Assembly: GCA_025463905.1 (NCBI GenBank)
Contig: JAODBJ010000297.1
Coordinates: 1 to 35,895, forward strand
Origin: Actinomycetes bacterium
GTDB taxonomy: Bacteria; Actinomycetota; Acidimicrobiia; IMCC26256; PALSA-610
Direction: 5' to 3'
DNA length: 35,895 nucleotides
In this document: positions 1 through 35,895 of the stretch, in pieces
Position numbering within the stretch: the stretch's first letter is position 1
Layout of the letters: every line of letters starts with the position of its first letter
Made by a program: the position numbers and the translations under genes
Notes under the pieces: model-generated
The model's database searches: none
Seen by the model: the letters and a program-made list of their open reading frames with translations, nothing else
Told to the model about the DNA's origin: nothing

Positions 1-992
1 GCGGAGCGGTAGACGCCCGAGATCATGTCCGCACCGCCCGCGAACGCCAACATCGCCAGGACGAAAGCCGGCGCGCGGACGACTCCGGCGGCCGCGATCG
101 CGACACCCCACGCGCTGATCGCCCAGAGCACGGCGCGGCCCTGATGTTGCACTCGAGCCGTCCACCCGCTGAGGAGTGACGCGACGAACGCGCCGGCGGC
201 GACCGATGAGAGCAAGAGCCCATATAACGTCGCCCCTCCGCCCAGCCGGTCCGCCAGTGCCGGGAACAACGCTCGGGGCATGCCGAACACCATCGCCAGG
301 AAGTCGATACCGAAGGTGCTCATGATGATCGAATGCCCACGCAGGAAACGCAAACCCTCGAGCACGGACGATGCCGCAGCACTGCTCGCGGCGACCACGG
401 GGGGAGCCGCCGCGATGGCACCGAATACAACGAGCGCGATGCAATAGGTGGCGGCATCGGCGGTATAGGCGCTGGTGAGCCCGAACACGCTGATGATCAC
501 TCCGCCCGCCGCCGGCCCGAACATCATTCCGAACGTCCCGTAGGTCGTTTGCAACGCATACGCGGCGGGCCGCAACTCGTCCTCGACCAGTAGAGGCAAG
601 AGCGCGCGCAACACGGCAGAGCTCACCGCGAACACGGCGCTTGCGGCCGCGCCCGCGACGTAGAGCAACCACAGCTGCGGTCGATGAAACGACGCGTTCA
701 CCGCGAGGGCAGCCGAACATCCGAGCGCGGCAGCGGTCGACCCGAGGAGCAGGCGTCGCTTGTCGACGCGGTCTGCGAACGCGCCGCCGACAACCGCGAA
801 CAACAACAGCGGTCCGAGCTGCACCACACCGAGCAGTCCAACCGCGAGCGACGATCCGGTCTGGTGGAACACCTGGTAGGGAAGGGCCGCAATCGTGATC
901 GTGCTGCCGAGAAACGACACGGCCTGGCCGACCCACAGCCGCCGGAAATCCCGCGACACTCTGAGCGGTGTCGTATCCACGAGCAGACGCAT
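1..992 (-). CDS. MFS transporter (EntS/MFS_3-like exporter), C-terminus cut by window edge
   Basis: Manual minus-strand translation from ATG at 992: MRLLVDTTPLRVSRDFRRLWVGQAVSFLGSTITIAALPYQVFHQTGSSLAVGLLGVVQLGPLLLFAVVGGAFADRVDKRRLLLGS..., multi-TM with the MFS loop GAFADRVDKRR. Missing from the ORF track because it has no stop inside the window. Confidence 0.85.
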   Translation of the reverse strand, partial: MRLLVDTTPLRVSRDFRRLWVGQAVSFLGSTITIAALPYQVFHQTGSSLAVGLLGVVQLGPLLLFAVVGGAFADRVDKRRLLLGSTAAALGCSAALAVNASFHRPQLWLLYVAGAAASAVFAVSSAVLRALLPLLVEDELRPAAYALQTTYGTFGMMFGPAAGGVIISVFGLTSAYTADAATYCIALVVFGAIAAAPPVVAASSAAASSVLEGLRFLRGHSIIMSTFGIDFLAMVFGMPRALFPALADRLGGGATLYGLLLSSVAAGAFVASLLSGWTARVQHQGRAVLWAISAWGVAIAAAGVVRAPAFVLAMLAFAGGADMISGVYRS

Positions 993-1034
993 GAGTTCTC
1001 AACCTAATGATGCAATCGAGAACGCCGGCGTGGA

Positions 1035-2333
1035 TTAACGGACGTAACCGAGCTCGTGAGCTTGGCGGTCGAGTTCCTCTCGGAACTTCGGGTGGGCGAT
1101 GCCGATGAGCGCGCGTGCGCGCTCGGCAATCGAGCGGCCGCGTAGCTCGGCGACGCCATACTCGGTCACCACGTGATCGACGGTGTTCTTCATCGTGGTC
1201 ACGGGTGCGCCCTGATAGAGCCGGGCGACGATCCGCGAGATCGTTTCGTCGCTCGTCGTCGCGTGGGTGACCACGAAGCCCATACCGCGCTCCGAGTACA
1301 TCGCGCCGCGAGCAAAGTCGGACTGACCTCCACTACCGGAGTAGTACTTCCCGGCGATCATCTCCGAGTTGCATTGTCCGAGCAGATCAACCTCGATCGT
1401 GGCGTTGATCGACACGAAACAATGTTCGCGGCCGATCACGCGCGGGTCGTTCACCCAGTCGACGGGGAGGAACTCCATCACGCTGTTGTCGTGCAGGAAG
1501 TCGTAGAGGCGCTTGGTGCCCATCGAGAAGGTGGCCACGATCTTGCCGGGACGGGTCACCTTCTGCGTGCCCGTGAGCGCACCCGACTCCAGCAGGTCCA
1601 TCACGCCGTCGCTCATCAGTTCGGTGTGTACGGCGAGATCGCGGTGGTTGTGCAACAACGCGAGGATCGTGTTCGGGATCGCGCCGATGCCGGCTTGGAT
1701 CGTTGCACCATCAGGAATCCGATCGGCCACGAGTTGGGCGATGCGTTCGTCTTTGCGGTCGACCGGAGGCGGTGTGAGCTCGTGTAGTGGATATTCGGCT
1801 TCGGTCCAACCGACGATCTGGCTCACGTGCAGCGTGTTCTCGCCGAACGTGCGCGGCATGTTCGGGTTCACTTCGAGAAAGAACGGCGCCTTGCCGATGA
1901 AGCGCGCGGTGTAGTCGGCGTTGGTGCCGAGCGAGAAGTAACCGTGCCGGTCGGGGGGCGAAGCCGCGGCGAGTAGGAGCGAGCACTTGGTGCTGCGGCG
2001 CAGCAACGCCGGCACTTCACTGAAGTTCGCCGGCACGAGATCGCAGCCACCTTCGAGGAACGCCCGGCGGCTCACTGCGCTCAGAAAGTACGCGATGTGG
2101 CGCAAGTGGTCGCCGTACGCGCCGTGCAGGTAGGGACGGTCGTACAGCGCGTGCATTTGATGCACGCGTACGTGTTCGAGTTCGTTCGCGTGCGCGTCGA
2201 TCGTGTCGAGCAATACCTTCGGTTCGCCCACCGCGAGCGGAACGATCAGGTCGGCGCCGGGGGGGACGAAATCGAGCACCCGCTCGGGTGCAACGGGGTT
2301 TGCGGCCGGGTGCCGTCGATCGATCAACGTCAC
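1035..2333 (-). CDS. acetyl-CoA hydrolase / 4-hydroxybutyrate CoA-transferase family protein
   Basis: 432 aa; family-like segments GIGAIPNTILALL, HTELMSDGVMDLLESGALTG, INATIEVDLLGQCNSEMIAGKYYSGSGGQSDFARGA. Confidence 0.88.
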   Translation of the reverse strand: MTLIDRRHPAANPVAPERVLDFVPPGADLIVPLAVGEPKVLLDTIDAHANELEHVRVHQMHALYDRPYLHGAYGDHLRHIAYFLSAVSRRAFLEGGCDLVPANFSEVPALLRRSTKCSLLLAAASPPDRHGYFSLGTNADYTARFIGKAPFFLEVNPNMPRTFGENTLHVSQIVGWTEAEYPLHELTPPPVDRKDERIAQLVADRIPDGATIQAGIGAIPNTILALLHNHRDLAVHTELMSDGVMDLLESGALTGTQKVTRPGKIVATFSMGTKRLYDFLHDNSVMEFLPVDWVNDPRVIGREHCFVSINATIEVDLLGQCNSEMIAGKYYSGSGGQSDFARGAMYSERGMGFVVTHATTSDETISRIVARLYQGAPVTTMKNTVDHVVTEYGVAELRGRSIAERARALIGIAHPKFREELDRQAHELGYVR

Positions 2334-2342
2334 GGCGCCTTC

Positions 2343-3998
<1,656 letters not shown>

Positions 3999-4035
3999 GG
4001 GGGCAAAGTAGTAGAGCGTGAGTACCGTCGCGCTT

Positions 4036-5439
4036 ATGGAGAAAGCGCGTGGAGAGTTCCGGGTCGAGCACGACACGATGGGTGATGTGCAGGTACCCGC
4101 GTGGGCGCGGTGGGGCGCCAGCACGCAGCGGGCGGTGGAGAACTTCCCGATCTCGGGCACGCGCCTGGAACGCCGGTTGGTGCGGGCGCTTGCGTTGGTG
4201 AAGGGCGAGGCCGCGCCGGTGAACGCTCGTCTGAAAGATGTCCCGCACGTGACGAAGCCCATCGCCGACGCGATCGCCGCTGCGGCCGACCAAGTGGCGC
4301 GCGGCGAGTTCGACGACCACTTCCCGGTCGACGTGTTCCAGACTGGCTCCGGCACGTCGTCCAACACGAACATGAACGAGGTGCTCGCGAACATCGCGTC
4401 GGAGTATCTCGGCGAGACGGTGCACCCGAACGACCACGTGAACGCGTCGCAGTCGTCGAACGACGTGTTCCCAACCGCCATCCACCTCGCCGCGACCGAA
4501 GCCATCGTCGTCGACCTCATGCCGGCGCTCGAACATCTGTCGCGCGCGTTGCGCCGTAAGCAGCGCGAGTTCGCGCACGTCGTGAAGTCTGGTCGTACGC
4601 ACTTGATGGACGCGACGCCGGTGACGCTCGGCCAGGAGTTCGGCGGCTACGCCACTCAGGTCGACGACTGCGTCGAGCGCCTGCGCGACCTCCTGCCGCG
4701 ACTCGGCACCGTGCCACTCGGTGGCACCGCCGTCGGCACCGGTCTCAACGCGCCGAAGTCGTTCGCGCGCAGCGTTGTTCGTCGACTCGTCGAGAAGACG
4801 GGTCTGCCGTTACGCGAAGCACGCGACCACTTTGCCGCACAGGGATCGCGCGACGCGTTGGTTGAATGTTCCGGCCAGCTACGCACCTGCGCGGTCGCGC
4901 TCATCAAGATCGCCAACGACTTGCGTTGGATGGCGAGCGGACCACGCACCGGACTGGCGGAGATCCGTCTCCCCGACCTGCAACCGGGGTCGTCGATCAT
5001 GCCGGGCAAGGTCAACCCTGTCCTCCCGGAAGCCGTCACGCAGGTGGGCGCGCAGGTGTTCGGCAACGACGCTGCAGTCGCGTTCGCCGGTTCGCAGGGA
5101 AACTTCGAGCTCAACGTGTACATGCCGATGATGGCCCGCAATGTGCTCGAGTCGATACGGCTGCTCACGAACGTGTCGCGAGCGTTCGCCGACAAGTGCA
5201 TAGGCGGCATCGAGGCAAACATCGAACGCTGCCAGCAGTACGCAGAGTCGTCACCGTCGATCGGTGCGTCGCTAAATCCCTACATCGGCTACGACGCGGC
5301 GGCCAAGGTGGTGAAGGAGTCGATGGCAACCGGCAAACCGGTGCGCGACATCGTGCTGAAACAAAAGCTGATGACCGCCGAGGATCTCGATCGGGCGCTC
5401 GACGTCGAAGCAATGACGAAGGGCGGCATCATTCGGTGA
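4036..5439 (+). CDS. fumC: fumarate hydratase class II
   Basis: [39 protein letters not shown], and the signature [12 protein letters not shown]; alternative GTG start at 4018. Confidence 0.95.
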
Positions 5440-5492
5440 CACAGGCTGTTGCACCGTTACGCTCGCGCGTCTGAACGGTAGGAGGGCCACCC

Positions 5493-5861
5493 GTGAGTGA
5501 GCAGCAGCCAGGTTTCGGTGGGGGCGTCGACGGCGTGCGGGTGCTGTCGAAACGGTCGCTCGATGTCGATGGCGACGGCACGACGGACCTCGTGGAGACG
5601 GTCACCGAGACGGCGCTCGACGTCGACGGCGACGGCCGGGTGGACGTGCTGGTGACCACGACATCCGTCGAGATGGACGTCGACGGCGACGGAATCCCTG
5701 ACGCGGTGGAGATCACGCAGGTGACCACGATCGACAGCGACGGCGACGGTATCCCCGACGAGAGCGAAGTCACGCAGTTCGACAGCACCAGCGTCCGCGG
5801 AACCGCTGCCGACCACCGTCCGGGCACTTTTCTCGGCGCCCGCGCCGAGAACAATCAGTAA
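5493..5861 (+). CDS. hypothetical protein with four tandem DxDxDG (Ca2+-loop-like) repeats
   Basis: 122 aa; four 19-aa units LDVDGDGTTDLVETVTETA / LDVDGDGRVDVLVTTTSVE / MDVDGDGIPDAVEITQVTT / IDSDGDGIPDESEVTQFDS; ATG/GTG-type start after a purine-rich stretch. Confidence 0.7.
   Translation: MSEQQPGFGGGVDGVRVLSKRSLDVDGDGTTDLVETVTETALDVDGDGRVDVLVTTTSVEMDVDGDGIPDAVEITQVTTIDSDGDGIPDESEVTQFDSTSVRGTAADHRPGTFLGARAENNQ
5559..5786 (+). repeat. 4 x 57-bp in-frame tandem repeat (19-aa unit)
   Basis: Exact 19-residue period of the [LMI]D[VS]DGDG unit in the translation. Confidence 0.8.
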
Positions 5862-5869
5862 CAGACGCG

Positions 5870-6814
5870 ATGGCCGAACCCGAGCACGACGGCGGCCGCG
5901 TCGCGATCCTCGCGGCATTCGCCGCGAACCTCGGGATCGCGATCGCGAAATTCGCCGGCTTCGCGTTCACGGGCGCGGCCTCGCTGCTCGCCGAAGCCAT
6001 CCACTCGCTTGCCGACACGGCGAATCAAGCGCTGCTGTTCCTCGGGCGGGCGCGGGCCCGGCGCGAACCCGACCCGTCACACCCCTTCGGTTACGGGCGG
6101 GTGCGGTACTTCTGGGCGTTCATCGTCGCGTTGGTGCTGTTCCTCGCCGGTGGTGTGTTCGCCATCGTCGAAGCGATCGACAAGTTGCGCCACCCGCACA
6201 AAGTCGAGTCGCTCGGATGGGCGATCGGAATCCTCGCGATCGCGATGGTGCTCGAAGGATGGTCGCTGCGCACGGGCGTGCGTGAAGCACGACCGGCGAA
6301 AGGCAACATGACCTGGTGGGCGTTCATTCGTCACACCAAGCACCCCGAGTTGCCGGTGGTGCTCCTCGAAGACACCGGGGCGCTCGCCGGACTGGTGTTC
6401 GCCATGCTCGGAGTGGTGGTCGCTTCGATCACGGGCAACCCGCGCTTCGACTCCGTCGGCAGCCTCGCCATTGGTCTGCTGCTCGTGGTGATTGCAATAA
6501 CGCTCGCGATCGAGATGAGCAGCCTCCTCGTGGGCGAGTCCGCTCGGCCCGACGAAGTGCGCGCGATCTGGCGCGCGATGGAAGCCGGTGACGACGTCGT
6601 GCGCGTGATTCATATGCGCACAGAGCATCTCGGCCCCGACGAATTGCTGATCGCGGCGAAGGTGGAGTTCGTTCGCGATCTGTCTGTGCGCCAACTGGCC
6701 GCGGCGATCAATGCCGCCGAGGTCCGGGCGCGCGCCGCGGTGCCGGAGCGTTGCGTGATCTATATCGAGCCCGACATCTTCGACGAGGAGAAGGTCGCCG
6801 CGGGGGCGCCGTAG
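5870..6814 (+). CDS. cation diffusion facilitator family transporter (ZnT9/SLC30A9-like subgroup)
   Basis: SLLAEAIHSLADTANQALLFLG, DPSHPFGYGRVRYFWAFIVALVLFLAGGVFAIVEAI, GNPRFDSVGSLAIGLLLV. Confidence 0.9.
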   Translation: MAEPEHDGGRVAILAAFAANLGIAIAKFAGFAFTGAASLLAEAIHSLADTANQALLFLGRARARREPDPSHPFGYGRVRYFWAFIVALVLFLAGGVFAIVEAIDKLRHPHKVESLGWAIGILAIAMVLEGWSLRTGVREARPAKGNMTWWAFIRHTKHPELPVVLLEDTGALAGLVFAMLGVVVASITGNPRFDSVGSLAIGLLLVVIAITLAIEMSSLLVGESARPDEVRAIWRAMEAGDDVVRVIHMRTEHLGPDELLIAAKVEFVRDLSVRQLAAAINAAEVRARAAVPERCVIYIEPDIFDEEKVAAGAP

Positions 6815-6818
6815 CCGG

Positions 6819-7634
6819 CTACGACGACGCGCCCGGCGACGGTTGTTCCGTCGGTGCAGCCGCGGGCGCGTCGGCGGTCGTCGCAGCCGCGGTGCCTTCC
6901 TCGGCCGCCGGCGCCGGCAGCCCGAGTTGGGTACGCAGCTCCGACAGGCGTGCCTGCGCCTCGGCGTTCATCTGCGCTTGTTCCACTTCGAGCATGCGGT
7001 GCTCGACCGACGTGCTGGTGAGGTCGGCCATCCCTTGCGCCTTCGCCACCCGGGTCTCGATCTTGTCGCGGATCTGCTCGAACGTGGGAACGTCCTCGCC
7101 GACGGTGGCCGACAGGTCGGACATCGCCCGGTTCATCTGCTCCTGCATCTTCGCCTGGTCGAGCTGCGACAGGAGCTGTTGACGTTCGCTGAGCTTCTTC
7201 TGCAACGCGGACGCGTTCTGTGACACCGCCGACTTCGCGTTGTCGGCATTCTTGGTCGCTTCGAGCAGCATCGCCTTGAGTGACTCGACCTCGCGCTCGA
7301 GCGAGATCATCCGGTTCGCGAACGCCTCGGCCGCGCCCTGGTACTCGGTGGTTTTCCCGGCGTCGGCTTTGCGCGTTGCTTCGTCGGTGAGCATCAGGGC
7401 TTGGCGCGCGTTCGCGGTGACCTTGTTGAGCTCTTCGGTCGCGCGGTCGAGCCGCATCTGTGTCTGCTTCTGGTGCGCGATGACGTTTGCGGCTTGCTCG
7501 GTGAGGCGCTTGTGCTGTTCCTGGGCCTCGGCGATCGCCTGTTCGAGCTGCACCTTGGGGTCGGCGGCCTCCTCGAACCGTCCCGACAGCTTTGCCGTCA
7601 CGTACTTCCACCAGCGGCGAGCGAGCTTCAACAT
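6819..7634 (-). CDS. pspA: PspA/IM30 family protein with Ala/Pro/Thr-rich C-terminal tail
   Basis: MLKLARRWWKYVTAKLSGRFEEAADPKVQLEQAIAEAQEQHKRLTEQAANVIAHQKQ..., long coiled coil typical of PspA; tail LPAPAAEEGTAAATTADAPAAAPTEQPSPGASS. Confidence 0.88.
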   Translation of the reverse strand: MLKLARRWWKYVTAKLSGRFEEAADPKVQLEQAIAEAQEQHKRLTEQAANVIAHQKQTQMRLDRATEELNKVTANARQALMLTDEATRKADAGKTTEYQGAAEAFANRMISLEREVESLKAMLLEATKNADNAKSAVSQNASALQKKLSERQQLLSQLDQAKMQEQMNRAMSDLSATVGEDVPTFEQIRDKIETRVAKAQGMADLTSTSVEHRMLEVEQAQMNAEAQARLSELRTQLGLPAPAAEEGTAAATTADAPAAAPTEQPSPGASS

Positions 7635-7644
7635 GGGCGCGAGC

Positions 7645-8430
7645 CTAGACGTGTCGTTGTTCGGATCGGACCGAGCCGGCCGCGCTCGCTTCTTCGAGGC
7701 CCTGGCGGAGGGATTCGAGATCGCCGACGAGCGAGTCGACGTCGTCGCCCAGGCCGGAAAGCGCCTGCACGTCGTCGGCCTGGAGCGACAACTCCACGGC
7801 TCGCGCTACCGCTTCGTCGAGACGGGCGTCGAGCAATTGGAGGCGGTCGCGGGCGTTGGTCGCCACCTTGGCCAGCCGCTCGCCCGAGTCGATCTGGGCC
7901 TGTAACGCCTGCGCGGTCTGGTCGAGCGATGCGTTCCCGCCCGTGCCGGGCTGAGCGCGCTTCACGGCTTCGAGTTGTGTGCGCGCGTCGTCGAGGTCGA
8001 GAGATCGCACGCCTGCGACCAGCGCGTCACCGCGGCGGGCGACGCGCCAGCACTCGTGCACGGCCGCGTCGACGCGGGTGCCGATCTCCGCCAGCCGGTC
8101 GTGAATCGGCCCGGGGTCGACGGAGCGCACGACGCCGGCGAACCGGCGCTGCGCCTGCAATCCCGCCTGCACGAAACGCGACCACGGCTCGCTCAACGAG
8201 CGCGGATCGATCCGGTCCTCCCGCCGAGCGTGGGGGCCGCGCGGAAGCTTCACCCCGACAACGGCCGCGTACGCGAGCGCGCCCAATCCGATCGCGGCCA
8301 GGAGTGGTGCGCCGGCGAGGACTCCGATCGACGTGCCGATGCCCGCGCCCACGATCGCGGTCGGCGCCATGATCGCTTCACCAGTACGCCTCGCCTTGAG
8401 ATGCTCGGGCAGCCGATCGATGAGGCCCAT
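7645..8430 (-). CDS. hypothetical membrane protein: N-terminal hydrophobic hairpin plus C-terminal helical/coiled-coil domain
   Basis: TAIVGAGIGTSIGVLAGAPLLAAIGLGALAYAAVVGVKL hydrophobic segment followed by charged heptad-like sequence; 10-bp gap to pspA. Confidence 0.7.
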   Translation of the reverse strand: MGLIDRLPEHLKARRTGEAIMAPTAIVGAGIGTSIGVLAGAPLLAAIGLGALAYAAVVGVKLPRGPHARREDRIDPRSLSEPWSRFVQAGLQAQRRFAGVVRSVDPGPIHDRLAEIGTRVDAAVHECWRVARRGDALVAGVRSLDLDDARTQLEAVKRAQPGTGGNASLDQTAQALQAQIDSGERLAKVATNARDRLQLLDARLDEAVARAVELSLQADDVQALSGLGDDVDSLVGDLESLRQGLEEASAAGSVRSEQRHV

Positions 8431-8437
8431 GAGCGGT

Positions 8438-10258
8438 TTAGAAGTTGCTCACGACCGACACGAAGACCTTCGAGATCGTCGTCGGGTCGGACGCGTCGTA
8501 GACCTGGGCGTTGGTTGCCTCGGCGATGCGGCGCAAGGTTTGGAGATCGGCGTCGGCGCCGTACGCGATGGCGAAGATGCGCACCGGTTTTGCCGACTCA
8601 CCTTCGGCCTGCGTCCGCAACGTGCGTAACAAGCCTTCGAGATCGCTGTTGCGTGCGTCCTCGTTGCGACCGTCGGTGAGGAGCACCACGGCATTGATGC
8701 GTTGCGCGTCGAAGGACCCCGACATCGTGTTGTACGCGTCTTGGGTCGCGGTGTAGAGCGGTGTGCCATTTGTCGGAGTGAGGTCTTGCACGCGGCGGAC
8801 GATCTCTTCCCGGTTCGATGCAAGCGGCCCGATCGGTACGAGGTCGAGCGAGTCTTGATTTTGTGACGGTCCGAGGTCGGTGGAGAACACGCGCAAGCCG
8901 ACCTGGTCGTCGGGTTCGAACTGGCTGAGTGCGTTGATCGTCGCGCTCTTGGCGAGATCGAGTTTCGTTTCGCCCGTCGTCTTGTTGCCCGGTTCGCCCA
9001 TCGAACCGGAAATGTCGAGCAAGAGCAGCACCCGGGCGCGCTTGCGGTCGGCGGCCCAACGGTCGAGGAGGGCCGACAGCACCGTGGGCTGCGGGACTTC
9101 GAGCAGCGTCTGCGGTTCGTTCGGATCGACCCCGTTGGCTGCGACGATCGGGCTGCCGACCGGCACCGACGGGTTCCCGGGGCGGAACCCGGCGCGCAAC
9201 ACCGTGCGCTGCGCGTCGGGTCGTTTCACGAAGGCTTGGAAGCGCGCCGCGCCTTCGCGTTGCGTTGCGTTCACCCACGGCGCCTTGAGCACGATGAAGG
9301 GGCTGTCAGAGAACAGCGTCCCTTCCTTCGGATAGATCGCGACGAGCGGGATGCGCGGTTTGCGGGGTTGCTCACCCGGATCGAGGATGCCGTCGGGGTT
9401 GCCCGAGTTGTAGTCGATGACCGACTTCTCCTCGATGGCCACCGCCGACACGTACGTGAGTGACGTTCCGCGCGCGTCGTTGCGGAACCAGTTGTTGAGG
9501 AATGTCATGGTGATGTCGCCGTAGTGCACGACCGACGCCTCCACGCCACGCGCGAACTGTCGGACTTTCGCGTTGTTGAGATCTTCGAGCGAGAGGCCTT
9601 TGGTCTTGCCGGTGGCCGCGTAGTACTGCGCGATGGTCGCGTTCAACGCGCTGGTGGAGTAGTTCGGGTTGGTCTTTCCGAGCCGGAACGGGCCCCACTC
9701 GGGATGCCCGTACTTGCCCCACCCGCGCGGGTCGCGCGAGAGGGCGAGGATGTCGGCATAGCCGACCGGTCGCTGCGGGTAGCCGAGCGCGTCGGCCATG
9801 GGTTTCGGCATCGCGATCACGAGTGGCGTGAGCATGAACGGATCGCTCGGCGGTGCCATCGCCGGTTGTTGTTTCGCGGCCAACCGCTGGTTGAGGATCG
9901 CAGCCCACGAACTCGCGGCCGGTGACCACACCACCGGGCGAGGACCGTTCACCGTGGGGTCGGGCCATCCCTGCGCCAGGAGCGACATCGCAGACCCCGA
10001 CGCTTTGCTTTGCACCCGCACGAACGCGCAGCGGCCGTTGCTCAGCTTGGCGTCGTTCGAACGGTTGAAGTTGCGTGCGAGATCGGAGAGCAACGCGATC
10101 TTCTCCGACGACACGGCGACGTCGACGGCGCTGCACTTGCCCGGATCCCCGAGGCCGCTGCCGCCCGTCGCCGCTGCGCCGGTGTGCTTGCTCGAGCAGG
10201 CGGCGAGGGCAACGAGCACGCACGCAAGCAGCGCGACGAGCACCTTCCTCACCTTCAT
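8438..10258 (-). CDS. lipoprotein with N-terminal substrate-binding-like domain and C-terminal von Willebrand factor A domain
   Basis: Start at internal ATG: MKVRKVLVALLACVLVALAACSS (lipobox LAAC); vWA MIDAS LLLLDISGSMGE ... TNGTPLYTAT ... LLTDGRNED; SBP-like N-terminal half. Confidence 0.88.
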   Translation of the reverse strand: MKVRKVLVALLACVLVALAACSSKHTGAAATGGSGLGDPGKCSAVDVAVSSEKIALLSDLARNFNRSNDAKLSNGRCAFVRVQSKASGSAMSLLAQGWPDPTVNGPRPVVWSPAASSWAAILNQRLAAKQQPAMAPPSDPFMLTPLVIAMPKPMADALGYPQRPVGYADILALSRDPRGWGKYGHPEWGPFRLGKTNPNYSTSALNATIAQYYAATGKTKGLSLEDLNNAKVRQFARGVEASVVHYGDITMTFLNNWFRNDARGTSLTYVSAVAIEEKSVIDYNSGNPDGILDPGEQPRKPRIPLVAIYPKEGTLFSDSPFIVLKAPWVNATQREGAARFQAFVKRPDAQRTVLRAGFRPGNPSVPVGSPIVAANGVDPNEPQTLLEVPQPTVLSALLDRWAADRKRARVLLLLDISGSMGEPGNKTTGETKLDLAKSATINALSQFEPDDQVGLRVFSTDLGPSQNQDSLDLVPIGPLASNREEIVRRVQDLTPTNGTPLYTATQDAYNTMSGSFDAQRINAVVLLTDGRNEDARNSDLEGLLRTLRTQAEGESAKPVRIFAIAYGADADLQTLRRIAEATNAQVYDASDPTTISKVFVSVVSNF

Positions 10259-11334
10259 CCGCCCACCTGTTGTTTCCACAACGTCTGCAATGCGTCGAGC
10301 GTGCCACCCGAAGGAAGGCCGTTGCCGCTCGGCAATGGAGAAGTCGTGACGCCGTCGACTCGAGTTTGACCCGCCACGCGCCACCCCGTACGGGCGAATG
10401 CCATTGCTGCATTGGCGCCCGTCGCGAACTTGGCGAGATCGCCGTTTCCACCCTGCAGTGGCGCGAATACCACGTCCGCGCTCGCCACATCGGAAGGGTA
10501 GACCACCGCGACCTTCGTCTTCAGGGCGGTCTTCGCCAACCCCGGGCCGATCTCAGACTCGAGACCGCCGACCAGCGTCTCGCCCGCGAGCCCGGTTTGC
10601 AGCCACTGCACGAAGGGATCGGCGCCGACGGTCAGCGCGGCTCGAGGGATCGCCGACTCGAGGTTTTGGAACCAGCCGGGAAACGCGTCGCGGTTGATCC
10701 AGTCGTTGCTCGACAGCGCTTCGGCGGGACGCTGCGGCGTCGCGAGGTACGACGCAACGGCTTGCCCGAGCACCAACAGTCCGCTACCGCTGTGCACCGG
10801 CTCCGGGTGCGCGGGCTGCACGGTCCCTCCGACGGTGGGAGCGCCGAGGTCGGCGAACGACTTTCCGGCGACCGTGCCGATGCATCGCCACGTGATCGCT
10901 CCGGCGCAACGCTTCGCGAGCAACTGTTCCCGATCGCGGCGTACCGCGATCACGAGCGCCGACCGCGCCACGCGCGCCGAGACGGTGCCGAATACCGATG
11001 GGTCGCCGGCGCGTTGGCGCCGTTCGCTCACGATCTGCGGCCACGGCGCGAGGGTGAGCCAACCGTCGATCCCGACCGCGGTCGCATCGGGTGCGCTCAC
11101 GATCCGCTGTGCGGTGTCGCCCGCCGCCTCGATGATCACCTGCACATGACCGCCGGACGCGCGCTCGATCGCGTTGCACGCGTCGGCCAGTTCCGTGGCG
11201 CACGCCAAACGAGCGACGCCTTTCGCGCTCGTGGTGCCGTTGTTCTTCTTGTCGAACACCGATGAGCGCAGCACGGTCGCGCCCAGCACCATCGCCGCCG
11301 CGACGAGGAGCGCGAGCAGGCGCTTCGCGATCAC
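10255..11334 (-). CDS. membrane-anchored extracytoplasmic SBP-like protein
   Basis: GTG start, VIAKRLLALLVAAAMVLGATV signal anchor; periplasmic-binding-like sequence related in style to the SBP half of the adjacent vWA lipoprotein; 4-nt overlaps with both neighbours. Confidence 0.7.
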   Translation of the reverse strand: MIAKRLLALLVAAAMVLGATVLRSSVFDKKNNGTTSAKGVARLACATELADACNAIERASGGHVQVIIEAAGDTAQRIVSAPDATAVGIDGWLTLAPWPQIVSERRQRAGDPSVFGTVSARVARSALVIAVRRDREQLLAKRCAGAITWRCIGTVAGKSFADLGAPTVGGTVQPAHPEPVHSGSGLLVLGQAVASYLATPQRPAEALSSNDWINRDAFPGWFQNLESAIPRAALTVGADPFVQWLQTGLAGETLVGGLESEIGPGLAKTALKTKVAVVYPSDVASADVVFAPLQGGNGDLAKFATGANAAMAFARTGWRVAGQTRVDGVTTSPLPSGNGLPSGGTLDALQTLWKQQVGG

Positions 11335-12782
11335 TGCGCCGCGCCGTGGTCCGCGGTGTCGTCGGCGAGTGGTGCACCCGGCTCGAGGATGTCGGCCGGG
11401 AGCAGCGTGCACAGATCGTCTTTGGTGGGCGACTCGATCTCGACGACCCGCGTCGCGTGGCGCGCCACCGCGGCTTCGAACAAGTTGCGCGCGAGGCGGG
11501 CATTGCCGAACGACGCGTCGCGCGGTTGCGCGTCGAGGAACTCACGCGCGCGGGCGATGACTTCTGGTGTCGAGTGGTACTGCGCCTCCTCGCCGATCGA
11601 CGTGAACACCGACAGCAGGTCGTCGGTGGAGTAGTCGGGGAAGAGGATCGTCTTCGGGAAACGCGACCGCAGCCCGGGGTTCGAGTCGAGGAAGCGTTTC
11701 ATTGGTGATGGATAACCCGCCGCGACCACCACCAGGCGTTCGCGGTCGTCTTCCATCAGCTTCAACAACGTCGCAATCGCCTCCGCGCCGAAGTCGGCGG
11801 AGGCGTCGACCCACAAGGCATACGCCTCGTCGATGAAGAGCATGCCGTCGAGTGCCGACTGCACGACGTTTTGGACCCGCTCGGCGGTCTGACCCACATA
11901 CCCCGACACGAGGCCGCTGCGATCGGTTTCCACGAGGTGGCCTTTGGCGAGCGTGCCGAGGACCGCGTAGATGCGGGCGAGGAGGCGAGCGACGGTCGTC
12001 TTGCCGGTGCCAGGGTTGCCGACGAACACGAGGTGCCGGCTGCGGTCGGGTACGGGCAGATCGTGTTCGCGGCGCAGCCGTTCGACGCGCGTGAGGTTCA
12101 CGATGAGCCGCACTTCGGTTTTGACGTCGTCGAGACCGACGAGGCGGTCCAGCTCGTCGAGCAAGGCGTCGAGCGTCGGTGCGATGACTGGTTGCTCGCC
12201 AGGCAGGCCACCGAGCGCCGCCGGGTCGGTCCACTCGTCGTGCGCGCGTGCCGACAGACCGCCGGCCGGCAACGGCCGTTCGATCGCGGCCCGCTTGAGA
12301 TGCTCGAGCAGCATCGTGCGATAGCGGTCGAGCGCGCGAAGGCTGTCGGCCGTGGGCAGGTCGGCCAGCGCGCCCATCGCGTGCCCGATCCCGAGCGCGG
12401 CTTCGTAGTACGCCCATGCGTTTGCGGTGCGGTTGCGCACGTCGTTGGTGACGAGCTGCTCGAACAACACCGACGGTTGGTCGATGAAATGCGCGTCGCG
12501 CGTCACGACATCGCTGGTTCGCAGCTTCGTGAGCGGACCATTCGCGAGTTCGGGTTCACTGACCCCGAAGGTGCGGCGCAGCGCGAGGAGTTGGTCGTCA
12601 CCCAACCGGCCGTCGGCGGAAAGGAACCCGGCCGCCAGGTGCCGCGTTTCGGTACGGAGTCCTTCGGTGATGCGGTCGGGGTCGGCGCCGCGAGCTTCGG
12701 GCCACGCGAGCACGACCGGTCGGAGCCGTTCGATGAACTCGCGTACCGCGTCGCCGAGCGGCCGCTCGCGTTCGGCAGTCAC
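11331..12782 (-). CDS. AAA+ ATPase, CbbX/SpoVK/EccA-like, with about 170-aa helical N-terminal domain
   Basis: GTG start inferred from GTGA overlap; LVGLDDVKTEVRLIVNL, Walker A VFVGNPGTGKTTVARLL, pore-loop-like SGYVGQTAERV, Walker B GMLFIDEAYAL, sensor VVVAAGY. Track ORF is over-extended. Confidence 0.9.
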   Translation of the reverse strand: MTAERERPLGDAVREFIERLRPVVLAWPEARGADPDRITEGLRTETRHLAAGFLSADGRLGDDQLLALRRTFGVSEPELANGPLTKLRTSDVVTRDAHFIDQPSVLFEQLVTNDVRNRTANAWAYYEAALGIGHAMGALADLPTADSLRALDRYRTMLLEHLKRAAIERPLPAGGLSARAHDEWTDPAALGGLPGEQPVIAPTLDALLDELDRLVGLDDVKTEVRLIVNLTRVERLRREHDLPVPDRSRHLVFVGNPGTGKTTVARLLARIYAVLGTLAKGHLVETDRSGLVSGYVGQTAERVQNVVQSALDGMLFIDEAYALWVDASADFGAEAIATLLKLMEDDRERLVVVAAGYPSPMKRFLDSNPGLRSRFPKTILFPDYSTDDLLSVFTSIGEEAQYHSTPEVIARAREFLDAQPRDASFGNARLARNLFEAAVARHATRVVEIESPTKDDLCTLLPADILEPGAPLADDTADHGAAQ

Positions 12783-13711
12783 GCCGTCGTCGGTTCGGGC
12801 CGCGCCGGCGCGCCGCGGAGCCAACCGGCGACGACCTCCACGAGCAGGTCGGGCGCTTCGAAGAGCGGAAGATGGCCGCACTCGAGCACCTCGATCCGCC
12901 AGTCGGGGCGTTGGCGCGACACGGCCTCGGCCAAGGCCAGCGGCACGAGCGGATCGTCGCGACCGTGCACCACCAGCGTGCGGGCGCGAACGGTCGCGAC
13001 ATCGGATGCCATCGTCGTGGCGAGGTAGGGGAGCGTCGTTCGGATCGCGTCGTGGTATGCGCGCCCGGCGCCGCCGTCCGCGTAGCGCGTCGCCGTGAGC
13101 TCGATCAACGCGTCTCGTACGCCGCTGTCGAAGGAGCCCGGATCGACGCCGGACGCGCGCAGACTTACGTCGACGACGCGTTCCGCCCCGAGGCGTCGCG
13201 CCCGCGCGTCGATGAGCCACGGCCCGGCCATCGGGATCGACGCGGCCGCGAACACGGCGAGGTTGCGCAGGTGCCGGGGCGACGGCATACGGCGCACGAG
13301 CGGAAGGGCCGGGTTCACGAGAACGAGCGAATCGACATGGTCGGGTTCGCGAACCGCACAGCGCAGCGCGACCGTTCCCCCCATCGAGTTGCCGACGAGC
13401 ACGGCTGGCCCGATCGAGCGGAGGTACGCCGCGAGCAGGCGCGTGTTCGCGTCGAGCGTCGAACGCGCGGTGGTAGTGGTGCGCCCGAAACCAATGAGAT
13501 CCACTGCACTCACGGTGGTGCCGAGCGCGTCGGCGAAGAGTTGGCCGACCAGGTACCAGTTGATCGTGCACCCGCCGAGGCCGTGCACGAGCACGACGGG
13601 AAGCGGATCGCGATCAGCGCCTGCATGGGCTCCGGATGTGGGCAGCCACTCGGCGACGTGCATGCGGGCGCCGTCGACGCGCACGTAGTGACTACGCGGT
13701 TCGGCAATCAC
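12779..13711 (-). CDS. alpha/beta hydrolase
   Basis: VVLVHGLGGCTINWYLVGQLF, nucleophile elbow VLVGNSMGGTVAL, LVVHGRDDPLVPL, ECGHLPLFEAPDLL; GTG start (VIAEPRSHYVRVDGARMHVAEW) overlaps the upstream stop. Confidence 0.9.
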   Translation of the reverse strand: MIAEPRSHYVRVDGARMHVAEWLPTSGAHAGADRDPLPVVLVHGLGGCTINWYLVGQLFADALGTTVSAVDLIGFGRTTTTARSTLDANTRLLAAYLRSIGPAVLVGNSMGGTVALRCAVREPDHVDSLVLVNPALPLVRRMPSPRHLRNLAVFAAASIPMAGPWLIDARARRLGAERVVDVSLRASGVDPGSFDSGVRDALIELTATRYADGGAGRAYHDAIRTTLPYLATTMASDVATVRARTLVVHGRDDPLVPLALAEAVSRQRPDWRIEVLECGHLPLFEAPDLLVEVVAGWLRGAPARPEPTTA

Positions 13712-14316
13712 GCACGTACCTCGTCGGACCGTTCGATCCCCAAACCGAGGAGAAGGTCTTCGTGTAGCTGCATCCACACCGTGTGGTACGAGTCGAGCCG
13801 CGGCGACGTGAACCAATCGGCCTCGCCCTCCTCGACCTTGGCGAACGCCGCGGCGAGCCGACCGCGGTACGCGCCGAAGCGTTCGGACGACTTCGTCATC
13901 GAGCGGGCCACGGGACCGAGCCGTTCATGGATCCGCGCCAAGCGGTCGATCACGGCCCAGTCGTACTCGACGTCGGTGTGGTCGTTCGGGCCGCCGGAGT
14001 GCACCTGCCAGTCGTTGCACACGCGGATGAGCTCATCGTTGAGCGGGAGGAAGCGTTCGTACGCGAGTCGCAGATCGGCCTCACTTGCGGAGCCGGCCTC
14101 GATCCGCGCCCAGCGCGCGTGTCGCTCCCGCCCCTCGGCAGTGATCATCAACGTGGTGCGCTTGCGGACCGCGAAACCACTCTCCACGAGCACGTCGGCA
14201 GGGGACACGGAGGATTCGTGGGCCCCGCGCACCATGTCTCCCTCGACGTTGCCGTCGAGTTTGCCCCGGAGACGTAGCTCATGGAGCAGCGCCCACGCCG
14301 CATGGTCGAGCTCCAT
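13708..14316 (-). CDS. hypothetical protein with N-terminal winged-helix-like region
   Basis: MELDHAAWALLHELRLRGKLDGNV...DVLVESGFAVRKRTTLMITAEGRERHARW resembles wHTH helices plus wing; start inferred inside the over-extended track ORF. Confidence 0.6.
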   Translation of the reverse strand: MELDHAAWALLHELRLRGKLDGNVEGDMVRGAHESSVSPADVLVESGFAVRKRTTLMITAEGRERHARWARIEAGSASEADLRLAYERFLPLNDELIRVCNDWQVHSGGPNDHTDVEYDWAVIDRLARIHERLGPVARSMTKSSERFGAYRGRLAAAFAKVEEGEADWFTSPRLDSYHTVWMQLHEDLLLGLGIERSDEVRA

Positions 14317-14388
14317 CGGCGCCGAGCCTACCGACGCCACCGGCCCGCTCACGACGCTCACAGCGCCCACGGCGCGCCAGACTGGGGC

Positions 14389-15177
14389 GTGCCCGAGCTG
14401 CTGACATCCGACGGTGTACGCCTGCACTACACATGCTCCGGTCCCGACGACGCGCCGCGCCTCGTGCTCCTCCACGGCCTCGGTTCCGACGGCACCGCCG
14501 GCGACGAGGTGATCGACGCGCTCGGCGAACGCCTCCACGTGGCCCGTCTCGACCTGCGCGGCCACGGTCTGAGCGAAGCGCTCGTAGACCCCGCGAAATA
14601 CGAGTGGTTCGGACGCGCGGCCGCCGACGTCGTGGAACTGATGGACAGGCTCGGCTGGGACGACGCCGCGGTTGCCGGCGGATCGCTCGGCGCGGCCACC
14701 GCGGTCGCGGTGGCACTGGCGTACCCGGACCGGTTGCGCCGTCTCGGCGTGTTCGCGCCCGCTTTCGGCGCCGGCCCCGACGCCGGCAACCCGATGGCAC
14801 ACACCTTCTTCACCAATGTCGCGTCGATGGGCTTGATGGGCGTGCTCGACGTGTTGGAAAGCCTGCCCGAACCCCTCCCTCGGCATGTGATCGAGGACGC
14901 GCGGCGCAATTGGAGCCGCCAAGACGACGCGGCGATGCGCGCGTGCGTGACCGCGCTCGCCGACGCGGTACTGCTCGACGACCTTGCCGACCTCGACCAC
15001 GTCGACGTGCCCGCGCTCGTGGTCGGTCATCATGGTGACCTGCTGCACCCATGGGAGCTGGCCGAGTCGTTCGCGGCGAACCTCCCTCACGCGCGCCTCG
15101 TTGGCTTCGACAGTTCTGCTGATGTCACGCCGGAGGCGATGGCCGACCTCCTCGCCAACTTCGTCACCGACCTGTAG
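14389..15177 (+). CDS. alpha/beta hydrolase
   Basis: LVLLHGLGSDGTAGDEVIDALGERLHVARLDLRGHGLSE, nucleophile elbow VAGGSLGAATAVAVAL, VPALVVGHHGDLLHP; GTG start. Confidence 0.88.
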   Translation: MPELLTSDGVRLHYTCSGPDDAPRLVLLHGLGSDGTAGDEVIDALGERLHVARLDLRGHGLSEALVDPAKYEWFGRAAADVVELMDRLGWDDAAVAGGSLGAATAVAVALAYPDRLRRLGVFAPAFGAGPDAGNPMAHTFFTNVASMGLMGVLDVLESLPEPLPRHVIEDARRNWSRQDDAAMRACVTALADAVLLDDLADLDHVDVPALVVGHHGDLLHPWELAESFAANLPHARLVGFDSSADVTPEAMADLLANFVTDL

Positions 15178-15219
15178 CGCCACGACGTCCGCTGGGTGGT
15201 GCGCGTACGATGCCGCGCC

Positions 15220-15594
15220 GTGACTGAGATCGGGACGGGTAACGGGACAACGATCGGTGTAGGCACGAGGGTGTTCGCGACCGCGCCCGTGCGCGGCGCG
15301 TGGCGGCGGCTCGACACTCCCGACGATGTGCTCGCGCTGATGGACGACACGGCCGAAGGTGTAGTGGCGTGCGTTGCCGACGCGGGCGCGACGTTCCTGG
15401 CACCGATCTTCGACGAGCTGACGGCGGTGGTGTGCCTTTCGGGTACACCGCTCAGCCACATCGGCATCGTGAGTCGCGAATATCAGGTGCCGTGTGTGAT
15501 GAGCGCAGTACTCGACGCCGAGCCGAAGAACGGGGACACGGTCGAAATCGACTGCAGCGGGGTCGACGGGGTCATTCGGTTGGTCGCAGAGTGA
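15220..15594 (+). CDS. standalone PEP-utilizing-enzyme mobile (swivelling, phospho-His) domain protein
   Basis: VVCLSGTPLSHIGIVSREYQVPCVMSAVLDAEPKNGDTVEIDCSGVDGVIRLV matches the G-x-x-S-H-x-x-I-v-R-E-x-x-x-P pattern of the PEP-utilizers mobile domain. Confidence 0.82.
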   Translation: MTEIGTGNGTTIGVGTRVFATAPVRGAWRRLDTPDDVLALMDDTAEGVVACVADAGATFLAPIFDELTAVVCLSGTPLSHIGIVSREYQVPCVMSAVLDAEPKNGDTVEIDCSGVDGVIRLVAE

Positions 15595-16700
15595 ACAAAG
15601 CCGACGTCAACGCGTGGGTCCGCTATCACAGTGAGATCTCGTTCCGGCTCACCGCGCAGCGCACCGCGCTCGAGTCCGCGTTGATCCCGGTGAGCGCCTA
15701 CATCCTGATCGCGTGCGTCGAGTGCTACCGGCGCTACCCGGCACTGATCGGGGACATCGCGTCGGCGATGCCGCCGGAACAGATCGGAACGACCGGCCGC
15801 GACCTCGGGAACGAGATCGATCTCGTACGCCTCTGGGGCGTCGCGAACTTTCCGCTGGTCGGGCGGAAGATCCTGCAGGCGGCCGGGATGGTCGACCCCG
15901 ATGACGACGCGGCGCGTCTCTCGACAAACTTCGAATTCTGGAACCGTGCCGCCACCTCGTATCACGGCAACGGAAACGTCCAAGCCCACGACAACGGAGG
16001 CATCGTCACGCCGTTCGCGGATCACGTCGACGAAATCATGTCGTATTGCATACCGGTGCGCGACGACGAGCGCGCGACGGTGAGCCGGCTCAACGCGCTT
16101 CTCACGTCGTACCTGTTCCTCATGTGGTTCGACACGCGTTCGGGTTATCAGGATTCCGGCCCCTACGAGTTGCCCGACGGCAAGTTCCTTCTGCTCCGTG
16201 CGATGCACAAGCTCGGCCCGTCCGACTTCCCGTGGAGCGGCGACGTCGCGCGCGACATCCCGTACGGCGACATGCTGGCGGCGTTCGTTCTCGACGGCGC
16301 GTCGTTCTCCGTAACCGACTTCGGAACGTCACTTACCGACCCCGACGATTACCTCCCCCACGTGTCGCACTTCGCGTTGTTCGACACGACCGGCGCCATG
16401 CTGCGACCCGTGGAACGTTCGGAGTTCGACGATCTGCGGGCCACGGTGAAAGCCACGCAGAAGGATCTGTACCGTCGCATCGCTGCCATGGAGCACCGCG
16501 AGAAGATCGACGCGGGTGCCTATGTGTACTTCTCCTTCTTGCGCCCGTTCGCAGTGGCAGCCGGCAACGCGGACGCACTCGACTGGACAGTGCCGCGCGA
16601 CAGCCTCGATCTGTACCCATTCCTCGAACTCGTCAAGGGCGACGAAGCCGGAACGGCATCCCAGGAAACGCCGGAGACCTACTACTTGCAGATCCCATGA
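15591..16700 (+). CDS. conserved-looking hypothetical protein translationally coupled to the mobile-domain protein
   Basis: GTG start in a GTGA overlap with the preceding stop; 369 aa with soluble, well-composed sequence (SYLFLMWFDTRSGYQDSGPYELPDGKFLLLRAMHKLGPSDFPWSGDVARDIPYGDML). Confidence 0.7.
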   Translation: MNKADVNAWVRYHSEISFRLTAQRTALESALIPVSAYILIACVECYRRYPALIGDIASAMPPEQIGTTGRDLGNEIDLVRLWGVANFPLVGRKILQAAGMVDPDDDAARLSTNFEFWNRAATSYHGNGNVQAHDNGGIVTPFADHVDEIMSYCIPVRDDERATVSRLNALLTSYLFLMWFDTRSGYQDSGPYELPDGKFLLLRAMHKLGPSDFPWSGDVARDIPYGDMLAAFVLDGASFSVTDFGTSLTDPDDYLPHVSHFALFDTTGAMLRPVERSEFDDLRATVKATQKDLYRRIAAMEHREKIDAGAYVYFSFLRPFAVAAGNADALDWTVPRDSLDLYPFLELVKGDEAGTASQETPETYYLQIP

Positions 16701-17578
16701 CCATCTCGGGGCGCGACGAACGGCGTCACCCGCCGGGTCCCGAGCTGTCATTCAACGAGTGGTGGTCCCTCGACTACGCGCGTGACGACGGCTTCGGTGG
16801 GTTCGTTCGGCTCGCGCTCTACCCGAATGCCGGCGTCGCGTGGTTCTGGGCCTACGTGGTGACGCCGGACGCGCCGGGACCGATCGCAGTGCGCGACCAC
16901 GAAGTGCCGCTCCCACGCGGTGACGCGCTGGAGGTACGCGCCGACGGGCTGTGGTCGGAAGCGACGTGTGAGACGCCGCTCGAGCACTGGACCTACGGTC
17001 TCGAGGCGTTCGGTGTGCGGCTCGATGTGCCGGGCGACGGGTACCGCGGTGAGATCGGCGAGCGCATGCCGGTCGGTCTCGACCTCGAATGGGAGTTGCG
17101 CGCGACACCCCACGCAGAGGTCGATCGCTACGAGCAAGCCGGCTCCGTGCATGGCGAGGTGCTCATCGGCCGTGAGCGGATCGATTTCGACGGCAGCGGG
17201 ACGCGCGCCCATGGGTGGGGCGTAGCAGAACCGTGGGTTTCCGGTTCGGTTCGTGCATCGTTCCAATCGGGTGATGCGTTCGCGCTCGGAGTAGCGCCCC
17301 CAAATGGCTACCTGTGGCGCGGCGGCACGACCGCAGCGACGCTGCAGGGCGTCTCCGCGGAGGCGCGCACCGGCATCGACGGCATCCCGACCGCGGCGCG
17401 CTTTATCGTCGAGGGCGAGTTCGATGTCGAGGTCGACGTTCTGGCGGCCGCGGCGATACCCCTGTCCGACTCGCTGCGGCTCCCACGTGCGTTGTGTCGC
17501 TTCCAACTCGACGATGGTGCGACGAGTGGTGTGGGGTGGGCCGAGTGGGCCCAGGCGGGGCCGGCCGCCTCGCGCTGA
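16697..17578 (+). CDS. hypothetical protein, possibly AttH/tocopherol-cyclase-like (lipocalin-type) fold
   Basis: ATG in an ATGA overlap; beta-rich sequence with FNEWWSLDYARDDGFGGFVRLALYPNAGVAWFWAYV and DGSGTRAHGWGVAEPW reminiscent of the R-x-H-x-W-G motif in this type of protein. Confidence 0.6.
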   Translation: MTISGRDERRHPPGPELSFNEWWSLDYARDDGFGGFVRLALYPNAGVAWFWAYVVTPDAPGPIAVRDHEVPLPRGDALEVRADGLWSEATCETPLEHWTYGLEAFGVRLDVPGDGYRGEIGERMPVGLDLEWELRATPHAEVDRYEQAGSVHGEVLIGRERIDFDGSGTRAHGWGVAEPWVSGSVRASFQSGDAFALGVAPPNGYLWRGGTTAATLQGVSAEARTGIDGIPTAARFIVEGEFDVEVDVLAAAAIPLSDSLRLPRALCRFQLDDGATSGVGWAEWAQAGPAASR

Positions 17579-17619
17579 AATCATGAGCATCGCCGGCTGA
17601 AGGCTGGGAAACTGAGCTC

Positions 17620-18111
17620 ATGTTCGAAGGAAAACTCGTCGGGATCTACACCACCTCGGAAGCGGGCACGCCAATGCAGCCGCGCGACGAGGTTGAAGCC
17701 ATCACCGGCGTCGGGCTCGCCGGCGACCGGTACGGGGTCGGGGCGGGCAAGTTCTCCGAGCGTGAGGGCACCGGCCGGCAGGTGACGCTGATCGAACGAG
17801 AAGCGGTTGCCGCCGTCAACGCGGAAGGCGACGTGACGGTGGGCGAGCAGGAGACGCGCCGGAACCTCGTCACCGAAGGCGTGCCGCTCAACCATCTCGT
17901 CGACCGCACGTTCCGGATCGGCGACGTGGTGATGCGGGGCAAGCGTCTCGCCGAGCCGTGCGCATACCTCGCATCGCTCACCACGCCCGGCGTGTCGCGA
18001 GCACTCGTACACCGCGCCGGACTCCGGGCCGAGGTGCTCACGGGCGGTGTCCTGCACGTCGGTGATGTCGTGGCACTGGCAGAACAAACGGCTGGGCTCC
18101 CAACGGGCTGA
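17620..18111 (+). CDS. MOSC domain-containing protein
   Basis: GLAGDRYGVGAGKFS..., RQVTLIEREAV, ETRRNLVTEGVPLNHLVDRTFRIGDVVMRGKRLAEPCAYL. Confidence 0.9.
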   Translation: MFEGKLVGIYTTSEAGTPMQPRDEVEAITGVGLAGDRYGVGAGKFSEREGTGRQVTLIEREAVAAVNAEGDVTVGEQETRRNLVTEGVPLNHLVDRTFRIGDVVMRGKRLAEPCAYLASLTTPGVSRALVHRAGLRAEVLTGGVLHVGDVVALAEQTAGLPTG

Positions 18112-18150
18112 GCCGCCGGGCTTCCCCACCGGCTGAACCGGTGCGCGAAC

Positions 18151-18576
18151 ATGCCGCCGATGGACAACCGACAGATCGCTCTCATCCTCGGCCGCGGTCG
18201 CGCCGTCATCGGGCTCGCGGCCCTCGTTCTCCCCGGCGCCACCATCCGGCTGGTGCTCGGTGCCGGCGCCGCCACGCCTCCGGCGAAAGCGCTCACGCGC
18301 ATGCTCGGCGTGCGTGACTTCGCCATCGGTATCGGCGCGATCACGTCGGTGAAAGAGGAGACGCAGGGGCCCGAGTGGTTGAGCATGGGCGCGTTCGCCG
18401 ATGGGATCGATGCGGTGGTGTTCCTCACCCTGCGCGACGCACCGCGTCGCGCCCGGCTGATCGGTGTCGCGGCCGCCGGGTCGGCCGTGTTCGCGATGAA
18501 GGTGTCACGCGACCTCGCCGACGCGCGCGCCGTGGAAGCCGCGGCTCGCGACGCGTTAGGAGAAACTGGGGCGTAG
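18151..18576 (+). CDS. small hypothetical membrane protein (DUF4267-like)
   Basis: 141 aa, several hydrophobic segments, RMLGVRDFAIGIG motif; alternative start at 18160. Confidence 0.6.
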   Translation: MPPMDNRQIALILGRGRAVIGLAALVLPGATIRLVLGAGAATPPAKALTRMLGVRDFAIGIGAITSVKEETQGPEWLSMGAFADGIDAVVFLTLRDAPRRARLIGVAAAGSAVFAMKVSRDLADARAVEAAARDALGETGA

Positions 18577-19809
18577 TGGCATGCCGCTGCGGCCGTGATC
18601 CCCTTTTACACCGAGCACCTGGTGGATCTGGATGTTGGCGTCTTCGAAGTTCACCGCCGACGCCGCCATGTAGAGCCGCCACACGCGCGCCCGGCCCACG
18701 CCGGCTTCGGCGACCGCGTCGTGCCAGTTGGCTTCGAGGTTGTGCACCCAGCGGCGCAACGTCAACGCGTAGTGCTCGCGCAGATTCTCGCTGTGACGCG
18801 CTTCGAAGCCTTGCCGTTGCATGGCCGACACGACCGATCCCACTTCGTGTAGTTCGCCGTCGGGGAACACGAAGCGATCGACGAACGATTGACGGGCGAA
18901 GCGCGGCCGTACTCCACCGAGCAGCGAACGCTTCGCGCCCGGCCGCGCGATCGCGTGGTTCAACAATCGCCCGCCCGGTCGGAGCAGCGCGTTGCACCCT
19001 TCGAAGTAGGTCTCGAGCTGCGATAGGCCGACGTGCTCGAACATCCCGATCGAGCTGATCGCGTCGAAGGGGCCGTCGTGCACGTCGCGGTAGTCCTGGA
19101 GCCTGATCTCCACGAGGTCGGCGACGTCGGCGTCGACCGCGCGTTTCTCGGCGAGTTCGGCCTGGCGGCCCGACACGGTGACTCCGACAACCTGCGCACC
19201 GTGGTACTTCGCCGCGTGCACCGCCATGCCTCCCCAGCCACACCCGATGTCGAGGAGTCGCATCCCGGGTCGCAGGCCGAGCTTCGTGCACACGAGCTCG
19301 TACTTCGCGGCCTGCGCGTCTTCGAGCGAGGTCGTGGGAGTGGAAAACACCGCGCATGAGTACGTCATCGAAGGACCGAGCACGTGGCGGTAGAACTCGT
19401 TCGACACGTCGTAGTGATGCGCGATCGCGGCGGCGTCGCGCTGTTTGCTGTGGCGCCGGCCCCTCAGGTGCGCTTCCTCTTTCGGCGGTGGCAGTGGCCG
19501 CAGCCCCGAAGTACCCACCAACAAGAGCGCGTCGCGCCACTGCTCGACGTTCAAGCGCAGCTTCGCGATGTGATTGCGAAGTTCGAGCGCGGCGAACATG
19601 TCGCCCTCGATGTCGAGGTCGCCCGCCACGTACGCCCGGCCGAATCCGACTTCGTTCGGCGCGGTCACCAGGCGCCGCAGCGCGTCGGGTGATCGGAGCA
19701 CCAGCGTGGCGGGTGCGCCCGCCGGACCCCCCGAACTGCCGTCGTAAGCCCGGAACGCGACCGGAGCATCGGCGCCGAGCACGGACTCGATCAAGCTCGC
19801 GACGTTCAT
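18556..19809 (-). CDS. cyclopropane-fatty-acyl-phospholipid synthase family SAM-dependent methyltransferase
   Basis: HYDVSNEFYRHVLGPSMTYSCAVF, LLDIGCGWGGMAVHAAKYHGAQVVGVTVSGRQAE, ISSIGMFEHVG. Confidence 0.92.
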   Translation of the reverse strand: MNVASLIESVLGADAPVAFRAYDGSSGGPAGAPATLVLRSPDALRRLVTAPNEVGFGRAYVAGDLDIEGDMFAALELRNHIAKLRLNVEQWRDALLLVGTSGLRPLPPPKEEAHLRGRRHSKQRDAAAIAHHYDVSNEFYRHVLGPSMTYSCAVFSTPTTSLEDAQAAKYELVCTKLGLRPGMRLLDIGCGWGGMAVHAAKYHGAQVVGVTVSGRQAELAEKRAVDADVADLVEIRLQDYRDVHDGPFDAISSIGMFEHVGLSQLETYFEGCNALLRPGGRLLNHAIARPGAKRSLLGGVRPRFARQSFVDRFVFPDGELHEVGSVVSAMQRQGFEARHSENLREHYALTLRRWVHNLEANWHDAVAEAGVGRARVWRLYMAASAVNFEDANIQIHQVLGVKGDHGRSGMPLRPSFS

Positions 19810-19860
19810 GCCTGAATTGTTGCCGGATCGCGGCCTTTGGGAAACCCTTTTTGTACCGCG

Positions 19861-21315
19861 CTAGGCGAAATCGATGCCGGACAGCTCGGGGATCCACTGA
19901 AGCGACCGCGCCACCGCGTCGTGCCAACGATCACGATCGAGCGGCGCACCGGGCTCCACTCGCGCACGCGGCGTCCACGTGCGCGCGAAGTCTTCGACGC
20001 CCTCGTAGGCGCCGAGTGCCAGCGCTGCGAGCAGTGCGGCCCCGAGCGTCGTTGCTTCGCGTACGGGCGAGATCTCCACTGGTCGTTGCGTTGCGTCGGC
20101 CAGTGCCTGTATGAACGTCGGGTTGTCGGTCATCCCACCGTCGACCCGCAGTACGGGGATGCGCAGGCCGGCGTCCGCCTCGGCCGACTCCACCAGGTCG
20201 GCGCCGCGATGCGCGATGCCTTCCAGAACGGCGCGCACGATCTCGGGGCGGCCGCTACCCCGAGTAAGCCCAAACAGCGCGGCGCGAGCGCCGTAATCCC
20301 ATGCCGGAGTTCCCAACCCGAGCGGCGCGGGCACGAACACCACGCCGCCCGTGTCGGCGCAACGCGCGGCGACCTCGTGCGACTCGTCGGCCGAAGCGAT
20401 GATGCCTAGGTCGTCGCGCAGCCACTGCACGTTCGTTCCCGCCGCGAGCATGATCGCCTCGACGCCCCACGTCAGCGCGTTGCCCACCCGCCACGCGACG
20501 ATCGGAAACGTGCCCGCCTCGCCGCGATGTTCGAACGCAGGCCGGGTCGGCCCGAGTGTGAGGTCGAGCATGCCGCCCGTCCCGAACGTGATCTTCGCGT
20601 CGCCGCGGTGCACACACGCCATGCCGGCCAGCGACGCTTGCTGATCACCCGTCATCGACGCGATGGGCGGCACACCGGGCAGCGCGCGGGCCTCCCCGAC
20701 AACGCAGGCGGTGTCGACGATGGTGGGAAGCATCCGAGGATCGATACGCAACACGTCGAGGACGCGCTCGTCCCAACCCTGCGCGTCGATTGCGGGCTGG
20801 AGCCCGGTAACGGCTGCGTTCGACGCGTCGGTGACGTGCAATGCACCGTCGGACAATGCCCACGCGAGCCACGTGTCGATCGTGCCGAAGCACAGGTCGC
20901 GGCTGCGGTCCGGGTCGTACGCGTCGAGCAGCCACTGCAACTTCGTCGCCGACTGGTTTGGCGCGAGTTTCAAACCGTCGCCGCGCAACACCAGACACGA
21001 CCCCACCGTTCTCAGGTCCTGCCACCCGAGCGCGGGGCCGACCGGCACTCCGGTCGCTCGATCCCACACCACCGTCGACGCGCGCTGGTTCGAGATCCCG
21101 ACCGCGTCGACGGGACCACTGCGTTCGAGCGCCGCGCGCGCGACATCGAGTGCCGCGGCCGCATACTCCGCGGCGTCGAACTCCACCAAGCCGCCGGCCG
21201 GTGACGACGGCAGCACTTCACGCGCGATATCGGTGACGAACGATCCGTCTTCGCGTACGACCGCAGCGCGCACGCCGCTCGTGCCGGCGTCGATCACCAA
21301 CACGGTTACGGCCAC
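19861..21315 (-). CDS. FGGY family carbohydrate kinase (glycerol kinase-like)
   Basis: VLVIDAGTSGVRAAVVREDG, AVGISNQRASTVVWDRATGVPVGPALGWQDLRT, MTGDQQASLAGMACVHRGDAKITFGTGGML, LRVDGGMTDNPTFIQALADATQRPVE; GTG start 21315 (or 21303). Confidence 0.88.
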   Translation of the reverse strand: MAVTVLVIDAGTSGVRAAVVREDGSFVTDIAREVLPSSPAGGLVEFDAAEYAAAALDVARAALERSGPVDAVGISNQRASTVVWDRATGVPVGPALGWQDLRTVGSCLVLRGDGLKLAPNQSATKLQWLLDAYDPDRSRDLCFGTIDTWLAWALSDGALHVTDASNAAVTGLQPAIDAQGWDERVLDVLRIDPRMLPTIVDTACVVGEARALPGVPPIASMTGDQQASLAGMACVHRGDAKITFGTGGMLDLTLGPTRPAFEHRGEAGTFPIVAWRVGNALTWGVEAIMLAAGTNVQWLRDDLGIIASADESHEVAARCADTGGVVFVPAPLGLGTPAWDYGARAALFGLTRGSGRPEIVRAVLEGIAHRGADLVESAEADAGLRIPVLRVDGGMTDNPTFIQALADATQRPVEISPVREATTLGAALLAALALGAYEGVEDFARTWTPRARVEPGAPLDRDRWHDAVARSLQWIPELSGIDFA

Positions 21316-22805
21316 GGCAGGTCTCCGAACGGCGAGGGAAGGCCGAGTTTGCCCGGGTTCAGGATGCCGTGGGGATCCAGTGCGCGCTTCACGGCCGCGA
21401 GCACGTCGAAGCCGTTCCCGAGCGCGTCGCGCATGAAGCGCGCACGGTTGAGACCCACCCCATGGTGGTGGCTGAGCGCACCGCCCGCGGCGAGCACCGC
21501 CCGTTGTCCCGCGTCCCACGCCGCGCGGTAGTAGGACTCGCGTTCGTCTTCAGGCGGCCGCCCTGCGAATGTGAAGTAGAGGCACGCGCCATCGGTGTAG
21601 GAGTGGCTCTGGTGGGCCGAGGCCACCATTGTGTGCGGTACAGCCCGCAGTGCTTCGGTTGCCCGTTCGTAGATCACCGGGAGTGTGCTCCACGTCCCGG
21701 CGACCTCCATCGTGTCGACCACGAACCCGCGCTGCACCAGCGATTCCAGTGCGCTGACGTCGTTGCGGTGGTCCAGCCAACGCTCCACGAGTTGCTCGTC
21801 GAGCACTTCGGCACCGGCACATTCTTCGCGCACGATCTTCATGGTGGCGTCGACGATGTGCGGGTCGCCTTCGTCGAGCACGAGCAACACGTTGCGTTCG
21901 CCGGTCTGGTAGCTGCGGTCGGCTTCGATCGCGTCGTACAAGCGCAACACGGCCGGCGTTGCTCCCCGTTGCAGGATTCGTCGTGTCGCGTCGAGGCCGG
22001 CGGTGAATCCGGGGTAGGCGAACGCAGCGCGTACTTCGCTCGCCGGAAGCGGGTGCAGTCGCAAGCGCGCGCCGGTGATCACGCCGAGTGTGCCCTCCGA
22101 CCCGACGAACAGCTGCGTCAAGTCGGGGCCGACGGCTTGGCGCGGCGCGCCGCCGGTGTGCACCACGGTGCCGTCGGCGAGTACCACGTCGAGACCGATC
22201 ACGATGTCTTCGATCTTGCCGTACCGCGTCGACAACTGGCCGGCGCCGCGACACGCGAGCCAACCGCCCACTGTCGACAGCGCGATCGACTGCGGCCAAT
22301 GGCCGGCCGTGACGTTGTGCTCGGCCCGCAACTGGTCTTCGAACACGTCGCCGAACGTTCCGGGCAAAACATCCACGACCATCGACGTGTGGTCGACGTC
22401 GACGATCCCGCTGATGCCGGTGAGATCGAGCAGCACGCCGCCGTATACCGGCACGCTCGCGCCGCACACACCGCTGCGGCCCGCAGCCGCGGTCACCGGC
22501 ACGCGTGAGCCGCTGCACGCGGCGATCACCGCGGCGACTTCTTCCGCGCTGGTGGGCCGGGCCACCACGCTCGCGCGCGCTGCTACTTGGTTGTCGAGCG
22601 CCCAGATCATGGCCAGTGGCCACCAGTCGCGGCTCGCCTCGCTGATGACATCCGCGGCGACGACGATGTCGTCGCAGGCGTCGCGAAGCCGCCGCAGCGC
22701 GACGTCGTCGACCTCGACCCGTTTCGTTGCCAGATGATCGCTGACGCTGCTCGGGTCGCCCGCAAACGCGATCGGTGGCGTGGGCGCGCCTCGGTTCGTG
22801 TGCAA
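21306..22805 (-). CDS. FAD-binding oxidase, alkyldihydroxyacetonephosphate synthase (AGPS)-like
   Basis: PTSAEEVAAVIAACSGSRVPVTAAAGRSGVCGASVPVYGGVLLDLTGI, RYGKIEDIVIGLDVVLADGTVV, FVGSEGTLGVIT, and AGPS-type SHHHGVGLNRARFM. Confidence 0.85.
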   Translation of the reverse strand: MHTNRGAPTPPIAFAGDPSSVSDHLATKRVEVDDVALRRLRDACDDIVVAADVISEASRDWWPLAMIWALDNQVAARASVVARPTSAEEVAAVIAACSGSRVPVTAAAGRSGVCGASVPVYGGVLLDLTGISGIVDVDHTSMVVDVLPGTFGDVFEDQLRAEHNVTAGHWPQSIALSTVGGWLACRGAGQLSTRYGKIEDIVIGLDVVLADGTVVHTGGAPRQAVGPDLTQLFVGSEGTLGVITGARLRLHPLPASEVRAAFAYPGFTAGLDATRRILQRGATPAVLRLYDAIEADRSYQTGERNVLLVLDEGDPHIVDATMKIVREECAGAEVLDEQLVERWLDHRNDVSALESLVQRGFVVDTMEVAGTWSTLPVIYERATEALRAVPHTMVASAHQSHSYTDGACLYFTFAGRPPEDERESYYRAAWDAGQRAVLAAGGALSHHHGVGLNRARFMRDALGNGFDVLAAVKRALDPHGILNPGKLGLPSPFGDLPWP

Positions 22806-22849
22806 TCTTCCCCCTCAGTGACGCCGGCGCGCGTCGGTGGACGACGACG

Positions 22850-24481
22850 CTACGACGGTCGGTGCAACAATGCGTCGAGCGCGGTCTCCGGGAGCGCAGC
22901 CGTCGTGCGCTCGCGTTCGATCGACGAGCGGTACGACGCCACCTGGCGGCGGCGTTCGTGGTCGGACCACCCCAGTTGCGCCCCCATGAGCGCGGCGACG
23001 GATTGGGCAGCGTCGGCGGACGCATCTCGGGCGAGGAGCCGCGCCCGGGTGCGTCGCGACAGCACGTCGTCGATGGTGCGGGCCATTTCGTTGGTCGTGG
23101 CGTATACCGCTTCGGCTTGCCAGTAAGGCAACCCGGGCACGAGTGGCTCGCGCAACGAAGGATCGCGTTCAGCCACCGCGACCACCTCAGCGGCGTCGCT
23201 GCCGTAGCGCTCCACGAGATGGGTCGGAAGCGACGGCACCTGCCATCCCTCGGCGCCGCGCAGCGGCAGGTGTTTCGTGTGGCTGCGGGCGTGCCGGTCG
23301 AGCATCGCCGACACGGTGTCGACGGTGTCGGCCGCCATGCGCCGGTAGGTGGTGAGCTTCCCACCCATCACGGAGACGAGGCCGCTGCTCGAGGTGCGTA
23401 CGGAGTGACGCCTCGAGAGGTCCGAGGTGCGTTCGCTCTTCGCGTCGCGTACGAGTGGCCGCAAACCGGCCCATGTGCCGAGGATGTCGGACTCGGTAAT
23501 CGTGGTGGTGACGGAGAAGTTGATCGCACGCAACAGGTATTCGATGTCGTCGGGCGTGCAGACCGGGTCGTCGATCGGACCGTCGTAGTCGGTGTCGGTG
23601 GTACCGATGTAGGTGAAGTCGCCCCACGGCACGACGAACACCGACCGCCGGTCTTTGGGCACGGGCACGACCGCCGCGATCGTGTTCTGCACCAACGACC
23701 ACGGCACAGTGATGTGCACACCCTTCGCCGGTCGGATCGACGCCGGGTGCTTGCCTTCGTCCATCGCGCGCACGTCGTCGGACCACACGCCGGTTGCGTT
23801 GACCACTGCCTTCGCCCGGATGTCGAACTCGCCGCCGCCATCGACCCGCACCCGGGCGCCGCTGACGCGCCCTGCGCCGTCTTTCAGGATGTGCACGACG
23901 CTCACGTAGTTCGCGACCGTCGCCCCGTGATCCGAAGCGGTGCGCGCCACGGCGAGTGTGAGACGCGCGTCGTCGGCTTGCGCGTCGTAGTACACGTACG
24001 AGGACGCGAGCCGGTCGGCAGGCAATGTCGGCATGTAACGCAGCGCCTCCTCCTTCGAGATGCGCTTGTGCAACTTGCCGATGCGTGCGCCACCAGTCGC
24101 GTCGTACATCCACATCGCGGTGCCGAGCGCGCGTGCGAGTGAACGCGGCATCAACCCGTCTTTCGTGAACACCGGGAGGAGAAACGGGAGCACGCGGACG
24201 AGATGGGGTGCCGTCTTCCGAAGCACTTGCCGTTCGGCGAGTGCTTCGTAGACCAGACGAATTTCTTTTTGCTGTAGGTAGCGCAAGCCTCCGTGCACGA
24301 GCTTCGACGATTTCGACGAGGTACCCGATGCGAAGTCGCGCCGCTCGACGAGTGCGGTGTGGAATCCCCGGCTCGCGGCGTCGAGTGCGACGCCGGCACC
24401 GGTGATCCCGCCACCGACGACGAGGAGGTCGAACGGCTCACCCTCGAGGCGCCTCAACGCGTCGGATCGGTCGAAGCTCAC
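22850..24481 (-). CDS. glpD: glycerol-3-phosphate dehydrogenase
   Basis: FDLLVVGGGITGAGVALDAASRGFHTALVERRDFASGTSSKSSKLVHGGLRYLQ, VVNATGVWSDDVRAM; GTG start at 24481. Confidence 0.93.
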   Translation of the reverse strand: MSFDRSDALRRLEGEPFDLLVVGGGITGAGVALDAASRGFHTALVERRDFASGTSSKSSKLVHGGLRYLQQKEIRLVYEALAERQVLRKTAPHLVRVLPFLLPVFTKDGLMPRSLARALGTAMWMYDATGGARIGKLHKRISKEEALRYMPTLPADRLASSYVYYDAQADDARLTLAVARTASDHGATVANYVSVVHILKDGAGRVSGARVRVDGGGEFDIRAKAVVNATGVWSDDVRAMDEGKHPASIRPAKGVHITVPWSLVQNTIAAVVPVPKDRRSVFVVPWGDFTYIGTTDTDYDGPIDDPVCTPDDIEYLLRAINFSVTTTITESDILGTWAGLRPLVRDAKSERTSDLSRRHSVRTSSSGLVSVMGGKLTTYRRMAADTVDTVSAMLDRHARSHTKHLPLRGAEGWQVPSLPTHLVERYGSDAAEVVAVAERDPSLREPLVPGLPYWQAEAVYATTNEMARTIDDVLSRRTRARLLARDASADAAQSVAALMGAQLGWSDHERRRQVASYRSSIERERTTAALPETALDALLHRPS

Positions 24482-24529
24482 CGGGGCAGAGTACCCGCAC
24501 CTTCGCGACGCTCGTCTGGTCACCCGGGC

Positions 24530-25027
24530 TCAAAGTTCGAGCGCGAGCGGCACCATTTCGAAGGGATATTGGTGCACAGGCGGCGCATCGGCGAAGCCGA
24601 AGGAACGATAGAGAGTGATCGCTCCCGTGCGGTACGGCGCCACGTCGAGCACCATGTTCTCGAATCCCAGCGCGCGGGCATGCTCGATGCATGCCTGCAC
24701 CAATGACCGGCCGAGACCGTTGCCGCGATACTTCTCGCGCAACCACAGCCGATTCATCTCGCAACGCGCGTCGTCGACGCGCGTGGTTCCGACTCCACCA
24801 GCCGGACTTCCGGCGACCGTAGCGAGGAGGTACGCACCATCGCGATAGCGGCCGGCGAAATCAACCCGGTCGGGGATGAGTCGGGCGATGACGGCGGGCT
24901 CCAGCGCGTATCCCGTCACCCGTTCCATTTCGTCCGCAGTGAACGTCACGTACTCATCGATCAGCGCGCGTCCGAGGGCGACTTCGTCGTCGGATTCGAG
25001 ATCAAGCGGCCGGATCTGCAAGCTCAC
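24530..25027 (-). CDS. GNAT family N-acetyltransferase
   Basis: CEMNRLWLREKYRGNGLGRSLVQACIEHARALGFENMVLDVAPYRTGAITLYRSFGF. Confidence 0.92.
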   Translation of the reverse strand: MSLQIRPLDLESDDEVALGRALIDEYVTFTADEMERVTGYALEPAVIARLIPDRVDFAGRYRDGAYLLATVAGSPAGGVGTTRVDDARCEMNRLWLREKYRGNGLGRSLVQACIEHARALGFENMVLDVAPYRTGAITLYRSFGFADAPPVHQYPFEMVPLALEL

Positions 25028-25048
25028 GGAGCGGTCACGGTCATCCAG

Positions 25049-25384
25049 TTACGCGACGATGCCCTCGGTGCCGTCGTCGGCTTCGACGTCCAAGCCGGTG
25101 GCAGCCCATGCCTTCATCCCACCCGCGAGGTTCACCACGTCGAAGCCTTGCGCGACGAGGAACTCCGTCGCACGCGCCGAGCGCGCGCCGGAGCGGCACA
25201 CCGCGACGATCTGACGGTCGCGCGGTAAACGATCGACAAACGCGGGCACCTCGCCGAGTGCAACATGCTTGGCATCGGGCGCGTGGCCGGCGATCCACTC
25301 GTCGGTCTCTCGCACGTCGAGCAGGTACGCGCCCTTCTGCACGAGTTCTTGGGCTTCTTCCGGCTCGACTTCCGGCATCGTCAC
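25049..25384 (-). CDS. rhodanese-like domain protein
   Basis: AYLLDVRETDEWIAGHAPDAKHVALGE, active-site loop VCRSGARSARATEFL, NLAGGMKAW. Confidence 0.93.
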   Translation of the reverse strand: MTMPEVEPEEAQELVQKGAYLLDVRETDEWIAGHAPDAKHVALGEVPAFVDRLPRDRQIVAVCRSGARSARATEFLVAQGFDVVNLAGGMKAWAATGLDVEADDGTEGIVA

Positions 25385-27018
25385 GACCGTTCCTCCTCTA
25401 ATGCCATCATGCGTTTCGCGGCGACGTCGCGCAGCAGTTTGTAGTCGGCTTTGCCCGCGGGCGAGCGTTGCAACGACGGAAGCAACACGAACTCCTTCGG
25501 CCGTTTGTACCCGGCGAGTTCGGCCCGGCAGTGCGCGTGCAGCGCGCTCCCGTCGGGCGCGCGGCCGGAGGTGGGCTCCACCAGCGCGACAACCATCTCA
25601 CCCCAGCGTTCGTCGGGAACGCCGACCACGACGCAGTCGAACACATCGGGGTGCGCGCGCAATACGAGTTCCACCTCTTCCGGGTACACCTTCTCGCCAC
25701 CGGTATTGATACACGCCGATCCGCGCCCGAGCAGCGTGATCGAGCCGTCGGTTTCGACGGTGGCGTAGTCGCCCGGGATCGAATACCGGCGGCCGGCCAC
25801 GGTACGGAACGTCGTCGCCGTCTTCGCTTCGTCCTTGTAGTAGCCGAGCGGGATAGCGCCGCCCACGCCGAGCATGCCCACCTGCCCGTCCCCCGGTTGC
25901 ACGACATCGCCGTCGTCCGTGACCACCACGATGCGGTCCGACAATCGGAAGCGCGCCGGTTTGATGTCGTCGCCACCGCGCGTCTCGGTACGAGTCATCA
26001 AACCTTCCGAAGCGCCGAGCGAATCGATCAACGTGACGCGGGGGAGATGCTCGAGCAGACGCCGTTTGGTGTCGGGGCTCCAGGTGACGCCCGACGATGT
26101 GATCGCGCCGAGGCTGCGCAGGTCGAACCGGTCGGGTTCGTCGTCGAGTGCGGCCAGCAACGGGCGCGCGAACGCGTCGCCGACGATGGTGAGCACGCGC
26201 ACTTCCTCGCGCTCCACCGCTTGCCACACACGTTCGGGTTCGAGGCGCGCGTCGTCGAGTACCACGACCTTCCCGCCACCCGCGAGGGTCGAGAGCGCGA
26301 TGAACAAACCGGTTCCGTGCATCAACGGGCACGCGGGGAGCGCGGTGGCCGACTGCTTACCGGCTCGAGCGGTTGCCGCGGGGTCGGGCGGGAGGCTCCC
26401 AGGGCGCGCCATCTGCCACAACGACACGTAGAGGTCGTCGCTGCGCCACATGACCGCCTTCGGATACCCGGTCGTTCCCCCCGTGTAGAGGAACACCAGG
26501 TCGTCGCCGCTTGGCTCTCGATCTACGGGCGCACCCCTCGCACCGGACGCGATCGCGGTTTCGTAGTCGAGGGCGCCGGCGCGTAGTTCGCGGTCACCCG
26601 CGTGAGGTACTTGCACCAACACGGCCGGCCGCTGCGGTGGCGCTAACGACTGGAGTGCGCGCTCCACGGTCGGCGCGAATTCGTCGTGGAACACGAGCGC
26701 GACGGCGTCGGAATTCTCGAGCAGGTACGCGAGCTCATGACCGACGTAGCGATAATTCACGTTCACGGGTACCGCGCCGAGTTTCAGGCTCGCGTAGAAC
26801 GCCTCGAGATACTCCGGGCCGTTCACGCATTGGATCGCAACCTTGTCGTTCGCGCGCACGCCGGCGTCGCGAAGGAAGCGAGCGAGGTGCTCGGCCCGCT
26901 CGTCGAACGCGCCGTAGCTCAGGTGACGGTCGCCGCACGCGATCGCGATGCGCTCGGGTGCGATGGTGGCGACATCGTGCCATGCACGCGCAAAGGAGTA
27001 GTCAGAACCGTCCGGCAC
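25381..27018 (-). CDS. acyl-CoA synthetase (AMP-dependent synthetase/ligase, FadD-like)
   Basis: LVFLYTGGTTGYPKAVMWRSDDLY, GRGSACINTGGEKVYPEEVELVLRAHPDVFDCVVVGVPDERWGEMVVALV. Confidence 0.95.
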   Translation of the reverse strand: MPDGSDYSFARAWHDVATIAPERIAIACGDRHLSYGAFDERAEHLARFLRDAGVRANDKVAIQCVNGPEYLEAFYASLKLGAVPVNVNYRYVGHELAYLLENSDAVALVFHDEFAPTVERALQSLAPPQRPAVLVQVPHAGDRELRAGALDYETAIASGARGAPVDREPSGDDLVFLYTGGTTGYPKAVMWRSDDLYVSLWQMARPGSLPPDPAATARAGKQSATALPACPLMHGTGLFIALSTLAGGGKVVVLDDARLEPERVWQAVEREEVRVLTIVGDAFARPLLAALDDEPDRFDLRSLGAITSSGVTWSPDTKRRLLEHLPRVTLIDSLGASEGLMTRTETRGGDDIKPARFRLSDRIVVVTDDGDVVQPGDGQVGMLGVGGAIPLGYYKDEAKTATTFRTVAGRRYSIPGDYATVETDGSITLLGRGSACINTGGEKVYPEEVELVLRAHPDVFDCVVVGVPDERWGEMVVALVEPTSGRAPDGSALHAHCRAELAGYKRPKEFVLLPSLQRSPAGKADYKLLRDVAAKRMMALEEERS

Positions 27019-27080
27019 GAACCGAGGCTACGCGCCCGCCCTTGCAGGCGCGGAATCTGAAGGTCGCGCGTGCACGCGAA

Positions 27081-27103
27081 GCCTCGGTCGCTGCGACCGG
27101 GGC
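27081..27103 (-). terminator. candidate hairpin terminator after the C40 peptidase gene
   Basis: gcctcggtcg-ctg-cgaccggggc: 10-bp stem (one wobble) with 3-nt loop, 41 bp beyond the stop at 27145; no U-tract. Confidence 0.45.
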
Positions 27104-27144
27104 CCGAGCGGCCCGGCGCGCCGCTGTGAGCGGAAAACAGAGGC

Positions 27145-27921
27145 TTAGGCGGTGAGACCGGGGATGGCGCCCGCGTAGTTGAAGCGGCTCGTGGTTGCGT
27201 CGAAGATGCCCACGCCGTATGCGCTGCCGCGGGCCTCGATCGTCTTGCCGTTCCCGAGGCTGATCGCCACGTGCGCGTGCGCCGGGTACATGTTGCCGGG
27301 CGCCGGCTCACTCGAGAACGAGAAGAGCAACGCGCCCGGCGTCTTGATGGCCTGCTCTACCGGCATCAGCTTCCCTTGGTTCTTCAACCACAGGTACTGG
27401 TTCTGCGCGACGTCGGGCACCGTCACCCCGGCGCGGCCCGCCGCCCACTTCACCAACTCGGAGCAATCGAACGCGGTCGGGTTCGTATCGGTGGGTGACG
27501 TCGATGCGCCGTACACGTAAGCGTCGCCGTTCTGCGCGAGCGCGTTCTGGAGGAACGCTTGGTTCGCGGTCGAGCCGCCGGCCACTCCGGTCATGCCCGT
27601 CGTGCCGGTCGTACCGGTGTTGCCCGTTGCGGTGCCGCTGGAAAGCGACTGCAGCAGCGCACTCAGCGGGTTCTGCGAACCACCGGCCGCATTGCCGCCG
27701 AGAGCGTTGGCGAGCGCGGTTGTGAGCGAGTTGGTGCTCGTCCCGTTCGCGCCGGTGGTGGTGCCGTCGGTCCCGATAGAAGACGCCGCGGCGAGCAGAT
27801 CGGCGAAGCCGGCACCGCCGGACGCGCTCGACGACGAACTGGAGGTCGATTTCGCCGGCGTGAATTGCTGCTGGATCTGGGCGATACGGGCCTGGATACT
27901 CGCGATTCCGTCAACAGACAT
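27145..27921 (-). CDS. C40 (NlpC/P60) family peptidase without a signal peptide
   Basis: C-terminal AFDCSELVKWAAGRAGV (Cys), AHAHVAISLG (His), EARG; N-terminal MSVDGIASIQARIAQIQQQF helix and Ser/Thr/Gly/Asn/Ala-rich linker. Confidence 0.82.
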   Translation of the reverse strand: MSVDGIASIQARIAQIQQQFTPAKSTSSSSSSASGGAGFADLLAAASSIGTDGTTTGANGTSTNSLTTALANALGGNAAGGSQNPLSALLQSLSSGTATGNTGTTGTTGMTGVAGGSTANQAFLQNALAQNGDAYVYGASTSPTDTNPTAFDCSELVKWAAGRAGVTVPDVAQNQYLWLKNQGKLMPVEQAIKTPGALLFSFSSEPAPGNMYPAHAHVAISLGNGKTIEARGSAYGVGIFDATTSRFNYAGAIPGLTA

Positions 27922-28012
27922 CGGTACTAGATCGGCAGATCGGCCCTGATTTTCAAGCCGGCCGGCGCAATCAGCGCCTCCCAGTTGTCGGTCAGTTGCC
28001 GATCAGCGTCGA

Positions 28013-28360
28013 TCAGTGCCAAATGCCGCCTTCGAGCAGGCGCAGGGGCGCGAGGTCCGCTTGCCATTCGTAACTCCACACTCGTTCGCCGGCGACGGTT
28101 TCGACCTCTTTGCGGACGTACTCATGACCCTCGAACGAGTCGAGGTGTGCCAGCGTCGTTTCGGGATCCCACAGCGTCAGCACGTAGCCGCCGACTTCGG
28201 TGCCGGCGGCGTGAAAGATTGCGGCCGGGTAGCCGCGGCCGGTGTCGTACAAGCGACCGCGCACCTGCGCCGGCCGGTTCGAAACAACCGCGTCGGCAAC
28301 CTCTGACCAGTACCGGCCGCCCGGCACCAGCGTGCCGTACACGAAGAGATCTGGATTCAC
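28013..28360 (-). CDS. gamma-glutamylcyclotransferase (AIG2-like) family protein
   Basis: VNPDLFVYGTLVPGGRYW, VRGRLYDTGRGYPAAIF, GYVLTLWDPETTLAHLDSFEGHEYVRKEVETV; GTG in GTGA overlap with the upstream gene. Confidence 0.87.
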   Translation of the reverse strand: MNPDLFVYGTLVPGGRYWSEVADAVVSNRPAQVRGRLYDTGRGYPAAIFHAAGTEVGGYVLTLWDPETTLAHLDSFEGHEYVRKEVETVAGERVWSYEWQADLAPLRLLEGGIWH

Positions 28361-28869
28361 GTTCCGGTGGGGGCGTCGGACTCGCGCTGATGGCGCTTCT
28401 GATGCCAGCGCAGCCCACCGTTCAACGCCGCGAGGATCGTGTCGTTGTCGCGCGACAACCCTTGGTGCACCCGCTTCTCGAACAGCACCCGCATCACCCG
28501 GTTGAACGCTTCGTACTCCTCGGCGAAGTGAACGCGGGTGCGGTTGTTGCCGAGGTCTTCGAGGCGCGTCCAACCAGTGGCGCGAGACCACAACGGCTTG
28601 CCGATCGCGTCGTAGCGCCACGACTCGTGCGGTTTCACCTCGGTCAGCCATTCCCACGACTGGCCGACGCCGCCGGAGAACAACCACCGCGGCACCGGGA
28701 ACGTGCAGTGGCGCACGAGCCCGTTGCCGGCGTCGTCGCCGGGATGGAGGATGTCGATGCGGGTCTTCACGTCGCGTGGTTGCGGACGGTCGGGTGCGCG
28801 ATACCAGAACACTTCCCACACCGCCGCCGGTGGCGCGTCGAGTTCGATCGAGTACTCGTGCCGTTGCAT
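28357..28869 (-). CDS. SRPBCC family protein (polyketide cyclase/dehydrase-like)
   Basis: HEYSIELDAPPAAVWEVFW, ESWRYDAIGKP, TGWTRLEDLGNNRTRVHFAEEYEAFNRVMRVLFEKRVHQGLSRDNDTILAALNG. Confidence 0.8.
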   Translation of the reverse strand: MQRHEYSIELDAPPAAVWEVFWYRAPDRPQPRDVKTRIDILHPGDDAGNGLVRHCTFPVPRWLFSGGVGQSWEWLTEVKPHESWRYDAIGKPLWSRATGWTRLEDLGNNRTRVHFAEEYEAFNRVMRVLFEKRVHQGLSRDNDTILAALNGGLRWHQKRHQRESDAPTGT

Positions 28870-28880
28870 TCAGCGAGTCC

Positions 28881-29747
28881 TCATGCCGCGATCAACGACT
28901 GGATGCCACGCGCCAGGTCGTCTTCCCAACGCCAGTTGTGTTCGAAATGACGGTTGCCTTCCACCATCAAGTCGTACAACCACCACAGGCCGTAGAGGCC
29001 GCACGTGAAGAGCGTGGCGATGATGCGGCCCACGTAGTTGTGCCGGCTCTTCAGGCGCGTCGGGTCTGGTGGCGCAACTGACACACCGAGGCGTTCATAG
29101 ATTGCCGAGAGCTCCGCTTCGATCGCGCCTTCGGCATAGTCGTGCCGCACGAGGTCACCGTCGATCAGGATGTACGCGATCACGTGCGCGATCCCGCTTG
29201 TCAAGATCGAAAGCACGAGCCAAATCGTCGGGTCGCGAAACTCGGTTGTGAGCTGGCGGAGCTCCGCCATCTGTGTGCCGATGCGTTGAAACGCGGGACG
29301 CAGTTCGTCGGCGAGCCCGCGCTCGTTGCACCGGTCCCACGCGAACGCGGTCGCACCGTCGAGGAGTTCGACGCGTCGAAGGTTGTGGTCGCGGGAGCGC
29401 CGCATGAGCTGGAAGAACACGTAGTACGAGTAGATGCCGCACGTGAGGAGCGACCAACCGAACGCGGTCCAGAAGTCGAAGATGTAGTCGGTTGCGTGCC
29501 GGCGCTGCCATGCCGCGCGCACCCGATCGGCGGCCGAGACCGGCGCGTAGGTGGGGGCCGCGGCGTACGTCGGGGGCATCGGGTACGACGCTTCGGGCGG
29601 CGGAGGTGGCGTTGCGCCCGGCGGCGGAGGCGGGGGAGGTGGTCCGGGCGGCGGCCCGGGCGGACCCGGCGGGGGCGGCGGTGGTTCGCCGGGCGGTCCG
29701 GGCGGCGGGGGCGGGAGGTCGGTCACGGGTGAGGAGACTACGAGCAT
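28881..29747 (-). CDS. membrane protein with N-terminal polyproline tract and DUF4234-like duplicated TM region
   Basis: PPPPPGPPGEPPPPPPGPPGPPPGPPPPPPPPG; FWTAFGWSLLTCGIYSYYVFFQLMRR and IIATLFTCGLYGLWWLYDLMVEGNRH. Confidence 0.75.
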   Translation of the reverse strand: MLVVSSPVTDLPPPPPGPPGEPPPPPPGPPGPPPGPPPPPPPPGATPPPPPEASYPMPPTYAAAPTYAPVSAADRVRAAWQRRHATDYIFDFWTAFGWSLLTCGIYSYYVFFQLMRRSRDHNLRRVELLDGATAFAWDRCNERGLADELRPAFQRIGTQMAELRQLTTEFRDPTIWLVLSILTSGIAHVIAYILIDGDLVRHDYAEGAIEAELSAIYERLGVSVAPPDPTRLKSRHNYVGRIIATLFTCGLYGLWWLYDLMVEGNRHFEHNWRWEDDLARGIQSLIAA

Positions 29748-29765
29748 GCGGCCCGGTGCGATTGC

Positions 29766-29873
29766 CTATGCGCTGAGCATCGGCCGGTCGGCGGTGCGCT
29801 GCGAGACGAACATGTACGTGACGCCAACGACGACGCCGGCGACGAGGTAGACCAGCCACGCTCGTCTTCGCAT
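29766..29873 (-). CDS. possible 35-aa single-pass membrane microprotein
   Basis: MRRRAWLVYLVAGVVVGVTYMFVSQRTADRPMLSA: positive N-terminus plus one TM helix; could also be a remnant of a larger membrane protein. Confidence 0.35.
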   Translation of the reverse strand: MRRRAWLVYLVAGVVVGVTYMFVSQRTADRPMLSA

Positions 29874-29916
29874 GTACCGCTATCGACCGGCTCGCGACGC
29901 GGCAGTTTCTCTATCT

Positions 29917-30342
29917 CTACCTCGCGGGCGACTGAGCGAGCGCTTCGGCGAGCAGCGTCCGTAATTCCGCGCGCCGAGCGCCGATCGCGCGTGTGAACTC
30001 GCGCTCCGCGCGTTGTTGGCGGGTGGTCGCGTCGCCGAGCAGCGCCCGGCCGGTTTTGGTCAACGCGAGGCGATGCTGACGCCGATCGTCGGCCGCCCGT
30101 GTGCGCGTCACCAAGCCGCGTTCCTCGAGTTGGTCCACCAACTTCACCACGACGGTGGGGTCGACGCTCAACTTCGCCGCGAGGTCCTGCTGCGAGAGTT
30201 CGTCGTGCGTCTCGACCAACGCGAGAAAGAGAAACTGGCGGGCGGACAGGTCGAGGTCTGCCAGCGCGGCTTCAAGGGCAGCCAGCGAGTGCTTGGCCGC
30301 CTTCTGCAGCAGGTAGGTGAGTGATTCCTGCGGGTGTCCCAT
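29917..30342 (-). CDS. MarR family transcriptional regulator
   Basis: LSQQDLAAKLSVDPTVVVKLVDQLEERGLVTRTRAADDRRQHRLALTKTGRALL. Confidence 0.93.
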   Translation of the reverse strand: MGHPQESLTYLLQKAAKHSLAALEAALADLDLSARQFLFLALVETHDELSQQDLAAKLSVDPTVVVKLVDQLEERGLVTRTRAADDRRQHRLALTKTGRALLGDATTRQQRAEREFTRAIGARRAELRTLLAEALAQSPAR

Positions 30343-30352
30343 CGGCCCCTCG

Positions 30353-30380
30353 TACGCTATCGTCGCAAACGACGATCGTA
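30353..30380. promoter_or_regulatory. candidate MarR operator (inverted repeat)
   Basis: tacg-ct-ATCGTCG-caaa-CGACGAT-cgta: perfect 7-bp arms around 4 nt (30359-30376), with outer tacg/cgta also complementary; lies in the divergent intergenic region. Confidence 0.6.
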
Positions 30381-30441
30381 GTCAATTTCAATGATCACAA
30401 ATCACAACGAAACAGCACAACCAAAGCGGTCGGAGGGTTCG

Positions 30442-31425
30442 ATGATCAAGACTGCACTGCAGATCCCCAACTTCACGTATCCAGGCGCCACGCCGGCGAC
30501 CCTGTTCGAGCGCGTCGCGGCGATCACCACCACCGCTGAAGCAGCCGGTTTCGACGCGGTGATGGTGATGGACCACTTCTACCAACTCCCGCTCATCGGG
30601 CCGCCCGAACTCGAAATGCTCGAGGCGTACACGTTGCTCGGCGCGCTGGCCGCGCGCACGGACCGGGTTCTCCTCGGAACGCTCGTCACCGGCGTGACCT
30701 ACCGGAACCCAGCGCTGCTGGCCAAGATCGTGACGACGCTCGACGTCGTCTCCGGTGGCCGCGCGTTTCTCGGCATCGGTGCCGCATGGTTCGACGTCGA
30801 ACACCGCGGGCTGGGTGTGGAGTTCCCGCCGACCGGCGTGCGGCTCGACATGCTCGAAGAGGCGGTGCAGATCTGCCGGGCAATGTTCCGTTGCGAACTC
30901 CCGACGTTCGAAGGCCGCCACTTCCACACGGAAGACGCGATCAACTCGCCCGCGCCGGTGCGCGCCGGAGGGCCGCCGATCATGATCGGCGGACAAGGCG
31001 AACGACGAACGGCTCGTCTCGTGGCGCAGTACGCCGACATGTGGAACTGCAACAGTGGCTTCGACGAGATCCCGCGGAAACTGGACGCGCTCGCCGCGCA
31101 TTGCCAGACCGTCGGCCGCGACCCGGCGACGATCAACAAGACCCCGCTCGGTTCACTGATGCTCGCGCCGACGATGGAAGCCGCGGTCGCGAAGCGCGAC
31201 GCGCTGCTCGCGGCGCGCGGCTTCAGTTGGGACTCGTTAGGGCCGGAACTGCAGGCGCAGCTGGGGGCCCGTTTTGTCGTCGGTGACCCTGACTCGGTGG
31301 CGGAGCAGGTACACAAGTTGCTCGATCTCGGTCTCGACGGCGTGGTCTTCAACATGCCGGCCGACGGTTGGGACCTCGAAGCGGTCGCGCTGGCAGGCGA
31401 GGTGCTCGCCAAGGCCGTCGTGTAA
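30442..31425 (+). CDS. LLM class (F420-dependent-type) oxidoreductase
   Basis: MIKTALQIPNFTYPGATPATLFERVAAITTTAEAAGFDAVMVMDHFYQ, GTLVTGVTYRNPALLAKIVTTLDVVSGGRAFLGIGAAWFDVEH; ggaggg upstream of ATG. Confidence 0.9.
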   Translation: MIKTALQIPNFTYPGATPATLFERVAAITTTAEAAGFDAVMVMDHFYQLPLIGPPELEMLEAYTLLGALAARTDRVLLGTLVTGVTYRNPALLAKIVTTLDVVSGGRAFLGIGAAWFDVEHRGLGVEFPPTGVRLDMLEEAVQICRAMFRCELPTFEGRHFHTEDAINSPAPVRAGGPPIMIGGQGERRTARLVAQYADMWNCNSGFDEIPRKLDALAAHCQTVGRDPATINKTPLGSLMLAPTMEAAVAKRDALLAARGFSWDSLGPELQAQLGARFVVGDPDSVAEQVHKLLDLGLDGVVFNMPADGWDLEAVALAGEVLAKAVV

Positions 31426-31432
31426 CTGCCGG

Positions 31433-32275
31433 TCATATCCGGACGGGGTGTACGGGCGCACCGGCGACGTCCACCCGCGTCCGGAACACGGTGCCCCGCA
31501 GGAGGGGATCGTCGATGTTGTCGGCGGTCGTCACGTAGATGTCGCGGAGGTCGTCGCCGCCGAAGCACACACTCGTCGCGAACGTTGTCGGTACCTCGAC
31601 CCGCTGGTCGAGCTTCCCGCCCGGAGTGAGGCGAGCCACCCCGAAACCGCCGAGCACCGCGGCCCACACGCAGCCGCTGCTGTCGACCGCAAGTCCGTCG
31701 GGTGACCCGTACGGCGATACGTCGATGTGGCGAGCGCCGGTGACGTGACCGTCGTCGTCGAGTTCGTGCACGAGGATCATGTTCGACCGCGTATCGGAAT
31801 GGAAGATCGCTCGTTCGTCGGGCGCGAGCGCGATGCCGTTGGCGTGCACCACGTCGCCGTAGAGCATCGTCGCGTCGCCTTGGCGCTCGACGCGCCACGC
31901 TTCACCGGGGATGGCTTCCGCTTCCCGGTCGAACACGGGGAACCGCAACGCACCGCCGTAGACGCGGCCTCGCGCGTCGGTGCAGATGTCGTTCCAGCCG
32001 GGAAGTCCGTCGATACTGAACAACACCCGTGTGTCGCCGTCGCGTACGTGCACGATGTCGCGCCCCGAACAGACAACGCCACCGTCGGCATGCAAAGCGA
32101 GGCCGCCGATGCCGCGGCGTTTCGGGACGACCGTCTCGACCGTGCCGTCGTTTCCCAACCGGTACACGCCACCGCCGAGAACGTCGCTGAAGTAGAGGTT
32201 GCCGGTTGCGTCGATCGTCGGTCCTTCGACGAGCCCGTAGCCCGTTGCGAGCGTCTCCCATTGCATCGGCGGCAC
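31433..32275 (-). CDS. SMP-30/gluconolactonase/LRE family protein
   Basis: GYGLVEGPTIDATGNLYFSDVLGGGVYRL, GWNDICTDARGRVYGG, HANGIALAPDERAIFHSDT, GSPDGLAVDSSGCVWAA. Confidence 0.9.
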   Translation of the reverse strand: MPPMQWETLATGYGLVEGPTIDATGNLYFSDVLGGGVYRLGNDGTVETVVPKRRGIGGLALHADGGVVCSGRDIVHVRDGDTRVLFSIDGLPGWNDICTDARGRVYGGALRFPVFDREAEAIPGEAWRVERQGDATMLYGDVVHANGIALAPDERAIFHSDTRSNMILVHELDDDGHVTGARHIDVSPYGSPDGLAVDSSGCVWAAVLGGFGVARLTPGGKLDQRVEVPTTFATSVCFGGDDLRDIYVTTADNIDDPLLRGTVFRTRVDVAGAPVHPVRI

Positions 32276-32348
32276 GCTACGTCGCGCTGAGTGGTCGGGG
32301 TACGCGCCGCCGCCCCGGGGGTAGCGTCATTGCGTGGTTGACGCTGTG

Positions 32349-33728
32349 ATGGACGTCGCCGATTCGGTCCTCGACCTGGTCGGCAACACGCCGCTCGTGC
32401 GGCTCGGCAAACTCGCCGCCACCGACGGCCTCCGTTGCGATTTCCTGGCCAAGGTCGAGCTCACGAACCCGGGTGGCAGCGTCAAGGACCGCGTCGCCAT
32501 CACGATGATCGACGCCGCAGAGAAGGCCGGCCTGCTGAAGCCGGGTGGGACCATCGTGGAACCGACGTCGGGCAATACCGGTGCCGGGCTCGCGATCGTC
32601 GCCGCGCAACGCGGGTACCACTGCATCTTCGTGATGAGCGACAAGATGAGCGACGAAAAGGCAGCGTTGCTGCGCGCCTACGGCGCCGAAGTCGTGGTGT
32701 GCCCAACCGCGGTGCCGCCCGAAGACCCGCGTTCCTACTACTCCACCGCGGAACGGCTGGTGCGCGAGACGCCGGGCGCGTTTCGCCCGGACCAGTACTC
32801 GAACCCCGCGAACCCTCTGGCACACGAGCTTGGTACGGGTCCGGAAATCTGGCGTCAGACCGCGGCGCGCGTCACCCACTTCGTCGCCGGGATCGGCACC
32901 GGCGGCACCATCACCGGCGTTGGTCGCTTCCTCAAGCGCGAGAACCCCGACGTGCAGATCATCGGCGCGGACCCGGAAGGTTCCGTGTACTCCGGCGGGA
33001 ACGGCCGCCCGTATCTCACCGAAGGGGTCGGCGAAGATTTCTGGCCCACCACATTCGACCCGTCGCTCGTCGACCGCGTCGTGATGGTGAGCGACGCCGA
33101 CGCCTTCCTCACCGCGCGACGCGTCACGCGCGAAGAAGGTTTGCTGATGGGCGGTTCGTGCGGCACCGCGGTGTACGCGGCGTTGGAAGTGGGTCGCGAG
33201 CTCGGTCCCGACGCGGTCGTGGTGGTGTTGTTGCCCGACTCAGGTCGCAACTACTTGTCGAAGGTCTTCAACGACCAGTGGATGTTCGACATGGGGTTCT
33301 TGCGCTCCGACGGCATCACCGCCGGCGACGTGCTCGCAGGAAAGGGCGACGAGACGCCGGCGCTCGTGCTGATCACCCCCGACCAACCGGTACGCCGTGC
33401 AATCGGCCTGATGCGCCAGACGGGCGTGTCGCAATTGATCGTGAGCGTCACGACCGAGTTGCCGCTCGCAGCCAAAGAAGTGACGGGCGCAGTACACGAA
33501 CTCGAACTCATGGACCGCGCGTATCGCGACCCCGGCGTCGTCGACCGCCCGGTCACCGACATCATGACGCCACCGATGCCGATGATCGGCGTGGGAGAGC
33601 CGGTGAACCGGCTCGTCGCGTGCCTCGACCAGGGCCCGGCGGTGCTCGTCCTCGAAGGCGGTCACCCGATCGGTGTGGTTACCCGCTCCGACGTGCTCGC
33701 CTTCATGGCCACCCGTACCCCAGGTTGA
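32349..33728 (+). CDS. cbs: cystathionine beta-synthase (PLP domain plus C-terminal CBS domains)
   Basis: DLVGNTPLVRLGKL, KVELTNPGGSVKDRVAITMI, PTSGNTGAGLAIVAAQRGY, GTGGTITGVGRFLK, GGSCGTAVYAALEV; CBS-type C-terminus VLEGGHPIGVVTRSDVLAFM; alternative GTG start 32334. Confidence 0.93.
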   Translation: MDVADSVLDLVGNTPLVRLGKLAATDGLRCDFLAKVELTNPGGSVKDRVAITMIDAAEKAGLLKPGGTIVEPTSGNTGAGLAIVAAQRGYHCIFVMSDKMSDEKAALLRAYGAEVVVCPTAVPPEDPRSYYSTAERLVRETPGAFRPDQYSNPANPLAHELGTGPEIWRQTAARVTHFVAGIGTGGTITGVGRFLKRENPDVQIIGADPEGSVYSGGNGRPYLTEGVGEDFWPTTFDPSLVDRVVMVSDADAFLTARRVTREEGLLMGGSCGTAVYAALEVGRELGPDAVVVVLLPDSGRNYLSKVFNDQWMFDMGFLRSDGITAGDVLAGKGDETPALVLITPDQPVRRAIGLMRQTGVSQLIVSVTTELPLAAKEVTGAVHELELMDRAYRDPGVVDRPVTDIMTPPMPMIGVGEPVNRLVACLDQGPAVLVLEGGHPIGVVTRSDVLAFMATRTPG

Positions 33729-33734
33729 TTCGCC

Positions 33735-34880
33735 ATGCCTGATGCCTTCGAAACTCGTGCGATCCACGTCGGCCAGGAGCCGGACTCGTCGACGGGGGCG
33801 ATCGTGCCGCCGATCAGCCTGGCCACGACGTTTGCGCAGCGCGGCGTCGGGGATCATGCGGGCTACGAGTACGCGCGAAGCGGCAACCCGACGCGCGCGT
33901 CGCTCGAAGCGTGTCTCGCGTCGCTCGAGGGCGCGCGCCACGGGTTCGCGTTCGCGAGCGGTCTCGCCGCCGAAGACGCGCTGCTGCGGCGGCTGCGCCC
34001 CGGCGACGACGTGATCATGGGCAACGACGCGTACGGCGGCACGTTCCGCTTGATCGCGCGGGTGCACGAGCCGGCCGGCGTGTCGTGGTCGGCAGTCGAC
34101 CTCACCGACCTCGACGCGCTCGACGCTGAGTGGCGGGATGAAACGCGCATCGTATGGATCGAAACGCCTACCAACCCGTTGCTCACCGTGGTCGACATCG
34201 AAGCGATCGCGGGTGTTGCGCACGCACGCGACGCGATCGTCGTCGTCGACAACACCTTTGCAACGCCCTACCTGCAACAACCACTCGCACTCGGCGCCGA
34301 TGCCGTGGTGCACTCGACCACCAAGTACCTCGGCGGCCACTCCGACGTTGTCGGTGGCTTCGTCGCGCTCAACGACGAGTCGATCGCCGACGAAATCGGG
34401 TTCTTGCAGAACGCGGTGGGTGCAGTGCCGTCACCGTTCGACTGTTACCTGGTGTTGCGGGGCGTGAAGACACTTGCGTTACGCATGGAACGGCACTGCG
34501 AGAACGCACACGTGATCGCGCAGATGCTCCAAGAGCACGACGCGGTCGATCGCGTGCTGTACCCAGGGCTGCCCGAGCACCCTGGGCACGACGTCGCCAA
34601 GCGCCAGATGCGCGACTTCGGCGGCATGGTGTCGTTCACAATGCACGAAGGTGAGGATGCCGCGCTGGACGTGGTGGCACTCACCCGCTTGTTTACGCTC
34701 GCCGAATCGTTGGGTGCCGTGGAGTCGTTGATCGAGCACCCGGCGCGCATGACACACGCATCGGCGGCGGGATCACCGCTCGAGGTCGATGCCGCGCTCA
34801 TCCGGTTGTCGGTTGGGATTGAAGCCGCCGACGACCTCGCCGACGACCTGCGCCAGGCGCTCGACTACACCCTCGCCTGA
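33735..34880 (+). CDS. cystathionine gamma-synthase/gamma-lyase family PLP enzyme
   Basis: FETRAIHVGQEPDSSTGAIVPPISLATTFAQ, YEYARSGNPTRASLEACLASLE, VVHSTTKYLGGHSDVVGGFV, SLGAVESLIEHPARMTHAS. Confidence 0.95.
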   Translation: MPDAFETRAIHVGQEPDSSTGAIVPPISLATTFAQRGVGDHAGYEYARSGNPTRASLEACLASLEGARHGFAFASGLAAEDALLRRLRPGDDVIMGNDAYGGTFRLIARVHEPAGVSWSAVDLTDLDALDAEWRDETRIVWIETPTNPLLTVVDIEAIAGVAHARDAIVVVDNTFATPYLQQPLALGADAVVHSTTKYLGGHSDVVGGFVALNDESIADEIGFLQNAVGAVPSPFDCYLVLRGVKTLALRMERHCENAHVIAQMLQEHDAVDRVLYPGLPEHPGHDVAKRQMRDFGGMVSFTMHEGEDAALDVVALTRLFTLAESLGAVESLIEHPARMTHASAAGSPLEVDAALIRLSVGIEAADDLADDLRQALDYTLA

Positions 34881-34924
34881 CGTCACCCGGTTCGCGGCGA
34901 CGCCGGTTGGGTACCCGCGCGGGT

Positions 34925-35545
34925 GTGAGCGACTCACCGAGGTTGCCCGGCCTCGACGGGGCGACGCCGCTCGAGGAATTGCGTGCGTTTGCGGAGGCGT
35001 GCACCGCCTGCGCCCTCTACGAGCACGCGACCCAGACGGTGTTCGGCGAGGGGCCGCCCGACGCGTCACTCATGTTGATGGGCGAACAACCCGGCGACCA
35101 GGAAGACCGACAGGGTCACCCGTTCGTCGGGCCGGCGGGTGGCGTGCTCGATCGCGCGCTCGACCAAGCGGCCATCGACCGCGGCAGCGTGTACCTCACC
35201 AACGCGGTCAAGCACTTCAAGTGGGAACCACGCGGCAAGGTGCGCCTACACAAGAAGCCAAACGTGTCCGAGATGGCCGCGTGCCGGCAGTGGTGGGAAG
35301 CGGAACTCGAAGCGGTCCGGCCCAAAGTGCTCGGTTGTCTCGGCGCAACCGCCGCGCAGGCGGTGTTCGGCGCGGACTTTCGCGTCACGAAACAACGCGG
35401 CCAGTGGTTCGAGTTGCCATCGGGCGTTGCCGCGATCGCGACGATCCACCCGTCAGCCGTGCTGCGCGCGGAAGACGAGTTGCGTGACGAGTTCTTCGAC
35501 GGGCTCGTGCGCGACCTCGCCTTGATGGCGACCCGCCTCGACTGA
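34925..35545 (+). CDS. udgX: UdgX-type family uracil-DNA glycosylase
   Basis: MLMGEQPGDQEDRQGHPFVGPAGGVLDRAL, YLTNAVKHFKWEPRGKVRLHKKPNVSEMAACRQWWEAEL (position of the UdgX KRRIH loop), ATIHPSAVLRAED; GTG start. Confidence 0.9.
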   Translation: MSDSPRLPGLDGATPLEELRAFAEACTACALYEHATQTVFGEGPPDASLMLMGEQPGDQEDRQGHPFVGPAGGVLDRALDQAAIDRGSVYLTNAVKHFKWEPRGKVRLHKKPNVSEMAACRQWWEAELEAVRPKVLGCLGATAAQAVFGADFRVTKQRGQWFELPSGVAAIATIHPSAVLRAEDELRDEFFDGLVRDLALMATRLD

Positions 35546-35566
35546 TCCCGTACTACATTCCGCGCG

Positions 35567-35895
35567 GTGGCAGAACGCGGTCAGGACGGCAACGCGCAGC
35601 CAGATTGGAACGGCGCACTCGGCGTCAGCTGGGTTGCCCACGCCGACGCGATCGACACCCTGTGGGAACCGTTCGGCAAACGCACGATCGACGCACTCGC
35701 GCCACGACCCGGAGATTCGGTACTCGACATCGGCTGCGGCGCGGGTGCGACGACGATCGAGATCGCGCGCCGAGTCGCTCCGCGCGGCCGTTCGCTCGGT
35801 GTCGACCTCTCGGGCCCGCTGCTCGAACTTGCCGCGAGGCGCGCGAAGACGGCGCAGGTCAGCAACGCGACGTTCGAACAGGCCGACGCCGCCAC
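35567..35895 (+). CDS. class I SAM-dependent methyltransferase, truncated by window edge
   Basis: GTG start, VAERGQDGNAQPDWNGALGVSWVAHADAIDTLWEPFGKRTIDALAPRPGDSVLDIGCGAGATTIEIARRVAPRGRSLGVDLSG. Confidence 0.88.
   Translation, partial: MAERGQDGNAQPDWNGALGVSWVAHADAIDTLWEPFGKRTIDALAPRPGDSVLDIGCGAGATTIEIARRVAPRGRSLGVDLSGPLLELAARRAKTAQVSNATFEQADAA

Follow-up and report, generated by a model that had tools for sequence, protein, structure and literature searches.

What might an operon do in which PspA, a protein of the ESCRT-III superfamily, is encoded together with an AAA+ ATPase and two extracytoplasmic binding-type proteins? The question is raised by a locus in a 35,895-nucleotide stretch of actinomycete DNA (hereafter, the window; contig JAODBJ010000297.1), from a genome of 4.8 Mb in 366 contigs that is 94.7% complete. 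Gene re-calling placed seven operon genes on the minus strand, at coordinates identical to those of an earlier sequence-only reading, and reproduced exactly the four 4-nt overlaps (13708-13711, 12779-12782, 11331-11334, and 10255-10258) and the gaps of 7 bp before and 10 bp after the gene for a 2-TM protein, P2. From the first gene to the last, these encode a wHTH-like helical protein of unassigned family, without a Pfam or NCBIfam match (13708-14316), an alpha/beta hydrolase (12779-13711; PF12697, Abhydrolase_6, 7e-24), the AAA+ ATPase (11331-12782), an SBP-like protein (10255-11334), an SBP-vWA lipoprotein (8438-10258), P2 (7645-8430), and PspA (6819-7634). We conclude that the operon is a new variant on the Psp/ESCRT-III theme. 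More specifically, and with a probability of roughly one half, we read it as a lineage-specific actinobacterial Psp (phage-shock-protein) variant system, in which AAA+ remodelling would be combined with a P2 anchor and SBP sensors.

In GC-rich actinobacteria a single 4-nt overlap is commonplace, and the evidential weight of those seen here therefore lies in their conservation: the AAA/SBP-like overlap is kept in 23 of 42 loci and the SBP-like/SBP-vWA overlap in 34 of 48. A promoter and terminator scan of the locus gave no more matches than expected by chance and no promoter-like site, and Rfam had zero matches within the window. As the sequence-only reading had noted, Pfam detects neither an ABC permease nor an ABC ATPase in the operon or its adjoining genes, and the locus is thus not recognizable as an ABC importer. 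Just upstream of a neighboring cation-efflux gene, the window also encodes a small protein with repeated DxDGDG motifs, of FG-GAP/TSP3-like calcium-binding type (5493-5861).

The last gene of the operon encodes a member of the PspA family (PF04012, PspA_IM30; 1.5e-32, 113.5 bits against a cut-off of 33.9), whose sequence matches Vipp1/PspA structures (3e-9). It is the only PspA of its genome, which holds a single PF04012 match. Pfam domains of the known partners PspB, PspC, PspF, ClgR, and Lia were found neither in the seven genes nor in the tested flanks. Two PspC-domain matches do occur in the same genome, on opposite strands of another contig (C134; L144 and L145), away from PspA.

In place of such partners, the gene next to PspA encodes P2, which has two hydrophobic segments near its N-terminus (residues about 20-60) followed by a long helical region that is probably cytoplasmic. 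By hydropathy, the two SBP-type proteins have a single such segment each, at the N-terminus, and the other operon proteins have none. The AlphaFold2 model of P2 is all helical (pLDDT 86), and we regard the protein as a predicted membrane anchor. The P2, SBP-like, and wHTH-like proteins of the window did not themselves match any Pfam family significantly, and a structure search with P2 returned no match below 0.001. A resemblance of the P2 C-terminus to XpaC (PF10112) was considered and rejected, as none of 28 family members has a Pfam match. Two relatives have a second P2 paralogue, immediately ahead of the SBP-like gene on its upstream side (L031, 8311-9063; L037, 8017-8748).

The AAA+ ATPase carries an AAA domain (8e-18) and an AAA_lid_6 domain (8.4e-19). 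Its best NCBIfam match is SpoVK (259.9 bits against a cut-off of 422.95), followed by EccA (224.2 against 466.65) and CbbX (219.4 against 459.25); all three scores fall far below the curated cut-offs, and the protein is not SpoVK, CbbX, or EccA proper. CbbX and EccA1 are its closest solved sequences and CbbX its closest fold, with 38-40% identity in structural alignment. The catalytic residues are intact: Walker A and Walker B (D318, E319) are invariant in the family, as are the GY signature (G356-Y357), N368, R374, and R429/R432 in 28 sequences, the Asn/Arg assignment being our own reading, with N368 six residues before R374 where the published spacing is four. Judged by sequence, then, the protein is a member of the SpoVK/CbbX/EccA clade, dedicated chaperones with variable N-domains (PMC10659427), and not a Vps4. 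It departs from the known members of that clade in its scores, in its different N-terminal domain, and in having PspA and MurJ as neighbors.

That N-terminal domain (residues 1-165) is distinctive, all helical, and confidently modelled (pLDDT 90 for the AAA+ model), and no detectable family was found for it. A TerB fold, suggested by 'ADG...E' motifs, had no Pfam match in 28 members and an hhalign probability of 0.6% against true TerB. A MIT domain was likewise rejected; MIT-containing chains were among the top PDB matches of the profile, at non-significant E-values of 0.6-1.2. The ATPase is thus not of the Vps4 type with a MIT domain, its best models being SpoVK, EccA, and CbbX. Nor do the operon proteins form a MoxR-vWA pair, AAA_5 overlapping the AAA+ only below threshold (21.9 against 22 bits), or a Ter/Tel system, as TerB, TerD, and TelA domains have no Pfam match among them.

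The claim that two SBP-like extracytoplasmic proteins are present, one of them fused to vWA, was borne out. The SBP-vWA protein matches SBP_bac_11 (8.8e-15) and VWA (1.9e-13), has a lipobox (LAAC) close to its N-terminus, a feature that most of its operon-encoded relatives share, and a complete MIDAS (D415, S417, S419, T499, and D529), invariant in 21 sequences. The SBP-like protein has one N-terminal hydrophobic anchor, is predicted to be extracytoplasmic, and contains conserved cysteines; its assignment rests on two of 16 aligned family members that match SBP_bac_11 (best 4.6e-5), and a PDB search with it gave nothing significant. In distant SBP-vWA proteins of Streptomyces, a single hydrophobic segment connects the module to a fused domain, caspase-like in L047 (9086-11779) and PNP_UDP_1, phosphorylase/nucleosidase-like, in L048 (8840-11701). 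The likely topology places the effector inside and the SBP-vWA outside, and these fusions look like membrane-spanning sensor-effector proteins. They fit an outside-to-inside sensor and lend support, by analogy only, to a sensor role for the SBP-vWA of the operon. One further SBP-vWA protein (L092, 7777-11073) has, by eye, an N-terminus like that of the PNP_UDP_1 fusion.

Does the association extend beyond close relatives? A search for SBP-vWA across 84,980 species gave 37 loci, mostly in Acidimicrobiia or its orders and families, the rest labelled only Actinomycetota; the nearest named relatives (L015 and L016) are Acidimicrobiia. Gene order, read with profiles of five families, recurs among relatives as AAA - SBP-like - SBP-vWA - P2 - PspA, and the conserved unit, usually with MurJ before PspA, is found in about 40 loci, mostly Acidimicrobiia. 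The complete order with MurJ occurs in 20 loci and the identical order without it in eight more. SBP-vWA and PspA share a strand in 42 loci, a figure that counts all arrangements, including loci that are not independent and two distant versions with only PspA, a 2-TM-type protein, and SBP-vWA (L091 and L096). Of the loci that lack PspA, seven run into the end of their contig, and such cases make up most of the true-orthologue exceptions to this linkage; in L037 PspA is inverted about 1 kb downstream, and true rearrangement or reduction is seen in L100 and L101. Strong versions also appear in genomes labelled only 'same phylum', in a search of 296 phylum genomes, with matching order in seven loci (L083 and L085-L090), one of which (L083) has no AAA+ at the locus, the AAA+ of that genome being on another contig. 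The association thus recurs across Acidimicrobiia and beyond, and the refuting outcome named with the earlier reading, an association confined to close relatives, did not occur.

The 'seven-gene operon' describes the window well, but the conserved unit is different. A hydrolase-like gene lies upstream of the AAA+ in only a few relatives (L043, L098, L099, and L159), and the wHTH-like gene recurs only in L015, L016, and L101; both are peripheral, accessory to the unit. In L101, whose genus belongs to the same family as the source of the window, a diverged SBP-vWA gene overlaps the wHTH-like gene and adjoins a cation-efflux gene as in the window (1373-3696). AAA+, SBP-like, P2, and PspA are absent nearby, an apparent reduced operon, and SBP-vWA is also present in three other genomes of that genus (G008, G011, and G013). 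The SBP genes, too, can be lost. Three good genomes of the class (L151-L153) keep AAA-P2-MurJ-PspA with no intact SBP genes, one of them (L153) retaining an SBP-like remnant of 120 aa, and so the extracytoplasmic SBP proteins look like add-ons. Elsewhere, P2 is followed by MurJ where SBP-vWA is absent (G322, L173), and two loci retain PspA where AAA+ is absent (L154 and L155). In our view, then, the core consists of AAA, P2, and PspA, joined by MurJ in most lineages, and the SBP pair is a frequent supplement of sensor-like character. The conserved association supports the earlier idea that PspA and an AAA+ of its own belong to a self-contained module of the envelope, but the boundaries of that module shift: the hydrolase and wHTH-like genes fall outside the unit, the SBPs are dispensable in some lineages, and MurJ, a usual member, is missing from the window operon. 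As a separate observation, four loci that have AAA-P2-MurJ-PspA or MurJ-PspA and no SBP-vWA carry nearby, on the opposite strand, a gene for a MoxR-like ATPase together with another that is of vWA/CoxE type by eye (L151, 7808-10207; L152, 9180-11603; L153, 10415-12814; L154, 5967-8355).

The families themselves are nearly confined to this system. P2 occurs in 16 of the 296 phylum genomes and the AAA+ N-domain, as strong matches, likewise in 16, and 14 genomes are common to both, from which we take the two families to be practically restricted to it; the Fisher value of 4e-20 is uncorrected for relatedness and overstates the case. Distance matrices of AAA, SBP-vWA, P2, and PspA, compared among themselves over 36 loci, correlate at r = 0.71-0.81, which fits inheritance as a unit. 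Co-inheritance of the operon genes is well shown. An operon neighborhood is, of course, not proof of a physical complex.

The recurrent extra gene is itself informative. First recognized by eye, it is MurJ, the lipid II flippase, by Pfam (1.2e-73 and 1.5e-64 in two loci), and it directly follows P2 in 29 loci, with a 4-nt P2-MurJ overlap in 25 of them. The genome of the window has two MurJ genes on other contigs. MurG, which synthesizes lipid II, is reportedly activated by SpoVK (PMC10659427). With an AAA+ of the SpoVK/CbbX/EccA clade sharing an operon with both MurJ and PspA, the ATPase has two natural targets.

How, then, might these proteins act together? We envisage that PspA would form polymers on the cytoplasmic side of the membrane, wherever this is damaged or under strain, and that P2 would anchor and position PspA through direct contact, the job of PspC, LiaI, or PspM elsewhere. 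The AAA+ ring may be recruited through its own N-terminal helical domain to remodel or dismantle membrane-bound assemblies, perhaps PspA polymers, as Vps4 does on ESCRT-III, and/or the lipid-II machinery, as SpoVK does on MurG. Outside, the lipid-anchored SBP-vWA and the membrane-anchored SBP-like protein would bind an extracytoplasmic ligand and report the state of the wall or membrane. Perhaps the process watched or protected is the export of cell-wall precursors, to which the frequent MurJ gene points. Taken together, this suggests a system that couples membrane repair to cell-wall state. A more ambitious version is an ESCRT-III-like bacterial membrane-repair machine, with a non-Vps4 AAA+ as its own disassembly motor and a dedicated 2-TM anchor that would link it both to the extracytoplasmic SBP/vWA sensors and to MurJ and its flipping of lipid II; we hold this as tentative and, on balance, doubtful.

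The strongest rival makes the AAA+ a SpoVK-like chaperone of lipid-II or peptidoglycan synthesis, whose substrate would be MurJ, MurG, or some enzyme of the wall, with PspA co-expressed since wall synthesis strains the membrane rather than serving as its target. The SpoVK match and its reported action on MurG favor this, as do the dedicated chaperones said to make up the clade (PMC10659427) and the MurJ gene within the operon of most relatives. Against it, the window and 18 other loci have no MurJ between P2 and PspA and yet retain PspA, and the AAA tree correlates best with that of PspA (0.81, 36 loci), though all correlations are similar in size. We consider it unlikely. Conserved clusters often hold proteins that are functionally related and do not interact, and the operon could be such a house-keeping envelope cluster, of growth-linked genes for wall and membrane maintenance co-expressed with no dedicated signalling or complex. 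That MurJ is a house-keeping gene, and that MurJ and the SBP genes come and go, would agree with this; the near confinement of P2 and the AAA+ N-domain to the cluster, the conserved 4-nt overlaps, and the strict order over long distances make it improbable. Finally, a biological-conflict or phage-defence operon with PspA as guard of membrane integrity, suggested by the Streptomyces effector fusions and by weak matches of the AAA+ to defence AAA models, seems very improbable given the lineage-wide distribution with MurJ, the absence of a toxin-like effector from the operon, and the lack of any PADLOC match for the window proteins beyond weak generic AAA matches.

The favored reading, a Psp variant, can be set beside known systems. 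Actinobacterial Psp operons (ClgR-PspA-PspM-PspN, PspA-PspAA, and PspA-metallopeptidase-PspAB) likewise pair PspA with a small membrane protein, and PspM, like P2, has two TM segments (PMC11237479); ClgR, PspN, PspAA, PspAB, and two-component genes are, in contrast, not recognized in the present operon. Four loci from other families of the class (L115, L116, L124, and L129) have PspA next to a metallopeptidase-like gene and one further gene, an arrangement that by eye corresponds to PspA-metallopeptidase-PspAB. Among the PspA partners reported by two large surveys of Psp neighborhoods, of which PMC11237479 is one, are Vps4-like and double AAA+ ATPases as well as ABC/PBP genes. The PspA/Snf7 operons with classical AAA+, sometimes with ABC genes and PBP-OmpA, share with ours PspA, an AAA+, and a solute-binding-type protein in one operon; the bacterial PspA cases described there use a protein with two AAA domains, their longer operons adding an ABC ATPase and permease (PMC11237479), whereas here a single AAA domain of the SpoVK/CbbX/EccA clade occurs with vWA and no ABC genes. 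ESCRT-III/Vps4 (CdvB/CdvC) also unites an ESCRT-III-superfamily protein and an AAA+ in one operon, but the AAA+ here is not Vps4-like in sequence. A SpoVK/CbbX/EccA-clade AAA+, SBP-vWA, and MurJ are not named as PspA partners in the main texts of the two surveys, nor are von Willebrand or MviN partners mentioned there. A literature search on PspA with MurJ, or with Acidimicrobiia, found nothing relevant.

What makes the locus significant is the joint inheritance of one particular AAA+ with PspA, which extends through much of a bacterial class and outside it. The parts are few and well defined, and Aquihabitans sp. G128 (L045) and Desertimonas flava (L037) are cultured hosts, so that the question becomes open to direct test; the recurring link to MurJ also offers a specific hypothesis about what is being protected.
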